A stretch of 64,000 nt of DNA from Peptostreptococcus faecalis (GTDB taxonomy: Bacteria > Bacillota > Clostridia > Peptostreptococcales > Peptostreptococcaceae). The stretch is taken from contig NZ_OERU01000001.1 of the NCBI RefSeq assembly GCF_900240845.1, positions 951,079 through 1,015,078 on the forward strand. Direction: 5' to 3'. Below are positions 1 through 64,000 of the stretch, piece after piece (position 1 is the stretch's first letter; every line of letters starts with the position of its first letter). Both the position numbers and the translations under genes were made by a program. The notes below the pieces were generated by a model. That model searched no databases and was not told the DNA's origin. It saw only the letters and a program-made list of their open reading frames with translations.

Positions 1-60
1 AACCAAATTTCCTGCTCTCGTACAAAGTCCCAACCAAGAATACACCTTTTTTTCGATCAT
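1..60 (-). CDS. ylxQ: L7Ae-family ribosome-associated protein YlxQ, N-terminal fragment
   Basis: Only the first 20 codons are in the window; the gene runs off the left edge. The ATG is at 60-58. The visible protein begins MIEKKVYSWLGLC and continues TRAGNLV, which matches the conserved opening of the YlxQ/L7Ae group (FLGLAxRAGKLxxG). YlxQ is an RNA-binding protein usually encoded between rnpM and infB in Firmicutes, exactly as the upstream rimP-nusA-rnpM order predicts. There is no strong Shine-Dalgarno. The start lies 4 nt after the rnpM stop, so translation is probably coupled. The call rests on a short peptide plus synteny. Confidence 0.75.
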   Translation of the reverse strand, partial: MIEKKVYSWLGLCTRAGNLV

Positions 61-64
61 TTCA

Positions 65-355
65 TTATTCATTTTCATCTTCATTCTCATACTTCTCTAG
101 TTCTTCAATCAAATGTGAATACACATCATCTTCAACGTCTACTCTAAATGCTCTATTAAGTGCTTTTGTTTTTATTGCTTTTTCAAGACACTCTTTTGTA
201 GCACATACGTATGCACCTCTTCCATTTGCCTTGCCAGATGGATCAAGAAAAATTTGACCTTCTTTATTTTTTACAATTCTAATCAGTCCCTTTTTATCCC
301 CTCTAGTCTGACATGCGATGCATTTCCTTTGAGGTATTTTTTTTGTTTTTATCAT
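65..355 (-). CDS. rnpM: RNase P modulator RnpM (YlxR, DUF448)
   Basis: A 96-residue protein of the YlxR/DUF448 family. It shows the family's N-terminal signature RKCIACQTRGDKKGLIRI and the central GRGAYVC block. Family members are small RNA-binding proteins. The B. subtilis and streptococcal proteins are linked to RNase P RNA, and the name RnpM reflects modulation of RNase P. The acidic C-terminal tail (YENEDENE) is probably unstructured. It sits 43 nt after nusA and just ahead of ylxQ, the standard order of the nusA-infB operon. The ATG at 355 follows a GGGGGTG ribosome binding site. Confidence 0.93.
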   Translation of the reverse strand: MIKTKKIPQRKCIACQTRGDKKGLIRIVKNKEGQIFLDPSGKANGRGAYVCATKECLEKAIKTKALNRAFRVDVEDDVYSHLIEELEKYENEDENE

Positions 356-398
356 AAACGCACCCCCAATAAATTATTAAATATATACTTTACTGATT

Positions 399-1658
399 TT
401 ATTCCTCTATTGTCTCTACTTCTTCAGCAGTTATATCATCAGTGTTTTCTTGATCATCCATTTCAGCAAATTCTTCTTCAACTTCTACATCATCTTGTTT
501 CTGTTCTTCTAAATCACTGCCTTGATCTAAATCTATTATTTCTTCTTTTTCTTCAATTGACTTGTCGTTAAGAGCAATTTTTTCAATTAACTCTTTTTCT
601 TCCTCTTCTGAAAAGTCAGATTCTGGTTTTATATCTATTTTCCAATTTGTAAGACGAGCTGCCAACCTAGCATTTTGCCCTTCTTTACCTATTGCCAAAG
701 ATAATTGATAATCAGGAACTATGACAACTGCTGATTTTTCTTTTTTATCTACAAATACTTTTGTTACCTTTGAAGGACTTAAAGATGCTTCGACAAAAAT
801 ACCAATATCATCATTGTATTTTACTATATCTATTTTTTCATCTCCTAATTCAGCAACTACATTTCTAACTCTTGATCCCTGAGTCCCAACACAAGCTCCA
901 ATTGGATCAATATTTGGATCAACTGATTTAACAGCCATTTTTGTTCTTGATCCAGCTTCTCTTGATATAGATTTAATTTGAACAATCCCTTGCTGTATTT
1001 CTGGAACTTCCATTTCAAATAATCTCTTTACCAATCCCATGTTGCTTCTAGACACTAATATTTGAGGATTTTTATTAGTTTTATTAACTTCCACCACATA
1101 AAACTTTTTAGTTTCCCCTATTTTGTATTCTTCCCCAGGTATTTGTTCACTTTGAAGTAGAATACCTTCGCCTTTTCCTACCTGTACAAAAACTATTTGT
1201 TTTCCATCTTTTATTGAAATTCTAGAAATTTCTCCTGTAATAAGTTCATCTTGTTTTTCTACAAATTCATTGAAAGTCATTTCTCTTTCTGCTTCTCTTA
1301 TTTTTTGAACTACGATTTGTTTGGCTGTTTGAGCTGCTATTCTTCCAAAGTCTCTTGGAGTAACTTCATATTCAAGCACATCTCCTAATTCATAGTTTTT
1401 GTTTACTTCTCTGGCTTCTGCAAGCTCTATCTCTAAGAAGTTATCGTATAGATCAGATTCATCTACAACAGTTCTCTGTGAATATACCTTAATGTCACCA
1501 GTGTCTCTATTTAAATCTATTCTTACATTTTGAGCCGAACCAAAGTTCTTCTTATACGCAGAAGTAAGTGCTTGCTCTATTGTTTCAAGCAAAACTTCTT
1601 TATCAATTCCTCTATCTTTTACAAGTTCATCAAGAGCTTGTATAAATTCTGCATTCAT
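399..1658 (-). CDS. nusA: Transcription termination/antitermination factor NusA
   Basis: A 419-residue NusA. It has the N-terminal RNA polymerase-binding domain (about 1-125), an S1 domain (about 135-200) and two KH domains (about 200-345). KH1 is visible around DPIGACVGTQGSRVRNV and KH2 around LAIGKEGQNARLAARL. A strongly acidic tail of about 70 residues follows, rich in Glu and Asp, and takes the place of the C-terminal repeats of proteobacterial NusA. The protein binds RNA polymerase and nascent RNA and controls pausing, termination and antitermination. The ATG at 1658 follows a GGAGGGAATCTA ribosome binding site. The gene lies 17 nt downstream of rimP. Confidence 0.97.
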   Translation of the reverse strand: MNAEFIQALDELVKDRGIDKEVLLETIEQALTSAYKKNFGSAQNVRIDLNRDTGDIKVYSQRTVVDESDLYDNFLEIELAEAREVNKNYELGDVLEYEVTPRDFGRIAAQTAKQIVVQKIREAEREMTFNEFVEKQDELITGEISRISIKDGKQIVFVQVGKGEGILLQSEQIPGEEYKIGETKKFYVVEVNKTNKNPQILVSRSNMGLVKRLFEMEVPEIQQGIVQIKSISREAGSRTKMAVKSVDPNIDPIGACVGTQGSRVRNVVAELGDEKIDIVKYNDDIGIFVEASLSPSKVTKVFVDKKEKSAVVIVPDYQLSLAIGKEGQNARLAARLTNWKIDIKPESDFSEEEEKELIEKIALNDKSIEEKEEIIDLDQGSDLEEQKQDDVEVEEEFAEMDDQENTDDITAEEVETIEE

Positions 1659-1675
1659 TAGATTCCCTCCGTTTA

Positions 1676-2143
1676 TTAAAATAGCACTAATAGACGTATT
1701 TGTGCTACTTCTTTTCTATTTATACTTATTTTATTGTCATTATAGATAAGTTCAATATTTCCATCACTATCCAAACCAATTAAGGTTGCTTCTATCTTTT
1801 TAGTTTTCAAAATTTCATCATTTTTATATAATTTCACTTCTACTTCTTTACCTGAATATTTTTTGAATTCTTTATCTCTTTTTAAAATTCTGTCAATACC
1901 TGGCGAACTTACTTCTAAGAAATAATTTTCTTCTATAAAGTTCTTTTCATCTAGTATTGGGCTTATTTCTTTGCTGATTTCCTCACACTCTTCAAGACCT
2001 ACGCCTCTTTCGCTATCTATAATAACTTTTAGATAGTACATTCCCGCTTCTTTTACATATTCTACATCAACTAATTCGAATCCACGTTCTTCTGTGATAG
2101 GCTCAACTATTTCTTCTACTCTTTGAGCTATATTTTTTTTCAT
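1676..2143 (-). CDS. rimP: Ribosome maturation factor RimP
   Basis: A 155-residue RimP, normal length for the family. The N-terminal domain contains GFELVDVEYVKE and the conserved stretch ending FLEVSSPGIDRILKRD. A C-terminal SH3-like domain follows. RimP assists maturation of the 30S subunit. This is the first gene of the rimP-nusA-rnpM-ylxQ operon. The ATG at 2143 follows a GGAGGTGC ribosome binding site. Upstream lies the terminator of the pseudopilin operon (2226-2254), so rimP should have its own promoter in the remaining 80 nt. I could not identify that promoter with confidence. Confidence 0.96.
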   Translation of the reverse strand: MKKNIAQRVEEIVEPITEERGFELVDVEYVKEAGMYYLKVIIDSERGVGLEECEEISKEISPILDEKNFIEENYFLEVSSPGIDRILKRDKEFKKYSGKEVEVKLYKNDEILKTKKIEATLIGLDSDGNIELIYNDNKISINRKEVAQIRLLVLF

Positions 2144-2225
2144 AGCACTTGCACCTCCATTCAGATAGAAATTAAACTACTATTAAATTTCTACATTAAA
2201 TATTAAGTCAGCTAAAAAAATTGCA

Positions 2226-2254
2226 TAAAAAATGTGAGCCAAAAATGCCTCACA
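2226..2254 (-). terminator. Rho-independent terminator of the pseudopilin operon
   Basis: The arms TGTGAG (2233-2238 in plus orientation) and CTCACA (2249-2254) form a hairpin, with a T run on the minus strand (A run at 2226-2232 as given). It lies about 65 nt after the stop of the last prepilin-like gene and before rimP, so it separates the two transcription units. Confidence 0.7.
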
Positions 2255-2319
2255 AGAATTAATAACTTCTCTAATCTATCTCTGTATATTGTACCACTAT
2301 AGCCATTTATTTGCAAGTC

Positions 2320-2814
2320 TTATTTTGAGTTAGTTCTGTATATTGTAAAGTGACTTTTATAAGAATTCTTTCCCTTTTCATAAATGACTAAAAATTTCAT
2401 TTTTTTATTTTTATCGAAATCTATAAATATTTTTTGCACATAGTTACCTATTTGATACTTTCCTTTATTTACAATGTATAAATTTGTACCAGATTTTACT
2501 ATTTCATTTCTAATTAGCTTTTTTTTATGATCCTTATCATACATATCATATGTTATTGATGATACCTCTTTATAGTTTCCTTTTATAGGCTCATCGGTAT
2601 ACTCCATATGTACTATTCCTATAGATTCTTTTAATTCGTTTCTAATTCTATCTTCAACTACGATTGAAATTTCTTCCAATTCTGACCTTTCAAGAATGGT
2701 ATTATTTATTCTAGTTATAGATTTTAATAAGCAACCAATCGTCAATAATACTACAGCAGCAATAGACAAATATGCAATCAACTCTAAAGTGATATATCCT
2801 CTCTTTTTGCTCAA
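2320..2814 (-). CDS. Prepilin-like protein with class III leader (G|YITLE)
   Basis: 164 residues. The short basic leader MSKKRG is followed by YITLELIAYLSIAAVVLLTIG: a prepilin peptidase site (Gly at -1, aromatic at +1, Glu at +5) and a hydrophobic alpha-helix. The rest is a small hydrophilic domain ending IYRTNSK. This matches type IV minor pilins or pseudopilins (ComG-like). The start is TTG at 2814, with GGGGAGGA upstream, and its TTGA overlaps the preceding gene's TGA stop by 4 nt, so translation is coupled. It is the last of four such genes. No pilus ATPase, platform protein or prepilin peptidase is in the window, so the system it serves is unknown. Confidence 0.75.
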   Translation of the reverse strand: MSKKRGYITLELIAYLSIAAVVLLTIGCLLKSITRINNTILERSELEEISIVVEDRIRNELKESIGIVHMEYTDEPIKGNYKEVSSITYDMYDKDHKKKLIRNEIVKSGTNLYIVNKGKYQIGNYVQKIFIDFDKNKKMKFLVIYEKGKNSYKSHFTIYRTNSK

Positions 2815-3305
2815 GACAATTCCTCCCCTTTATCTTTTAACAAATAGTCTACTAACGCCTTGTTCTTTTCATAGTCTTCCCTATAAGAAACTACTCTGGC
2901 ACTTGCTAACATAATCGTTATTCTTTCAAGTCTTTTGGTTTCTCTTTGAAAAAAATACACACTCAAGCCTTTATTTGGTGCTCCTTTTCTTCCAGTATTA
3001 TTGAAAACTATACTACTTTCTCCAGAAAGTATCTTTATATTATCTGGAAGATTCTCTGTAGTTATTGCTTTATCATTCTTAAAAATAGTATACTTATCAT
3101 CTTCTAAAAATACTTCATAAAAATCTTCCCTGTCAGAAACTAACATATTAAGTTTTCTTATATCCGATTTGAATCTGTAGACTTCTGAAGAAAAGACTAT
3201 TTCTTTGTCATTGTATCTAGGAAAAGATAATATAAAAATTAATCCAATTATACTCATAGCTACTATTAGTTCGATAGTAAGGTATCCATTTTTTTTATTC
3301 TTCAA
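2811..3305 (-). CDS. Prepilin-like protein with class III leader (G|YLTIE)
   Basis: 164 residues. The leader MKNKKNG is followed by YLTIELIVAMSIIGLIFILS, a canonical prepilin peptidase site with Glu at +5 and a long hydrophobic helix. The remaining ~130 residues look like a small beta-rich pilin head (for example the segment IVFNNTGRKGAP). The start is TTG at 3305 with GGGAGTG as ribosome binding site. It ends inside the start of the next prepilin-like gene. Probably a minor pilin or competence pseudopilin; ComGD/GE/GF-type assignment cannot be made from sequence alone. Confidence 0.75.
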   Translation of the reverse strand: MKNKKNGYLTIELIVAMSIIGLIFILSFPRYNDKEIVFSSEVYRFKSDIRKLNMLVSDREDFYEVFLEDDKYTIFKNDKAITTENLPDNIKILSGESSIVFNNTGRKGAPNKGLSVYFFQRETKRLERITIMLASARVVSYREDYEKNKALVDYLLKDKGEELS

Positions 3306-3324
3306 AAAATCACTCCCAAATTTT

Positions 3325-3867
3325 TTAATATAAAATCATAAAAAGATTCTTTACTTCATCCTCTTCTAATTCTCTTTTATTTTCATTTAAACCCTCAATA
3401 CTTCTGTATGGATTTTTTATCCTGCATTTTCTTATGCTATCTCTAGTGATACCTTCTTTTTTATACTTTATCATCAAAAAAAAATCAATATAATCTTCTT
3501 CCATATAGATATTGCTATACTCTTTTGATTTTTCAACGTTTGATATAAAGCTGTTCTCGTTATTAAAATATTTTTTTTCGAATATATTATTAAAATATTC
3601 ACTCTCAAACCTAGAAAAAGCTTCTTTAAACTCTAATTCACTGTTCGTATTATTGTAAGCTTCTTCTATCGCATAGTAGAAGTTCAATCTAACTACGCTT
3701 TCAGCTAACTCTGCATCATAATCATTTTTAACCAATTCCATATTTATAGTCTTGAAATCATTTAACTTTTTAATAATCATAGTACAAGAAATAATAGAAG
3801 AAGTTAAAAATATAATACACATAAAAACATTTATAGATAAATTTCCTTTGCGTCTTTTTATTATCAC
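3325..3867 (-). CDS. Prepilin-like protein lacking Glu+5 (G|NLSIN)
   Basis: 180 residues. The N-terminus MIIKRRKG then NLSINVFMCIIFLTSSIIS has the basic leader, Gly at -1 and the hydrophobic helix of a prepilin, but Asn replaces the Glu at +5. Pseudopilins that cap the fibre tip in type II secretion (GspK) also lack Glu+5, so a tip role is possible but unproven. Its start is GTG at 3867 with AGGAGGG upstream. The body is rich in Lys, Glu, Asn and Tyr and has no recognised domain. It lies between the first and third genes of the four-gene cluster with short gaps (about 20 nt). Confidence 0.65.
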   Translation of the reverse strand: MIIKRRKGNLSINVFMCIIFLTSSIISCTMIIKKLNDFKTINMELVKNDYDAELAESVVRLNFYYAIEEAYNNTNSELEFKEAFSRFESEYFNNIFEKKYFNNENSFISNVEKSKEYSNIYMEEDYIDFFLMIKYKKEGITRDSIRKCRIKNPYRSIEGLNENKRELEEDEVKNLFMILY

Positions 3868-3889
3868 AAACCCTCCTATATTGGCACTA

Positions 3890-4270
3890 TTATTTTTGTG
3901 TATCTAGGTCTAAATCTAAAATAGAGTATACCTTTATACTATCATGAATATTTTCATACTCGATAAAAATTTCTGATGATATTAGACCATATTCTTTATC
4001 TAGACATTTTCTATTTATAGTTATAGTATCACCATAAACATTTATTTTCTTATCTGCATAATCAAAATCACTACACTTTTTTTGATTGCTTATATATTTT
4101 ATTTCCTTTTCTGCCTCTTCAATCATGTTATTAACAAGCAATGTTTCTCTTCTAAGATTTTTATTATATAAGTTTACATTCGATATGAAAATAGAAAAAA
4201 TATAAATAAGTATTCCTAATATAATTATTGAAAACAAAAAATCCATTCCTATATATCCCTTTCTTTTTAT
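3890..4270 (-). CDS. Prepilin-like protein, probable AUA start (G|YIGMD)
   Basis: The reading frame is open upstream of the internal ATG at 4246. Extending to ATA at 4270 adds IKRKGYIG, giving KRKG|YIGMDFLFSIIILG: a basic leader, Gly, Tyr at +1, Asp at +5 and a hydrophobic helix. A strong AGGAGG (4279-4284) lies 8 nt before the ATA. No ATG, GTG or TTG occurs in frame between the upstream stop (4322-4324) and 4246. Starting at 4246 would remove the whole leader and leave only a weak AAAGGG. I therefore annotate 126 residues from ATA; the conservative call is 3890-4246 (118 residues). First gene of the operon. Confidence 0.6.
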   Translation of the reverse strand: MKRKGYIGMDFLFSIIILGILIYIFSIFISNVNLYNKNLRRETLLVNNMIEEAEKEIKYISNQKKCSDFDYADKKINVYGDTITINRKCLDKEYGLISSEIFIEYENIHDSIKVYSILDLDLDTQK

Positions 4271-4334
4271 TTTAAATCCCTCCTGTTTTTTATTATCTAT
4301 AAATATATAGGCATAATTTTTTTAAAATACACTA

Positions 4335-4385
4335 AAAAGACACTAAAAAATAAATACTGGTGCATTTAAATTTCTAGTGTCTTTT
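4335..4385 (-). terminator. Terminator after the mltG-trmR-trhP run
   Basis: The arms AAAAGACACTA (4335-4345) and TAGTGTCTTTT (4375-4385) are perfect complements of 11 bp around a 29-nt loop. The minus-strand copy ends in a T run. It lies 47 nt after the U32 peptidase-family gene and before the pseudopilin operon. Confidence 0.65.
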
Positions 4386-4431
4386 AAATTTATATTTCAA
4401 TCTTCAATTTATATTTCTACCCAAATATTAT

Positions 4432-5673
4432 TTATGCTTTCTTTTCTTCTTCAATTTCTTTTCTAAGCATAAAATTCATTCCAATTTCTTCTGGCAATTT
4501 CATCTTTATTAGTTGTCTTGGGTGAGGAGCTTCTTGTATAGAATTACCTTCCTCATCAAACATTTCAACTATTTCAGTTGTAATAGTATGAGTATATGGT
4601 CCAATTATTTCTATAGAGTCACCTACAATCATTTTATTTCTTTGCTCAACTGTAACAAATCCATTTTCATCTTTTTCACTAACTACTATACCTGTAAAGT
4701 CATAGTTTCTAACATATGACGCTGATGCGTAGTTCTGTTCTTCACTTCCTGGCTTGTCAGTATAAAAACCTGTAGTAAAATGTCTGTGACTTCCCTTTTT
4801 CAATTCATCTAGCCAAATAGGGTTAAATTTCCAATTTTCAGGTGATTTATAGTACTCATCTATAGCCATTCTATATGCTCTTACAACAGTAGCAACATAG
4901 TATGCAGTTTTCATTCTACCCTCAATTTTTAGACTTGTAATACCTGATTCAATCAATTCTGGTATATATTCAATCATACACATATCTTTTGAGTTAAAGA
5001 AGAACGTTCCTCTGTCATCTTCATATATTGGGAAATACTCTCCTGGTCTTTTTTCCTCTACTAGACTATATTTCCATCTACATGACTGTGCACATGAACC
5101 TCTGTTAGCATCTCTTCCTGTCATATAATTACTAATTAAGCATCTTCCTGAATAAGAAATACACATTGCCCCATGCATGAAGGCTTCTATGTCCATGTCT
5201 TCAGGAATACTTTCTCTAATTTCTTTGATTTCTTTAAATGATAATTCTCTAGCTACTACAACTCTCTTAACACCTTGATTGTACCAGAATTTTGCACTCT
5301 GATAGTTTGTAGTGTTAGCTTGAGTACTCAGATGAATTTCCATATTAGGCAGTGTATTTTTAATAACATCAATTACACCTGGATCTGAAGCTATTAACGC
5401 ATCTACACCCGCTCCATTTAAGTCTTGTAAGTATTCTGTAAATCCTTCAAAATCTTCATTATGTGGAATTATATTCACTGTTACAAAAACTTTCTTTCCT
5501 CTAGAATGTGCATATTCAACACCTTCTTTTATATCTTCAATAGAAAAATTTTTGGCAGCAGATCTCATACCAAAATTTTCTCCACCCAAATATACTGCAT
5601 CAGCTCCGTATTCTATTGCAATCTTTAATCTTTCAAGATCTCCAGCTGGAGCCAAAAGTTCTACTTTATTCAT
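4432..5673 (-). CDS. trhP: tRNA 5-hydroxyuridine synthesis protein TrhP (peptidase U32 family)
   Basis: 413 residues. It opens VELLAPAGDLERLKIAIEYG and contains MHGAMCISYSGRCLIS with further Cys in RGSCAQSCRW, the cysteine set typical of U32 family iron-sulfur proteins. A C-terminal U32 beta domain follows. E. coli TrhP (YegQ) and B. subtilis YrrN/YrrO install the hydroxyl of 5-hydroxyuridine at tRNA position 34. Here it directly follows trmR, whose product methylates that hydroxyl, and mltG, matching the B. subtilis yrrL-yrrM-yrrN-yrrO order. The length fits YrrO. Only one U32 gene is present here rather than the YrrN-YrrO pair. Older annotations call such proteins collagenases; I prefer the tRNA role because of the context. 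Confidence 0.85.
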   Translation of the reverse strand: MNKVELLAPAGDLERLKIAIEYGADAVYLGGENFGMRSAAKNFSIEDIKEGVEYAHSRGKKVFVTVNIIPHNEDFEGFTEYLQDLNGAGVDALIASDPGVIDVIKNTLPNMEIHLSTQANTTNYQSAKFWYNQGVKRVVVARELSFKEIKEIRESIPEDMDIEAFMHGAMCISYSGRCLISNYMTGRDANRGSCAQSCRWKYSLVEEKRPGEYFPIYEDDRGTFFFNSKDMCMIEYIPELIESGITSLKIEGRMKTAYYVATVVRAYRMAIDEYYKSPENWKFNPIWLDELKKGSHRHFTTGFYTDKPGSEEQNYASASYVRNYDFTGIVVSEKDENGFVTVEQRNKMIVGDSIEIIGPYTHTITTEIVEMFDEEGNSIQEAPHPRQLIKMKLPEEIGMNFMLRKEIEEEKKA

Positions 5674-5734
5674 TTAATTCTCCTTCCAAATAAAACAATA
5701 TTTCATCTTATACCCAGTATAATCTTATTTTATT

Positions 5735-6388
5735 CTAATTATCTTTGTTTTTATAGCTTATCGCAACTCCATCTCCAATCGGTATTATAGAAGTGTCTAG
5801 ATATTGAGCTGTACATATGTAATTCAAATAATTACGCATCCTTTTAACTATTGTTTTTTTTCTTCTAATTACATACTCATCGCTTGCAATCATACCTTGG
5901 TACAATACATTATCAGAGATTATGATTCCTCCCACTCTAACTTTATCAATTAACATATCATAGAAAAGCTTGTATTGACCTTTTGCTGCATCAATAAAAA
6001 TCATATCAAATTCACCTTTAACATTTTTTAATGTTTCTTCAGCATCACCCTCAAGTATTTTTATTTTAGATTCTAAGCCTGCTTCTTTTATATTTTTTTT
6101 GGCTCTTTCTATCATTTTCTCATTTCTTTCAGTAGTAATAATTTCTACATCATTATCCAAAACACTGGCAAAAAAGATAGAAGAGTATCCAATTGCACAA
6201 CCGACTTCTAATATACGTTTAGGCCTTTTAAGCTTTAATAGAACTTTAAGCATTTCTGCAACTTCTTTATGTATTATTGGAACTTCATTTTCTTGTGCAT
6301 ATATTTCCATTTCTTTCAACATTCCGCAGCTAGGCTTCAAAGTGTTATTTATATATTCTTTAACTAATTCATTAACTATATGATCCAT
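5735..6388 (-). CDS. trmR: tRNA 5-hydroxyuridine methyltransferase TrmR (YrrM)
   Basis: A class I SAM-dependent O-methyltransferase of the catechol-OMT-like family. The SAM loop is ILEVGCAIGYSSIFF, the metal-site segment is FDMIFIDAAKGQY, and GGIIISDNVLYQGM follows. TrmR converts 5-hydroxyuridine at the tRNA wobble position to 5-methoxyuridine. The neighbours mltG upstream and trhP downstream support that function. I place the start at ATG 6388 (217 residues) because AGGGGAG sits 3 nt ahead of it. A longer frame from 6418 starts inside the terminator-like hairpin at 6400-6428 and is unlikely. Confidence 0.87.
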   Translation of the reverse strand: MDHIVNELVKEYINNTLKPSCGMLKEMEIYAQENEVPIIHKEVAEMLKVLLKLKRPKRILEVGCAIGYSSIFFASVLDNDVEIITTERNEKMIERAKKNIKEAGLESKIKILEGDAEETLKNVKGEFDMIFIDAAKGQYKLFYDMLIDKVRVGGIIISDNVLYQGMIASDEYVIRRKKTIVKRMRNYLNYICTAQYLDTSIIPIGDGVAISYKNKDN

Positions 6389-6399
6389 ATTCTCCCCTC

Positions 6400-6428
6400 T
6401 AAAAAGCAGGGAAATCATTTCCCCCGCT
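6400..6428 (-). terminator. Terminator-like hairpin between mltG and trmR
   Basis: On the minus strand, AGCGGGGGAAAT pairs with ATTTCCCTGCT, followed by TTTTT. It lies 47 nt after the mltG stop and immediately before the trmR ribosome binding site. It may end most mltG transcripts or reduce expression of trmR-trhP. Confidence 0.6.
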
Positions 6429-6474
6429 TAATTATAACTAATTTATACTACATATTAGACAATCTACTGAATAA

Positions 6475-7650
6475 CTAATTAGTAGTCTTTTCTTTGCTCT
6501 TTTCTTTATTATCATTTTCATCATTTCCAGTTTTATTTTTTTCACTAGAGTTTTCCTTTAGTAAATCATTTCTTTCTTGATGATATTTCTTTGCATTTTT
6601 ACTATGTTCTTCAAATGTTGTACTATAGGAGTTTTTCCCATCTACATTAGTAACAAAATACAAATAATCAGTTTTTTTAGGATTTGCAGCTGCAATCAAG
6701 GACTTAATTCCTGGACTTGCAATAGGTGTAGGTGGTAGACCTTCGTGAAGATATAAATTGTAAGGTGTTTCTACCTTCAAATCAGAATATAACACTCTAC
6801 TTTTTCTTTCAGGTAACCCATATTGTAGAACAGCATCTGATTGTAACTTCATTTTCTTGTCCAATCTATTATAAAATATGCCTGCAACTATATCTCTATC
6901 AGAATCATTAACAGCTTCTTTTTCAACGATAGACGCCATAATAACAGTATCATATAGATTTAATTTATTTTTTTCTACTAATGATTTGACTTTTTTATCA
7001 TATTCCTTTTGGAATTCTAGAAGCATTTTTTCAAATATCTGCTTTTCTGTTTCACCCTTTTTTATATAGTAAGTTGATGGAAATAAAAATCCTTCTAGAG
7101 TAGAAATTCTACTATCTTTTAAAAACGAAAACTTTGAAGAAAACTCTTTAGGGCTTCTATAAAGTTTTACAAATTTTTCTCTATCTCCAAATTTTTGAGA
7201 AACTAATTTATTTACTATCTCTGTAGAAAGCATACCCTCTGGTATAGTTAACTTAACACCATCTTGGTATACTTCACCTTTTATTAGTTTTTCAATAATA
7301 GCATTATTGTCCATATTTTGTGCTAGTTTATATTTTCCTGCCTTTAAATGTTTTGCTTTCTCATTTCCTTTAACATTAGATATAAACACTGATTTATTTT
7401 TAATTAAATCTTTCTCTTTTAATATTTTTGCAACTTTCTTTACACTAGAACCGTTAGGAACCTCTATTAGAACAGACTTTGTAGACTTATCATTCACAGC
7501 TTTTGAAGCTGATTTATAATATAGATTCCCAGCGCCTGCAAAGATGACTAGTAAAACGACTAAAACAAGAATCAACCTTGAAATTCTTATTCTTTTTTTC
7601 TTTTTTACTTTACCTTTTTTTATTCTTTTATTATTTGTATTCACCTGCAC
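6475..7650 (-). CDS. mltG: Endolytic peptidoglycan transglycosylase MltG
   Basis: 391 residues. A very basic cytoplasmic N-terminus (about 1-22) precedes one membrane helix (about 24-40), then a LysM-like region and the YceG/MltG catalytic domain. The catalytic Glu is at about 243 in MASIVEKEA. The conserved PSTYYIKKGETE and the EGLPPTPIASPG stretch are also present. The hydrophilic tail is Lys/Glu/Asn rich. MltG cleaves nascent glycan strands at the outer face of the membrane and sets their length. The gene ends the run from punA after a 36-nt gap and is followed by a terminator-like hairpin. Confidence 0.94.
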   Translation of the reverse strand: MQVNTNNKRIKKGKVKKKKRIRISRLILVLVVLLVIFAGAGNLYYKSASKAVNDKSTKSVLIEVPNGSSVKKVAKILKEKDLIKNKSVFISNVKGNEKAKHLKAGKYKLAQNMDNNAIIEKLIKGEVYQDGVKLTIPEGMLSTEIVNKLVSQKFGDREKFVKLYRSPKEFSSKFSFLKDSRISTLEGFLFPSTYYIKKGETEKQIFEKMLLEFQKEYDKKVKSLVEKNKLNLYDTVIMASIVEKEAVNDSDRDIVAGIFYNRLDKKMKLQSDAVLQYGLPERKSRVLYSDLKVETPYNLYLHEGLPPTPIASPGIKSLIAAANPKKTDYLYFVTNVDGKNSYSTTFEEHSKNAKKYHQERNDLLKENSSEKNKTGNDENDNKEKSKEKTTN

Positions 7651-7686
7651 CTTTCCTTTCTAATGTATTATTTTTTATGTAATAAT

Positions 7687-8499
7687 TTATAATTCCTCAA
7701 TTAATTTTTTAACTAATTTTGAAAATCTAGAATTTGTTAACCTAGTAATTTCTATTACTTCATTGTGGTTAAGTTCTTCACCTGAAATCCCCGCAGCCAT
7801 ATTTGTTATACACGAAATTCCATAAACCCTCATCCCACAATACCTTGCTACTATTACTTCAGGTACACTCGACATTCCAACAGCATCAGCACCTAAAATA
7901 GATGCCATTTTTATTTCCGCAGGAGTTTCATAACTTGGTCCAGAAAAGAACATATAAATGCCTTCACTTATTTTTATGTCTAATTTAGAAGCACATTTTT
8001 TTATTAATGCAATTCCATCTTTATTATATGCGCTTGTCATATCTGGAAATCTAGGCCCTATTCTCTCATCATTTGGTCCTATTAATGGATTTGATCCACT
8101 CATATTAATATGATCATTAATAATCATTAAATCACCTGGTTTAAAGCTTTTATTACAGCCTCCAGCTGCATTGGTTATTAATATATCTTCTACTCCAAGC
8201 TTTTTAAAAACTCTAATTGGATATGTGATTTCTGATTGAGAAAAACCTTCGTAATAATGAAATCTACCTTGCATTACAATGACTTTTTTACCACAAAGAT
8301 CTCCTATAATCAATTTATTTGCATGACCTTCTACATTAGAAATACTAAAGTGAGGCAAATCTTTATATGAAATAGACACAGAATTTTCAATTTCATCTGC
8401 AATATTGCCCATTCCTGATCCCAATATCATTGCAATACTTGGCTTAAATCTAGTTATTTTTTGTATATATTCTACAGTTTCATTGATTTTGTCATACAT
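7687..8499 (-). CDS. punA: Purine nucleoside phosphorylase, trimeric type
   Basis: 270 residues. It has the PNP family-2 signature: the phosphate-binding ILGSGMGNIADEI, the GRFHYYEGF loop, ITNAAGGCNKSFKPGD, and the C-terminal GISCITNMAAG followed by NHNEV. It releases ribose- or deoxyribose-1-phosphate from guanosine- and inosine-type nucleosides in purine salvage. The ATG at 8499 has GGAG 7-10 nt upstream. It follows the DUF3866 gene by 13 nt and lies in the long xseA-to-mltG run. Specificity beyond guanine/hypoxanthine nucleosides cannot be read from the sequence. Confidence 0.93.
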   Translation of the reverse strand: MYDKINETVEYIQKITRFKPSIAMILGSGMGNIADEIENSVSISYKDLPHFSISNVEGHANKLIIGDLCGKKVIVMQGRFHYYEGFSQSEITYPIRVFKKLGVEDILITNAAGGCNKSFKPGDLMIINDHINMSGSNPLIGPNDERIGPRFPDMTSAYNKDGIALIKKCASKLDIKISEGIYMFFSGPSYETPAEIKMASILGADAVGMSSVPEVIVARYCGMRVYGISCITNMAAGISGEELNHNEVIEITRLTNSRFSKLVKKLIEEL

Positions 8500-8512
8500 T
8501 ATTATACTCCTA

Positions 8513-9583
8513 TTATTTACTCGAAATATAACTCGCTACAGTAGAAGAAGCAATAAAAAATTCTTGATCATCATCAAAACTTCTACCCATACTCTTTACT
8601 TTTAATCCATTTTTTTCTAAATCAGCTCTTGTCTGACTATAATTAGTATACAAGAGATTATGTTTTTCTTCAATCATATATTTATCAATTTGTTCTTTGA
8701 TTCTTTTAAGTTTAGTATCATCATAACTATCATTTATCACAATATTAGTTCTTTTATTTACTATTTCATTTAATATTGTAATGGTATGATGTGATATTCC
8801 ATTGTGTCTCTTTCTCAAATCTGAAAAACTGATTCTTGGAATAATATATGAATCTCCGCCCAAAGTCTCTACTGCATCAATTATCATGCCTTGATCAATA
8901 CCACTAAATCCGTATTTTGTTCCCGTACCAGCAATACCTGGTCCCATCGCTATAACCACGCAATCAGCTTTACATATTTCTTTTGCAGTAATAAGTGCTG
9001 TATAGATATTAACACATTCATAATCACCGCCAAATGCATTACCATAAGTTATTGTAGAATCTATTAACCTTTTTTTCTTTAGATCATCAACATTCTTACT
9101 AAAAGCTATAGGCAGAGCTGCACCATCGGTCATTATATAGACTAGTCTTTTATTCGGTGATAATTTTTTATAAGTAGCTGCAAATGGCGATAACATACTA
9201 TGCAAAGTGCCTACTGCGACTGGTAAATTTTCCAGTGACACGAATTCATTGAAAACGTCATGATATTTATTTTCTTGCTCCTCAGCTGCATTCACTTTTA
9301 TTTGAAATGGAGTATATCTTAGTTTCATTATATGACCTTCATCGCTAATTTTTGAATTAGGGTTATCAAGATTTAAAATCACAAAATGAAATCCACCTGT
9401 TCCTAGACTCAACTCTACAGCTGTCGTGTTTAGTGATACAGTATTTCCAACTTCAACTTTATCTGTCAATGCTACATAGTTATATGCTTTTTCTATGCTT
9501 CCATTGATATTTACTCTTATATCTTGTATTTCTCCGTTATCAGATTTTATGCTTTCCACTATTCCAATTTTTTTACTTATCAT
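8513..9583 (-). CDS. DUF3866 family protein of unknown function
   Basis: 356 residues from ATG 9583, which has GAAGGGA 5-6 nt upstream. A longer frame from 9604 would begin in the previous gene and lacks a clear ribosome binding site. The protein starts MISKKIGIVESIKSDNGEIQDIRV and contains glycine-rich motifs (LSLGTGGFHFV, VAMGPGIAGTGTKYGFSG) that suggest a nucleotide- or substrate-binding fold, but no catalytic family is recognised. No signal peptide or membrane helix is seen. DUF3866 genes recur next to the SteA/SteB/GT cluster and punA in Clostridia. The function is unknown. Confidence 0.8.
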   Translation of the reverse strand: MISKKIGIVESIKSDNGEIQDIRVNINGSIEKAYNYVALTDKVEVGNTVSLNTTAVELSLGTGGFHFVILNLDNPNSKISDEGHIMKLRYTPFQIKVNAAEEQENKYHDVFNEFVSLENLPVAVGTLHSMLSPFAATYKKLSPNKRLVYIMTDGAALPIAFSKNVDDLKKKRLIDSTITYGNAFGGDYECVNIYTALITAKEICKADCVVIAMGPGIAGTGTKYGFSGIDQGMIIDAVETLGGDSYIIPRISFSDLRKRHNGISHHTITILNEIVNKRTNIVINDSYDDTKLKRIKEQIDKYMIEEKHNLLYTNYSQTRADLEKNGLKVKSMGRSFDDDQEFFIASSTVASYISSK

Positions 9584-9584
9584 A

Positions 9585-10412
9585 TTAATCCCTTCCAAGT
9601 CCATCGATATAGTTTAGCACTTTATTATTTTCTATTATTTTTGTTAAAGAAAATTTTTCAGTAACTATATGTACTAATATAAGCAACATCAAACATGTTA
9701 TTTGTATTTGAATATTAAATGACATTACAATAAATATTCCTAATGTTACACCTAATACATTTGATCCTGCATCACCCATCATTGCCATTGCTTTTATATC
9801 TCTGTGAAAATATGCAATAACAGAAGGAATTATTATCATCATTACTGTCTTATCGAAAGCAGACGCGAAAATAAATATTATAAATGCAAAGAATGTGTAT
9901 ACTTTTAACGCTCTACCTGGTCTTAAATCTAATAAATTCATAAAATTTGTTGATAAAGCAATCACAAGCGTTGATACAATTATATTTGGAATCGACTTAG
10001 TTAAAGTTGCCGAAATCATCAATCCTATAAATCCACCTAGCAATGCTTTAAATCCAGCGGTAGTTAATTTTCCTTTAAATAGAGATGTAAAATGACCTTT
10101 TAGACCTGTAATATCTCTGTTTCCAAGACTATCATCTATTATTCCTGCAAAACACATAGAAAATATTCCAAATAATAATATATATATTTTTACTGATTGA
10201 TAAGGATCAACCGTAAAATATAGAAAAATAAAAGCATTTACTACAACAGCTGGTATAAAACTAATTCCCATACCAACTGGTATCAACTGATTTTTATAAT
10301 TTTCTTTCACTAGCCCACTACTTTCCAGCATGCTATTTATCATAGGCATAGATAGTAATGTAATTGCTATTCCAAGACAAAGGAACAATATTGGCATCAA
10401 ATAATTATACAT
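9585..10412 (-). CDS. MraY/WecA-like polyprenyl-phosphate glycosyltransferase (GT4), divergent
   Basis: 275 residues, with about ten hydrophobic segments. It carries motifs of the GlcNAc/MurNAc-1-phosphate transferase superfamily: the magnesium-binding FAGIIDDSLGNRD and MMGDAGSNVLG. The central motif reads NFMNLLDLRPGRALK, whereas the MraY in this same window has NLTDGLDGLA. The first Asp is kept, but the DG pair is replaced by RPGRA. It probably moves a sugar-1-phosphate onto a polyprenyl phosphate, but the donor is unknown and it is not the lipid I synthase. It is encoded directly after a GT2 gene and before the DUF3866 gene. The ATG has GGAGG upstream. Confidence 0.75.
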   Translation of the reverse strand: MYNYLMPILFLCLGIAITLLSMPMINSMLESSGLVKENYKNQLIPVGMGISFIPAVVVNAFIFLYFTVDPYQSVKIYILLFGIFSMCFAGIIDDSLGNRDITGLKGHFTSLFKGKLTTAGFKALLGGFIGLMISATLTKSIPNIIVSTLVIALSTNFMNLLDLRPGRALKVYTFFAFIIFIFASAFDKTVMMIIIPSVIAYFHRDIKAMAMMGDAGSNVLGVTLGIFIVMSFNIQIQITCLMLLILVHIVTEKFSLTKIIENNKVLNYIDGLGRD

Positions 10413-10416
10413 GTTG

Positions 10417-11103
10417 CTACCTCCATTCTTTCCTCTTTTTATTTACAACTTTTTTTATGTGTAAATACTGCTTTGCTCTATGCATAAAACCTGCTAAATC
10501 TCTTCCCGTTTCATTGTGAGTCATATCGACAATCACTTCTTCGACTGAATATCCCCATTTTAAAATATCTATCGTCATCCCAACTTCAACTCCATATCCA
10601 TCTGGAATTGTGTCAAATTTTTCAATTACTTCTCTCTTAAAAGCTCTTTGTCCAGAAATTGTGGCATTTAATTCTACTCCTGTCATTTCATATACAGAAT
10701 TTTTTGCAAGTCGTTTTACAAAGCCCATCCCACCTTTTTTCGTTGCGGGTCTGAATCTAGCAATGCATACATCACATTTATCCTCTATTACAGGATTTAT
10801 GATTTTTACAACTTCAGATGAAGTTTCTCCTAAATCAGCATCTAGAAAAACAACGATATCAGCTTGTGAATCCAACATTTTAAGCCCATCTTCTAGTGCT
10901 TTTCCTTTTCCTTCATTTTTACTTTTTAACATATAAGTCAACTTTTCAGAACTATATTGCTTCAAAACATTTCCAGTATCGTCATTAGACCCATCATCAA
11001 CGACAATTATCTGGTTTATTATATCGATTTTCGCAATAGAGTCTAGAGTTGATTCAATTCTTTCGCATTCATTAAATGCGGGTATTATTACACTCGTAAA
11101 CAT
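10417..11103 (-). CDS. Family 2 glycosyltransferase
   Basis: 228 residues, a soluble GT-A fold. It opens MFTSVIIPAFNE, then IIVVDDGSNDDTG binds the nucleotide sugar, and VVFLDADLGE carries the metal-binding DXD. The acceptor region has ISGQRAFKREVI and GYGVEVGMTID. It resembles polyprenyl-phosphate or glucosyl-phosphoglycerate type enzymes, but the donor and acceptor cannot be assigned. It lies between steB and the MraY-like GT4 (4-nt gap), so the two transferases probably act in one lipid-linked glycan pathway. The ATG has GGAGG upstream. Confidence 0.85.
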   Translation of the reverse strand: MFTSVIIPAFNECERIESTLDSIAKIDIINQIIVVDDGSNDDTGNVLKQYSSEKLTYMLKSKNEGKGKALEDGLKMLDSQADIVVFLDADLGETSSEVVKIINPVIEDKCDVCIARFRPATKKGGMGFVKRLAKNSVYEMTGVELNATISGQRAFKREVIEKFDTIPDGYGVEVGMTIDILKWGYSVEEVIVDMTHNETGRDLAGFMHRAKQYLHIKKVVNKKRKEWR

Positions 11104-11114
11104 ATATTCCTCCG

Positions 11115-11978
11115 TTATTTAATCAAAGGTATAATATTAACACCTTCCTCTATTTTTCCAAAATCTCCTTTTAAGTCACTGTTTGAAACCAACATAACTA
11201 GTGAAACTTGACCTATAGGTTCATCTATATTATTTAGTGTTGAAGCTATTTTAGAGAATTTTTTGATATTTTCTGCTTCTGATGCAGTTGTCTGTACTGC
11301 TATCATATTTTTATTTTCTTTTAGTGATTCAGAAATTGGAATTTCTAATTCATCAACCTTTTTGCTAAGTTTAGTATTTGAATTATTAAAAATAATCACA
11401 TTTTCAACTGATTCATAGCTATTTGAAAAAGCATTTATTTTTATCAAACCTAAATCTTGAAAAGTTGTCAAATATCCATCTGAATTAGAATTTTTTATCG
11501 AATCTGTTATTAAATCTAGTAACTCTTTTTTCTTAGTTAATTTCAAGTGTAATTTATCATTTACTTTTTTAACACTGTCGTTATCAAGAACAGTTTCGTT
11601 AACAACTATATTGAATCCTATTTTTCCACCTGAATTAGAAACTATTGATTCAATGTCTTCTGTTGATTCTTTTTCATTAAAAGATAAAATACCTACTGTT
11701 TTGCCACTTAACTTCCCTGCTGTAAGCAATTCTTTATTAGATTCAATATATTTTATCGTTGAGTTTAAATCTTCTTGCAGTCGTTCATTTTCTGCTACTA
11801 TTTTTTCATCTTTTTCTTTTAAAATCTTAAACTTATTATCAATATCTTTTACTATAGCAGCATTTTGTTTTTCAGTTGTTTCATTTGTGAATATGTTAGA
11901 TCCTATTAATATCCCAACTCCCAAAGCTAAAAATATGGACCCAATTGACACTATAAAATATTTAAAATTAATGCGCAT
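11115..11978 (-). CDS. steB: SteB-like protein (copper transporter MctB domain)
   Basis: 287 residues. One N-terminal membrane helix (about 8-28, FIVSIGSIFLALGVGILIGS) precedes a predicted coiled coil (about 35-75, rich in Lys/Glu) and a C-terminal globular domain. This is the layout of the MctB/copper transporter family (DUF3186). In Corynebacterium the homologue SteB works with SteA in daughter-cell separation, and its coiled coil is linked to control of cell-wall hydrolases. No metal-binding motif is evident, so copper transport is a poor guess here. The gene follows steA after a 65-nt gap. The symbol is by family and synteny. Confidence 0.7.
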   Translation of the reverse strand: MRINFKYFIVSIGSIFLALGVGILIGSNIFTNETTEKQNAAIVKDIDNKFKILKEKDEKIVAENERLQEDLNSTIKYIESNKELLTAGKLSGKTVGILSFNEKESTEDIESIVSNSGGKIGFNIVVNETVLDNDSVKKVNDKLHLKLTKKKELLDLITDSIKNSNSDGYLTTFQDLGLIKINAFSNSYESVENVIIFNNSNTKLSKKVDELEIPISESLKENKNMIAVQTTASEAENIKKFSKIASTLNNIDEPIGQVSLVMLVSNSDLKGDFGKIEEGVNIIPLIK

Positions 11979-12043
11979 TTTTTTATACCTTCCCTTTATC
12001 TTATTATTTATAAAAACTTTTTATCTGTGATTAAATCCAACAC

Positions 12044-13165
12044 CTACATCTGTAATAAAAGCTTTAATTTTATTTGTATCAGCTGCAAAAATGTTTGACC
12101 TTTAGGAGAAAGCGCCACAATAATTATTATAGGGAACAAGGCTGTTAATATCAGTGATATTATATACTTTAACTTTAATCTACTATTATAAAGCATACTT
12201 ACACCTCTAGCATCAACAAGCTTTGAGCCAATTTTAAGTCTAACAAGAAATGTAGATGACATTCCCTTTCTGCCTTTTTCTAAAAAGTCTATCATATTCG
12301 AATGCGTACCTAAAGCTACAATTAGCTTAGCACCTCGTTCATACGCAGCTAACATCGCAATATCTTCACTAGTACCTAATGATGGGAATGTAATTGCTTC
12401 TAGTCCTAAATCAGTGACTCTTTTTAATCCCGGTGCTCTTCCATCGACATATGCATGCACGACAATTTCTTTAGCAGAACGCAGGGCTTCATCAGAAACA
12501 CTATCCATATCCCCCACAATAACATCTGGTTTATATCCAAATTCTAATAAAGCATCTGCTCCACCATCTACACCAACTAAAATTGGCTTCATTTCTTCAA
12601 TATATAGAAGCATTGCCTCTAAGTCAGCTTTGTAATTATGCCCTCTTACAACTACTAATACTTGTTTGCCCGCATAATTGGTCTTCATATCAGGTATTTT
12701 AGTTTCACCTAATATTAGGCCTTTTTCTTTTTTAGCATACTCTATCGTATTGTCTATAAATCTGTCCAATTCTGCTTCTATGTTTTCATAAGCTAATTTT
12801 GTTTTTATAGATACAGCTTCTTCATCTAAAACTTCTCCACTGCCTATTTCTACTTCATTTCTGTATATTTTTCCATCTTCTACAACAACTATGTCATCCT
12901 CGTTCAAAGAATCGAACACGTCCATTCCGACATTATCTATAATAATTATTTTATTTCTAGACAAAATCGTAGGCCCAACATTCGGATACCTCCCGCTTAT
13001 AGATTCAGCAGCATTAATCACTAAGCTTATTTTAGCTTCAATAAGTGACTTTGCAGCAACTTCGTCTATATCAACGTGATTTATGAGAGCAATCTCTCCG
13101 CTTCCTATTCTCTTTGCGAGTTTTTTTGTTTTTCTATCTTTTTTTAATTTCGCCTCTACTCGCAC
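12044..13165 (-). CDS. steA: SteA-like membrane protein with thiamine pyrophosphokinase-like fold
   Basis: 373 residues. The central domain (about 160-330) resembles the catalytic half of thiamine pyrophosphokinase: VVRGHNYKADLEAM, GVDGGADALLEFGYKPD, VIVGDMDSVSD and later TSEDIAMLAAYE. One hydrophobic helix near the C-terminus (about 335-352) leads to a short extracytoplasmic tail. It does not look like a thiamine enzyme. SteA of Corynebacterium pairs with SteB at the septum. The order recN-steA-steB seen here is the same as in actinobacteria. The start is GTG at 13165 after GGGGGAGG. Confidence 0.78.
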   Translation of the reverse strand: MRVEAKLKKDRKTKKLAKRIGSGEIALINHVDIDEVAAKSLIEAKISLVINAAESISGRYPNVGPTILSRNKIIIIDNVGMDVFDSLNEDDIVVVEDGKIYRNEVEIGSGEVLDEEAVSIKTKLAYENIEAELDRFIDNTIEYAKKEKGLILGETKIPDMKTNYAGKQVLVVVRGHNYKADLEAMLLYIEEMKPILVGVDGGADALLEFGYKPDVIVGDMDSVSDEALRSAKEIVVHAYVDGRAPGLKRVTDLGLEAITFPSLGTSEDIAMLAAYERGAKLIVALGTHSNMIDFLEKGRKGMSSTFLVRLKIGSKLVDARGVSMLYNSRLKLKYIISLILTALFPIIIIVALSPKGQTFLQLIQIKLKLLLQM

Positions 13166-13196
13166 AAAATACCTCCCCCTAGATCACAATACTAAA

Positions 13197-14882
13197 CTAT
13201 CTTTTTATATTTTTTGTTAGTTCTAGCATCTCTTCTGCATGCTCTATTGTTTTTGCTGTTATTCTCTTCCCAGAAATTAATCTCGATATTTCTTTTTTTC
13301 TCAAATCATTATCTAATTTTTCCACTACAGTATATGTTCTATTTCCGTCTGTGTTTTTTTCAATATAAAAATGCGTATCAGCAAATGCTGCTATTTGTGG
13401 CAAATGAGTTATACACAGCACCTGTTTTACCGAAGATATATCAGATAGTTTTTCTCCAACTATTTGAGCTGCTCTTCCACTTATACCTGTATCTATTTCA
13501 TCAAAAATCATAGTTTCTATCTTATCTATGTTTGATATAATGGATTTAAAAGCAAGCATAAACCTGGACATTTCACCTCCTGAGGCAACCTTGTTTATTG
13601 GTTTTAGTTCTTCACCGAGGTTGAATGATATAAAAAATTCTACATCATCGTGTCCAATATCATTATACTCTGATAAATTAAAATTAACCTTAAATTCAAC
13701 ATTTTTCATATTCAAGCTCTTTAGTTCTTTCATTAACTCTAATTCAAAATCTAAGGCTACTTTTTTTCTTGCATCTGATAGTTTAGATGCTTTTTCACTG
13801 AGTTCTTTTTTTGTATTTTCAAGCATTAATTCTAGTTTTTTGTTTAATTCTTCTCTATTTTCTATTTCTTCAAGCCTTAAGCTTATTGATTCATAATATT
13901 TTAAAATATCCTCTACAGAGTCTCCATACTTTCTTCTTAAATTATTAATAACATCTAATCTTTCTTGTATTTCGATCAAAGTATTTGGATCAAAATCTAT
14001 ACTTTCTATGTAAGTCCTAATTCTAGTAGAAAGATCTTGCAAATCATACATTATTTTTTCTGAAGTATCTTCCATATCTTTCAAAGTTCTATCATAACTT
14101 GAAATCGCCGATAAAAGTGATGTAGATTTTCCTATCAAATCTTCAGCATTTTGTTCTCCTTTGTGAATTAGGTAATAAATTTCATTTAAACTGTTAAATA
14201 TTTTTTCTCCGTTTTCAAAGATTTCTTTTTTTGATTTTAAGTCATCATATTCTTTTTCACTTATGTTTGCAAGTGATATTTCTTCAATTTGAAATTTCAA
14301 CAAATCAATTTCTCTTTGAATTTCTATATCTGATTTATTGTCATTCAATTTTAAAATATTATTTTTTATTTCCTTATATTCTTGAAAACTTTTTCGATAG
14401 TTCATTAAGTCTTTATCAATATCTGATTTACCATATAAATCTAAAAATTCTATATGAGATTCTTTATCATACAATGCTTGATTTTGATGTTGACCATGTG
14501 TATCTATTATAGAAGCCATTATTCTTTTTAAGTCACTAACTCTTACGCTTTTTCCATTTATTTTAGTAATACTCTTACCATCACTGAATAATTTTCTTGA
14601 TACCGTTACAGATTCATGGTTTTCTATTTCTAAATCATATTCTTTTAGCATTGATAGAAAGTTTTTGCTGTCACTAAATAGTATTAGTTCAACTTCGCCT
14701 ACTTCACTTCCTTTTCGAAGGAATGTCCTATCATATTTTCCGCCTAAACACAGATTCAATGCCTCAATTATAATTGATTTCCCAGCACCTGTTTCCCCTG
14801 TGAAAATATTTAATTTTTCTCCAAAGTTAATCTTTGCTTCTTCTATTAAGGCACAATTTCTTATACAAAGCTCATAAATCAT
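13197..14882 (-). CDS. recN: DNA repair protein RecN
   Basis: 561 residues. An SMC-like ATPase with Walker A GETGAGKSIIIEAL near the N-terminus, long central coiled coils, the ABC-type signature VASGGEMSRFMLA and Walker B MIFDEIDTGISG. RecN acts early at double-strand breaks and holds DNA ends together. The ATG at 14882 follows GGAGG. In sporulating relatives recN is followed by spoIVB and spo0A, and tlyA is often separated from recN by nadK and argR. Here recN is directly flanked by tlyA and steA. Confidence 0.96.
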   Translation of the reverse strand: MIYELCIRNCALIEEAKINFGEKLNIFTGETGAGKSIIIEALNLCLGGKYDRTFLRKGSEVGEVELILFSDSKNFLSMLKEYDLEIENHESVTVSRKLFSDGKSITKINGKSVRVSDLKRIMASIIDTHGQHQNQALYDKESHIEFLDLYGKSDIDKDLMNYRKSFQEYKEIKNNILKLNDNKSDIEIQREIDLLKFQIEEISLANISEKEYDDLKSKKEIFENGEKIFNSLNEIYYLIHKGEQNAEDLIGKSTSLLSAISSYDRTLKDMEDTSEKIMYDLQDLSTRIRTYIESIDFDPNTLIEIQERLDVINNLRRKYGDSVEDILKYYESISLRLEEIENREELNKKLELMLENTKKELSEKASKLSDARKKVALDFELELMKELKSLNMKNVEFKVNFNLSEYNDIGHDDVEFFISFNLGEELKPINKVASGGEMSRFMLAFKSIISNIDKIETMIFDEIDTGISGRAAQIVGEKLSDISSVKQVLCITHLPQIAAFADTHFYIEKNTDGNRTYTVVEKLDNDLRKKEISRLISGKRITAKTIEHAEEMLELTKNIKR

Positions 14883-14893
14883 AACAGCCTCCG

Positions 14894-15778
14894 CTATTTA
14901 CTCAAAGAATGGGATTTTTCTACAAGTTTTACAACTATATCTTGATATACATCATAATCTTGTCCTTTTTCTAGTAATTCAATTTCATCATGACCTAAAG
15001 TTTTTTCAAACTCTACATCATCTATACTAATTTCATTATCTTTCTTTAATGTTTTTTCAAGATAAATTAAATATTCAATATTACCTTCAGGACCTCTTAC
15101 AGGTGAAAAATCTAAATCAAGAACTTTAAATCCGCATTCAACTGCAATTTTTGTCACTTTTTCTATTACTTCAGTATGTGTTTGAGGATCCCTCACTACA
15201 CCTTTTTTCCCTACTTTTTCTTTACCTGCCTCGAACTGTGGTTTTATAAGAGCTACTACCCTAGATTTTTCTTCTGAAATTTCCCATACTTTTGGAAGCA
15301 CGAGTTTCAATGATATAAAAGAAACATCAATAGATAAAAATTCTGGCAATTCCTCCAACATATTTTTATCTAAATGTCTTATATTTTGTCGCTCCATACA
15401 GACTACTCTATCATCTTCTCTTAATTTCCACGCCAATTGCCCATATCCTACATCCACTGCATATACTTTTTTTGCACCATTTTGTAGCATACAATCAGTA
15501 AAACCACCAGTAGAAGCTCCTATATCCATACACACTCTTCCTTCAACACTAAGATCAAAGTTTTGTAGTGCCTTTTCTAATTTCAGACCACCTCTACTTA
15601 CATATGGTATCAATTTTTCTTTAACTCTTATTTCCGAATCTACATTAACAGTTGTTCCAGCCTTGTCAACTTTTTGATTGTCAACTAATACATTTCCTGC
15701 CATAAGATTTCTTCTAGCTTGTTCCCTACTTGAAAAAAAACCTTTCTCAACAAGTAAAACATCAATTCTTTTTTTCAT
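14894..15778 (-). CDS. tlyA: TlyA-family rRNA 2'-O-methyltransferase
   Basis: 294 residues. An N-terminal S4 RNA-binding domain (about 4-65, RIDVLLVEKGFFSSREQARR) is followed by an FtsJ-type methyltransferase with CMDIGASTGGFTDCMLQ as SAM motif I, VDVGYGQLAWKLR and SFISLKLVLP. TlyA methylates ribose in 16S and/or 23S rRNA; some members also act as haemolysin-like proteins in older literature. The ATG at 15778 has AGAGG upstream. It lies between dxs and recN, the usual Firmicutes order. Confidence 0.93.
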   Translation of the reverse strand: MKKRIDVLLVEKGFFSSREQARRNLMAGNVLVDNQKVDKAGTTVNVDSEIRVKEKLIPYVSRGGLKLEKALQNFDLSVEGRVCMDIGASTGGFTDCMLQNGAKKVYAVDVGYGQLAWKLREDDRVVCMERQNIRHLDKNMLEELPEFLSIDVSFISLKLVLPKVWEISEEKSRVVALIKPQFEAGKEKVGKKGVVRDPQTHTEVIEKVTKIAVECGFKVLDLDFSPVRGPEGNIEYLIYLEKTLKKDNEISIDDVEFEKTLGHDEIELLEKGQDYDVYQDIVVKLVEKSHSLSK

Positions 15779-15818
15779 AATTTTCCTCTTAGTATCGTCT
15801 TATAGTATTTACAGTTTT

Positions 15819-17744
15819 TTATTTTTTTGAAAAATTTATAATTCTTTCTTTTAGTTTTTCTGGTGACATACCAATTTCATCCATTAGATTTTCTGTGTTA
15901 CCATGACCAATAAATCTATCTGGTACACCTATCACATCTACTGGCACAGATAGATCATTTGACTCAATAATACGTTCAATATTACTTCCAAATCCACCTA
16001 TAGCACTACCATCTTCCATAGTAACTACACCATTAGATTCTTTAATAATATCAACATAGACTTTTGAATCAATCGGCTTTAAGTATCTTGCATTTATTAT
16101 ACTGAAAGATAAATCACTTCTTTCAGACAAAATAGAATTTATAGCTTTCATAGCAGGTTCTAGCATATTTCCAATTGCTATAACTACTATTTTTTTTGTT
16201 TCTTCAATAAATCCATTGCTTATTATTTGTGGTGTACCAACTTCACATCTTTCAATAGGAGATCCGTCAAAATCAATATTTTCAATGCTACTAAACATCT
16301 CTTTTCTTAGGTAATATTCATTTCCTCTAGGATATCTAATAGCTACAGGTAAATTGATTTGTTCTGAAAACTTAATCATAGAAATCATTTCCTTTGTATC
16401 CTTAGGCGCCATTACCACAATATTAGGTATTGGATTTAGATATGACAAATCGAATGTTCCGTGGTGTGTTTCTCCATCATTACCAACTAAACCTGCTCTA
16501 TCTATCAGAAATGTAACTGACTTTTTAGTTATACATACGTCATGTATTAGTTGGTCATAACCCCTTTGCAAAAATGTTGAGTAGACTGCAAAGTATGGTT
16601 TCATATTTTGTTTTGCCAATCCAGCCGCAAAAGTAACAGCATGTTGTTCTGCTATTCCAACATCAAAATACCTCTCTGGATGTTTGTCTTGATATATATT
16701 CAAACCAGTACCTGTTGGCATAGCAGCAGTTATAGCTACAATATTTTCATTATTATCTGCCATTTCAGTTAGTGTTTCCCCTACTACAGAAGATATGCTC
16801 TTATTATTTCCTTTTTGTACACCTTCTCTATAGTCAAAACTTCCAACACCGTGGTATAGTTCCGGATATTTTTCTGCGTATTTATAGCCCTTTCCTTTTA
16901 CAGTCTTTACATGAATAAACTTAGGTCCTTTTATTTCTTTAGCTGACTCAAATACTGCTATCAACTCTTCAATATTATGTCCATCTATAGGTCCTATATA
17001 CCTAATCCCCAACTCTTCCATAAATCCGCTTTTTTCTGGAGATACACTGCTAAGTATAGCTCCTGTCAACCTATTTACTCTTTTTGATAATTTTTCTCCG
17101 ACATATGTAATATTCATCACTTTATCGATATTTTCCCTTAACTTAATCGCGTCTTTATTAGTCATAATTTTTGACATATAGGAAGAAAATGCCCCTGTAT
17201 TTTTATCAATAGACATTTCATTGTCGTTAAATACTATTATCATATTTTTCCCTAAATATCCTAAATTATTCAACGCTTCACACGCCATTCCACCAGTTAT
17301 TGCACCATCTCCAATAACTGATATCACTTCATAGTCTTCATTTTTTATATCTCTTGCACATGCCATTCCAAGTGCAGCAGATATAGAAGTTGAGCTATGG
17401 CCAGTGTCAAACATATCGTGTTCGCTCTCAGATTCCTTAGGAAAACCAGATAATCCTTTATACTTTCTAAGCGTATCAAAATTTTGTATTCTTCCAGTAA
17501 TCATTTTGTGAACGTAAGATTGGTGTCCTACATCCCAAATAATTTTGTCTTTTGGACTATTAAAAACCCTATGAAGAGCTAAAGTAAGCTCAACAACACC
17601 TAAGTTTGAAGCTAAGTGGCCTCCAGTATTAGAAACTTTTTTAACCAAAAACTTTCTAATATCTTTTGACAGAGTATGCAATTCACTTGTTTCTAACTTA
17701 TTTATATCCTCTGGCGAGCTAATACTCTCCAATATTTTATACAT
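15819..17744 (-). CDS. dxs: 1-deoxy-D-xylulose-5-phosphate synthase
   Basis: 641 residues from ATG 17744. The 17753 frame start is a GTG that overlaps the AGGGTG ribosome binding site, so I prefer the ATG. A thiamine-diphosphate enzyme of the transketolase fold: HLASNLGVVELTLALHRVF, the TPP motif beginning GDGAITGGMACEALNN, and the C-terminal transketolase domains with GIAEQHAVTFAAGLA and RAGLVGNDGETHHG. It makes DXP from pyruvate and glyceraldehyde-3-phosphate, the first step of the MEP isoprenoid pathway. Together with the downstream-linked ispA it supplies polyprenyl carriers for the wall genes nearby. Confidence 0.96.
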   Translation of the reverse strand: MYKILESISSPEDINKLETSELHTLSKDIRKFLVKKVSNTGGHLASNLGVVELTLALHRVFNSPKDKIIWDVGHQSYVHKMITGRIQNFDTLRKYKGLSGFPKESESEHDMFDTGHSSTSISAALGMACARDIKNEDYEVISVIGDGAITGGMACEALNNLGYLGKNMIIVFNDNEMSIDKNTGAFSSYMSKIMTNKDAIKLRENIDKVMNITYVGEKLSKRVNRLTGAILSSVSPEKSGFMEELGIRYIGPIDGHNIEELIAVFESAKEIKGPKFIHVKTVKGKGYKYAEKYPELYHGVGSFDYREGVQKGNNKSISSVVGETLTEMADNNENIVAITAAMPTGTGLNIYQDKHPERYFDVGIAEQHAVTFAAGLAKQNMKPYFAVYSTFLQRGYDQLIHDVCITKKSVTFLIDRAGLVGNDGETHHGTFDLSYLNPIPNIVVMAPKDTKEMISMIKFSEQINLPVAIRYPRGNEYYLRKEMFSSIENIDFDGSPIERCEVGTPQIISNGFIEETKKIVVIAIGNMLEPAMKAINSILSERSDLSFSIINARYLKPIDSKVYVDIIKESNGVVTMEDGSAIGGFGSNIERIIESNDLSVPVDVIGVPDRFIGHGNTENLMDEIGMSPEKLKERIINFSKK

Positions 17745-17764
17745 ATAAATCACCCTACTTATTT

Positions 17765-18196
17765 TTATAAAATCATTCCTATAACTACACCTAACAATGC
17801 ACCAAATAGCACTTGTTTTGGTGTATGTCCAACTAATTCCTTTAGTTTTTCATGCTCTATAGGTCTTTTCATTTGCCAATCTTCAACAAGCTGATTAACG
17901 ATTTTAGCCTGTTTCCCTACAGCTCTTCTTACTCCAGAAGCATCATACATTATAATGCATGAGATTACTGCCGATAACGCAAATAAATCCGAACCAAATC
18001 CATTGTTTCTACCAATTAACACAGACATACAAGTCACAAATGCACTGTGTGAGCTAGGCATACCTCCAGATATGAGAATCCTTCCTATATCTATTTTTCT
18101 TTCGCCAGTAAACATTTTTAAAAACTGTGCTACAAAACAGGCTAAAATACTGACCCATAAAATTCTATTTGTAAAAAAATCACCTAAATACTCCAT
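17765..18196 (-). CDS. Divergent PAP2 family membrane protein (DUF212)
   Basis: 143 residues, with three to four hydrophobic segments. It contains the family's ISGGMPSSHSAFVTCM and YDASGVRRAVGKQA blocks. These resemble PAP2 phosphatase motifs, in which the His and Arg are catalytic. DUF212 proteins are suspected lipid phosphatases, for example acting on polyprenyl phosphates, but activity is unproven. The position between ispA and dxs is consistent with an isoprenoid role. The 11-nt gap to dxs suggests co-transcription. Confidence 0.85.
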   Translation of the reverse strand: MEYLGDFFTNRILWVSILACFVAQFLKMFTGERKIDIGRILISGGMPSSHSAFVTCMSVLIGRNNGFGSDLFALSAVISCIIMYDASGVRRAVGKQAKIVNQLVEDWQMKRPIEHEKLKELVGHTPKQVLFGALLGVVIGMIL

Positions 18197-18225
18197 TTTT
18201 CCCCCATAATATACGTGTTTGCAGA

Positions 18226-19113
18226 TTAGCTACTTCTATTCATTATATAGTCAGCCAATTCACATAAAAATTCTTTTTCTTCACTAAATATTTCTAGTTC
18301 ACTCTTTGCTCCCTTAATTAAATCAGATACTACTTCTTTTGATTTATCAAGTCCTATTAACGAAGGATATGTAGACTTATCATTTTCAATATCGCTTCCT
18401 ACATGCTTTCCTAATAATTTTTCATCACCTTCAATATCGAGAATGTCATCGACAATTTGAAATGCCAAACCTATCTTCTCTCCATATCTTCCCATTGCAT
18501 CTATTTTTTCTTGATCACATCCAGAAAGTATTGCACCAACTTTTGCACATGCATAAATTATTGCTGCAGTTTTATTTTTATGTATAAAGTCTAACTTATC
18601 TTTATCAATTTTTTGGCCTTCACTCTCTACATCTACAACTTGACCTGCTATCATTCCATTCACACCTGCCGCCTTAGCTATTTCACAACTTGCAGCTAGT
18701 ACTCTTTCCGGGCAATCATATTTTAATCCTTCTGTAAGCATCACTTCAAATGCATTTGTAAGCAAAGCATCACCAGCCAATATAGCCGTTGCTTCTCCAA
18801 ATTTTTTGTGATTAGTCAACATACCTCTTCTTAGATCATCATTGTCAAGAGCTGGAAGATCATCATGTATTAAAGAATATGTGTGTATCATTTCAATCGC
18901 TGCTGAAAATGGAATATAGATATCTTCCTTTCCTCCACATATTTTATATGATTCCATCAGAATAATCGGACGTATTCTCTTTCCGCCTGCTTTCATACTA
19001 TAATTCATTGCTTCAAAAATTGTTTTTTGATAACCATATTCCTTAGGATTAAAAACTTCTATCTTGCTTTCTATAAAGTTTTGTCTATCCTTCATTTCTG
19101 ATTTAAATATCAT
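18226..19113 (-). CDS. ispA: Polyprenyl (farnesyl/geranylgeranyl) diphosphate synthase
   Basis: 295 residues. A trans-isoprenyl diphosphate synthase with GGKRIRPIILME, the first Asp-rich motif HDDLPALDNDDLRRG, and the second VDDILDIEGDEKLLGK. The length and the spacing of the first motif (DDxxxxD) fit the short-chain bacterial IspA type. It condenses isopentenyl diphosphate with allylic primers. The N-terminus overlaps the end of xseB by 11 nt, so translation is coupled. Chain length cannot be fixed from the sequence. Confidence 0.93.
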   Translation of the reverse strand: MIFKSEMKDRQNFIESKIEVFNPKEYGYQKTIFEAMNYSMKAGGKRIRPIILMESYKICGGKEDIYIPFSAAIEMIHTYSLIHDDLPALDNDDLRRGMLTNHKKFGEATAILAGDALLTNAFEVMLTEGLKYDCPERVLAASCEIAKAAGVNGMIAGQVVDVESEGQKIDKDKLDFIHKNKTAAIIYACAKVGAILSGCDQEKIDAMGRYGEKIGLAFQIVDDILDIEGDEKLLGKHVGSDIENDKSTYPSLIGLDKSKEVVSDLIKGAKSELEIFSEEKEFLCELADYIMNRSS

Positions 19114-19333
19114 TACTGCTCACCTCAGCTTTTTCAAAATCTTCATTTATTTTTGTTATCTTTAATTCCGATTCTTCTATTATTTTGCTGCAATATCTAT
19201 ATAATGAAATTCCTTCTTCATAAAGTGATAATGACTCATCTAATTTTGTATTGCCTTCCTCAAGCTTTTTTAAAATACTCTCCATTTTATTAAAAGCTTC
19301 TTCATAAGACAGTTCTATATTTTTTTCACTCAT
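19103..19333 (-). CDS. xseB: Exodeoxyribonuclease VII small subunit
   Basis: 76 residues from ATG 19333, which follows GAGGAG by 8 nt. The longer 90-residue frame from 19375 would overlap xseA by 14 nt and has no better start signal. The sequence is the family's coiled-coil type: ELSYEEAFNKMESILKKLE followed by LDESLSLYEEGISLYRYC. Several small subunits assemble with one XseA. It sits between xseA and ispA. Confidence 0.93.
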   Translation of the reverse strand: MSEKNIELSYEEAFNKMESILKKLEEGNTKLDESLSLYEEGISLYRYCSKIIEESELKITKINEDFEKAEVSSNDI

Positions 19334-19361
19334 TACATTGCTCCTCTTATTTTTTGTATGA

Positions 19362-20621
19362 TCAATTTTTTTCAATGACCCTACATTTAATTATTCCATC
19401 TATTACCCTTAGGTCTATATCATCATTAATATTAACATCTTCTTTTTTTGAAATAATTTTTCCATTATTTTCTGCAACGGAATACCCTCTCTCCAAAACA
19501 GAGAATGGATTTAGGTTATTCATACTTATGCCAAATGATTTTAACTGATCTTTTTTATCTTTCATTTGCATATCAATCAAAATCATAATTCTCTCTAAAT
19601 ATCTATCCATTTCTATATATTTGTCATTAAGCATATCTTTTTCAACGTATACAGTATATCTTTGAAAACTAGACTTTAGCTTATATTTCTCTAAGTTCAA
19701 TGAGTTTTCAGCTAAATTTTTTGTTCTTTTTATAAATGACTGCTGCTTAAATTTTTCAATCTCAAATATTTTTGAAACAGAATTGCTCATTCTTTTAATG
19801 ATTTCTTTCTGAATATTTTTCAAATCATCAATGTTAGGCGTTGCTATTTCAGCTGCTGCAGAAGGAGTTGGAGCTCTCATGTCTGAAACAAAGTCACATA
19901 TTGTAAAATCTGTTTCATGTCCAACAGCTGATATTACAGGTATGTTAGAGTTAAATATAGTTCTTGCTAGTTCTTCATCATTAAATGACCAAAGCTCTTC
20001 TAAAGAACCTCCTCCTCTACCTATTATTATTGTATCTACACTTTCCTTTGAATTGAAATATTTTAGTCCAGATATTAAAGTTTTTGTAGAATTTTCTCCC
20101 TGAACAGAAGCAGGATATAATACTATTTCAACTTTAGGATATCTTCTTCCAACAACATTTATTATATCTTTTATAACCGAACCAGTCTCTGAAGTTATTA
20201 CTCCAATTTTTTTAGGAAATTTGACTATGCTTTTTTTATGTCTGTCATCAAAAATACCTTCGCTAGCTAACTTATTTTTCATTTTAAGAAATTCTTTATA
20301 TAAATTCCCAAGTCCTTCTTTTTCAATATTCTTAATATATAATTGATATATCCCATCTCTTGAATAAGAGGATATATATCCTGTAGCAATAACAGTATTT
20401 CCATCTTCTAATTCTAATTTTGCATCCACATGTGATTTGTATATCATACAGTTAATCTTAGATTTTTCATCTTTAAGTGAAAGATAAATATTTCCTGATG
20501 AATGCTTTTTGAAATTGGAAATTTCTCCCCTTACTTTTATATTATTTAGAATTGGATCGTCATTAAGGATTCTCTTTATATATTCATTTAGTTCAGATAT
20601 TTCTAGTGCTCTAATTTTCAT
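19362..20621 (-). CDS. xseA: Exodeoxyribonuclease VII large subunit
   Basis: 419 residues. An N-terminal OB-fold (about 1-110, LNEYIKRILNDDPILNNIKVRGEIS region), the nuclease domain (FPKKIGVITSETGSVIKDI, IIGRGGGSLEELWSFNDE, ISAVGHETDFT) and a long C-terminal coiled coil to hold XseB. With XseB it degrades single-stranded DNA to oligonucleotides. It is the first gene of the long operon-like run ending at trhP, and it has its own upstream region after the ileS terminator. Confidence 0.95.
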   Translation of the reverse strand: MKIRALEISELNEYIKRILNDDPILNNIKVRGEISNFKKHSSGNIYLSLKDEKSKINCMIYKSHVDAKLELEDGNTVIATGYISSYSRDGIYQLYIKNIEKEGLGNLYKEFLKMKNKLASEGIFDDRHKKSIVKFPKKIGVITSETGSVIKDIINVVGRRYPKVEIVLYPASVQGENSTKTLISGLKYFNSKESVDTIIIGRGGGSLEELWSFNDEELARTIFNSNIPVISAVGHETDFTICDFVSDMRAPTPSAAAEIATPNIDDLKNIQKEIIKRMSNSVSKIFEIEKFKQQSFIKRTKNLAENSLNLEKYKLKSSFQRYTVYVEKDMLNDKYIEMDRYLERIMILIDMQMKDKKDQLKSFGISMNNLNPFSVLERGYSVAENNGKIISKKEDVNINDDIDLRVIDGIIKCRVIEKN

Positions 20622-20702
20622 TTATTCACCACCAAATCGCACAATAACCTAACTTATATTATATCATACATATATCTTGATTAAAACAAACAATATATAT
20701 AG

Positions 20703-20760
20703 AAAAAGGTACATCTTCTTAGCTAAACATAGTGTCTTAACTTCTAAGATGTACCTTTTT
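20703..20760 (-). terminator. Rho-independent terminator after ileS
   Basis: A perfect 15-bp stem (AAAAAGGTACATCTT at 20703-20717 and its complement at 20746-20760) ends in a T run on both strands. It lies 37 nt after the ileS stop and upstream of xseA. Confidence 0.85.
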
Positions 20761-20796
20761 AAATTAAATTTATATTTTTTTTAATAAATCACTCTA

Positions 20797-23700
20797 CTAA
20801 GCTTTTTTAATTTTCACACCAGTATCATGATCATTTATATTTAATATTTCTAACTCCGTATCAGATGTTTTTTCTATACTAACAGCTAGTGTTTCTGATT
20901 TAATATATTCACTAAATGCATTTAGTGATTTTTCAATTTCATCATCGCCGTTGTAATATATTTTTATGTTATCTGTTACTTCTAATCCTTCATTTTTTCT
21001 AAATTGCTGTATCTTTGATATAAACTCTCTTGCATTTCCTTCGTCTATCAATTCTTCAGTTAGAGATGTATCTAATATTACAAATAGATTATTTTCCATA
21101 GAAACCTTAAATCCTGGTTTTGATTCAATATTTACAAGAACTTGCTCTTTGTTAAACTCAAATTTTTCCCCTGATACTGTTACTTCTATGCTTTCTCCAT
21201 CTTCTAACCTAGATACTACATCTCTAGCGTCCATACCTGCTAACACTTTTGCAAATTCATTTATATTCTTACCAAGTACTGGCCCTAAAACTTTGAAATT
21301 TGGCTTTATAGAGAAATTCATAAATTCACTTAAATCTTTTACAAATTGAACGTGCTTTACATTTAATTCTTCTTTTATCAAGTCAACCAAATCATAAATC
21401 TTGTTCTCATATTTACCATCTACTAATACTTCAGCAATAGGTTGTCTTACTTTTATTTTAGAGTTTTCTCTAGCTGCTCTACCAAGTGTTACTAAGTTTC
21501 TAGCTAAATCCATTTCTTCTTCTAAGTCAGTATCTATTAATTTTTCATTGACTCTTGGGTATGATGCACAATGAACTGAATATTCTCCTGTTAAGTTTCT
21601 ATATAGTTCTTCAGAAAGATATGGAGCAAAAGGTGCTATCATTTTACAGTAATCTGTAAGTATTTCATACGTAGTATTATATACAGACTTTTTATCTTCT
21701 GTTAATTCAGTTCCCCAGAATCTTCTTCTGCATCTTCTTATATACCAGTTTGAAAGATCATCATTTAAGAACTCTGTCAATCTTCTTATAACTTTATTTA
21801 CTTCAAATATTTCTAAATTTTCCTCTACTTCAGCTTTAAGATTATTAAACTTAGAAAGAATCCATTTATCTAACTTAGATCTATTTTCGTATTCTACAAA
21901 GAATGTTCTTGGATCTAATTCATCAGTATTTGCATATAAAGTAAAGAAATTATATGTGTTTTTTAGAGTTCCTATAAACTTAGATAATATTTCTTTTATT
22001 CCATCTTCATCAAATCTCATTGGTGTCCATGGTGGAGATACATATAACAAATACCATCTTAGAGCATCTGCTCCATATTTATCAAACATTTCAAATGGAT
22101 TTATCGTATTTCCTTTCGATTTAGACATCTTCTTACCGTTTTTATCTAAAACTAAATCTGTAACCAATACATTTTTGTAAGGTGCTTTCCCAGTAACAAA
22201 AGTTGAAACCGCTATAAGAGAATAGAACCAACCTCTTGTTTGATCTATTCCTTCGCAGATATAATTTGCTGGGAATAAATTATCAAAGTTTTCTTTGTTT
22301 TCAAATGGATAATGCCATTGAGCAAAAGGCATAGAACCTGAATCAAACCATGTATCTATAACTTCTGTAACTCTTGTCATTTTTCCAGAACACTCAGGAC
22401 ACTTAAGATGTACTTCATCTATATATGGTCTGTGTAGTTCTATTGTCTTAGGGTCTACTTCTTCAATCGCTAAATCAGCTAATTCTTGTCTTGATCCTAC
22501 ACTTAATTTATTGCCACAGTCGCATTCCCATACTGGAAGTGGAGTTCCCCAATATCTCGTTCTAGATAAAGCCCAGTCTTTTAATTCCTCAAGCCAATTT
22601 CCAAATCTACCTTCACCTACAAATTCTGGATACCAATTTACACCGTTGTTATTTTCTATTAGCTTATCTTTTAATTTAGTCATTTCTAAATACCAACCTG
22701 GGTTAGCATAGTATATCAATGGTGTTGAACATCTCCAGCAATGTGGATAGTTATGCTCTACTTTCTTTTTAGAGAATAATTTATTTTCACCTGCAAGATA
22801 TTTTATAATATCTACATCTAATCCTTCTTCCATAACAAATCTATTTGCCCAAGGAGTCGCAGTGAATTTACCTTCTTCATCTACCGGCTGAACAAAAGGA
22901 AGAGAATATCTTCTACCTGTTTCATAGTCATCTTCACCAAATGCAGGTGCTGAATGAACTATTCCTGTACCATCAGTAACAGTTACATAGTCTGCACATG
23001 TTATGAAAAATGCCTTGCCATCTACACTAACAAAAGGCATTAATTGTTCGTATTCTATGTACTCTAAGTCCTTACCTTTCATTTCTTCTAATACTTCATA
23101 CTCTCCTTCACCTAAGTGAGCGTCTCCAAGAGACTTGGCTAAGTAATATATTTCATCACCTTTTTTAGCTTTTATGTATTCTACATTTGGATTTACTGTA
23201 AGAGACACATTTGAAGGCAATGTCCAAGGTGTAGTAGTCCAAGCAAGAAAATATTCATTTTCAGTACCTTTCTTCTTGAATTTTGCAATTAAAGTATTGC
23301 TCTTAACTTCCTTGTATCCTTGTGCAACTTCATGTGATGCTAATCCAGTTCCACATCTAGGGCAATAAGGCATTATTTTGTGGCCTTCATACATTAACCC
23401 TTCTTTATTAAATTTATCAAGAATCCACCATACAGATTCTATATAATTATTGTCTAAAGTTATATATGGATTGTCTAAATCAACAGAATATGCCATTCTT
23501 TCTGTCATTTGTCTCCACTGCTGTTCATATTTGAATACAGACTCTCTACATTTGTTGCAAAATTCTTCTATTCCATATTCTTCTATTTCCTTTTTGTCCT
23601 TCAAGCCAAGCTCTTTTTCAACTTGTAGCTCAACTGGTAATCCGTGTGTATCCCAGCCAGCTTTTCTAGGTACTCTGTATCCACTCATTGTTTTATATCT

Positions 23701-23919
23701 ACAAACCCAATCCTTTAGTGTTCGAGAAATAACATGGTGTATTCCTGGATTACCATTAGCTGTTGGAGGTCCTTCGTAAAATATATACGTAGGGTCATTT
23801 TTTCCTTTTTCTAAAACTTTTTCGAGAATATTGTCTTCTTTCCATCTTTTAAGCGTTTTTTCTTCGGCTTCTGCTATTCCCGAATCTACTAATTTTTGAA
23901 AGACTACTTTGTTTTCCAT
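20797..23919 (-). CDS. ileS: Isoleucyl-tRNA synthetase, type 2, with GIHH in place of HIGH
   Basis: 1040 residues. A class I synthetase: active-site motif at 59-62, KMSKS at 597-601, the editing (CP1) domain with LAWTTTPWTLPSN near 225-237, and an anticodon-binding domain and long C-terminal extension. The length and extension match the type-2 (eukaryote-like) bacterial enzymes rather than the roughly 920-residue type 1. The HIGH motif reads GIHH after NGNP, i.e. its first and third residues are exchanged. Altered-HIGH type-2 enzymes are reported to be highly resistant to mupirocin. Expression is controlled by a T-box leader upstream. Both editing and aminoacylation domains look complete. Confidence 0.96.
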   Translation of the reverse strand: MENKVVFQKLVDSGIAEAEEKTLKRWKEDNILEKVLEKGKNDPTYIFYEGPPTANGNPGIHHVISRTLKDWVCRYKTMSGYRVPRKAGWDTHGLPVELQVEKELGLKDKKEIEEYGIEEFCNKCRESVFKYEQQWRQMTERMAYSVDLDNPYITLDNNYIESVWWILDKFNKEGLMYEGHKIMPYCPRCGTGLASHEVAQGYKEVKSNTLIAKFKKKGTENEYFLAWTTTPWTLPSNVSLTVNPNVEYIKAKKGDEIYYLAKSLGDAHLGEGEYEVLEEMKGKDLEYIEYEQLMPFVSVDGKAFFITCADYVTVTDGTGIVHSAPAFGEDDYETGRRYSLPFVQPVDEEGKFTATPWANRFVMEEGLDVDIIKYLAGENKLFSKKKVEHNYPHCWRCSTPLIYYANPGWYLEMTKLKDKLIENNNGVNWYPEFVGEGRFGNWLEELKDWALSRTRYWGTPLPVWECDCGNKLSVGSRQELADLAIEEVDPKTIELHRPYIDEVHLKCPECSGKMTRVTEVIDTWFDSGSMPFAQWHYPFENKENFDNLFPANYICEGIDQTRGWFYSLIAVSTFVTGKAPYKNVLVTDLVLDKNGKKMSKSKGNTINPFEMFDKYGADALRWYLLYVSPPWTPMRFDEDGIKEILSKFIGTLKNTYNFFTLYANTDELDPRTFFVEYENRSKLDKWILSKFNNLKAEVEENLEIFEVNKVIRRLTEFLNDDLSNWYIRRCRRRFWGTELTEDKKSVYNTTYEILTDYCKMIAPFAPYLSEELYRNLTGEYSVHCASYPRVNEKLIDTDLEEEMDLARNLVTLGRAARENSKIKVRQPIAEVLVDGKYENKIYDLVDLIKEELNVKHVQFVKDLSEFMNFSIKPNFKVLGPVLGKNINEFAKVLAGMDARDVVSRLEDGESIEVTVSGEKFEFNKEQVLVNIESKPGFKVSMENNLFVILDTSLTEELIDEGNAREFISKIQQFRKNEGLEVTDNIKIYYNGDDEIEKSLNAFSEYIKSETLAVSIEKTSDTELEILNINDHDTGVKIKKA

Positions 23920-23993
23920 ACTGATTCTCCCTTTCTTTTACTAAAATATTAAGCTTGAAATTTGTCAAACTTTTGCAAAAACTTTTTTTATAT

Positions 23994-24027
23994 AAAAAAA
24001 ACCCGTCTCTTGCTAATGCAAGGGACG
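23994..24027 (-). terminator. T-box intrinsic terminator
   Basis: CGTCCCTTGC and GCAAGAGACG (minus-strand sense) form a 10-bp stem with one G-U pair and an ATTA loop, followed by eight T residues. It is the off state of the ileS T-box. Confidence 0.88.
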
Positions 24028-24240
24028 AGCATAAATCGCGTTACCACCCTATTTCTTAGATAAAAATATCTAAGCTCTCATCAGTTTATATCGAAACCAC
24101 TCGGTCAACTTAATCGCACTAAAGTACTTTCAGCATTCAGCTCAGAAGTGATTTTCATGTAAATTTCCCTTATCGGCTCTCACCAAACCCGACTCGCTAA
24201 AAGTTCTATTTTACACTACTGTCTTCATCGTAGCTAGTAT
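23994..24240 (-). promoter_or_regulatory. T-box riboswitch leader of ileS
   Basis: The minus-strand leader contains the T-box sequence AGGGTGGTAACGCG (complement of 24037-24050), which pairs with the uncharged tRNA end, followed by a 10-bp terminator hairpin (24004-24027) and a T run. The Stem I region has the bulge-like AGAGCCGATAAGG and a specifier region whose candidate triplet is ATC at 24152-24150, an isoleucine codon. The downstream ileS supports that choice. When tRNA-Ile is uncharged the antiterminator should form and ileS should be expressed. Confidence 0.9.
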
Positions 24241-24260
24241 TATTTTTTTTGTATAAATAC

Positions 24261-24289
24261 ATTCTATGAGAAAAGTCACGATAAGTCAA
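24261..24289 (-). promoter_or_regulatory. Sigma-A promoter of the ileS T-box leader
   Basis: On the minus strand TTGACT (24289-24284) is followed by 17 nt and TAGAAT (24266-24261). It lies about 20 nt upstream of the T-box element, a sensible position for the start of the leader RNA. Confidence 0.75.
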
Positions 24290-24335
24290 TAGTAATCTTT
24301 TTTATTTTAAATAAAATAAATTATGATAATAATAT

Positions 24336-24983
24336 CTATTTGATTTTAAATATATCTTCAGGAGATCCACTATCAATCGTTTCATCGGACTCTATTTCAG
24401 TATCTTCTAGAGCCTGTATATTCAGAGTTTTTTCCTCTTCTTCTTGTACATCTTCTAATGCTGCCATTCTCATAGTTCCAGTTCCTTCAAAAGCTACAGG
24501 AGAGTTGACTTGATTAAAATCTTCCTTGTCACTTTCTATATCACTAAAAATATCATCTACATTTTTTATTTCATCTTCCAATAAAGATTTGAATTTTATT
24601 CTAAAAACTTTAAATTCTTTTAAAAGAGACTCGTATTCATTTCTGATATCAACAACTTTATTGTTTGCTTTATCAATAATTTGTTTTGCTTGAAGTTCTG
24701 ATTCTTGAACTATTATTCTAGCCTTTTTATTTGCAGTATTAGTAGTATCTTCTGCCGCACTCTGTGCAGTTATCAAAGTTTCTTTTAAGGTTTCTTCAAT
24801 GCTAGAGTACTTTCCAACTTGATCTTTATACATTTCAAGTTTTTCTTTTAAAGCTTCATTTTCTTTAAAAAGTGCCTCATATGATACCTTCACTTCGTCA
24901 AGGAATACATCGACTTCTTCTTCACTGTATCCTCTAAATCCTTTTTTAAACTCTTTTGTTTCTAAGATTTCTGGTGTAATCAT
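24336..24983 (-). CDS. divIVA: Cell-division/polarity protein DivIVA
   Basis: 215 residues. The N-terminal lipid-binding motif is present (ITPEILETKEFKKGFRGYSEEEVDVFLDEV region), followed by long coiled coil (about 30-130) and an acidic tail. DivIVA binds curved membrane at septa and poles and recruits division or wall enzymes. It follows ylmH by 11 nt as the last gene of the ylmE-sepF-yggT-ylmH-divIVA group and precedes the ileS T-box, the typical Firmicutes order. The ATG has GGAAGTG upstream. Confidence 0.93.
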   Translation of the reverse strand: MITPEILETKEFKKGFRGYSEEEVDVFLDEVKVSYEALFKENEALKEKLEMYKDQVGKYSSIEETLKETLITAQSAAEDTTNTANKKARIIVQESELQAKQIIDKANNKVVDIRNEYESLLKEFKVFRIKFKSLLEDEIKNVDDIFSDIESDKEDFNQVNSPVAFEGTGTMRMAALEDVQEEEEKTLNIQALEDTEIESDETIDSGSPEDIFKIK

Positions 24984-24994
24984 TTTATCACTTC

Positions 24995-25786
24995 CTATAC
25001 ATATTTATTTATTATTACCATAATTTTTCCTTTTTTGGTAGTATTGCCGATTTCGCTCAATATAAATTTCCCTTTAGTTCTAACTGATATTAAAGCCTTT
25101 TCTTGAACTAGCTTAGATGGTTGAGCTATCTTTTCATAATCCATATAAACACGTTCTCCTTCACAAAGTTTTAAAGATTCTTGCCTTGATAAATTAAAAA
25201 CACTGCTAATAATTGCATCTATTCTTAAAGATGAAACTGTCACCTTTTTCTCTACAAATTCTTGTTCAATATTTACAATTTCATTTCTATGAATATATTC
25301 AACCGTCACTTTATTTCTTCCAACTCTTTCACAATTATAAAGAACATAATCAGATACCTCAGAATCTAGAATAAATTGACAATAGTTTTCATGAACTATT
25401 ATATCGCCTATTTTTTCTCTTTTAATACCCAAACCAAGTATAGAACCTAAATAGTCACGATGTGACACAGAAGAAAATTTGAAATTACCATTAATTTGTA
25501 TAAATCTAAGTAAGTCTTCACCAACTATTTCTTCCTCTTGCAGGTAATATGGATAAATTATTAGAACTGCTCTTTCAGCATCTACATATCCTCCATCAAT
25601 TATATAGCTTAATTCTGATTGTGTATTCACAATAGCAACTGCATTTTTAATTTCATATGGATTCAAAAATTCAGTTTTTTTAACTTCATGATTTTTTAAA
25701 ACAGAGTTGCATATATCTACTACTCTGTACATTTTTAGTCTCAAATCTTCATCAGTTATATGGTTCGTTAACTTAATCTTATCCAT
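24995..25786 (-). CDS. ylmH: S4-domain RNA-binding protein YlmH
   Basis: 263 residues. The N-terminal YlmH domain includes LIIYPYYLQ and the GSILGLGIKREKIGDI segment. A C-terminal S4 domain (about 185-250) has SSLRIDAIISSVFNLSRQESLKL. Members bind the 50S subunit with peptidyl-tRNA and act in ribosome-associated quality control; the gene sits in the division cluster by tradition. It overlaps nothing, and the start has no obvious Shine-Dalgarno but is only 6 nt after the yggT stop, so coupling is likely. Confidence 0.9.
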   Translation of the reverse strand: MDKIKLTNHITDEDLRLKMYRVVDICNSVLKNHEVKKTEFLNPYEIKNAVAIVNTQSELSYIIDGGYVDAERAVLIIYPYYLQEEEIVGEDLLRFIQINGNFKFSSVSHRDYLGSILGLGIKREKIGDIIVHENYCQFILDSEVSDYVLYNCERVGRNKVTVEYIHRNEIVNIEQEFVEKKVTVSSLRIDAIISSVFNLSRQESLKLCEGERVYMDYEKIAQPSKLVQEKALISVRTKGKFILSEIGNTTKKGKIMVIINKYV

Positions 25787-25792
25787 AATAAA

Positions 25793-26050
25793 TTACAAAA
25801 ATCTCTCAATTAAATTTCTTATTATAATCAAAGCAATAAATGATATCATTGGAGTAAAATCCAATGGTCCCGTCATGTACCTACCAAAAATATTTCTAAT
25901 AGGCCTTTCTACTGGCAGTGTAAAGTCCTCTAAAAAAGCGTATACCCTACTATCCTGAGCTCCAGGAAACCAAGACATAAGTGATTTAGCTATAATAGCC
26001 CACATTATTATGGTTATCAAATATACTAATGCAATTTTTAAAATATACAT
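25793..26050 (-). CDS. YggT family membrane protein
   Basis: 85 residues with two hydrophobic helices (about 3-25 and 62-82) and the family's ARG-containing loop LPVERPIRNIFGRYM. YggT proteins are small integral membrane proteins found in the ylm division cluster. The exact role is unknown, with links to division or osmotic response. It lies between sepF and ylmH. The ATG has GGGAG upstream. Confidence 0.9.
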   Translation of the reverse strand: MYILKIALVYLITIIMWAIIAKSLMSWFPGAQDSRVYAFLEDFTLPVERPIRNIFGRYMTGPLDFTPMISFIALIIIRNLIERFL

Positions 26051-26061
26051 ACTTTATCTCC

Positions 26062-26559
26062 CTACCTGTTTTGCCAAGGGAAAATAGCCTTGCTTTCTAA
26101 TTCTTTTTTTATACTAGCATCTACGTCTACATTTTTAGGTGCTAAAATAAAAATAGATTTTGAAACTCTTTGTATACTTCCATCTAACACATAAACTGCA
26201 CCATTCATAAAATCGAATACAGATTTTTTAGTATTTTGCTGTGTCATATTTTCTAAATTTACAATTACTGTTTTTCTAAGTCTTAAATGATCTGCTATTG
26301 TAGCAGCATCGTCATATACTTTTGGTTCTACAATTACTACTTTCATTTGATTATGACTTTGATATTCAGGTACTCTTCCAGATGAAAAAGATGAATATTG
26401 AGTTTCTGCCTCTTTATCTTCATAATCTACAAAGTCACCTTCATAATCCTCATAGTTATCATCATACTCTTCATAAGTATCGTATTCTTCATCAGAATCG
26501 TCGTCATCTATTATCATCCAATTCTTTAATTTCCCTACCTTATCTTTAATACTCGCCAT
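26062..26559 (-). CDS. sepF: Cell division protein SepF
   Basis: 165 residues. It has an N-terminal amphipathic helix (ASIKDKVGKLKNWMIID), an acidic linker rich in Asp/Glu/Tyr, and a globular SepF domain from about 75 (VVIVEPKVYDDAATIADHL and VIVNLENM). SepF anchors FtsZ to the membrane and aligns its filaments. The cluster with ylmE, yggT, ylmH and divIVA is conserved. The ATG at 26559 follows AGGAGG. Confidence 0.95.
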   Translation of the reverse strand: MASIKDKVGKLKNWMIIDDDDSDEEYDTYEEYDDNYEDYEGDFVDYEDKEAETQYSSFSSGRVPEYQSHNQMKVVIVEPKVYDDAATIADHLRLRKTVIVNLENMTQQNTKKSVFDFMNGAVYVLDGSIQRVSKSIFILAPKNVDVDASIKKELESKAIFPWQNR

Positions 26560-26582
26560 AATATACCTCCTAGCATTGTCTA

Positions 26583-27290
26583 TTATTTTTTATTTTCATA
26601 ATTTCTATTTCCAAAAATAGATGTACCTATTCTGACTATTGTCGCACCCTCTTCAATGGCTATATCAAAATCGCCACTCATTCCCATAGATAGTTCTCTC
26701 ATCTCAATATTTTTGATGTTTAAATTTGAAATATCTGTTGAAACTTTTTTTAGTTTCCTAAATACATCTCTTATTTCATCTTTTTTTGCATTTAATGGTG
26801 CCATTGTCATAAGTCCAAGTATCTTTATATTACCATATTTTTCAGAACAAGTCCTCATAAAGTTCTCTACTTCATTCAAATCTAGCCCATGTTTTGATTC
26901 TTCTTTTGACACGTTCACTTGAACTAAACAATTAACAGAAATATCTAATTTTTCTGCTCTATTGTTTATTTCTTCCGCTAAAGATTCTCTATCCAAAGAA
27001 TGTATTAGATATGCTTTATCTATTATATATTTTACTTTATTAGTTTGAAGAGTTCCTATTTGATGCCACTTAACCTTATCACCAATTGCTTCATATTTTC
27101 GTTTTAGCTCTTGTGGTTTATTTTCTCCAACTTCAGTAATTCCTTGCTCTATAGCTTCTTCAATCACATCTATATCCACAGTTTTTGTGACTCCAAGGAG
27201 TGTAATGTCATCAGGGTTTCTCCCAGCTTTAATAGCTATTTCATCTATTTCTTTTCTTACATTTTTTATATTATCAGAAATACTACTCAT
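26583..27290 (-). CDS. Pyridoxal-phosphate homeostasis protein YggS/YlmE
   Basis: 235 residues, an alanine racemase N-domain-like TIM barrel. It has ITLLGVTKTVDID (PLP lysine in the VTK motif), VGENKPQELKRK, WHQIGTLQTNKV, and LSMGMSGDFDIAIEEGAT near the C-terminus. Members control pyridoxal phosphate and amino acid pools and do not racemise alanine. It is the first gene of the ylm group. The ATG at 27290 follows AAGGAGG. Confidence 0.93.
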   Translation of the reverse strand: MSSISDNIKNVRKEIDEIAIKAGRNPDDITLLGVTKTVDIDVIEEAIEQGITEVGENKPQELKRKYEAIGDKVKWHQIGTLQTNKVKYIIDKAYLIHSLDRESLAEEINNRAEKLDISVNCLVQVNVSKEESKHGLDLNEVENFMRTCSEKYGNIKILGLMTMAPLNAKKDEIRDVFRKLKKVSTDISNLNIKNIEMRELSMGMSGDFDIAIEEGATIVRIGTSIFGNRNYENKK

Positions 27291-27437
27291 TATTCCTCCT
27301 TATTAATATAAAGTTATCATTATAATTTAAAATAAAATTAAATGAAACCACAATAATCCATTGTGAATAAATACAATATATACGTATCATTATACCAAAA
27401 AGTTTTAATTTTGTATGTAATATTTTGAAATTATTTA

Positions 27438-28448
27438 CTATAATTTAAAAATAGGCTCCATTTCATGCTTTTTTGATCTCGTCATTAGTTCAACGACTGC
27501 TTTTTCAGGTTCTAAACCTTCTTCAATTACCTTATAAATGTACTCTGTTATTGGCATTTCTATATCCAAATTTTGAGCCATCTTATGGACTGCTTTTGTT
27601 GCAGTTATTCCTTCTACTACCATATTTACTTCTTTTTGCATATTTTCTAAGCTATAACCTTGCCCAATTAAAAGACCTGCTTTTCTGTTTCTTGAGTGCA
27701 CACTTGTGCAAGTAACTATTAGATCTCCTATTCCAGAAAGCCCAGAAAAAGTCGATAATTCCGCACCCATTGCAACTCCAAATCTACTAATTTCAGTCAA
27801 GCCTCTAGTCATCAATGCGGCTTTAGAGTTATCTCCATACCCAAGTCCGTCTAAAACACCTGCTCCGAAAGCAATTATATTTTTTGTTGCACCACCTAGT
27901 TCAACTCCTATCAAATCAGTATTTGTATATACTCTAAACGATGGATTCATAAAAAAATCTTGAACTGTTTGTGATATATTTATATCCTCAGAAGATGCTA
28001 CAACTGCTGTCGGTACATTTTTTGATACTTCTTCAGCGTGAGAAGGTCCCGATAGCATACAGTATTTATTTTCTGGCAATTCTTCCTTACAAACAACGGA
28101 AAGTCTTTTTCCGCTGCCATTTTCTATTCCTTTTGCTACATTTACCAAAATCTGTTCTTTTTTTACTATTTTAGATAATTCAATACTTATATTCCTTACT
28201 TGTTGTGAAGGAATAGCTAAGACTATAATTTCAGATTCTCTAACGGCCTCTTCTATATTATTAGTGGCATAAATAGATTTATTTAAATCGATATTAGGTA
28301 GATATTTGTTATTAGTATGATTTAAATTTATTTCTTCGCACTGTTCATTTCTTCTTGACCACATCATTACATCATGTCCATTATCATCAAGAACCATCGC
28401 CAAGGCACTTCCCCAGCTACCAGCTCCTAAAACACATACTTTACTCAT
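27438..28448 (-). CDS. gpsA: Glycerol-3-phosphate dehydrogenase (NAD(P)+)
   Basis: 336 residues. Rossmann opening VCVLGAGSWGSALAMVL, the conserved LSGPSHAEEVSKNVPTAV, and GVELGGATKNIIAFGAG with the catalytic Lys. It makes sn-glycerol-3-phosphate from dihydroxyacetone phosphate for phospholipid synthesis. Adjacent plsY uses its product. In sporulating Firmicutes spoIVA is often close to gpsA; it is absent here. The ATG has AGGAGG upstream. Confidence 0.96.
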   Translation of the reverse strand: MSKVCVLGAGSWGSALAMVLDDNGHDVMMWSRRNEQCEEINLNHTNNKYLPNIDLNKSIYATNNIEEAVRESEIIVLAIPSQQVRNISIELSKIVKKEQILVNVAKGIENGSGKRLSVVCKEELPENKYCMLSGPSHAEEVSKNVPTAVVASSEDINISQTVQDFFMNPSFRVYTNTDLIGVELGGATKNIIAFGAGVLDGLGYGDNSKAALMTRGLTEISRFGVAMGAELSTFSGLSGIGDLIVTCTSVHSRNRKAGLLIGQGYSLENMQKEVNMVVEGITATKAVHKMAQNLDIEMPITEYIYKVIEEGLEPEKAVVELMTRSKKHEMEPIFKL

Positions 28449-28459
28449 ATCGTATCCTC

Positions 28460-29077
28460 CTAATTTCTATTATTTTTTTTTAATTCTAATCTTCTTTCCT
28501 CGCCCTTTAACAATCTCTTAATATTATCTTTATGTTTATAAATAACAGAGATTGATAACAATACACATATCCAAGCTCCAACAAAATCTTTTTCCATTAA
28601 CATCAGTACTACAAAAAAGCACACTCCGCAAATCGATGCTACCGATACATATCTAGTGACTAAAACTAAAACTATAAAAAACAACATACTAGCTAGAGTA
28701 GGAAGAGGCGCTATTGCCAACATAGCTCCATACGTTGTTGCAACACCTTTCCCACCTTTGAAGTTTAAAAATACCGGCCAATTGTGACCACATACAACAG
28801 AAACTATTGATATGAATTTTGCTATATCTAAGTCTACTTTAAATTGGTTTGCAATAAAAATAGACAATAAAACTGCGATGGTACCTTTAAAATAATCTCC
28901 AAGCAAAGTAAGCGCACCAGCTTTCACTCCATAGGTTCTTAATACATTAGTTGTTCCGGCATTTTTAGACCCTTTAGTTCTTATATCGGCTCCATAAAAT
29001 ATTTTGCTAATTATAAATGAACTGGAAATATTCCCTATCAAATAAGATAATATTCCTATACATATATATATAAGCAT
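28460..29077 (-). CDS. plsY: Acyl-phosphate:glycerol-3-phosphate acyltransferase PlsY
   Basis: 205 residues with about five membrane helices. The characteristic motifs are GSKNAGTTNVLRTYG (about 36-50), GHNWPVFLNFKGGKGVATTYG and the final YKHKDNIKRLLKGEE. It transfers acyl chains from acyl-phosphate to glycerol-3-phosphate, the first step of phospholipid synthesis, and is in line with gpsA, which supplies the acceptor. The der-plsY-gpsA order has short spacing of 11-16 nt. Confidence 0.95.
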   Translation of the reverse strand: MLIYICIGILSYLIGNISSSFIISKIFYGADIRTKGSKNAGTTNVLRTYGVKAGALTLLGDYFKGTIAVLLSIFIANQFKVDLDIAKFISIVSVVCGHNWPVFLNFKGGKGVATTYGAMLAIAPLPTLASMLFFIVLVLVTRYVSVASICGVCFFVVLMLMEKDFVGAWICVLLSISVIYKHKDNIKRLLKGEERRLELKKNNRN

Positions 29078-29093
29078 TTTACAATCCTCCTTA

Positions 29094-30419
29094 TTATTTT
29101 TTCTTTTGTCTGTACTCTACTCTAATAGAAGTACCTTCAAATCCAAAATTTTCTCTTATTTTATTTTCCAAATATCTTGTATAAGAGAAGTGAGTTAATT
29201 GCTTATCGTTTATAAATAACGTGAATTTAGGCGGCTTTACCCCCGTCTGAGTTCCATAATATATCTTCAACCTTTTACCTTTATCTGATGGAGGTTGATT
29301 CATCATCACCGCTTCACCGATAACATCATTTAAAACTGACGTACTTATTTGTTTATTCTGTTCATTTGATACTTCTACAACTGTTTCCAATATCTTATTG
29401 ATTCTTTGATTTGTTACGGCTGATACAAATAAAATAGGAGCATAACTCATAAAAGGGAATTTTTCGCGTATTGAAAATCTAAAATTACTCATTGTTTTAT
29501 TATCTTTTTCAATCAAGTCCCATTTATTGACTATAAATATACATCCCTTTCCTTCATCATGTGCAATACCTGCTATCTTTGTATCTTGCTCTGTTACACC
29601 TTCTGTTGCATCAATAACTATCAATACAACATTCGCTCTATCTACAGCAGTCATAGCTCTAAGTACAGAGAATTTTTCAACTCTTTCATAAATTTTACTA
29701 CGTCTTCTTATTCCGGCAGTATCTATTAATAAAAATTTATTGTCGTTATTTTCAAAATACGTGTCAATCGCATCTCTAGTAGTACCTGCAATAGGAGATA
29801 CAATAACTCTGTTTTCGCCTAGAATATTATTCAAAATAGAACTTTTACCTGCATTTGGTTTACCAGTAATAGCTACTCTAATTATATCTTCATCATATTC
29901 AGTATTTAATCCTTCTGGGATATTTACTAAAACTTCATCCAGTAAATCGCCTAGCCCCATGCTATTAGCTCCAGATATAGGAAATGGAGTTCCAAGCCCC
30001 AATTCATAAAAATCATATAATAAATCGTATTGACTTTTTGAATCTATTTTATTTACAACCAATATTACTGGTTTTTTCGTTTTTCTTAGAATATCTGCAA
30101 CTTCTTTATCCGCTGCAGTCAATCCACCTTTTCCATCTACAACAAATAAAATAACATGAGCCATATCTATTGCAAGCAGCGCTTGATCTCTCATCTGTGA
30201 GACAATAACATCATCTGATGCTGGTTCTATTCCTCCTGTATCTATTATTGTAAAATAATTATTAAGCCATTCGACTTCTCCAAATATTCTATCTCTAGTG
30301 ACACCTGGAGTATCTTCGACAATAGATATTTTTTTACCTGTAAGTTTATTGAAAATAGTCGATTTACCTACATTAGGTCTTCCTACGACTGCTACTATCG
30401 GTCTATTATCATTGTTCAT
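29094..30419 (-). CDS. der: Ribosome biogenesis GTPase Der (EngA)
   Basis: 441 residues with two tandem GTPase domains. The first P-loop is GRPNVGKSTIFNKL with DTPGVTRD. The second is GKPNAGKSSILNNIL with GTTRDAIDTYF, and NKWDL is its G4 motif. A C-terminal KH-like domain ends HFSYTRYLENKIRENF. Der is essential for 50S assembly. It is the first of the der-plsY-gpsA group. Confidence 0.96.
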   Translation of the reverse strand: MNNDNRPIVAVVGRPNVGKSTIFNKLTGKKISIVEDTPGVTRDRIFGEVEWLNNYFTIIDTGGIEPASDDVIVSQMRDQALLAIDMAHVILFVVDGKGGLTAADKEVADILRKTKKPVILVVNKIDSKSQYDLLYDFYELGLGTPFPISGANSMGLGDLLDEVLVNIPEGLNTEYDEDIIRVAITGKPNAGKSSILNNILGENRVIVSPIAGTTRDAIDTYFENNDNKFLLIDTAGIRRRSKIYERVEKFSVLRAMTAVDRANVVLIVIDATEGVTEQDTKIAGIAHDEGKGCIFIVNKWDLIEKDNKTMSNFRFSIREKFPFMSYAPILFVSAVTNQRINKILETVVEVSNEQNKQISTSVLNDVIGEAVMMNQPPSDKGKRLKIYYGTQTGVKPPKFTLFINDKQLTHFSYTRYLENKIRENFGFEGTSIRVEYRQKKK

Positions 30420-30478
30420 ATATACACATCCTATTCTTAATTATATCGTTTGTTTCATTTTTCTAACCATCTAATCTA

Positions 30479-31798
30479 TTATACAGTATTTTTTGGCAAA
30501 GATACAGATAAGTCACCCTTTTTTGGTAATATAATTTTAAAAGATGAACCTTTCCCCAAAGTTGATTCAACATCTATCCTTCCATTTAAAGATATTACAA
30601 TATGTTTTATTATTGCTAAACCTAAACCTGTGCCTTCTATATCCTTATTCCTTGACTTGCTGACTCTGTAAAATCTCTCAAAGATTCTTTCAATTTCATT
30701 TTCACTTATTCCTATTCCATTATCTTCGACTGTCACATAGTAATTTTCACTGTCGTCATTATAAATTACTTTTACATATCCGCCTCTTCTGTTGTACTTT
30801 ATTCCATTTGTTATAAGATTAATCAATAGTTCCTTAAAATATTGTTGGTGAGTAAAAAACATATAGTTTTCAAGATTTCCATAATCAACCTCTAAAGATA
30901 TATTTACTTTTTTTGCCTTCCTTTGAAGTAGCTTAAACACAAGATTATTTACTTCTCTTATGTCAAACCAATCCCTAATCAGTTCTACTTCTCCCTCTAT
31001 TGATGATAACAATAAAATATCATTGATCAGTATTCTTAATCTATTTGCCTCATTTTCTATTATATCTAAAAATCTTTTTCTTTTTTCAGGATCTATATTT
31101 TTGTCATTTACTTTTAATGTTTCTATAAATCCCTGTATTGATGTAAGAGGAGTTTTTAACTCGTGACTTACATTGGCTGCAAATTCAGTTCTCATATTTT
31201 CAAGTTTTTTTCTATCTGTTATATCCTCTATATTTACAATTGAAGAAATTTGAACTTCTTTTTGCCCTTCTTCACGAACAGGATCTATCCTCAATTTAAA
31301 TATTTGTCCTTTAGTTGATACTATTTCTTTACTAACACTGCTATTAATATCCATATTGTTTTCAATAAACTTTAAAATTTTTGGTTCTTTTACAATATCT
31401 GTTATCAACTGTCCTTCTGCTTCTATATCATCTGGACAATTAATATATTCTTTAGCAGGATTATTGATTAAAAATGCTCTGTTGAAAATATCTATAACTA
31501 ATATCCCATTGGTAAGTGAAGTTATAATAGAGTTTAGTTGAACATTTTTGCTTTCTATTTGATCGAACGAAGTATCTAACATATCAACCATATTATTAAA
31601 ATTTTCCGAAAAAACATTTAACTCAGAGTGACGAAAATGTTTCATCCTCGCATTCAAATCCATATTTTTCACTTTGCTAGACATATCCATTAATTCTTGT
31701 AAAAAAAGTTTTAAACTTTTTGAATGTCTATACAACATCATCGAAATTATCCAAGATAGGATCATCAATACTGTTATAATATATGTTATTTTATCCAT
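30479..31798 (-). CDS. PhoR-like sensor histidine kinase with one membrane helix
   Basis: 439 residues from ATG 31798, which has TTGGAGGAAAGC ahead of it. The frame could be extended to 31840, but that start falls inside the hairpin at 31808-31845. Domains: one N-terminal helix (about 3-23), a HAMP-like linker, a PAS domain (about 85-190), HisKA with SHELKTP (His about 212), and HATPase motifs DNGIGISENE and GTGLGLAI. There is no obvious extracellular sensor loop, so the signal is probably cytoplasmic or membrane-borne. It pairs with the response regulator upstream. Confidence 0.9.
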   Translation of the reverse strand: MDKITYIITVLMILSWIISMMLYRHSKSLKLFLQELMDMSSKVKNMDLNARMKHFRHSELNVFSENFNNMVDMLDTSFDQIESKNVQLNSIITSLTNGILVIDIFNRAFLINNPAKEYINCPDDIEAEGQLITDIVKEPKILKFIENNMDINSSVSKEIVSTKGQIFKLRIDPVREEGQKEVQISSIVNIEDITDRKKLENMRTEFAANVSHELKTPLTSIQGFIETLKVNDKNIDPEKRKRFLDIIENEANRLRILINDILLLSSIEGEVELIRDWFDIREVNNLVFKLLQRKAKKVNISLEVDYGNLENYMFFTHQQYFKELLINLITNGIKYNRRGGYVKVIYNDDSENYYVTVEDNGIGISENEIERIFERFYRVSKSRNKDIEGTGLGLAIIKHIVISLNGRIDVESTLGKGSSFKIILPKKGDLSVSLPKNTV

Positions 31799-31807
31799 GC
31801 TTTCCTC

Positions 31808-31845
31808 CAAAAAAAATAAGGATAATAAACACGCGTTCACTATCC
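31808..31845 (-). terminator. Attenuator-like hairpin between response regulator and kinase
   Basis: On the minus strand GGATAGTGAAC (31845-31835) pairs with GTTTATTATCC (31830-31820), loop GCGT, two G-U pairs, followed by a T-rich tract. It begins 13 nt after the regulator stop and ends 10 nt before the kinase start, so it would reduce kinase relative to regulator. Confidence 0.6.
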
Positions 31846-31857
31846 TAGGAAAAACTG

Positions 31858-32541
31858 TTATTTCATTTTATAGCCAACACCTCTTATAGTTTCAATATAC
31901 TTTTCATCATCGGAATATTCTTCTAATTTTTTTCTGATATATCTTATGTGTACATCTACAGTTCTAGTTTCTCCATAGTATTCATACCCCCATACTTTAT
32001 CCAGTAAAAAATCTCTTGTAAGAACTCTTCCTCTGTTTTTCATAAGTAGTTTTAATAATTCAAACTCTTTTAGTGTAAGGTCAATTTTTCTTCCATTTAG
32101 TGTGACTTCATGCTTCTCTAAATCAAGCATGATTTTACCCACTGTCAACACAGTTTCTTTTTTGCTACTCGTTTCAGATCTCCTAAGAACTGTTTTAATT
32201 CTTGCCATTAATTCTTTTACGCTAAATGGTTTTGTTATATAGTCATCTGCTCCAACATTTAGCCCTTCAATTTTGTCTTCTTCCATATTTTTAGCTGTCA
32301 ACATAATGACTGGAACTCTGCTTAATTTTTTATCTTCACGTATTTTTTTTAATATATCAATGCCGCTAATATTAGGCAGCATCCAATCCAACAAGATAAG
32401 ATCTGGATTTTCTTCTTTCGCAGCTATAAAACCATCAAAACCATCTCTAGAGGTAATAACTTCATATCCGCCTAACTCTAAATTAAATTTTAAAAGCTCT
32501 AATATATGTTCTTCATCATCAATTAGCAAAATCTTTATCAT
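31858..32541 (-). CDS. OmpR/PhoB-family response regulator
   Basis: 227 residues. Receiver domain: MIKILLIDDEEHILELLKF, the phospho-acceptor Asp in ILLDWMLP (about 54), VIMLTAK, and KPFSVKEL. The C-terminal winged helix has LTLKEFELLKLLMKNRG, TRDFLLDKVWGYEYYGETRTVDVHIRYIRKKL. It is PhoP-like and works with the kinase 60 nt downstream. No regulon site was recognised. The ATG follows AGGAGGG. Confidence 0.93.
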   Translation of the reverse strand: MIKILLIDDEEHILELLKFNLELGGYEVITSRDGFDGFIAAKEENPDLILLDWMLPNISGIDILKKIREDKKLSRVPVIMLTAKNMEEDKIEGLNVGADDYITKPFSVKELMARIKTVLRRSETSSKKETVLTVGKIMLDLEKHEVTLNGRKIDLTLKEFELLKLLMKNRGRVLTRDFLLDKVWGYEYYGETRTVDVHIRYIRKKLEEYSDDEKYIETIRGVGYKMK

Positions 32542-32559
32542 CGCAAACCCTCCTTGTTC

Positions 32560-33327
32560 TTAAAAGATCTGAACAATAGTTCCTATTCTCTTTTCAGTTT
32601 TATTATCTTTTCTGTATGAGAAGAACTTATCATTGTTGCAAGATGTGCATAGTTCTAATTTTTTGATGTTTTTATTTTCAACACCTGATTTTATAAGAAA
32701 AAGTTCGTTAATTTTCCATAAATCAAGAAAATACTCATCGCTACTTTTTTTACAAAAAAATTCTTCATCGCAGTTTGTTCCCAGAATATCATCCATCTTA
32801 TTTTTGAATTTCAAAACTAAATCTTCAGAAACATTATAACAACAAACTCCAATAGATGGTCCAATATAAACTTCAATATCTTTAGGATTTACATCATACT
32901 CTTTTTTCATAGTACGTATTGTTTCTCCAACTATATTATCGTAGGTTCCTTTCCATCCTGCATGGGCAATTCCAATAATATTTTTAACATTGTCAAAAAA
33001 AACCACAGGTACACAATCAGCTGTAAAAGCTAATAAAGGAACTTCTCTTAGATCTGTAACCAAAGCATCTGCATCTTCAATTTTTCCTACAGAAATATCA
33101 TTTATGACTCTAACTTTTGAAGAATGAATTTGCTTGTTGAAGGTTATATTTTCTATTTTATAGTCATTTCTTCGACATATCTTTTCAATATCATCATTAT
33201 TTTTTGCATCCACACTTCTATGTGTAAAAAGAATCGAAACATTATTTTTTTCTATTTTAAAATAATCATTTTCTTCCACGATTTCGGCATTATCAAAATT
33301 AACAGATTTATTTAAACTATTTTTCAT
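32560..33327 (-). CDS. pgeF: Peptidoglycan editing factor PgeF (YlmD, laccase-like fold)
   Basis: 255 residues, the DUF152/multicopper-like family. It contains [30 protein letters not shown] and [18 protein letters not shown], which supply the conserved His and Cys of the metal site. Members have been linked to wall precursor fidelity and to purine nucleosidase activity. It overlaps nrdR by 11 nt and is the ylmD equivalent of the division cluster. Confidence 0.92.
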
Positions 33328-33790
33328 TATTTATCTCGCCTCTTTCACTAAGTATGCTTTCTAATTCCTTAACAAAAGTATTCAAGTCTTTAAACTGTCT
33401 GTATACAGAGGCAAATCTAACATATGCGACTTCATCAACATCTTTTAGTCTATCCATTACCATCTCACCAATTCTTGTCGTTTCTATCTCATCAATAAAC
33501 ATTTTGTTTACTTCAGATTCAATAGAGTCTACAATTTCATCGATTTTTGATATTGAAACAGGTCTTTTTTCGCATGATCTTATCAATCCGTATTTTATTT
33601 TATCTCTGTCAAAAGACTCTCTTCTTCCATCTTTTTTTATTACCATAACAGGCGTCATTTCAATTTTTTCATATGTAGTAAATCTTTTTTTACAGCTTTC
33701 ACATTCTCTTCTTCTTCTAATCGAAGCAGCATCTATATGTCTTGAATCAAGTACTTTAGACTCTTTAAATTCACAATATGGACAAAGCAT
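33317..33790 (-). CDS. nrdR: Transcriptional repressor NrdR
   Basis: 157 residues from ATG 33790. A longer start at 33799 is a GTG that forms part of the GAGGTG ribosome binding site. It has an N-terminal zinc ribbon ([17 protein letters not shown] and [13 protein letters not shown]) and an ATP-cone domain ([18 protein letters not shown]). NrdR represses ribonucleotide reductase genes in response to nucleotides. No nrd gene is nearby. The position next to ftsZ is typical of Firmicutes. Confidence 0.95.
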
Positions 33791-33899
33791 GTTAATCACC
33801 TCTTTTCTTTTTATTCTTATTTAAAATTTTTTCAGTTTCAAATTAATCAAAAGATAGTATACATTATAAGGTTAATTTATATTATCTTTTTTATGAAAC

Positions 33900-33924
33900 A
33901 AGGCTCAACCATAAGCTGAGCCTT
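33900..33924 (-). terminator. Terminator after ftsZ
   Basis: The stem AAGGCTCA/TGAGCCTT (33900-33907 and 33917-33924) lies 20 nt past the ftsZ stop. The U tract is strong on the plus strand and weaker on the minus strand, so it may act in both directions. Confidence 0.6.
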
Positions 33925-33944
33925 ATTTTTTTATATTGACATTT

Positions 33945-35108
33945 TTATTTCTTTCTTCTCAAGAAAGTTGGAATAACCATATCATCGTCACCCGCAGTCA
34001 CAGTTTCATCAAAACTATTTGCAAAGTTTTCTTCAGGAACTGGATTTTGCTCAACTTTCTGTTGTTCCACTACTCTAGGTATCTCATTGTACTTAGGAGT
34101 GACTGGTGAAGATGTTTGTCTTCTCAGCTGTGGCGTATTAAAAATATCATCAGACCCATCTTGTAAGCCAGTAGCAACTACTGTTATAACAATTTCATCT
34201 CCGAAATCTTCTCTAGTTGCAGCTCCAAATATTATCATTGCGTCTGGATCACATTTTTGTCTAATTATTTCAGTTGCTTCACTCACTTCAAGCAATCCTA
34301 AATCATTTCCACCTGTTACATTTATCAATACACCCTTAGCTCCATCTATTGTTGTTTCAAGTAAAGGCGATTCTATAGCTTGCTTAGCAGCTATTATTGC
34401 TCTGTCTTCTCCAGCTGCAGTACCCATTCCCATGTGTGCTAGTCCTTGATCCTTCATAACTGCTTCAACGTCAGCAAAGTCTAGATTTATAAGCGCAGAC
34501 TCAGAAATAAGACCAGATATAGACTGTATACCTTGTTTTAATATATCATCAGCCTTTGATAATGCATCTGTTATGCTAGTTCTTTTTTCAATGATCTGAA
34601 GAATTTTATCATTTGGAATTGTAATTAGAGTATCAACATTTTTTCTCAACTCTACTATTCCTTCTTCAGCTTTTTTCATTCTTACTCTTCCTTCAAAAGA
34701 GAAAGGTTTAGTAACTACTCCTACTGTCAATGCTCCTGCATTTTTAGCTATCTGCGCTACTACAGGTGCAGCTCCTGTTCCTGTTCCACCACCCATTCCG
34801 GCAGTTACAAAAACCATATCAGCACCCTCTACAACTTTTGCTATTTCATCTGCAGACTCTTCGGCAGCTTTTTTTCCTTTTTCAGGGTTAGCTCCGGCAC
34901 CTAGTCCTTTTGTAAGTTTTTCACCAATCTGTAGTACATGTTCTGCTTTAGATGCCTCTAAAGCCTGTTTATCAGTATTAAGAGCAACATATTCCACACC
35001 TTTCACGCCTGCACTAATCATGACGTTAATAGCATTGTTTCCGCCGCCACCTACTCCGATAACTTTTATATTGGCAGAGCCTGCTTGCTCTTCAACAAAG
35101 TTTAACAT
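33945..35108 (-). CDS. ftsZ: Cell division protein FtsZ
   Basis: 387 residues. Tubulin-like GTPase: [15 protein letters not shown] near the N-terminus, the signature [15 protein letters not shown], and the [11 protein letters not shown] region. A C-terminal linker and the conserved tail [10 protein letters not shown] bind SepF and other partners; sepF is encoded 7 kb away in this window. FtsZ forms the division ring. The ATG at 35108 has GGGGG 6 nt upstream. ftsA and spoIIGA-sigE-sigG, which often flank ftsZ, are not here. Confidence 0.97.
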
Positions 35109-35161
35109 TTATAAACCCCCATTCACACCATATTTTATGTATGACTAATTATCATAACTAT

Positions 35162-35170
35162 ATTTTACCA
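35162..35170 (-). promoter_or_regulatory. Candidate extended -10 promoter of ftsZ
   Basis: On the minus strand TGG followed by TAAAAT (35170-35162) looks like a TGn-extended -10, about 55 nt before the ftsZ start. The -35 hexamer is poor. Confidence 0.4.
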
Positions 35171-35267
35171 CTTAAATAAATAATATTCTATCTATTCTAT
35201 AATAGCTTAAAAAACACCTTCATTGCAACATTTTTTTAATTTTTTTTGAAATCTACTTAGATGTAAT

Positions 35268-36368
35268 TTATTTAAACTCTTTTGAGATAATGTTATAAAT
35301 CAAATCAATAGAATCTCTTTTACCAAATTCAAGATTTGCTTCAGACATTTTCTTTAATTGTTCGCCATCATCTAATAATTTAAAAATTGTCTCACATAAT
35401 TTTTCTTCTGTAAGTTCTTTTTCTTTTATACAAATGCCTCCTCCTGAATTTTGTAGGCTCATGGCATTATGTTCTTGATGATTTTCAGCTGTATACGCCT
35501 TAGGAACTACTATAGAAGGTACCCCTATGGCTGTAGTCTCAGCCATAGATATAGCTCCTGCACTACCAAGTACCAAGTCTGCTGCTGCTAAGTTCCTAGC
35601 CATATCATCTAAATACGGAACTATTTTCTGATAAGTTTTAAACTCTAAGTCAGAGTGTTTTTTTATAAAATCATCATAATACACTCTACCAGTTGATATC
35701 GTAAATGCTATATCTTCTTCTAACATTTTTAAAAGAGACATTCCGAGTGCATCATTGATCTCTTCTGAGCCACCGCTTCCGCCAGAAACTAAAAGCATTT
35801 TTTTATCATCAGGTATATCTAAAAACTCTCTCGACTCATTTCTAGAAGAGTTAAGAATATCATCTCTCACTGGATTGCCCGTTAGAGACAATTTATTTTT
35901 AGCCTTTTCCGGAAATCTTTTGTGAGAATCCTCAAAACTCGTCATCACAAAATCAACATTTTTTGATAACATCTTATTTGTAATCCCAGGGAATGAATTT
36001 TGTTCATGTATTCCCGTTTTTATTCCCATTTGACTAGCTTTTAAAACAACAGATCCACTTACATATCCACCAGTTCCTATTACAAGATCTGGATTAAATT
36101 CTTTTATTATTTTTTTTGAATGTCTAAGTGATTTCAAAAACATAGCTAATCTTTTTACGTTATCAAAATCAATCTTTCTTTTAAACCCTTTTACTTCTAT
36201 AAATTTTATTTCATATCCATACTTAGGAACTATTTCGGATTCAATTCCATCCCTTGTTCCAACGAATAAAATCTCTGAATCAGGATTTTTTTCTTTAATC
36301 TTATTTGCTATTGCAATTGCGGGGTAAACATGACCTCCAGTTCCTCCGCCTGATAAAATTACCTTCAT
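35268..36368 (-). CDS. murG: Lipid II synthase MurG
   Basis: 366 residues, GT28 family. The N-terminal GGGTGGHVYPAIAIA binds the lipid acceptor side, while GTGGYVSGSVV, GSAGAISMAE and ENHQEHNAMSLQNSGGG form the UDP-GlcNAc pocket. It adds GlcNAc to lipid I on the inner membrane face. It follows murD by 28 nt. spoVE/ftsW, murB and ftsQ, usual neighbours in Firmicutes, are missing from both sides. Confidence 0.96.
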   Translation of the reverse strand: MKVILSGGGTGGHVYPAIAIANKIKEKNPDSEILFVGTRDGIESEIVPKYGYEIKFIEVKGFKRKIDFDNVKRLAMFLKSLRHSKKIIKEFNPDLVIGTGGYVSGSVVLKASQMGIKTGIHEQNSFPGITNKMLSKNVDFVMTSFEDSHKRFPEKAKNKLSLTGNPVRDDILNSSRNESREFLDIPDDKKMLLVSGGSGGSEEINDALGMSLLKMLEEDIAFTISTGRVYYDDFIKKHSDLEFKTYQKIVPYLDDMARNLAAADLVLGSAGAISMAETTAIGVPSIVVPKAYTAENHQEHNAMSLQNSGGGICIKEKELTEEKLCETIFKLLDDGEQLKKMSEANLEFGKRDSIDLIYNIISKEFK

Positions 36369-36396
36369 CGTATTCCCCTTATCTATATGAATTTGC

Positions 36397-37767
36397 TCAT
36401 TTTATTTCGCTAACACATTTTTTAAAGTCATTTCCTCGTTCTTCATAATTATTATACATCCCCCAACTAGCGCATGCAGGAGATAATAATACAATATCAC
36501 CATCTTTAGAAATTTCTTTTGAAATTTCCACAGCGTCTTTCATAGAAGCCGCCTTATGTATGTTAACAATTCCAAATTTAATAGCAGTTTTCCCAATTAA
36601 CTCCGCTGTCTCTCCAAGAGCAATTACCGAACTCACATTTTTCTTAGCGACGTCAAATAACTCTGAAAAATCACTTCCCTTATCATATCCTCCTGCTATT
36701 AATACAATTGGTTCTTCATACGATTGAACTGCCTTAATAGTAGAGTCAGGGTTAGTTCCCTTTGAATCATTGACATATTTCACCCCGTTTACAGTATCTA
36801 CATATTCTAATCTGTGTTCTACTGCTTTGAATGTTTTCAATACTCTCACTATAATATCTTTATCTATTCCATAGGAGATAGCAATTCCTATTGCAGCCAT
36901 ACAGTTTTCTAAATTATGACTACCCGGTAAACTTAACTCTTTTTTATTAATTATTTTTTCAATACTTCCATCTTTTGAAAAAACTATATTTCCTTCATCA
37001 TCCAAATATATCCCACTGTCTAACTTTTCTTTTCGTGAAAAATAGACTACATCTGCTGGATTGTTCAATCCCATATCGTGAGTCAAGTCATCATCGTAAT
37101 TTAGTATACATTTATCATCTTTATTTTGATTTACAAATATATTAGACTTTGCCAAAGCATAATTCTGCATTGTGTGATGTCTATTCATATGATCTTCTGT
37201 TAAATTTAATACTGCCGATATTTCTGGTCTAAATTCTACTATACTTTCTAGCTGGAAGCTTGATAACTCAGTTACTAGTACTGAATTCTCACTAGCTTCA
37301 TCTGCTGCTTGAACGGCAGGATTTCCTATATTTCCTACCACATAGCTTTCCCATTCAGTAGATTTAAATATTTCACCAACAATTGATGTAGTGGTAGTTT
37401 TACCATTTGTACCAGTAATTCCTATAAAGTGCAGATTTTTATCAAGACCTATTCTATAAGCCAATTCTATTTCACTCATTATCACTTTTTTATTTTCCCT
37501 TAATTCGACTATATAGTCTAAATCAAGAGGTACTCCTGGAGATACTACTGCAAAATCAATGTTTTTCAACTCACTTGAAGTGGGATTTTTCCCTAATATG
37601 AACTCTATATCACCTAAGTTTTTTAATTCTATCAAAATTCCAGAGTTTTTATCTACGTTTTTTGAATCACATAAAACTACTCTTGCTCCATTTTTTAATA
37701 AGTATTTGGCAGAGGCTAGTCCAGACTTCCCCATACCAATAACTAATACTTTGTTTTTTTCAAACAA
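36397..37767 (-). CDS. murD: UDP-MurNAc-L-Ala:D-Glu ligase MurD
   Basis: 456 residues from TTG 37767, six nucleotides after AGAGGTG. An alternative GTG at 37776 overlaps that site. N-terminal Rossmann fold VLVIGMGKSGLASAKYLL, central P-loop GITGTNGKTTTTSI, C-terminal ligase domain with NDSKGTNPDSTIKA. It adds D-glutamate to UDP-MurNAc-L-alanine. Start of a murD-murG unit with its own promoter at 37842-37850. Confidence 0.96.
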   Translation of the reverse strand: MFEKNKVLVIGMGKSGLASAKYLLKNGARVVLCDSKNVDKNSGILIELKNLGDIEFILGKNPTSSELKNIDFAVVSPGVPLDLDYIVELRENKKVIMSEIELAYRIGLDKNLHFIGITGTNGKTTTTSIVGEIFKSTEWESYVVGNIGNPAVQAADEASENSVLVTELSSFQLESIVEFRPEISAVLNLTEDHMNRHHTMQNYALAKSNIFVNQNKDDKCILNYDDDLTHDMGLNNPADVVYFSRKEKLDSGIYLDDEGNIVFSKDGSIEKIINKKELSLPGSHNLENCMAAIGIAISYGIDKDIIVRVLKTFKAVEHRLEYVDTVNGVKYVNDSKGTNPDSTIKAVQSYEEPIVLIAGGYDKGSDFSELFDVAKKNVSSVIALGETAELIGKTAIKFGIVNIHKAASMKDAVEISKEISKDGDIVLLSPACASWGMYNNYEERGNDFKKCVSEIK

Positions 37768-37841
37768 TATTGTCACCTCTATTCAGTTTAAGTAAACTGT
37801 TTTTATTGCAATTTTATAACATCTGTCAATTTCACAAACCT

Positions 37842-37850
37842 ATTATACCA
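37842..37850 (-). promoter_or_regulatory. Extended -10 promoter of murD-murG
   Basis: TGGTATAAT on the minus strand is a perfect TGn-extended -10. The -35 hexamer is weak, which such promoters tolerate. It lies about 75 nt upstream of murD, after the terminator that ends mraY (37918-37956). Confidence 0.6.
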
Positions 37851-37917
37851 TATATGACAGTATTGTTCATTACTTTGACGCAATTTATTCCTATAGCAAA
37901 CCACATATAACTTAAAT

Positions 37918-37956
37918 AAGCACAAGAACATACCCATATAGGCATATCTTGTGCTT
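37918..37956 (-). terminator. Terminator after mraY
   Basis: AAGCACAAGA (37918-37927) and its exact complement TCTTGTGCTT (37947-37956) form a stem around an internal secondary hairpin, 18 nt past the mraY stop. Confidence 0.65.
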
Positions 37957-37973
37957 ATTTTGTACAAATTTAT

Positions 37974-38939
37974 CTAAAATATTGCTATTACACCAACCCA
38001 TGCTAGCATAATAGATACTAACCAAAAAATAAAAACAACCTTTGTTTCAGGCCAACCGCACTGCTCATAGTGATGATGCAGCGGTGCCATTTTAAAAATT
38101 CTTTTTCTAGTTTTTTTGAAATACATTACTTGTATTATGACCGATAGAGCCTCAGCAAAATAAATTCCACCAACTATAGGAATTATTAAAATAGTATTTG
38201 TAAATAATGCAAAGGCTGTTACAGCACCGCCAAGCGCCATAGATCCAGTATCACCCATAAAAACTCTAGCAGGATTTACATTAAACCATAAAAATCCTAT
38301 ACATGCTCCTAAAGTTGCTGCTGACATCTGTGAAATTTCAACGTTATTTACAACAAAAAGAGCAAATGCCATAAAAAACAAGGATACTATTGCTGTAATT
38401 CCACTTGCTAGTCCATCTAATCCATCTGTTAAGTTTACAGCATTTACAGTCCCTAATATAGCAACAATCATAACAGGAATATAAAAAATTCCAATGTTAA
38501 TTCCAGTATTTAGAAAAGGAACAATAAATTGCACGCCGCCTTCTATAGAGTTATATTTATACAGTGTAACTATAAGAGCTAATAAAACTTGTAAAAATAA
38601 TTTTTGTTTTGCTGTTAATCCTAAAGATCTTTGCATTTTTATTTTTACAAAATCATCTATAAAACCAATAGCTCCAAATCCTAACATACAAAGCAGAGCT
38701 ATAAGTATGTCATTATTAATTTTGGTTCTAAATAATGTCGCAACCAATATAGCCACTATCATTAAAACGCCACCCATTGTAGGTGTACCATTTTTTTTAA
38801 GATGCGACTGAGGTCCATCATCTCTTATAGTTTGACCAAATTTGAATTTGTGTAAAGCTGGTATTAGCATAGGCCCCATTACCATAACTAATAGAAATGA
38901 TATTATAGCCGTAAAAGTTACGTCTCTAATTGTTAACAT
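37974..38939 (-). CDS. mraY: Phospho-MurNAc-pentapeptide transferase MraY
   Basis: 321 residues and about ten membrane helices. Motifs are complete: PTMGGVLMI, GFIDDFVKI, VNAVNLTDGLDGLASG, FMGDTGSMALGG and MAPLHHHYEQCGWPE. It forms lipid I from UDP-MurNAc-pentapeptide and undecaprenyl phosphate. Its start overlaps the murF end by 7 nt. It is a useful comparison for the divergent MraY-like gene at 9585-10412. Confidence 0.97.
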   Translation of the reverse strand: MLTIRDVTFTAIISFLLVMVMGPMLIPALHKFKFGQTIRDDGPQSHLKKNGTPTMGGVLMIVAILVATLFRTKINNDILIALLCMLGFGAIGFIDDFVKIKMQRSLGLTAKQKLFLQVLLALIVTLYKYNSIEGGVQFIVPFLNTGINIGIFYIPVMIVAILGTVNAVNLTDGLDGLASGITAIVSLFFMAFALFVVNNVEISQMSAATLGACIGFLWFNVNPARVFMGDTGSMALGGAVTAFALFTNTILIIPIVGGIYFAEALSVIIQVMYFKKTRKRIFKMAPLHHHYEQCGWPETKVVFIFWLVSIMLAWVGVIAIF

Positions 38940-40342
38940 TGGCTTACCTCCTCTAAGTACTCAACTATATCTTCGAATTTCATTCCTCTAGATGCTTTAG
39001 CCAATATTACATCGTCATTCTTTATTATTTGTTGAATATTTTTTATTAAATCTTCTTTTTTATCAAAGTGGTATACATTTTCAGAATCAAAACCATTCTC
39101 GATAGCTTCAAGCCCTATGTACTTTGACGCTTCTCCAGAAGTCAAAATAACATCTGATTTTTTTGCAGCTTCTTTTCCAATTCGTCTATGTGATCCTTCT
39201 GCAAATTCTCCCATTTCCAAGCAATCTCCCAGTATAGCTACCTTTCTTCTATTTTTGTATAAAGAAAGCACTTTTAAACTGGCAATCATCGAATCTGGAC
39301 TTGCATTATATACATCGTTTATAATCGTCATATTTTTTGTTTGAATTATATCTTGTCTATTTTCTGTTGGTATGAAATTAAGCAAGCCTGCTCTTATTTC
39401 ATCAATATCCATTTCTAGTGATAAACCTACTAGTATAGCAGACATAGCATTATAAATATTGTGAACTCCTACTGTTGGTATTTCAAACTGAAAATCGCCT
39501 TCATTAGTCGTTACGATAAATTTTGTGCTTTTATTTTCATATGTTTCAAATTCACTACAATACAATGTGTTTTTTTCAGAAAAACCAAAAGACATTATAT
39601 TGTATTTTTTCTGTACAAAGGATTTATCTTTATTATCAACTAATTTTCCTAGAAAATCATCATCTCCGTTAACTATTAATGTCGAATTTTCATCGAAAAA
39701 AGTTGTTATTTCCATCTTTGCTTTGAATATATTTTCTTGATTTCCAAGTCTCTCAATATGCGACATCCCAATATTAGATATAACACCTATTTTAGGTCTC
39801 ACAATATCAGCTAAATACTGTATCTCTCCTAAACCTGTCATTCCCATTTCAATTATCGCACATTTGTATCGTTCATCTAAATTAAAAACTGTCAGCGGTA
39901 CACCGAACTGGTTGTTTAGATTTTTTTCATTTTTAAGCGTATTAAATCTGTTTGAAACAACGGAGTAAACCATGTCTCTAGTCGTAGTTTTTCCGACACT
40001 CCCTGTAACTGCTACCACAGGAATATCAAATCTTTGAATATAATATTTCGCAATTTTACCCATTGCAATCTCTGTATTATCAACAATAACTACATTAGAA
40101 TCATATATTTCTTTAGATATATAACTTGCATCACTAATCATAAAATTTCTACACCCTTGATCGTATGCTGACTTTATAAATTTATGTCCATCTTGATTCT
40201 CACCTATTATAGAAATAAATAGAGAAGAAGAATCCGCATCTCTACTGTCTATTACTATTTTATCGATTTCATTATCAACATTGCCATACATTAATTTTCC
40301 AGCTGTTGATTTAATAATCTCTTCAATTTTTAAGCTGTTCAT
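38933..40342 (-). CDS. murF: UDP-MurNAc-tripeptide:D-Ala-D-Ala ligase MurF
   Basis: 469 residues, Mur ligase family. N-terminal domain with IDSRDADSSSLFISI, P-loop VTGSVGKTTTRDMVYSV, C-terminal NDVYNASPDSMIASL. It adds D-Ala-D-Ala to the UDP-MurNAc-tripeptide. The gene overlaps mraY and precedes it in transcription. The ATG has GGGGGG upstream. Confidence 0.95.
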   Translation of the reverse strand: MNSLKIEEIIKSTAGKLMYGNVDNEIDKIVIDSRDADSSSLFISIIGENQDGHKFIKSAYDQGCRNFMISDASYISKEIYDSNVVIVDNTEIAMGKIAKYYIQRFDIPVVAVTGSVGKTTTRDMVYSVVSNRFNTLKNEKNLNNQFGVPLTVFNLDERYKCAIIEMGMTGLGEIQYLADIVRPKIGVISNIGMSHIERLGNQENIFKAKMEITTFFDENSTLIVNGDDDFLGKLVDNKDKSFVQKKYNIMSFGFSEKNTLYCSEFETYENKSTKFIVTTNEGDFQFEIPTVGVHNIYNAMSAILVGLSLEMDIDEIRAGLLNFIPTENRQDIIQTKNMTIINDVYNASPDSMIASLKVLSLYKNRRKVAILGDCLEMGEFAEGSHRRIGKEAAKKSDVILTSGEASKYIGLEAIENGFDSENVYHFDKKEDLIKNIQQIIKNDDVILAKASRGMKFEDIVEYLEEVSQC

Positions 40343-40352
40343 ATTTGCCCCC

Positions 40353-40376
40353 TAAAAAAACTGATTAAATTCAGTT
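40353..40376 (-). terminator. Weak terminator between rsmH and murF
   Basis: On the minus strand AACTGA (40376-40371) pairs with TCAGTT (40364-40359) around a six-base loop, followed by seven T residues. It lies between the rsmH stop (40419) and the murF start (40342), so it may limit read-through into murF. Confidence 0.45.
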
Positions 40377-40418
40377 GAAATATTTTTTTCATTTTCAACA
40401 TATATTATGATAACAGTT

Positions 40419-41354
40419 TTACTTTTTTTCTGCTACCCTTAATTTTGAACTTCTTGATCTAGGGTTAATATCTATTTCTTCATCCGTTGGTAAAATAGGT
40501 TTTCTAGTGATAATTTTTATTTCACTAATCTTATCACATTGACAAAATGGTAGTTCAGGAGGACATATGCAGCTAGAACTCAAATATTTGTATTCATTTT
40601 TGACAATCCTATCTTCCAATGAGTGAAAAGTTATTATACATATTCGACCACCGGGATTTAACATTGAAACAGAATCATCTATCATATCTTTTATAACGCC
40701 CAACTCATTATTTACCTCAATTCTTATTGCTTGAAACGTTCTTTTAGCAGGATGTGGTCCGTTTATTCTAGCTTTTTTAGGTATAGCCTTTTTTATTATT
40801 TCAACTAATTCGTATGTCGTATCAATTGATTTATCTTGTCTACTTTCAACGATAAATTTCGCTATTCTTCTAGACCAATTTTCTTCTCCGTAATCTTTTA
40901 TTATTCTATTTAACTCATCTTCTGAATATGAGTTTACTATATCCCATGCCGTTTTATCCGCTCGATTATCCATTCTCATATCAAGAGGTGCATCATTCAT
41001 GTATGAAAAACCTCTAGACGCTTCATCAAGTTGATGAGAAGATACTCCCAAGTCAGCTAAAACACCATCTACTTTATATATACCTCTTGATTCTAACTCT
41101 TCTTTTATATTCTTGAAATTGCTGTGAATCAAAATTATTCTATCTCCGAAGCTACTTAATCTTTCTTTTGCCACGTTTATAGCATTAATATCTTGATCAA
41201 AGCATATTAATCTTCCTTCTTCCGAAAGATTCTTCGCGATTTCTTTGCTGTGTCCTGCACCTCCCATTGTACAATCCACATATACACCATCTGGTTTTAT
41301 ATTTAAATTTTCTATACATTCTTCTAACAATACAGAAACGTGATTAAATTCCAT
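40419..41354 (-). CDS. rsmH: 16S rRNA (cytosine1402-N4)-methyltransferase RsmH
   Basis: 311 residues. Opens [20 protein letters not shown] motif [15 protein letters not shown], then [31 protein letters not shown] and [15 protein letters not shown]. It methylates C1402 of 16S rRNA in the decoding centre. Usually the first gene of the dcw cluster, with ftsL after it; no ftsL is seen here. It overlaps the end of lgt by 11 nt. Confidence 0.96.
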
Positions 41355-42081
41355 CTTTACTCCTTTTTAGTAATACAATATGAAGTATAATACTCAGTAC
41401 TATACCGATTAAGCTCACTATTTGAGCTGCTCTCAAGGACCCGATCATAAGCGAATCCGTCCTCATTGACTCTATGAAGAACCTTCCTAGTGAATATAAA
41501 AATAAATACTGCACCAATAATGCACCTTCATATTTTTTATTCTTTCTATTTCTAAATATTATTATGAAAATAAACAGATTCCATATAGATTCATATAAAA
41601 AAGTAGGATGAACTTTCTGAGAGTCTACAATAATCCCCCATGGTAAATCTGTAGGACCTCCATGAGCTTCTCCGTTTATAAAGTTACCCCATCTACCTAT
41701 AGATTGTGCTAAAGGAACTCCCAATAAAACAATATCCGTTAGTTTAAAAAAATCTAATTTTTTAATTTTTGAAAATATATAGACAGTAACTGCACCTGCA
41801 ATTATACCTCCGTGAATAGCTAAGCCGCCACCACGAATATTGATTATCTGAGATATATTAGCAGTATAATAATCCCAGTTGAACAATACATAATAGGCTC
41901 TCGCTCCTATTACTCCAAATGTTATCAAAAACATAGATAAATCTATAATGTAATTCTCGCTATAACCAACCCTTTTTGCTTCTCTTGTAGATATGATTAT
42001 CGCTAGAATCATTCCTAGAGTGATTAATATACCGTACCACATAATATCTATTCCAAATAAATTAAAAGCTACTCTATCCAT
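41344..42081 (-). CDS. lgt: Prolipoprotein diacylglyceryl transferase Lgt
   Basis: 245 residues from ATG 42081 after AGGAGG; the 42087 start is a GTG inside that site. About seven membrane helices. The catalytic-region motifs include [14 protein letters not shown] and [15 protein letters not shown] with its conserved Arg/Asn, and [11 protein letters not shown]. It transfers diacylglycerol to the Cys of lipoprotein signal peptides, such as the rhodanese lipoprotein at 47157-48557. Confidence 0.95.
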
Positions 42082-42090
42082 AATCACCTC

Positions 42091-43386
42091 CTATTGTTCT
42101 TCTTTTTTAGGCACTACTACAGAGATGACACTTTTATCCTTTAAGAAAAATGTGTTCAATCTAGAATTTACATCATCAATATTCACTTCTTTTAATACCT
42201 CTAAATAGTCCAAAAAGTTTATTCCTTTAAACATATAACTCAAAAAGTTATTAGCTATATATCCGATTGAATCAAATGATTTTAAAAATCCACCAATTTT
42301 CTTTTTCTTATTTGTTTCAAAATCAACTGGATCAACACCTTTTTTTCTCAAATCATCTATATAATTATCAACCATTTCTTTTAGCTTTTCTGGATCTTTT
42401 GATGCTCCTGATGCAATTGCATATGCATAATCTTTTTGTGGTAAATATCCACCTGATATACTGCCTACAACTAGATAGTCATTATATAGTTGCTTGTACA
42501 ATTCCCCGCTTTCAGAAAAAATTATATCAAATAATATATCCGTAGTCACTTCTTTTTTTAGTGCATCTTTAGCCTCAAGGTTTTCTGCTTTGTCCTTATA
42601 ACCAATATAAAAAAGTGGCATTGAAACTGAATACTCCTCCACTATTTTTCTTTTAAAGACTTCTTCTGGTTCTTTAGGCATAAATGTTTTTATATCATTA
42701 TTTCTACTAATTGTGTCATCATTAGCTTCTCTAATAACTTCCATCAGCTCTTTTTCATCTAAATCACCTACTACGAACAATATCATATTTGAAGGATTAT
42801 AAAATGTGTTATAGCATTTATACAATTCCTCTGGTGTTATTTTATATATACTCTCAACACTTCCTGCTATATCTATTCTAGTGTGATGATTCGAATACAT
42901 AGCTTTTAGGCAATTAAAATATACATTCCACTTTGGATCATCGTCATACATTTTAATTTCCTGTGCAATTATACCTTTTTCCTTATCTACATTTTCATTA
43001 GTATAATAAGGTGTTTGCACATATTGTATTAGATGTTCTAGTGCTGGATAAAAATTTTCAGTAGCAGAAAATAAATAAGAAGTCATATTGAAACCGGTAT
43101 ATGCATTTGCACTAACACCTAATTCAGAAAACTTATCAAATGCATTCCCTCCATCTGGCTGTTCAAACATTTTATGCTCTAAAAAATGTGCTATTCCTTC
43201 ATTAACTCTTATTTTGTTATTTTCATTTATTGGTATAAATTCTAGATCGTTTGATCCGAAGTCAACACCTAATACAGCATACTTACTCATAAATCCCTTC
43301 TTAGGAATATAATATACTCTTAAACCATTGTCCAAAACATCATAGTATAGTTCTTCATTTATTATTTCATTATATATTTTTTTCAT
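42091..43386 (-). CDS. M16 family zinc metallopeptidase, active subunit (YmfH-like)
   Basis: 431 residues. The inverted zinc motif HFLEH is present at 67-71 in GIAHFLEHKMFE with a downstream Glu, so this member looks catalytic. The two M16 half domains occupy the N- and C-terminal parts. The partner at 43428-44690 lacks the motif. Such YmfF/YmfH pairs occur together in Firmicutes; substrate unknown, probably an intracellular peptide. The gene lies 9 nt upstream of lgt. Confidence 0.88.
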   Translation of the reverse strand: MKKIYNEIINEELYYDVLDNGLRVYYIPKKGFMSKYAVLGVDFGSNDLEFIPINENNKIRVNEGIAHFLEHKMFEQPDGGNAFDKFSELGVSANAYTGFNMTSYLFSATENFYPALEHLIQYVQTPYYTNENVDKEKGIIAQEIKMYDDDPKWNVYFNCLKAMYSNHHTRIDIAGSVESIYKITPEELYKCYNTFYNPSNMILFVVGDLDEKELMEVIREANDDTISRNNDIKTFMPKEPEEVFKRKIVEEYSVSMPLFYIGYKDKAENLEAKDALKKEVTTDILFDIIFSESGELYKQLYNDYLVVGSISGGYLPQKDYAYAIASGASKDPEKLKEMVDNYIDDLRKKGVDPVDFETNKKKKIGGFLKSFDSIGYIANNFLSYMFKGINFLDYLEVLKEVNIDDVNSRLNTFFLKDKSVISVVVPKKEEQ

Positions 43387-43427
43387 ATTTCCTCCGATAA
43401 AATTAATTAATTTTGCAAAGTATAGTT

Positions 43428-44690
43428 CTATCTTAGAAAATATACTGTGTCTTCAACTACATTTTTCATAGCTTCAACTATGCCTGCTTTATCGACATCA
43501 TTAATATAACCTATCACCTCTTCTAAAGAAAGATTCGTCCTACTTATAAACTGATTATACACAAAGCTAGATTCTCCTGATACCGAGTCATATGACACAT
43601 TAAATGAATTTATCATACTTTTTTTAGCATTTTCTATTTCAAGATCACTTATAACTCCGTATTTTAAATCTTGTAATTCTTTTCTAATTAGCTCAAGAGC
43701 TCTTTCATAATTATCTATTTCTATTCCAGAATTAACCATCATAATGCTTTTATTTTTATCCAAACTAGATGACGCATAATAGCATAGGCTCTCTTTTTCC
43801 CTTACATTATTAAATAACTTAGAATGAGGTCCACCACCAAATATACTATTACCAAGTAACAGGCTATAATATTTCGGATAATCCATGTAATCTATCCCGC
43901 ATCTATATCCAATTACTAATTTACCTTGATTTATTCCCAAATCTTCAGTTATATAGTCAACATCTTTAGATTTTATGCTGTAGTCTTCTCTATCTATTTT
44001 TACTACATCCCCTCTTCTAAATTTGAATTTTTTCTCACAAATAGATTTTACATTCTGCTTATCGAAATCTCCTTCTATTGTTATAAATACATTTGAAGAA
44101 GATATAAACTCTAGATACATGTTGTATACATCCTTAGCTGTAATTTTATCTAAGTCCTCTACATATCCAATCGTATCAATAGAAAAAAGTTCATCCTTAC
44201 ACATATTCTGTATACATTTTGAATTAGCATAGCTTATTTTATTATTTATTTTTGAGTTTATTTCACTTCTTAAATTTTCTCTTTCAATATCTAACATTCC
44301 TGGATTTAGCTTATTTCCATCAACTATAATTGGATTGAATATAACCTCACACACAAAATCTAGTACATCTTCTATTATGGGCTCATCTACATACTTATCC
44401 GATATACTATAAAAAACGAACTTAGTAATAGATTTTTCCCCGTGCTTACTTATATCTATATCCATCCCCATTCCATACAGTTCATCTAATCTTTTTGAAA
44501 CATCTTGTATGCTTGGATATAAAGTAGTCCCTGACTGCATTAAACTGGCAAGAAGTGAAAGCACTGTGACTTCATCTCTTTTTAAATTTCTCTCGAAATA
44601 GATAGAGATAAAGTTAGTTTTAAACTTAGAGTTTTCTATTAACCCCAAAGAAACTCCTTTATCCAAAGTTATTATATTTGTATTTGACAT
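43428..44690 (-). CDS. M16 family metallopeptidase-like, inactive subunit (YmfF-like)
   Basis: 420 residues with the M16 fold, recognisable through the stretch ESLCYYASSSLDKNKSIMMV and the C-terminal domain. In place of the HXXEH motif it reads LLASLMQSGTTLYPS, so it should not bind zinc. It presumably forms a heterodimer with the active partner 41 nt downstream. The ATG has GGAAGG upstream. Confidence 0.85.
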   Translation of the reverse strand: MSNTNIITLDKGVSLGLIENSKFKTNFISIYFERNLKRDEVTVLSLLASLMQSGTTLYPSIQDVSKRLDELYGMGMDIDISKHGEKSITKFVFYSISDKYVDEPIIEDVLDFVCEVIFNPIIVDGNKLNPGMLDIERENLRSEINSKINNKISYANSKCIQNMCKDELFSIDTIGYVEDLDKITAKDVYNMYLEFISSSNVFITIEGDFDKQNVKSICEKKFKFRRGDVVKIDREDYSIKSKDVDYITEDLGINQGKLVIGYRCGIDYMDYPKYYSLLLGNSIFGGGPHSKLFNNVREKESLCYYASSSLDKNKSIMMVNSGIEIDNYERALELIRKELQDLKYGVISDLEIENAKKSMINSFNVSYDSVSGESSFVYNQFISRTNLSLEEVIGYINDVDKAGIVEAMKNVVEDTVYFLR

Positions 44691-44707
44691 ATTATACCTT
44701 CCTGTTT

Positions 44708-45163
44708 TTATTTTTTTACAAATCTTATATGACGCAGTGGAAGTTGATTTTCTATGATATTCCCATTGATATTAATACTATCTATATTAGCTATATCATT
44801 CAAAGCCATTACATCAGTTATTTTATTATGCGATATATTTAAAAATTCAAGCCTTCTTAATTTTTCTAATGGCCAAATATCTTCTACTTGGTTCTCATGG
44901 AAATCAAGATTTTCCAACTTTAAACACTCTCTAAGCGGAGATATATCATCTATCTCGTTAGTTGCGATATATAAAGATACAAGATTTTTAGCATTTTGAA
45001 TTCCCTCAATATTTTTTATTCCTTTTCCGTTCATATCAAGAATTTGAAATTTCTCCATCATTTCATCCGTAACTTCTTCTCCTGCAAATGCATTATCAAT
45101 TTTTTCTATGTAATTATCTATTATTGCTTTTTTAAAGTTCTCACATTTGAAATTAACTAGCAT
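44708..45163 (-). CDS. Small leucine-rich-repeat protein
   Basis: 151 residues from ATG 45163 with TAGGAGGA upstream. The frame is open further upstream to 45256, but that part has no ribosome binding site and no family match. After about 50 residues there are four to five leucine-rich repeats of ~22 residues (NLVSLYIATNEIDDISPL, LENLDFHENQVEDIWPL, LEFLNISHNKITDVMAL). No signal peptide, so it is likely cytoplasmic and a protein-binding module. The 17-nt gap suggests co-transcription with the M16 pair. Confidence 0.75.
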   Translation of the reverse strand: MLVNFKCENFKKAIIDNYIEKIDNAFAGEEVTDEMMEKFQILDMNGKGIKNIEGIQNAKNLVSLYIATNEIDDISPLRECLKLENLDFHENQVEDIWPLEKLRRLEFLNISHNKITDVMALNDIANIDSININGNIIENQLPLRHIRFVKK

Positions 45164-45258
45164 AAATTTTCCTCCTAATATATTTTTATGTCTATTTTTA
45201 TTTAATATTATACACCGTATTATACCACAAAAAGAGATTTTGATAAAATTGAGCATTA

Positions 45259-45293
45259 TAAAAACCCTGAGGATCGTATTCTCAGGGTTTTTT
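45259..45293 (-). terminator. Terminator between the LRR gene and ychF
   Basis: AAAACCCTGAG and CTCAGGGTTTTTT flank an eight-base loop. It lies 39 nt past the ychF stop on the minus strand, with U tracts in both directions. Confidence 0.85.
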
Positions 45294-45331
45294 AATTTAT
45301 TGTTTTGTTTTATGGAGTAATATTTTTTACC

Positions 45332-46429
45332 TTATACATTAAATTTAAACAATATAACATCTCCATCTTTTACAATGTACTCTTTTCCTTCAAGTCTTAC
45401 TAGCCCTTTTTCTTTTGCAGCAGACATAGTTCCGTGATCAACTAAATCATCAAATGCTATAGTTTCAGCCTTGATAAATCCTCTTTCAATATCTGAGTGA
45501 ATTTTACCTCCAGCTTGAGGAGCTTTTGTTCCATTTTTTATAGTCCAAGCCCTTACTTCCTGTGGACCAGCTGTTAAATAAGAAATCAAGCCTAGTAAAT
45601 GATATGATGATTTTATTAGTTTATCTAATCCAGACTCCTTCAGCCCAAGAGTTTCCAAGAATTCTATTTTTTCTTCATCAGTTTCTAGTTCTGATATTTC
45701 TGCTTCAATTTGAGCGCAAATAACTACTACTTCTGAATTTTCAGTAGCTGCAAATTCTCTTACTGCTTCTACCATTTCATTATCAGAACCATCATTTGCA
45801 AGATCATCTTCTGATACGTTTGCCATATATATAACTGGTTTTGAGCTGATCAAGTCTAGAGAGTTTACGAAATTCCAGTCATCTTCACTCATTTCCATTG
45901 TTCTTATACTTTTACCAGACTCTAATACTTCTTTAACGTTTTTTAAAATTTCTAACTCAGATTGTAACTTCTTATCAGCTTTTAAACCCTTTGTAGTTTT
46001 TGCTATTCTTCTATCAAGTATTTCTATATCAGAGAATATAAGTTCTAGATTAATTGTTTCTATATCTCTTAATGAATCTATTTTACCGTCAACATGAACT
46101 ACATTAGGATCTTCAAAACATCTTACTACATGCACAATAGCATCAACTTCTCTTATATTTGATAAGAATTTATTTCCTAAACCTTCTCCTTTTGATGCTC
46201 CTTTTACCAATCCAGCAATATCTACAAATTCTATTGCAGTTTGAATTATTTTTTTTGAATTATATAGTTCCTGAAGTTTGTCTAATCTTTTATCTGGAAC
46301 AGACACAACTCCAACATTCGAATCTATTGTACAAAAAGGATAATTTGCAGATTCAGCTCCTGCTTGTGTTATAGCGTTAAAAAGTGTACTTTTGCCCACG
46401 TTTGGCAATCCCACTATACCTAATTTCAT
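45332..46429 (-). CDS. ychF: Redox-regulated ATPase YchF (OBG family)
   Basis: 365 residues. P-loop [15 protein letters not shown]2/G3 [13 protein letters not shown] and [16 protein letters not shown], the atypical ATP-specifying [11 protein letters not shown] in place of NKxD, and a C-terminal TGS-like domain with [19 protein letters not shown]. It binds ATP rather than GTP and associates with ribosomes. It stands alone between two terminators. Confidence 0.95.
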
Positions 46430-46661
46430 AGTATATAACCTCCAATTTATAATTATTTATTTTATGAATCTATTATATTTAGCGTATTTATTAAATTAGA
46501 AGCAATTTTATTTTAAAATTTAAAATAAATATTGCACAAACAAAAAAACTTATAACTGCAAAATCTTCTAAAATACACTACAAGCCAAAATATATTATAA
46601 ACTAAAAAAACTATATTATCAATCATTTGATTAATTCAATTTAACTAATTTTCTAAAACAA
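46430..46661. other. AT-rich intergenic region upstream of ychF
   Basis: About 230 nt with no credible open reading frame. It holds the ychF ribosome binding site (GGAGG) and presumably its promoter, which I could not fix. The only structured part is the terminator at 46662-46700. Confidence 0.5.
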
Positions 46662-46700
46662 AAGGGCCATAGTATAAATAAGCTTAATACTATAGCCCTT
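46662..46700 (-). terminator. Terminator after the rhodanese operon
   Basis: AAGGGCCATAGTAT and ATACTATAGCCCTT pair with one mismatch around an 11-nt loop, 31 nt past the stop of the small membrane protein. Confidence 0.75.
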
Positions 46701-46730
46701 AAATATATTTAATCTAACATATTTTATTAC

Positions 46731-47141
46731 TTACTTTTTTATTTTAGAGTGTTTAAAGTTTATTACCAACTTTATGGTTTCCGAGATTAATACTACGACA
46801 ATACTTATTAGTGCATAATAGTACGTAAATAACTTTTGTTGATTGAAATAAACCGTAACAAAAATTGATACTATTAACAATATCGAACTAATAAAAAAAT
46901 CAAATTTTTTTATACTATTATTTTTGTAGTTTAAGTATATATTCAGCGCAAGCATTATCAATAATAATACAATCAAAATGACAATATTATTATTATTGAA
47001 TATTCCTTCTGAAAACCACACATTTTTATACGTTACATGTCTCATCATACCCATTCTTGAGTTAGCAAAATAATTCACTACAAAGAAAGCGACTATTCCC
47101 AGTAGTTCAAGAATATAAGATATTATTTTTATTGGTTTCAT
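46731..47141 (-). CDS. Hypothetical four-helix membrane protein
   Basis: 136 residues with four hydrophobic segments (about 8-26, 52-70, 82-100, 105-125) and basic ends. No family is recognised. It lies 15 nt after the triple-rhodanese lipoprotein gene and before a terminator, so the two form a two-gene operon. It may help the lipoprotein, but nothing in the sequence says how. The ATG has AAGG upstream. Confidence 0.6.
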   Translation of the reverse strand: MKPIKIISYILELLGIVAFFVVNYFANSRMGMMRHVTYKNVWFSEGIFNNNNIVILIVLLLIMLALNIYLNYKNNSIKKFDFFISSILLIVSIFVTVYFNQQKLFTYYYALISIVVVLISETIKLVINFKHSKIKK

Positions 47142-47156
47142 ATTAATTACCTTAAA

Positions 47157-48557
47157 TTAAAAATCATTTTTTGAATCAGGCTTTTTCATATTATTAGGCG
47201 CACCTACTTGAACTGGAAGACTCTTATCCATTTGCCATAAGTTCCATCCACCATCATATATTACAAAATTGTCCCAACCCATCATCTGAGTCATTTCCCA
47301 AGATATTGCAGCTCTCCATCCTGTTCCACAGTAAAAAGCTCCCTTATCTTCTTTCTTTATTCCTTGAGCTTCCCATAACTGAGCTAATTCCAATGGATTT
47401 CTCAAAGTATTATCTGGGTCATAATAATCTTGCATATTTGCAGCATCAGATCCTGCAAATCCCCAAATAGCACCCTTAGGTTCACCCTTTTCTGGAATAT
47501 AATCATATCCACTAGTCTTTCCTATGTATTCATCCCAAGATCTAACACTTATAAGTTTTAAACCTTCCGATTTCATCTTTGCATCAGCTTCTTTTGCAGT
47601 GGATATATTGAATTGAGGGTTCATTGGAACAGTAGCTTTAAATGAATCTACCTTTTTAGGAATATTTACTTTTGTTTCTACAGGTAGTTTTGCACTTTCC
47701 CATGCCTGTAATCCTCCATTAAGTACTTTCACGTCTTCTACTCCCGCCCATCTAAGAGCAAACATAACTCTATATGCTGCAGATTGGTCGTTTGAATAAA
47801 GCACTATTGTTTTGTCCTTTGTTATTCCTAGATCCTGAAGATTTTTTTGTATTACTTCTGGCTTAGATAGGTTCCACTCCGGTCCATTTTCAATTAAATC
47901 AGTATTAAAGTGATAAGCTCCCTTAATATGTGATTTATTATAGTCTTTAGCTTGGTCAACTGGACCCCATGAAACTTCAAAAATAGCATATTCACTAGAT
48001 TCATATGATTCTGGTTTGTTTCCATCCATCAAATCTTTCAACCACTCAGAGTTTACTAATTGTGAATATCTTTCGAACTTAACTAATTTGTTTTTATCGT
48101 TTTTAACGTATTCATCAAATTTATCGTATGCTAATACGTTATATCCTAGTTCTTTAAGTAATCCGCCTACCTTATCAACATTTTTCTTATCAGTATCATA
48201 AACTACTACTTTTTTGTCTTTTTTGATACCTTTGTCTTCTACAAATTTAGAAAGTTTTTCTTTTTTTACCTTTCCTACCCAGTCTGATGTATACTGAACC
48301 GCACCTTCAATATGTCCTCCTCTAGACTGATCTTTTTGCTTAAATCCATTATAATAACTATCATTTCTTGTGTCTACGAAAATATACTCATCGTTGCCCA
48401 CATTTTTCTCTACATCAGCAGTAGAAATTGTTTCAAGCTTTACATTGCTTTTTGTCTCTTCATTTGAAGATTCCGCTTTTTTGTTAGAGCATCCAGTAAG
48501 AACTAGACCTGCTACTAAAAAAGTAGATAAAACACCGTATTTAATTTTTTTATTCAT
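47157..48557 (-). CDS. Triple-rhodanese lipoprotein
   Basis: 466 residues. A lipoprotein signal peptide ends at LTGC (Cys23), so it should be diacylated by Lgt and face outside. Three rhodanese domains follow: about 42-160 (VVVYDTDKK, Asp121 at the Cys position), about 190-300 (IVLYSNDQSAAYR, Ser255 at the Cys position) and about 325-450 (GAFYCGTGWRAA, Cys410). Only the last keeps the sulfur-accepting Cys. It is co-transcribed with a four-helix membrane protein. Sulfurtransferase activity outside the membrane is predicted; the substrate is not known. The ATG has GGAGGG upstream. Confidence 0.85.
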   Translation of the reverse strand: MNKKIKYGVLSTFLVAGLVLTGCSNKKAESSNEETKSNVKLETISTADVEKNVGNDEYIFVDTRNDSYYNGFKQKDQSRGGHIEGAVQYTSDWVGKVKKEKLSKFVEDKGIKKDKKVVVYDTDKKNVDKVGGLLKELGYNVLAYDKFDEYVKNDKNKLVKFERYSQLVNSEWLKDLMDGNKPESYESSEYAIFEVSWGPVDQAKDYNKSHIKGAYHFNTDLIENGPEWNLSKPEVIQKNLQDLGITKDKTIVLYSNDQSAAYRVMFALRWAGVEDVKVLNGGLQAWESAKLPVETKVNIPKKVDSFKATVPMNPQFNISTAKEADAKMKSEGLKLISVRSWDEYIGKTSGYDYIPEKGEPKGAIWGFAGSDAANMQDYYDPDNTLRNPLELAQLWEAQGIKKEDKGAFYCGTGWRAAISWEMTQMMGWDNFVIYDGGWNLWQMDKSLPVQVGAPNNMKKPDSKNDF

Positions 48558-48587
48558 ATTTTAACCCTCCTTTTTTTAGTCAAGTCA

Positions 48588-48596
48588 ATTATACCA
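48588..48596 (-). promoter_or_regulatory. Extended -10 promoter of the rhodanese operon
   Basis: TGGTATAAT on the minus strand, about 30 nt ahead of the rhodanese start codon. The -35 is weak. The opposite strand of the same 240-nt region holds the DUF308 promoter. Confidence 0.6.
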
Positions 48597-48763
48597 TATA
48601 TATTAATATATAAGATTATTATTTTATTTTTTCATTTTTATTTAATTATATATAGATTTTTTCTATATATAATTTGTTGATATAGTTAAAATCGATACCT
48701 TAAAACAATAATTTTTATTATTTGTTTTAATTTAACATATTTTTATTATTTTCTTCTCTATTA

Positions 48764-48772
48764 TGCTATAAT
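48764..48772 (+). promoter_or_regulatory. Extended -10 promoter of the DUF308 gene
   Basis: TGCTATAAT on the plus strand, 27 nt before the start codon of the DUF308 gene, with ACAGGAGG as ribosome binding site in between. Confidence 0.6.
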
Positions 48773-48799
48773 TAAATAAAATAACACAGGAGGATAAAA

Positions 48800-49363
48800 A
48801 TGAATAAGGATAACAAAATAGATCTATTGATAGGAATTGTGCTAATTATTTTTTCTGTGCTTTCTTTTATTGCACCTCAGCAAACTTTTTCTTATTTGTC
48901 TTATTTAATTGCTATAATTCTTTTAATAAGAGGTTTGTATAATATTTTTGTATATTTAAGATTAAAAAACACATGGTACCCTAAAAACATTACCTTTTTG
49001 ATAGTTGGAATTTTAATTTCGGTGTTAGGTATAATCTTCTTACTAAAACCGACTTTTGCGCACACGACTTTTTCTTATGTATTAGCCATTTGGTTTATAT
49101 ATGATGCGATTAATAACTTTTTCTCGTTTTCTATCTTAAAGGACATAGACTTTAAATTACTTATTACATTTATAACTGCAAATGCTCTTACTGTAATGTG
49201 TGCAATTTTAATATTTATAAATCCTTGGATATCATATATTCCTTTGTCTAATATATTCGGAATTGCTTTTATATTACTTGGAGTCGAGCACATTATATTC
49301 TCAATTACAGGAAGAAAAAACTCACATATTCCAAATAAAATAACAAAAAGAAATTTGAACTAA
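48800..49363 (+). CDS. DUF308 (HdeD-like) membrane protein
   Basis: 187 residues, with six hydrophobic helices in two repeats of three (for example IDLLIGIVLIIFSVLSFIAP, FLIVGILISVLGIIFLLKP, and FGIAFILLGVEHIIF). DUF308/HdeD proteins are poorly characterised membrane proteins linked in E. coli to acid stress. It is one of only three plus-strand genes in the window and is transcribed divergently from the rhodanese lipoprotein, so the two might answer the same signal. The ATG follows AGGAGG. Confidence 0.82.
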   Translation: MNKDNKIDLLIGIVLIIFSVLSFIAPQQTFSYLSYLIAIILLIRGLYNIFVYLRLKNTWYPKNITFLIVGILISVLGIIFLLKPTFAHTTFSYVLAIWFIYDAINNFFSFSILKDIDFKLLITFITANALTVMCAILIFINPWISYIPLSNIFGIAFILLGVEHIIFSITGRKNSHIPNKITKRNLN

Positions 49364-49367
49364 AAAT

Positions 49368-49395
49368 AAGCCTTGTAATGTATATTACAAGGCTT
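49368..49395. terminator. Bidirectional terminator between DUF308 gene and murE
   Basis: A perfect 12-bp stem (AAGCCTTGTAAT, complement at 49384-49395) with a four-base loop and T runs on both strands. Transcription converges here. Confidence 0.85.
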
Positions 49396-49407
49396 TTGTT
49401 GTATTAA

Positions 49408-50895
49408 TTAATTATTCTTTTTAAGTATTCTAGCAGCAGCGTTTATAACTTCGCCTTTTTCGTCGTAGAACACTCTTTCTCCATTCACATATTGATATTT
49501 TTCATGTCCCTTGCCTGCTATTACGACCATGTCTCCATCAGTTGCTATTTCAAGGGCCTTTTGTATTGCTTCGGCTCTATCAACTATTTTAATTACCTCG
49601 CTTTTAGAATTATGAAAACACTCTGCTATATCATTGATAATCTGCATTGGATCTTCATCATCAGGGTTATCTGTCGTTAAAATTGATACGTCACAAAGCT
49701 CCGCAGCTACCTCTCCTAACTCTTTTCTTCTTATAGCTGTTCTTCCGCCTACAGATCCAAATAAACAGATCATTCTGTTTGGTTTATATTGTAATAATGT
49801 TTTTAAAACATTTTCTAAACTCATTCCATTATGTGCATAATCAACAACTACAGTTGCATATGGTAAAACAGGTAAAACTTCAACTCTACCATCTACTTTA
49901 GCTTTTGAAAGCGCACCTAGATATTTCTCTTTATCTAAATCCAAACACTCGCATGTAGAAATCACAGCTAGAGCATTGTAAATACTAAATTCTCCTGGAG
50001 AAGATATAGATGTATGGATAGGAGTTTCTCCTTTTTCTATGTAGTCAAACTCAGCTCCTAATGAATCTTCACTTCTTGTAAGAGTAATATTTGTCGCTTT
50101 TAAGTCACTCTCTTTTTCAATAGAAAAAGTTTTTATTTCACAATCTGCATTTTCTATCATATAATCTGAATTTTCATCATCTAAATTGATTATTCCATAT
50201 TTGCATAATTTGAATAGCTGACTCTTACAGTATCTATAATCTTCAAAAGTAGGGTGTTCTTTTGGCCCAATATGGTCAGGAGATAAGTTTGTATATATTC
50301 CTATATCAAAATTAACATCATTTACCCTTTGCATCATTAAACCACCAGAAGACACTTCCATTGCTACGCATTCTACACCCGCATCGACCATTTTTCTGAT
50401 CGTCTTGTGAATTTCATAGCTTTCCGGTGTAGTGTTTACAGTCTTTCCTTCGTAGTCATTATAGAAAATACCATTTGTTCCTATAACTCCAGTATTCATT
50501 CCGGATTCATCTAACACTGACTTTAGATAATTTGAAATGGTTGTTTTTCCTTTTGTTCCGGTAACCCCAATCACTTTAATTTTTTCTGATGGTCTATCAA
50601 AAAAGTTGTTAGACATTTTTGATAAAGCAGATCTACTACAAGATACTAACAGCTTTACACTATCTTCAGGAAGCTTAATATTTCTGTTGACTACGAATAC
50701 TCTACATCCTCTTTCGTATGCTTTATCTATATAGTCATGCCCATCTACTGTTTCGCCTTCTATAGCAACAAAAATTTGATTTTCACTAGCTAGCCTAGAG
50801 TCATATGCTATTCCCTCGATTTCAACCTCATCTAGAGTATCTAATTTTGCGTTGGAAATATATTCTAACCCTTCAATAATTCTGCTAAGTTTCAT
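49408..50895 (-). CDS. murE: UDP-MurNAc-dipeptide:diamino acid ligase MurE, non-DAP type
   Basis: 495 residues from ATG 50895 with AGAGGAGA upstream; the 50910 start is a TTG with no separate site. P-loop VTGTKGKTTISNYL (about 111-124), substrate loop and C-terminal domain. The motif that selects the third residue of the stem peptide reads DNPD at 409-412 (TTDNPDDEDP). DAP-adding enzymes have DNPR, whose Arg contacts the second carboxylate, so this enzyme should add lysine or another diamine such as ornithine. It ends the operon with aspartate racemase and the D-Asp ligase. Confidence 0.93.
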   Translation of the reverse strand: MKLSRIIEGLEYISNAKLDTLDEVEIEGIAYDSRLASENQIFVAIEGETVDGHDYIDKAYERGCRVFVVNRNIKLPEDSVKLLVSCSRSALSKMSNNFFDRPSEKIKVIGVTGTKGKTTISNYLKSVLDESGMNTGVIGTNGIFYNDYEGKTVNTTPESYEIHKTIRKMVDAGVECVAMEVSSGGLMMQRVNDVNFDIGIYTNLSPDHIGPKEHPTFEDYRYCKSQLFKLCKYGIINLDDENSDYMIENADCEIKTFSIEKESDLKATNITLTRSEDSLGAEFDYIEKGETPIHTSISSPGEFSIYNALAVISTCECLDLDKEKYLGALSKAKVDGRVEVLPVLPYATVVVDYAHNGMSLENVLKTLLQYKPNRMICLFGSVGGRTAIRRKELGEVAAELCDVSILTTDNPDDEDPMQIINDIAECFHNSKSEVIKIVDRAEAIQKALEIATDGDMVVIAGKGHEKYQYVNGERVFYDEKGEVINAAARILKKNN

Positions 50896-50925
50896 TTGTT
50901 CTCCTCTCAAATTTTTAAATAAGAT

Positions 50926-51636
50926 CTAATTATTTTTTAGTTTTTTTTCTGATTTCAATATTACCTGTCTTGCCAATACTTCTGATGAATCTACGTAAAA
51001 ATCATTCGGTAATTTTTTATCTTTTTTAATAATAGACAGCTCTGTGCAACCTAGTATAGCACAATCACAACCATTCGATTTTAAATCATCTATTATTTCG
51101 TTAAATGTATTCATATTAGCCTTTTTACCAGCTTTTACATCTTCATATATAATCTTCATAACCTTATTTTGTATCTCCTCGTCGACTACATAATAATCAA
51201 CTTTTTTAGCTTCGCACATGTTTTGATATAGCTTAGTCTGTATATTGCCTGTAGTGGCCAAAATACCAATTTTTTTATGACCATCATCTATTGCATGTTG
51301 CACAGTTTCTTCAACCATATTAAGCAGAGGAACATTTACACTTTTAGAAATTTCTTCATAAAAGTAATGAGCCGTGTTACAAGTCAATACTATAAAGTCA
51401 ACACCTGCTGCTTCTAATCTCTTTGCATCTTCCACGATTTGATCTAGAGGACTGTCATCAGATTTTCCAACTATATATGCCGTCCTGTCTGGAGTAGTCG
51501 CTCTATTTATAATGATCATATCCACGTGTTCTTGATCTATACTGGCCTCAGTCATTTCTACCACTAAATCATAAAAATATACAGTAGCCATCGGACCCAA
51601 CCCACCTAAAACACCAACAGTTTTTCCTTTTGACAT
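50926..51636 (-). CDS. racD: Aspartate/glutamate racemase family protein
   Basis: 236 residues. PLP-independent two-cysteine racemase: [17 protein letters not shown] opening, Cys86 in [10 protein letters not shown] and Cys197 in LGCTELSII. The GLGPMAT opening fits aspartate racemases rather than MurI. It should supply D-aspartate. It lies 15 nt after the ATP-grasp gene and 30 nt before murE, which points to a role in the cross-bridge. The ATG has TAGGAG upstream. Confidence 0.88.
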
Positions 51637-51651
51637 ATTTTTATCTCCTAT

Positions 51652-52863
51652 TTATTTACAGTATTTCTTAAATTTTCTTTTTTGATTTATATTATATAAT
51701 TCTATATACAATTTTCTTTTGAAATTTCCCTTTAAATCATAATCATAGTAAAAAGCACTCGCGCTTTTGCCTTCTTTCTCAAGCTTTTTACACTGATCCA
51801 CAAGATCTTTATTTTCCACATATTTGTACACAATTGAACTTGGTATAACATGCCAATAAAACGGATCTCTCTGTATCTTTAATTCTAAGTCTTTTTTATA
51901 CACTCTGTCTTCAACTACGTATCTAGCAATATTATTTCCAGAAGAAGTAACATAATTATTGCTTCTCCCTTGTCTTAGGTTAATTTCAAATACCTTAAAC
52001 TTACCATCTCTACTATCATACTTTATATCAAAATTTGAAAATCCTACAAAACCTATTTCTTCTAAGAAAGTTTTATATTTATTCATTAATTCTTCTTCAT
52101 ATTCTGTAATAATAGCAGCGTGATTTCCTATTCCCTTTGGAGTATGTTCTTCTAACAATACGTGACCTAAACACATCATTTTTACTTTTCCGTTTATATC
52201 AGAATAACATGTCAATACTCTCATGTTTTCATCTTTTCCAGGTATAAAGTCTTGTATTATCATACTTTTTTCATATCCATGAGAATATATTTCCTTAATT
52301 ATAGTATTGAATTCTTCTTCATCATTTACTATATAGGCTTTATTCATACCTTCGAACGAATGTTGGAAAAAAGATATGCTATCAGAAGCCTTTACAATCA
52401 CAGGATATTTAAATCCAAAGTCCCTTGTTTCATCTCCATTATTATATATATATGTCTTTGGGTAATCTAGTCCATATTTTTCACACACTTCATAAAAAGA
52501 TTCTTTTTCTACTAATTTATTCTTAAGATCTGAGTCAATATAAGGAACTATAAATTTTGTTTTTAATTTGTCCCTATTGTCTATAATCAGCTCTGCATAT
52601 TCATCAGTGCATCCCATTAAAATAAGCTTTTCGTCATCATTATGCTTATCAGCTTCATCTAGAAGTATGTCTACAAACATATCTTCGTTTGTTATGTTAG
52701 GTTCTATTCTAAAGTCGATTATCTTACTATCTTTCGTTGCTCCTAAAGGATATCGACCAAATGCAATAGATTTGACACCATATTCCTCATGAAATGCTCT
52801 AGCAACACTATAGCAGTTAAGATCTCCACCACATAATATGGGTTGAATTTTAATATTTCCCAC
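51652..52863 (-). CDS. ATP-grasp ligase, probable D-aspartate ligase for the peptidoglycan cross-bridge
   Basis: 403 residues from GTG 52863 after AGGTG. Begins IQPILCGGDLNCYSVARAFHEEYG, in the style of the D-aspartate ligase Asl of Enterococcus faecium and its relatives. ATP-grasp features: PVIVKASDSISFF, MIIQDFIPGKDENMRVL and the metal-binding end FEINLRQGRSNNYV. It would join D-Asp to the lysine side chain of UDP-MurNAc-pentapeptide. The gene is first in the operon with aspartate racemase and murE, which fits this exactly. Other carboxylate-amine ligase roles are possible without the context. Confidence 0.8.
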   Translation of the reverse strand: MGNIKIQPILCGGDLNCYSVARAFHEEYGVKSIAFGRYPLGATKDSKIIDFRIEPNITNEDMFVDILLDEADKHNDDEKLILMGCTDEYAELIIDNRDKLKTKFIVPYIDSDLKNKLVEKESFYEVCEKYGLDYPKTYIYNNGDETRDFGFKYPVIVKASDSISFFQHSFEGMNKAYIVNDEEEFNTIIKEIYSHGYEKSMIIQDFIPGKDENMRVLTCYSDINGKVKMMCLGHVLLEEHTPKGIGNHAAIITEYEEELMNKYKTFLEEIGFVGFSNFDIKYDSRDGKFKVFEINLRQGRSNNYVTSSGNNIARYVVEDRVYKKDLELKIQRDPFYWHVIPSSIVYKYVENKDLVDQCKKLEKEGKSASAFYYDYDLKGNFKRKLYIELYNINQKRKFKKYCK

Positions 52864-52991
52864 TTTAATACACCTCTTTTTATTTATATTTTATCTAAAT
52901 TTTTAAATGAATTAAAAATACTTATCCATTCTAAACACATTATTTATGATATCTTATCATGAAGATATTTGCAAGATTAGAATAAATGAAT

Positions 52992-53972
52992 TTATTTACC
53001 TTTGTTTTTTTGATTTTCATAATTTTTTTTCAATTCTTCAAACTCTTTCTTTTGTTTTTTCTCTTTTAAAGTTGGAAAGGCTTTTAATAACCTTCTTTCA
53101 CTTGGCATAAAGTTCTTTTGCAACTCCTCTTCCAATTTCGATAATTCCTCTATACTATATTTACCTTTTAAGTCTATAGTTTTAAACTCTATTTCTCGTA
53201 ATTTTTTTGAAATTCTATTTGTAAGCTTGTCTATCCTTTTTGCCAATCCTTCTTCAATAAAAATTTCTCTATTATTTTTAAATCCACTTATCTCTGCTTT
53301 TACTTCTTCTCTTTTATTTGCTAATTCTTCAATAACAGGTTCTGTTCGTTTAGCTATTTCTATAGTTTTTTCACTTACATTCTCTCCTATAGAATCACTT
53401 TTTTCATGGATAACTTTTTGTATATCGCTTAATATATCCAATCTTACATTCAATGTCTTTATAGATTGAACTGTCGCAAGTAGATCTATTATAATAAGAA
53501 TAATTAATACTATATCTAAAAATATTAAAACTTCAGTATTGACTAAACTCACCAATTCATATATTACAGACTGAATATTATTTACTAATATAATTCCTCC
53601 AACACCCCAGTACAAACTAAATTCTAAGCATATATAGCCCTTAAAGTTAAAGTTCTGATCTGAATAGTCCCACCATTTTTTCGAAAATAATTTGTCTAAC
53701 ACTATGCCTACAATTAATTCAAGTAAGGTACATAGTATAGTTGCTCCTAAAAATAAAATAAAGGTATTATTTCTTATTGGTTCTAACAAATAAATCAGCG
53801 CAACGGCTCCAAACCCATATATTGGGCATACAGCACCTGCAAGCATGCCTCTATTGACAAATGATTTGTTTTTGAGGGCATGATATGCTACCTCTAAAAC
53901 CCATCCTAAAAATGCGTATATAAAAAAATACATTATATATACTGCGATTTCCCTTTGAAATAGTATCTCCAT
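52992..53972 (-). CDS. Putative ABC transporter permease (CmpB/DUF1113 family)
   Basis: 326 residues. The N-terminal half has five hydrophobic helices with the family motifs FFIYAFLGWVLEVAYHA, GMLAGAVCPIYGFGAV and FNFKGYICLEFSLYWGVGG. The C-terminal half (about 180-326) is a charged coiled coil rich in Glu and Lys. No ATPase or binding protein is near, so transport is a family label only. It is divergent from maf across the inverted repeat at 54053-54112. The ATG has GGGGGAG upstream. Confidence 0.75.
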   Translation of the reverse strand: MEILFQREIAVYIMYFFIYAFLGWVLEVAYHALKNKSFVNRGMLAGAVCPIYGFGAVALIYLLEPIRNNTFILFLGATILCTLLELIVGIVLDKLFSKKWWDYSDQNFNFKGYICLEFSLYWGVGGIILVNNIQSVIYELVSLVNTEVLIFLDIVLIILIIIDLLATVQSIKTLNVRLDILSDIQKVIHEKSDSIGENVSEKTIEIAKRTEPVIEELANKREEVKAEISGFKNNREIFIEEGLAKRIDKLTNRISKKLREIEFKTIDLKGKYSIEELSKLEEELQKNFMPSERRLLKAFPTLKEKKQKKEFEELKKNYENQKNKGK

Positions 53973-54052
53973 AGCTCCCCCTAATCTGATAACACTAAAA
54001 CTCTGTTATACTCTAATAAATTCAATCATATTTTTTATGAAATTGATTGCAT

Positions 54053-54112
54053 AAATATTATATCATATTTACTTTTACTTTTTAAAATTTAAGTAAATAT
54101 GATATAATATTT
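54053..54112. repeat. 22-bp perfect inverted repeat in the cmpB-like/maf divergent promoter region
   Basis: Arms 54053-54074 and 54091-54112 are exact reverse complements over 22 bp with a 16-nt AT spacer. The right arm contains TATAAT (54103-54108), a good -10 for maf. The left arm carries the mirror-image TATAAT for the divergent gene. This symmetry is suited to a dimeric regulator or a cruciform. No terminator T run follows either arm. Confidence 0.75.
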
Positions 54113-54190
54113 TCTTAATAAGTACTAAATTAAATGAAAGAAAGTATTATCTAGATACTATATAAAATGTACTTTTAGGAGGACAAGAAT

Positions 54191-54790
54191 TTGAATATTA
54201 TATTGGCAAGTAATTCACCTAGGAGAAAAGAACTTCTAAGTATGTGTGGGCTTAATTTTGAATGCGAATCCGCAGATATCGATGAAAACAGTATTATTAA
54301 TTATATTTCATCAGATTCATCTAATCTTTCAAAATATGATCTATCTGAAAAGTTAGTTTCATCCCTTTCATATGAAAAGGCTATAGCAGCACATAAAAGA
54401 AATAAGAATAACATAACCGTTGGTTCGGATACTATTGTGTCGAGTGAAAATGAAATTTTCATAAAACCTAAAGATAAAGATGAGGCTTATATCATGTTAA
54501 AAAATCTAACTGGAAAAACCCATAGAGTTTACACAGGTGTTAGTATAATTACTGATAATGATATAGATACCTTTTCTTGTTATACTGAAGTTACTTTTTA
54601 TGATTTTGATAATCTAACAAATAAAATAATTTTGGATTATATAGATACGAACTCTCCTTTAGATAAGGCAGGTGGATATGGAATTCAAGATATGGGAGCT
54701 CTTTTGATAAAAGAAATTAAAGGAGATTATTATACTGTAATGGGACTTCCTATTTCTCTTTTATATCGAAAGCTACAAAAAATTTTATAG
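54191..54790 (+). CDS. maf: Maf family nucleotide pyrophosphatase
   Basis: 199 residues from TTG 54191, with AGGAGG 8 nt ahead. Opens NIILASNSPRRKELLSMCG, then TVGSDTIVS and the LTGKTHRVYTGVSI block, and ends in KAGGYGIQDMGALL. Maf proteins hydrolyse non-canonical or modified nucleoside triphosphates, mostly dTTP/UTP and their modified forms, to monophosphates and affect septation when overproduced. The length is normal. In Firmicutes it often sits near radC and mreB; neither is here. Confidence 0.92.
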   Translation: MNIILASNSPRRKELLSMCGLNFECESADIDENSIINYISSDSSNLSKYDLSEKLVSSLSYEKAIAAHKRNKNNITVGSDTIVSSENEIFIKPKDKDEAYIMLKNLTGKTHRVYTGVSIITDNDIDTFSCYTEVTFYDFDNLTNKIILDYIDTNSPLDKAGGYGIQDMGALLIKEIKGDYYTVMGLPISLLYRKLQKIL

Positions 54791-54807
54791 TGTTGTTTGC
54801 AATAAAA

Positions 54808-54833
54808 AAAGGGATTCATATAGAATCCCTTTT
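54808..54833. terminator. Bidirectional terminator between maf and the PTS gene
   Basis: AAAGGGATTC and GAATCCCTTTT form a stem of 9-10 bp with T runs on both strands. It ends maf on the plus strand and the PTS gene on the minus strand. Confidence 0.85.
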
Positions 54834-54840
54834 AAAATAC

Positions 54841-57039
54841 TTATTTTACTGTTACTCTTTTTTCTTCTCCAACAACTGATTTTCCTTCAGTAACTACAAC
54901 TTCTTTACCTGTTTCTAAGTTAGTAAATATAATTGGTGTTATTGTTGGATATCCCTTTGAAACGATTAATTCTTTATCCATTTTAGCTAGCTTATCACCA
55001 GCCTTAACTTTTTTACCTACTTCACAGAATACTTCAAAACCTTCACCATCAAGTTTTACAGTATCTATACCCATATGTATAAGAATTTCTAATCCATCTT
55101 CTGTTACGACGATTATAGCGTGTTTTGTAGGGAATATCATTCCTACCTCACCATCAACAGGTGAGTATATATTACCATCAGATGATTCAACAGCAAAACC
55201 TTCACCCATTATTTTTTCGGCAAAAGCAGGATCTGGTACTTTTGATAAGTCAAGAAGTTCTCCTTCTACAGGTGATACTATTTCTAATGTATTATTAACA
55301 TCATCTTCTTTGACATCAGTCGCTTTGTTTTCATCATGAATCTCAGAAGTAACATCTTTAGCAGCAGCTATTTCAGAATTTAATTCTTCACTATTGCTGC
55401 TCTTTTCAAGCTCCATTAAATCTTTGTATTCATCGTCTACTTTTGAATTTTCAATATATTCTTCAAGGTTTGATTTAATTACAGAAACTCTTGGTCCGTA
55501 GATAACTTGAACACCTTCACCGCTTTTCACTACCCCTGCGGCACCGGTTGCCTTAAGTATATCATCCTTCACCATAGTAGAGTCCTTAACTGTTGTTCTA
55601 AGTCTTGTAGCACAAGCATCTAAGCTTGAAATATTTGACTTACCACCTAGTCCATGCACTATCGCCATAGATATATCATCTTTTGCAGAATCAGAATTAG
55701 ATTCTGAGTTGTTCTTAGCATTCACATCAGACTTAGTATATAGTTTTATTTCTGCATCATTATCTTCTCTACCTGGAGTCATTAAGTTAAACTTTTTGAT
55801 TAAGAATGTAAATAAGAAATAATATATTGCAAAATATGCAATTCCTACAAATACAATTCTAATCCAGTGAGTTTTATCATTTCCTTGAAGTATACCAAAT
55901 AGAGTCATATCTATTAGACCACCTGAGAAAGTCATACCAACACCAACGTCTAACATATGCATTAACATGTAAGATAAACCTGCTAGAACACAGTGGATTA
56001 GATATAAAAATGGTGCAACAAATAAGAATGTAAATTCAATTGGCTCTGTTATACCAGTTAACATAGAAGTAAGAGCAGCGGAAACAAGAAGTCCTTCTAC
56101 TACTTTTCTATTTTTTAATTTAGAAGTTCTTATCATAGCTAAAGCCGCACCTGGTAAACCGAATATCATTAGTGGGAACTTACCTGACATAAATCTAGTA
56201 GCTTCTACACTGAATGAAGTAGTATTTGGGTCAGCAAGCTGAGCAAAGAATATATTCTGAGCTCCTTCTACCATTTTTCCAGCTATTTCCATTGTTCCAC
56301 CAACAGAAGTCTGCCAGAAAGGTAAATAGAATACATGGTGAAGTCCAAATGGAATTAATATTCTTTCCATAAAACCGTATACCCAAGTTCCAAAATATCC
56401 AGATATTCTAACTATATATCCTACTTGATTTATTCCAAGCTGCACTGTAGGCCAAATATAATACATTAAAATACCAACACAAAGGTAAACTACAGCAGAT
56501 ATTATAGGTACAAATCTAGTTCCAGAAAAGAACGAAAGTGATTGAGGTAACTCAATTTTATAAAACCTATTATGAAGCGCTGCCACACCAAGACCGACTA
56601 TTATACCACCAAATACACCCATTTGAAGTGATTCGATTCCTACAGTCATAGCTACAGAACCTTCCATCATGCTTTCTACGCCGCCATTTACAGTTATCAT
56701 AGAACCGATAGATGCATGCATTATAAGAAACGCTAACGCTCCTGAAAGAGCTGCTACCGCTTTTTCAGCCTTCGCCATACCAATGGCTACACCCATTGCG
56801 AAAAGGATAGGAAGGTTTGCAAAAACAATATCTCCTGCTCCTTTCATAACTGTTAGTATAGAACTAACAAATGTCCCAGGTCCAATAAGACCTGTTAAGT
56901 TATAGGCCTCTAACATCGTAGTATTAGTGAATGACCCACCAATACCTAGAAAAAGACCAGCAACTGGTAGAATTGCTATAGGAAGCATAAAAGATCTACC
57001 AACACGTTGCAAAACGTCAAAAATTTTGTCTTTGTTCAT
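54841..57039 (-). CDS. ptsG: PTS glucose-family transporter EIICBA
   Basis: 732 residues in three domains. IIC (about 1-420) has multiple membrane helices, GLHHVFYLPFWQT and the active TGITEPIEFTFLF. IIB (about 455-530) has the phospho-Cys at 476 in LDACATRLRTTV. IIA (about 585-725) has SPVEGELLDLSKV and the phospho-His at 655 in ILIHMGIDTV. The three-domain layout and motifs place it in the glucose/maltose/GlcNAc group; glucose is most likely but specificity is not proven. A loose linker rich in Asn/Ser/Asp joins IIC and IIB. It is monocistronic. Confidence 0.9.
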   Translation of the reverse strand: MNKDKIFDVLQRVGRSFMLPIAILPVAGLFLGIGGSFTNTTMLEAYNLTGLIGPGTFVSSILTVMKGAGDIVFANLPILFAMGVAIGMAKAEKAVAALSGALAFLIMHASIGSMITVNGGVESMMEGSVAMTVGIESLQMGVFGGIIVGLGVAALHNRFYKIELPQSLSFFSGTRFVPIISAVVYLCVGILMYYIWPTVQLGINQVGYIVRISGYFGTWVYGFMERILIPFGLHHVFYLPFWQTSVGGTMEIAGKMVEGAQNIFFAQLADPNTTSFSVEATRFMSGKFPLMIFGLPGAALAMIRTSKLKNRKVVEGLLVSAALTSMLTGITEPIEFTFLFVAPFLYLIHCVLAGLSYMLMHMLDVGVGMTFSGGLIDMTLFGILQGNDKTHWIRIVFVGIAYFAIYYFLFTFLIKKFNLMTPGREDNDAEIKLYTKSDVNAKNNSESNSDSAKDDISMAIVHGLGGKSNISSLDACATRLRTTVKDSTMVKDDILKATGAAGVVKSGEGVQVIYGPRVSVIKSNLEEYIENSKVDDEYKDLMELEKSSNSEELNSEIAAAKDVTSEIHDENKATDVKEDDVNNTLEIVSPVEGELLDLSKVPDPAFAEKIMGEGFAVESSDGNIYSPVDGEVGMIFPTKHAIIVVTEDGLEILIHMGIDTVKLDGEGFEVFCEVGKKVKAGDKLAKMDKELIVSKGYPTITPIIFTNLETGKEVVVTEGKSVVGEEKRVTVK

Positions 57040-57436
57040 AGTACTCTCCTAAAATATTTTTTTATCGCATTTCAAAACATAGTACATATAATGGTAGTAG
57101 GAAAATATTTTTCCAACAATCAAAATTTATACTATAATTATTTTGTTATGCGTATTTCACATTAAATGACAATATTAAGTTTTATATGTGCTTATATTAT
57201 AAATTGGGTAGTTTTTACATAAAACTTGCGTTTGTATTGCATCTAAGTTTTCGTATTATATTCTACATGATAATCTAAAAAAAAACAAGTTTTTTTATTT
57301 TTATCAATTGATTACCAACCAATTATTCTTTTTAACCTTAGTTATTCAAAATTCAAATAACAGTGCTAAATGTATATATTTACATATATACTCAAATTCT
57401 CTGCATATATTCAAATTTTCTATATATATTCAAAAA
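57040..57436. other. Intergenic region between PTS gene and PFOR gene
   Basis: About 400 nt of very AT-rich DNA. The minus strand before the PTS start holds a short palindrome (GGAAAATATTTTCC-like, around 57100-57114) that might be an operator. I looked for an antiterminator RNA (LicT/GlcT type) and did not see one. 57375-57432 holds three imperfect ~20-nt direct repeats based on CATATATTCAAATT. The small frames here look like chance. Confidence 0.4.
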
Positions 57437-57464
57437 AATACCCTAGTTTTAAAACTAGGGTATT
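57437..57464 (-). terminator. Rho-independent terminator after the PFOR gene
   Basis: A perfect 14-bp self-complementary block (AATACCCTAGTTTT and its complement) with no spacer beyond the central TTTTAAAA. It lies 21 nt past the nifJ stop and has a T run on the minus strand (A run on the plus strand upstream). Confidence 0.85.
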
Positions 57465-57484
57465 TTAAAATATTTATTTACTTA

Positions 57485-60400
57485 TTACATTTCAGATCTT
57501 TTTTTATATCCTTCATATCTTTCCTTAGCATTTTCTTCCGCCATTGCGAATAACTCTTCGCTTTCTTCTGGGAACATTTTTGCTATTGAAGCATATCTAT
57601 TCTGACCCATTATAAACTCTCTGAATGATTCAGTTGGTTCTTTTGAATCTAAGATAAATGGATTCTTTCCTTCTTTCTTAAGTTCTGGATTGAATCTGTA
57701 TAGATGCCAGTATCCTGCCTTAACAGCATCAGCTTCGTTTTCAACAGATTTACCCATTCCCTTCTTAATTCCGTGGCTTATACATGGAGCATAAGCTATT
57801 ATTAGAGAAGGTCCTTCATGCTTTTCAGCTTCTAACATTACCTTAAGAACGTGGTTCTTGTCAGCTCCTATTGCTACCTGAGCAACATAAACATTTCCGT
57901 AAGTAGCTGCCATCATACCTAAGTCTTTCTTCTTAGATCTCTTACCTGCAGCTGCAAACTTAGCCATTGCTGCCATTGGAGTAGACTTAGATGACTGTCC
58001 ACCAGTATTTGAGTAAATTTCTGTATCAAATACAAGTACATTTACATTTTCACCTGATGCAAGTACGTGGTCTAATCCACCGTAACCTATATCATAAGCC
58101 CAACCGTCTCCACCAAGTATCCAGTTACTTCTCTTAACGAAGTAATCCTTCAAGTCAGCAAGTTGCTTAGTTATTTCTAATTCTTTTCCTTCTAATACAT
58201 ATCTATCTACTAGTGACATGAATGCATCAGTTGTAGCAACTGTGTTGTCACTGTTTTGCATATTTTCTATGTATTCATTTACTATGTTCTTATCATCTCC
58301 TGAAGCTTTTTCAGCTAATTCAGTAGCTAAGTTCTTAACTCTATTTCTTAACTGTTTAACTGCTAAGTACATTCCGTATCCGTATTCAGCATTATCTTCG
58401 AATAATGAGTTTGCCCATGATGGACCCTTACCTTCGTGGTTTATTGTGTAAGGAGTTGCTGGTGCTGAAGCTCCCCATATTGAAGAACAACCTGTAGCAT
58501 TTGCAACCATCATTCTTGGTCCAAATAACTGAGTTACTAACTTCATGTAAGCTGTTTCACCACAACCTGCACAAGCTCCTGAGAACTCAAGCAATGGCTG
58601 AGCAAACTGAGAACCCTTTACAGTAGTCTTTGGCATAACATTTGGCTTAGCTGATACTTTATTGAAATCAGTAGCGAAATACCAATTTTCTTCCTGAACT
58701 TCTCTTTGTTCTTCCATTGGCTTCATAACTAAAGCTTTTGTCTTAGCTGGACAAATGTCAGCACAGTTTCCACAACCAGTACAATCCATTGCAGATACCT
58801 GAATTCTGTACTGATATGGTTCTAATCCCTTACCAACAGCCTTCTTAGTTTCAAATGATTCTGGAGCATTTGCTACTTCTTCTTCAGTTAATAAGAAAGG
58901 TCTTATTGCTGCATGAGGACATACTAGAGAACACTGGTTACACTGTATACAGTTGTCTATTTGCCATTCTGGAACATCAACTGCTATACTTCTCTTTTCG
59001 TATGCTGCTGTTCCCTGAGGGAAATGTCCATCTTCATGTCCGTTGAATGCTGATACTGGAAGAGAGTTTCCTTCTACTGCATTCATTGGTCTTAATATAT
59101 TCTTGATGAAAGCTGGTTCATCCTTAGTTTCTACTGCTTCATCTACTGCATCTGCCCAAGAAGCTGGAACATCTATCTTAACCATAGCATCCATACCCTT
59201 TTCAACAGCTTCGTAGTTCATGTTTACGATCTTATCACCCTTTTTACCGTAAGTCTTCTTTATAGAATCCTTAAGATACTTAACAGCATCTTCAGCTGGT
59301 ATTATGTTAGCTAGCTTAAAGAAAGCAGCCTGAGCGATCATGTTTATTCTATTTCCTAATCCTATTTCTTTAGCTATATTTACAGCATCTAAAGTATAGA
59401 AGTTTATTTCGTTTCTAGCAAGGTATCTCTTTAGGTTAGCTGGAAGATTTGCATCTAGTTCTTCTGCATTCCAGATAGTGTTAAGTACAAAAGTACCACC
59501 CTTTCTAAGACCCTTTGTTAAATCATACTGATATACATAGCTCTGCTTATGACATGCAATGTAATCCGCTTCATCTAAAAGATAAGTTGATCTAATTGGA
59601 CTATCACCAAATCTTAAGTGTGACATTGTTATACCACCAGATTTCTTTGAATCATAGTCAAAGTAAGCCTGTACGTATTTATCTGTGTTATCACCGATGA
59701 TCTTTATAGCCTGCTTATTAGCACCAACAGTACCATCTGAGCCAAGACCCCAGAATTTACATCTTACAGTACCTGGCTGTGCAATCTTTATTTCTTCCTT
59801 AGCTTCTATAGAGTGATTTGTTACATCATCAATGATGCTTAATACAAATCTATCCTTAGGATTTTCAGAAGTTAAGTTTTCAAACGCTGCATTAAGATCA
59901 GTAGGTATAGTATCCTTTGAACCTAATCCGTATCTTCCACCAATAATCATTGGAGCGTTTTCTTTTCCGTAGTAAATACCCTTAATATCAAGGTATAGAG
60001 GTTCTCCGTTTGAACCTGGTTCTTTTGTTCTATCTAATACAACAATTCTTTCTACAGTGCTTGGCATTGTATCTAAGAAATGTTTTGTAGAGAAAGGTCT
60101 GTAAAGGTGAACTTTAACGATACCATACTTTCCGCCTCTAGCATTTAGAACGTCTATTAATTCTTCAGCTGCTTCTGTAACAGATCCCATAGCTACCATT
60201 ACGTATTTAGCATCTTCTGCACCATAGTAATCAAATAGTCCATGTTTTCTTCCTGTCAATTCTGACATTTTGTTCATATATTTTTCAACTACGTTTACCA
60301 TATTGTCATAGTACTTGTTTGAAGCTTCTCTTGTCTGGAAGTAAATGTCAGGGTTCTGAGCAGTACCTCTAGTCACTGGATGATTTGGAGAAAGAGAGTT

Positions 60401-61015
60401 ATCTCTAAATTCCTTTACTGCGTCAAAGTTAAGTAACTTAGCGTAGTCTTCATTTTCAAATAATTCAACTTTCTGAATTTCATGAGATGTTCTGAATCCA
60501 TCAAAGAAATGTATAAATGGTAATTTACCTTCTATTGATGCATAGTGTGCAACTGGAGCAATATCAGCAACTTCCTGAACTGATCCTGAAGCAAGTAAAC
60601 AACATCCAGTCATTCTAGCTGACATAACGTCTTGATGGTCTCCGAAGATTGAAAGAGCTTGTGATGCTAGCGCACGAGCTGATACGTGGAAAACTCCTGG
60701 TAATAATTCACCAGCACATTTATACATATTTGGAAGCATTAATAATAGCCCCTGTGATGCTGTATAAGTAGAAGTAAGAGCTCCTCCTGCAAGTGAGCCG
60801 TGGAATGCTCCTGCTGCTCCACCTTCAGATTGCATTTCTACGACTTCAACAACCTGTCCAAAAATGTTTTTTCTTCCTTGTGAAGCCCATTCGTCAACAA
60901 CTTCAGCCATTGTTGAAGAAGGTGTTATTGGGTAAATAGCAGCCACATCTGTAAAGCAATACGATACGTGCGCAGCAGCTGTGTTACCATCAACTGTTTT
61001 CATGAATTTAGCCAT
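57485..61015 (-). CDS. nifJ: Pyruvate:ferredoxin (flavodoxin) oxidoreductase
   Basis: 1176 residues, a one-chain PFOR. Domain order: pyrimidine-binding domain (ITPSSTMAEVVDEWAS), domain II, two ferredoxin-type 4Fe4S clusters (CIQCNQCSLVCPHA and CTGCGNCADICPA) and the C-terminal TPP domain (GACAGCGETAYMKL and GGDGWAYDIGYGGLDH). It oxidises pyruvate to acetyl-CoA with reduced ferredoxin, the central fuel step of anaerobes. It is the longest gene in the window and monocistronic. Strongly biased codon use (many preferred TTA, AGA codons) suggests high expression. Confidence 0.97.
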   Translation of the reverse strand: MAKFMKTVDGNTAAAHVSYCFTDVAAIYPITPSSTMAEVVDEWASQGRKNIFGQVVEVVEMQSEGGAAGAFHGSLAGGALTSTYTASQGLLLMLPNMYKCAGELLPGVFHVSARALASQALSIFGDHQDVMSARMTGCCLLASGSVQEVADIAPVAHYASIEGKLPFIHFFDGFRTSHEIQKVELFENEDYAKLLNFDAVKEFRDNSLSPNHPVTRGTAQNPDIYFQTREASNKYYDNMVNVVEKYMNKMSELTGRKHGLFDYYGAEDAKYVMVAMGSVTEAAEELIDVLNARGGKYGIVKVHLYRPFSTKHFLDTMPSTVERIVVLDRTKEPGSNGEPLYLDIKGIYYGKENAPMIIGGRYGLGSKDTIPTDLNAAFENLTSENPKDRFVLSIIDDVTNHSIEAKEEIKIAQPGTVRCKFWGLGSDGTVGANKQAIKIIGDNTDKYVQAYFDYDSKKSGGITMSHLRFGDSPIRSTYLLDEADYIACHKQSYVYQYDLTKGLRKGGTFVLNTIWNAEELDANLPANLKRYLARNEINFYTLDAVNIAKEIGLGNRINMIAQAAFFKLANIIPAEDAVKYLKDSIKKTYGKKGDKIVNMNYEAVEKGMDAMVKIDVPASWADAVDEAVETKDEPAFIKNILRPMNAVEGNSLPVSAFNGHEDGHFPQGTAAYEKRSIAVDVPEWQIDNCIQCNQCSLVCPHAAIRPFLLTEEEVANAPESFETKKAVGKGLEPYQYRIQVSAMDCTGCGNCADICPAKTKALVMKPMEEQREVQEENWYFATDFNKVSAKPNVMPKTTVKGSQFAQPLLEFSGACAGCGETAYMKLVTQLFGPRMMVANATGCSSIWGASAPATPYTINHEGKGPSWANSLFEDNAEYGYGMYLAVKQLRNRVKNLATELAEKASGDDKNIVNEYIENMQNSDNTVATTDAFMSLVDRYVLEGKELEITKQLADLKDYFVKRSNWILGGDGWAYDIGYGGLDHVLASGENVNVLVFDTEIYSNTGGQSSKSTPMAAMAKFAAAGKRSKKKDLGMMAATYGNVYVAQVAIGADKNHVLKVMLEAEKHEGPSLIIAYAPCISHGIKKGMGKSVENEADAVKAGYWHLYRFNPELKKEGKNPFILDSKEPTESFREFIMGQNRYASIAKMFPEESEELFAMAEENAKERYEGYKKRSEM

Positions 61016-61483
61016 GTTTGATTCCTCCCTTAATTAAGAAATAAAAATGTTAAGTATTATAGTGTTTCTTGTATACAATATTAAACAAATGCAACTGGTT
61101 TTTAACTTTACTTCCGAGATAACAATTGTTTATTTAAATATACTTTTTGTAATTGAGAACGCTTTTTATATTTAAACAACAAAACGTTCTATTAATCATC
61201 AAATAAATTATACTAAAAAAATATAAAAAAATCAACTTAAAGCTTGAATTTATTTTGTTTATTTATAGTCATTCAATTTTTTATTATAAAATATTAAGTT
61301 CATTGTTTTTTTTATTAAATAAAAATATAATATTTTTTTCTTTTATAAAAAAAGTTTTACTCATATATTTTTTTATAAAAAAAATTAAAATGAATATGAT
61401 TAATAAAACAATTTCATTGTACGTTATTTTCTTAACTTTTCGATGTTTTCCGTCAAATTCATTATATTCCATCGAAATAATTA
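61016..61483. other. AT-rich intergenic region, no supported gene
   Basis: 470 nt before the PFOR start. The part nearest PFOR holds its ribosome binding site (GGGAGG) and presumably its promoter. The stretch 61255-61483 is almost pure A/T. Two overlapping frames on opposite strands, 67 and 78 codons long, have no ribosome binding site and low-complexity translations. I see no GC-rich terminator after the phosphatase gene. Confidence 0.5.
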
Positions 61484-63244
61484 TCATTTGATAAATAGGA
61501 CTAATATATCATCTTTTTTTTCTTCTTTATATACAAAAGATTCTATTGAGAGCTTTAGATTATCCAATATATCTATTTTATCTTTATCTACATTCTCAAC
61601 AATAAAGTTTTCCAGTCTATCTTCTCCATACTCATCATCATTGGCATTTTTCATTTCTAATATACCATCTGTGAAAAAGCACATAAGTTTGAAATTTGAT
61701 ATATCATATTCTAAATCAGAATAATTAGCGTCTTTTATTATGCCTACTGGTAGTTCTCTCTTTTTAGTGTCTATTTTTATCACGTTATTATCTTTATCTA
61801 CAACAATCGGGAAATAATGTCCTGCACTAGAAAGAACTATCTTTTTTTCTGATTTATATAAAAAACCTATTATAGCCGTTGAGTATATTCCCATTTTATC
61901 GAATTCGTCGTATAAAAAATTATTTATTCCTAGTAAAATATCCTTCGGTGAATTTGAAGATTTAGCCAAAACATCAAATGCACCTTTAATTATTGCTACA
62001 ATGTAATTGGATATAACCCCATGCCCCATAACATCTGCCACAATAAAAACTATTTTTTCTCCCATATCTATTGCATGATAAAAATCTCCTCCTACAACTT
62101 TCGCAGATTCCCTATAGAAGAAAAACTCACTATTTTGATATTTTTTGATATTATCATCACTCATTATTAACTCTCTTTGTACTTTTAATAGTGATAGTTC
62201 ATTATCAATATCTTTTTGTTTTTTTTCTTCATTTGAATATTCATACGATTGTATGCTAAGTGACACTTGCCTTGCCAATACAGATACTGTGCTTTCATCG
62301 TCTGTTGAAAAATCATCTCCGCCAACACACATAATCATTAAGGCAGTTTTTGAGTCTATTAAATATTTAAAAAATAAATATTTTTTTACATTTTTTCCAT
62401 TTGGCAATACTATATCTGCATCGTTATTAAATTCTGATACTCTACTAGAATTCATTACCATTGGCATTAATGAGTTTAAATTATTTATCATGTGAAATGG
62501 TTCTGATATACTAACTTTTTGCCCCTGTACTTCACCTTTTTTGCCTACATTATACACATTCATTAGCGCATACTCACTATTTGTATTTTCAACTAAAATA
62601 GATGTCATTTTTTTAAGATAGTAAAACATATCTTCTGTTGAATACAAACGTCTAGAGGCTTTGTTTAAATTGGTCAACGAATTTCTTAATTTATTTATCA
62701 GATTTTTTATACCATTATTTTTTTCCGTAATCGAAATAGACAGCGACATCAAAGAAGCTACCTGTGATATGAAATCTATATCATCATTATCTAATGTATC
62801 ATCTTCATCCAGATAACAAGTCATGAATCCTACAGTTTTATTATTAATAATAAAAGGAAATACAGCCCTTCCCTTATAACCTTCATTAATAGCTAGAAGA
62901 GACTCTCCTTTTGCAGTTTCGTCATTAGAAACATCTTCTATTACTATTATTTTACCTTCATCAACTGCTTTATGAATATACTCTGGATAAACATTAAAGT
63001 CTATCTTAGATCCATGCTCTTCGTTCTTAGGAAATATTTTAGGTATGTAATCTAAAGTTGCAGAACACACCAAATGAGCATAATTATAATCATTTCCATA
63101 AAATAAATTAACACATGCTTTAGTAGGATCTACAACATTTAGCATCGTGTTAATAATTGAATCTTTTATATCAAAAAAATTGTCTGATTCAGTAACTAAC
63201 TTAGTTATCTCAACTAGGTTTTTCATTTTTTCTACATAACTCAT
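61484..63244 (-). CDS. GAF-GAF-PP2C (SpoIIE/RsbU-type) serine phosphatase
   Basis: 586 residues. Two GAF-like sensor domains (about 10-175 and 200-335), a short coiled linker (335-365) and a SpoIIE-type PP2C domain. The metal ligands are in place: GGD at 385-387, DVMGHG (Asp404), FTDGILEM and the final KDDILVLF. There is no membrane helix, so it senses a cytoplasmic signal. In other bacteria such enzymes dephosphorylate anti-anti-sigma factors; no SpoIIAA/RsbV or anti-sigma gene is in the window. The name SpoIIE here describes the domain, not sporulation. The ATG has GGGGGG upstream. Confidence 0.88.
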   Translation of the reverse strand: MSYVEKMKNLVEITKLVTESDNFFDIKDSIINTMLNVVDPTKACVNLFYGNDYNYAHLVCSATLDYIPKIFPKNEEHGSKIDFNVYPEYIHKAVDEGKIIVIEDVSNDETAKGESLLAINEGYKGRAVFPFIINNKTVGFMTCYLDEDDTLDNDDIDFISQVASLMSLSISITEKNNGIKNLINKLRNSLTNLNKASRRLYSTEDMFYYLKKMTSILVENTNSEYALMNVYNVGKKGEVQGQKVSISEPFHMINNLNSLMPMVMNSSRVSEFNNDADIVLPNGKNVKKYLFFKYLIDSKTALMIMCVGGDDFSTDDESTVSVLARQVSLSIQSYEYSNEEKKQKDIDNELSLLKVQRELIMSDDNIKKYQNSEFFFYRESAKVVGGDFYHAIDMGEKIVFIVADVMGHGVISNYIVAIIKGAFDVLAKSSNSPKDILLGINNFLYDEFDKMGIYSTAIIGFLYKSEKKIVLSSAGHYFPIVVDKDNNVIKIDTKKRELPVGIIKDANYSDLEYDISNFKLMCFFTDGILEMKNANDDEYGEDRLENFIVENVDKDKIDILDNLKLSIESFVYKEEKKDDILVLFIK

Positions 63245-63482
63245 AATATCCCCCCAAACTTAAGCCTTTATATAATATTATACTATGTAATTTAAGATTT
63301 TCATACAAAGAAAACAATTTAAGATCATTTTATTTTTAAGGTTTAATATTTAGCCCAAGATCTCAATTATTTTAATTATTTAATGTTATTGCTCTCCAAA
63401 ATGTCTGAATAATAAGAATTTTTATTTAAATCACTGGATTATTTTAATTATTTATTGTATAATATAAATAGAGGTGATTCAG

Positions 63483-63950
63483 ATGCAATTTTTGCAATTG
63501 GATTTAGACGTTCGTTACAAAATCTATACTCAGACAAAAAAAACACTTAGAAAGTATCAAAAAGGTATTATTTCTGGAAAGTTAACCCCGGAGAAATTTG
63601 TCGATAACATGTTAAAAGATACATTAATTGAAGATATTTTGAAAAGTATAAATGTTTCTTCTGATAGTTTTAAAGACACTTACAGAGACTATGTTGAAAC
63701 ATTAATTTCTATTCAAAATGAAAATTTATTGAGCAATAAGCGAAAATTTCAAAAAAACTACTCAAAAAAAGTTGACTATACAAGTATCTTTAAACTAAAT
63801 GAACTCTTAAACGACAACGGCTATGATTTATCTATTCCTTCTAAGTATTTAACACAGTCTGATATAGATTCTATTGTGAAGTTCATTACTACGGGAAATA
63901 TTGATTTAGGTGATGAAAAAATTTACAATTATGTTAACAAAAAAATATAA
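63483..63950 (+). CDS. Hypothetical protein, 155 residues
   Basis: Start ATG 63483; the GTG at 63474 is part of the GAGGTG ribosome binding site. A promoter-like TATAAT sits at 63458-63463. The protein is soluble, highly charged and mostly predicted helical, with no signal peptide and no family that I recognise (MQFLQLDLDVRYKIYTQTKK at the start). It is a single-gene unit with its terminator overlapping its stop codon. It is divergent from the phosphatase gene. Function unknown. Confidence 0.65.
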   Translation: MQFLQLDLDVRYKIYTQTKKTLRKYQKGIISGKLTPEKFVDNMLKDTLIEDILKSINVSSDSFKDTYRDYVETLISIQNENLLSNKRKFQKNYSKKVDYTSIFKLNELLNDNGYDLSIPSKYLTQSDIDSIVKFITTGNIDLGDEKIYNYVNKKI

Positions 63951-63971
63951 AGGGAGAAACCCTTTATATTT
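63943..63971 (+). terminator. Terminator of the right-edge hypothetical gene
   Basis: AAATATAAAGGG and CCCTTTATATTT form a 12-bp stem with a short loop, then seven T residues on the plus strand. The stop codon TAA at 63948-63950 lies in the 5' arm. Confidence 0.85.
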
Positions 63972-64000
63972 TTTTGCTAAAATTAATTTTTCATTACTTT

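Follow-up and report, generated by a model that had tools for sequence, protein, structure and literature searches.

We propose that three adjacent genes of Peptostreptococcus faecalis, those of a predicted D-aspartate ligase, a predicted aspartate racemase and a MurE without the DAP motif, form an operon that makes the vegetative peptidoglycan non-DAP and D-amino-acid-bridged, most likely of the L-Lys-D-Asp type; a MurE with the DNPR motif, most likely serving the spore cortex, would have been lost along with sporulation in Peptostreptococcus. We put the probability of this explanation as a whole, including the view that within Peptostreptococcaceae the trio acts as a single cassette and occupies a position that in many relatives contains a DAP-type murE, at about 0.7. 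It is built on gene order, motifs, homology, the chromosomal slot, trees, co-occurrence and the lack of a dapF match.

The genes lie at the place given by the earlier note in the window (the whole 64 000-nt stretch of DNA that was analysed), all on the minus strand and head to tail. The gene of an ATP-grasp carboxylate-amine ligase (51652..52863, GTG start, 403 aa) is followed after 15 nt by that of an Asp/Glu-superfamily racemase, RacD-like (50926..51636, ATG start, 236 aa), and the latter by murE, coding for UDP-MurNAc-tripeptide synthetase (49408..50895, ATG start). The longest murE reading frame opens at a TTG at 50910; since this TTG overlaps the ribosome-binding site (GAGAGGAGAACA) of the ATG at 50895, the MurE is likely to have 495 aa, with a gap of 30 nt to the racemase gene. 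Directly 3′ of murE there is an inverted repeat with a 12-pair stem and a T-rich tail (49368..49395, minus strand); it is terminator-like on the plus strand too. A weak promoter-like site (9/12 match) is present 5′ of the ligase gene (52946..52974, minus strand), the count of promoter-like sites in the region being not clearly above that in shuffled sequences. The slot that holds the three genes is bordered on the left by a gene that we take to be ychF (45332..46429, minus strand) and on the right by a gene presumably coding for pyruvate:ferredoxin oxidoreductase, PFOR (57485..61015, minus strand).

We surveyed 80 ligase loci out of 146 relatives found. The racemase gene came directly after the ligase gene in 66 of them; among these 66 loci, murE was next in 56 and 300–1200 nt further in three, while seven had no MurE match (three of the seven were near a contig end). 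With the order ligase–racemase–murE contiguous in 56 of the 80 loci, the trio is more than a chance neighbourhood. The earlier note knew of no standard arrangement with murE as the third gene; the arrangement itself stands, but it is not singular, as it recurs in Clostridia. No description of such an operon in Clostridia was found in the open-licence literature searched. The Peptostreptococcaceae trio is a neighbour of ychF; in many members of the family the ychF–PFOR slot is filled by the trio or, alternatively, by a DNPR murE. The MurE tree was built without one short fragment (L180) and without L024. A second, deeply diverged MurE lineage, with mostly EDPG in place of DNPR, occurs in Lachnospiraceae and Oscillospiraceae; an AU test of the two non-DAP lineages as one clade gave p 0.099 (tree on 55 of 125 rows), by which neither a single nor a double origin is demonstrated.

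The product of the first gene matched Pfam only weakly (CPSase_L_D2, 20.4 bits; cut-off 19.8), and its predicted structure (pLDDT 91.7) was clearly that of an ATP-grasp enzyme; a Foldseek search against solved structures returned ATP-grasp enzymes with PylC at the top. It is 38–43% identical to homologues in L. crispatus, L. curvatus and L. fermentum, which retain 47–53 of 65 invariant columns; the L. crispatus gene adjoins asnB and the L. curvatus gene adjoins a racemase gene. One of these three lactobacilli is wall-typed: a passage of PMC6024572 gives the wall of L. fermentum ATCC 9338 as A4beta L-Orn-D-Asp, which supports a probable kinship with ligases from species with a D-Asp bridge. The sequence comparison covered these three lactobacillar homologues; we call the enzyme a predicted, Asl-like D-aspartate ligase.

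Both catalytic cysteines that had been assigned to the racemase, Cys86 and Cys197, were found in the motifs TCNTAH and GCTE and are aligned with the aspartate racemase 1jfl, its closest solved structure (7e-51). The protein matched the aspartate racemase model TIGR00035 (asp_race) at 225.6 bits (cut-off 93.1). A separate MurI is encoded elsewhere in the genome (TIGR00067, 254.5 bits; cut-off 146.65); thus the operon racemase is freed from D-Glu supply, and we set it aside as a D-Glu source.

The third protein passed the MurE family model TIGR01085 (422.5 bits; cut-off 257.3) and is the single MurE of the genome, where a MurE search gave one match and the five matches to Mur ligase domains were this MurE, MurF, MurD, MurC and FolC. 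At residue 409 it carries DNPD where DAP enzymes have DNPR, and it also has the motif GKGHE. Among the Peptostreptococcaceae rows that were read, every trio MurE had DNPD (23 of 23), and every non-trio MurE (27 of 27) and every second MurE (17 of 17) had DNPR. According to a passage of PMC3829189, the Arg of DNPR binds meso-DAP and is replaced by Ala in the Lys-adding MurE of S. aureus; counterparts of the S. aureus residues Asp406, Asn407 and Glu460, taken from the same source, are retained in the operon MurE in the alignment with 4c12. The structure 4c12, which we take to be that Lys-adding S. aureus enzyme, was the closest solved one (1.2e-73). The protein exceeded the NCBIfam DAP-ligase model NF001126 (462.5 bits; cut-off 373) and stayed below the Lys-ligase model NF010628 (382.9 bits; cut-off 536); because of these two outcomes we class it as a MurE that lacks the DAP motif and not as a member of NF010628. 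No dapF was found in this Peptostreptococcus genome. Ddh provides a dapF-independent route to meso-DAP.

The earlier note had read the three genes as one pathway of D-Asp supply, bridge addition and choice of the third residue, and this reading is supported by the single MurE without the DAP-motif Arg, the lack of a dapF match, the separate MurI and the lactobacillar ligase homology. We infer substrates, cortex role and order of events as follows. The racemase would convert L-Asp to D-Asp, and MurE would add L-Lys rather than meso-DAP as the third stem residue; the ligase would activate D-Asp as an acyl phosphate and then join it to the side-chain amine of the third residue, prior to cross-linking. 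Spore-formers with the cassette would still carry the ancestral DNPR MurE at another locus, along with dapF, as a second set most likely used for the spore cortex. Peptostreptococcus would have lost this set when it lost sporulation.

Lysinibacillus (Bacillus) sphaericus has a Lys-D-Asp vegetative wall and a DAP cortex, with two MurE activities split between them. By analogy, the same split may hold in trio-bearing spore-formers; in comparison with this member of the Bacilli, for which we claim no trio, Peptostreptococcus would keep the vegetative half only. The closest counterpart of the first two genes is probably the Asl/AslA–RacD system of E. faecium and L. lactis: there too an ATP-grasp ligase goes with an aspartate-type racemase, and the product predicted for the Peptostreptococcus operon, D-Asp attached to the third-residue side chain, would be the same; racD and aslA share one operon in L. 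lactis (both as given in a passage of PMC4155827). The Peptostreptococcus operon differs in its third gene, a murE without the DAP motif. Both 4c12 and the operon MurE lack the DAP-motif Arg and retain the three Lys-site residues Asp, Asn and Glu, whereas the latter has DNPD, not DNPA, and sits in a clostridial clade with operon partners. PylC is an ATP-grasp enzyme as well, and L-lysine-N-epsilon-D-ornithine, in which a Lys side chain bears a D-amino acid, appears in the title of PDB entry 4ffm; the kinship of PylC to the ligase is one of fold only, because the identity is 13% and 2pn1 gave a higher VIA-align Z (27.1 versus 24.1).

The fate of the second MurE was followed in 71 Peptostreptococcaceae genomes, in which dapF was also searched and spoIVA served as the sporulation marker. 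The ligase was present in 28 of them. All 19 spoIVA-positive carriers held a second MurE elsewhere and dapF; the motif was DNPR in all 17 of these MurEs that were read whole (one was in pieces and one was cut before the motif). The nine Peptostreptococcus genomes were without spoIVA, second MurE and dapF (9/9), and they count as one loss event. MurE and dapF were both present in each of the eight ligase-free, spoIVA-negative members of the family; hence losing sporulation does not by itself entail loss of the DAP enzyme. The pattern of a second MurE with spoIVA and none without it was fitted by 57 of 62 further genomes (group B loci numbered 56; L042, L049 and L067 were left out for spoIVA and MurE number). 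A second MurE was seen in 33 of the 34 spoIVA-positive genomes, two of these MurEs having DNSR, and 24 of the 28 spoIVA-negative ones had no DNPR MurE. L062 was spoIVA-positive by a partial match and had no DNPR MurE; a DNPR MurE was present in the spoIVA-negative L055, L071, L077 and L085. In L023, which has ligase and racemase and is one of the 33, the sole MurE is DNPR.

One could explain the link between second MurE and sporulation by shared ancestry and incomplete metagenome-assembled genomes (MAGs), with the second MurE belonging to a mixed wall or being a spare. The genomes are related, and many of those outside the family survey are MAGs; 4 of the 12 spoIVA-absent clades of the ligase tree have kept a DNPR MurE, and with only 6–8 supported independent comparisons the sign test was borderline and above 0.05 (median p 0.0625; 0.125 in the reverse direction). 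A scan for sigma-E/K-like (mother-cell-type) promoters 5′ of the second MurEs met the threshold in 2/17 cases versus 1/17 controls (1.18 and 1.01 expected from shuffling). The string CATAnnnT was found there in 15/17 versus 5/17 controls; we did not count this excess as a promoter sign, since in L153, for one, the string is part of the coding sequence of the upstream gene. On the other side, eight of the nine clades without DNPR MurE were wholly spoIVA-negative, and the spoIVA-negative, ligase-free family members kept their MurE and dapF in every case; we consider this explanation rather unlikely, though with some weight.

Nearly as much weight, still well on the unlikely side, goes to a wall of the same kind with other residues, L-Orn in the third position and/or a D-Glu bridge. 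The combinations would be Lys-D-Glu, Orn-D-Asp or Orn-D-Glu, with parallels among some lactobacilli and other anaerobic cocci. The pathway of the earlier note stands, and its specific Lys-D-Asp assignment is not proved by sequence against Orn in place of Lys or D-Glu in place of D-Asp. DNPD cannot tell Lys from Orn, and the racemase is a member of the Asp/Glu superfamily. The wall of P. anaerobius is of the Lys-D-Asp type. Anaerococcus prevotii is reported as L-Lys-D-Glu in a passage of PMC3035230, and the L. fermentum wall cited above has L-Orn; against these stand, besides P. anaerobius, the lactobacillar ligase relatives, among them that of a species whose typed wall has a D-Asp bridge, and, for D-Glu, the MurI that makes a second source unneeded and the proximity of the racemase to 1jfl. 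The open-licence literature searched yielded no statement of wall type for either Peptostreptococcus or Terrisporobacter. That the operon MurE is a DAP ligase, with ligase and racemase in a non-peptidoglycan role, would agree with its NF001126 score, but dapF was not found in the genome, the trio MurEs read in the family have DNPD instead of DNPR throughout, and the three-gene linkage is conserved; we regard this as very improbable, and a DAP-type MurE with unrelated neighbours was set aside on the same three observations. The racemase also passed the cysteate racemase model NF052483 (CuyB) at 214.4 bits (cut-off 190), as did that of L031 at 209.8 bits; a cysteate racemase in an incidental gene order is nevertheless hardly credible, given that the asp_race model scored as high and that the ligase–racemase and murE adjacencies recur across the surveyed loci.

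With the L-Lys-D-Asp reading preferred for Peptostreptococcus, a wider proposal seems to us slightly favoured. The cassette of ligase, non-DAP murE and, in some cases, racemase would be widespread in Clostridia and set a D-amino-acid-bridged vegetative wall; a separate DNPR MurE and the DAP pathway would be kept only for the cortex and be gone with sporulation, leaving Lys-walled cocci such as Peptostreptococcus, and in Lachnospiraceae and Oscillospiraceae the EDPG MurE lineage would have the equivalent role.

Wall chemotype bears on sensing by NOD receptors and on targeting by endolysins. If the proposal is true, a single operon would reveal the chemotype of many uncultured gut clostridia, and genes for two walls within one spore-former could be distinguished. 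At least one current family model (NF001126) labels such a MurE a DAP ligase. The proposal would also give a simple path from DAP-walled spore-formers to spore-free cocci of the Lys type: the vegetative cassette was gained, and the cortex enzyme was then lost with sporulation.

The gene calls placed the operon as the earlier note had described it: on the minus strand, the predicted D-aspartate ligase, an ATP-grasp enzyme (51652-52863), is followed by the predicted aspartate racemase (50926-51636) and by murE, which ends at 49408. We prefer the murE start at ATG 50895 because a good ribosome-binding site precedes it; with this start the intergenic gaps are 15 and 30 nt, as claimed. A terminator-like hairpin lies 3′ of murE. 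Both cysteines pointed out in the racemase, Cys86 and Cys197, were found; of the proteins with solved structures, aspartate racemase 1jfl comes nearest to it (7e-51). The racemase scored above the cut-off of the asp_race model (225.6/93.1) and also above that of the cysteate racemase model (214.4/190); the sole other superfamily member in the genome is a glutamate racemase on a different contig (TIGR00067, 254.5/146.65). The assembly has 2,145,294 bases in 29 contigs (100% complete, 2.6% contaminated).

Among the best 80 of 146 ligase relatives, the closest named ones came from seven Peptostreptococcus loci (canis, sp. MV1, porci, sp. D1, anaerobius and two of russellii), with 80-83% identity. 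Directly upstream of the window ligase lies a gene for a CmpB-type membrane protein (PF06541, 52992-53972); six of these seven loci (all except L018) have such a neighbour, as do 0 of the 73 other ligase loci searched. Also near the operon, at 47157-48557, is a gene whose lipoprotein-like product contains three rhodanese stretches.

The Mur-ligase-domain matches in the window genome were five (trio MurE, MurF, MurD, MurC and FolC); a MurE search with an E limit of 1e-30 gave a single match, and a genome search for dapF, of the DAP pathway, gave none. Where DAP-adding MurE proteins have the motif DNPR, the window MurE reads DNPD, with GKGHE downstream. For S. aureus MurE, PMC3829189 describes Asp406 and Glu460 as holding the Lys amine and an Ala as replacing the DAP-binding Arg. 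Two results count against a non-DAP reading: the NCBIfam DAP-ligase model accepts the window MurE, and the NCBIfam Lys-ligase model does not. A DNPR-bearing MurE of Coprococcus comes is also accepted by this DAP-ligase model, at a similar score (483.4); the result of this model therefore seems to be independent of the motif.

In the family survey, the ligase was present in 28 of 71 Peptostreptococcaceae genomes; G068 was scored as ligase-negative, yet has a trio-type MurE beside ychF, interrupted by a contig end. All nine Peptostreptococcus genomes have a single MurE, and neither dapF nor the sporulation marker spoIVA was found in any of the nine. The other 19 ligase carriers all have the trio MurE, a second MurE, dapF and spoIVA. 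The second MurE carries DNPR in 17/17 cases read whole; that of G012 is divided between two contigs (an NPRTEDP piece was seen), and that of G017 ends before the motif. MurE and dapF are kept in all eight spoIVA-negative, ligase-free family genomes (one of them 75% complete).

A similar pattern was seen in 62 further genomes, 9 from the MAG group and 53 of the 56 of group B (Lachnospiraceae-type ligase loci). A DNPR-type MurE was found in 33 of 34 spoIVA-positive genomes, the DNSR of loci L024 and L027 being counted as DNPR-type, and was absent from 24 of 28 spoIVA-negative ones. The five misfits were L055, L071, L077, L085 and L062, the last with only a partial spoIVA match. L023 was scored as a match, but is without any non-DAP MurE; the non-DAP MurE of L020 (DNPG) is not adjacent to the ligase. 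Fisher's test on 90 pooled genomes, whose rows are related, gave 5e-19. On the ligase tree, eight supported independent pairs differ in spoIVA; DNPR MurE went the same way in 4.7 of them (mean) and the opposite way in 0.1, with 3.2 undecided (median p 0.0625). In the reverse test, the two went the same way in 4.5 of six pairs and the opposite way in 0 (median p 0.125). Of the nine clades without DNPR MurE, eight are entirely spoIVA-negative; conversely, 8 of 12 spoIVA-absent clades are without DNPR MurE, and the remaining four, single MAGs, keep it.

Arrangements were counted in 80 ligase loci (the best 80 of 146 relatives). Contiguous ligase-racemase-murE was found in 56, ligase-murE with no racemase between in 12, and murE 300-1200 nt past the racemase in 3; seven had ligase-racemase without a MurE match (3 close to a contig end) and two a solitary ligase (1 close to a contig end). 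The partner MurEs belong to two lineages. One, with DNPD or DNPN, covers 15 Peptostreptococcaceae-type loci plus seven of the MAG loci; the other is diverged, occurs in Lachnospiraceae, Oscillospiraceae and other groups, and reads EDPG in 32 of its 45 rows. The AU test for both lineages as one clade gave p 0.099. L031 (7949-9466) is an example of the diverged group B MurE; rows of the 45 without EDPG have a similar motif in place of DNPR. In some spoIVA-negative genomes, among them those of Eubacterium brachy (L075, EDSN) and E. ruminantium (L058), no MurE other than the diverged form was found, so this form is probably functional. Six phage-collection records (H21-H26, none annotated) encode ligase relatives with up to 44.5% identity; for some of these, the source may be bacterial DNA that was assembled with the phage.

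In many family members, the chromosomal slot between ychF and PFOR holds either the trio or a DNPR murE. Among 27 non-trio MurE stretches, DNPR murE is near ychF in 12 (in L160 the order is ychF, murE, PFOR) and near PFOR, in a stretch without ychF, in 3; murE is inside the dcw cluster in 9 and elsewhere in 3. The trio is near ychF in six of seven whole trio stretches (L161, L163, L164, L181, L182 and L184), with PFOR on its far side in L161, L164 and L184; for L183, the 18 kb examined contain no ychF. The window trio is flanked by ychF and PFOR, one on each side, with other genes intervening. The MurE tree unites the MurEs of the trio and the six MAG rows used in a single clade (support 99), separate from the family DNPR MurEs, and the second DNPR MurEs nest in the family's own DNPR clade; a reduced tree gave the same groupings. 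Given the slot positions and this tree, the simplest history would be that the cassette MurE displaced the resident slot MurE and the ancestral MurE survived elsewhere. Among the rows listed, the ligase tree places those of Peptostreptococcaceae, MAGs and Subdoligranulum together (33 rows, 99/97), separate from the Lachnospiraceae-type rows; the racemase tree is similar in shape.

The window dcw cluster (33945-41354) is without murE and also without a gene of 369-428 aa between murD and murG, present in nine family members with dcw murE, whose product we take to resemble FtsW/SpoVE. In G050, a family member without ligase, a racemase 55% identical to that of the trio (L201, 5246-5965) lies one gene from a DNPR murE; it could be what is left of the cassette, or else its forerunner. 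G001 has far diverged racemase, MurE-like and ligase-like genes in a different order (L179, 4221-7721; 32%, 31% and 27% identity); the dcw cluster of this genome contains an ordinary MurE with DNPR.

From its gene content, the trio is best seen as a vegetative-wall module. The same split between a vegetative and a cortex MurE occurs in Lysinibacillus sphaericus, where it was established by chemistry, whereas in Peptostreptococcaceae it is predicted here from gene content; P. anaerobius has the Lys-D-Asp wall type. The trio would first make D-Asp, its own MurE would place Lys (or Orn), and D-Asp would then be attached to the side-chain amine of this residue; DNPR MurE and dapF would constitute the cortex module.
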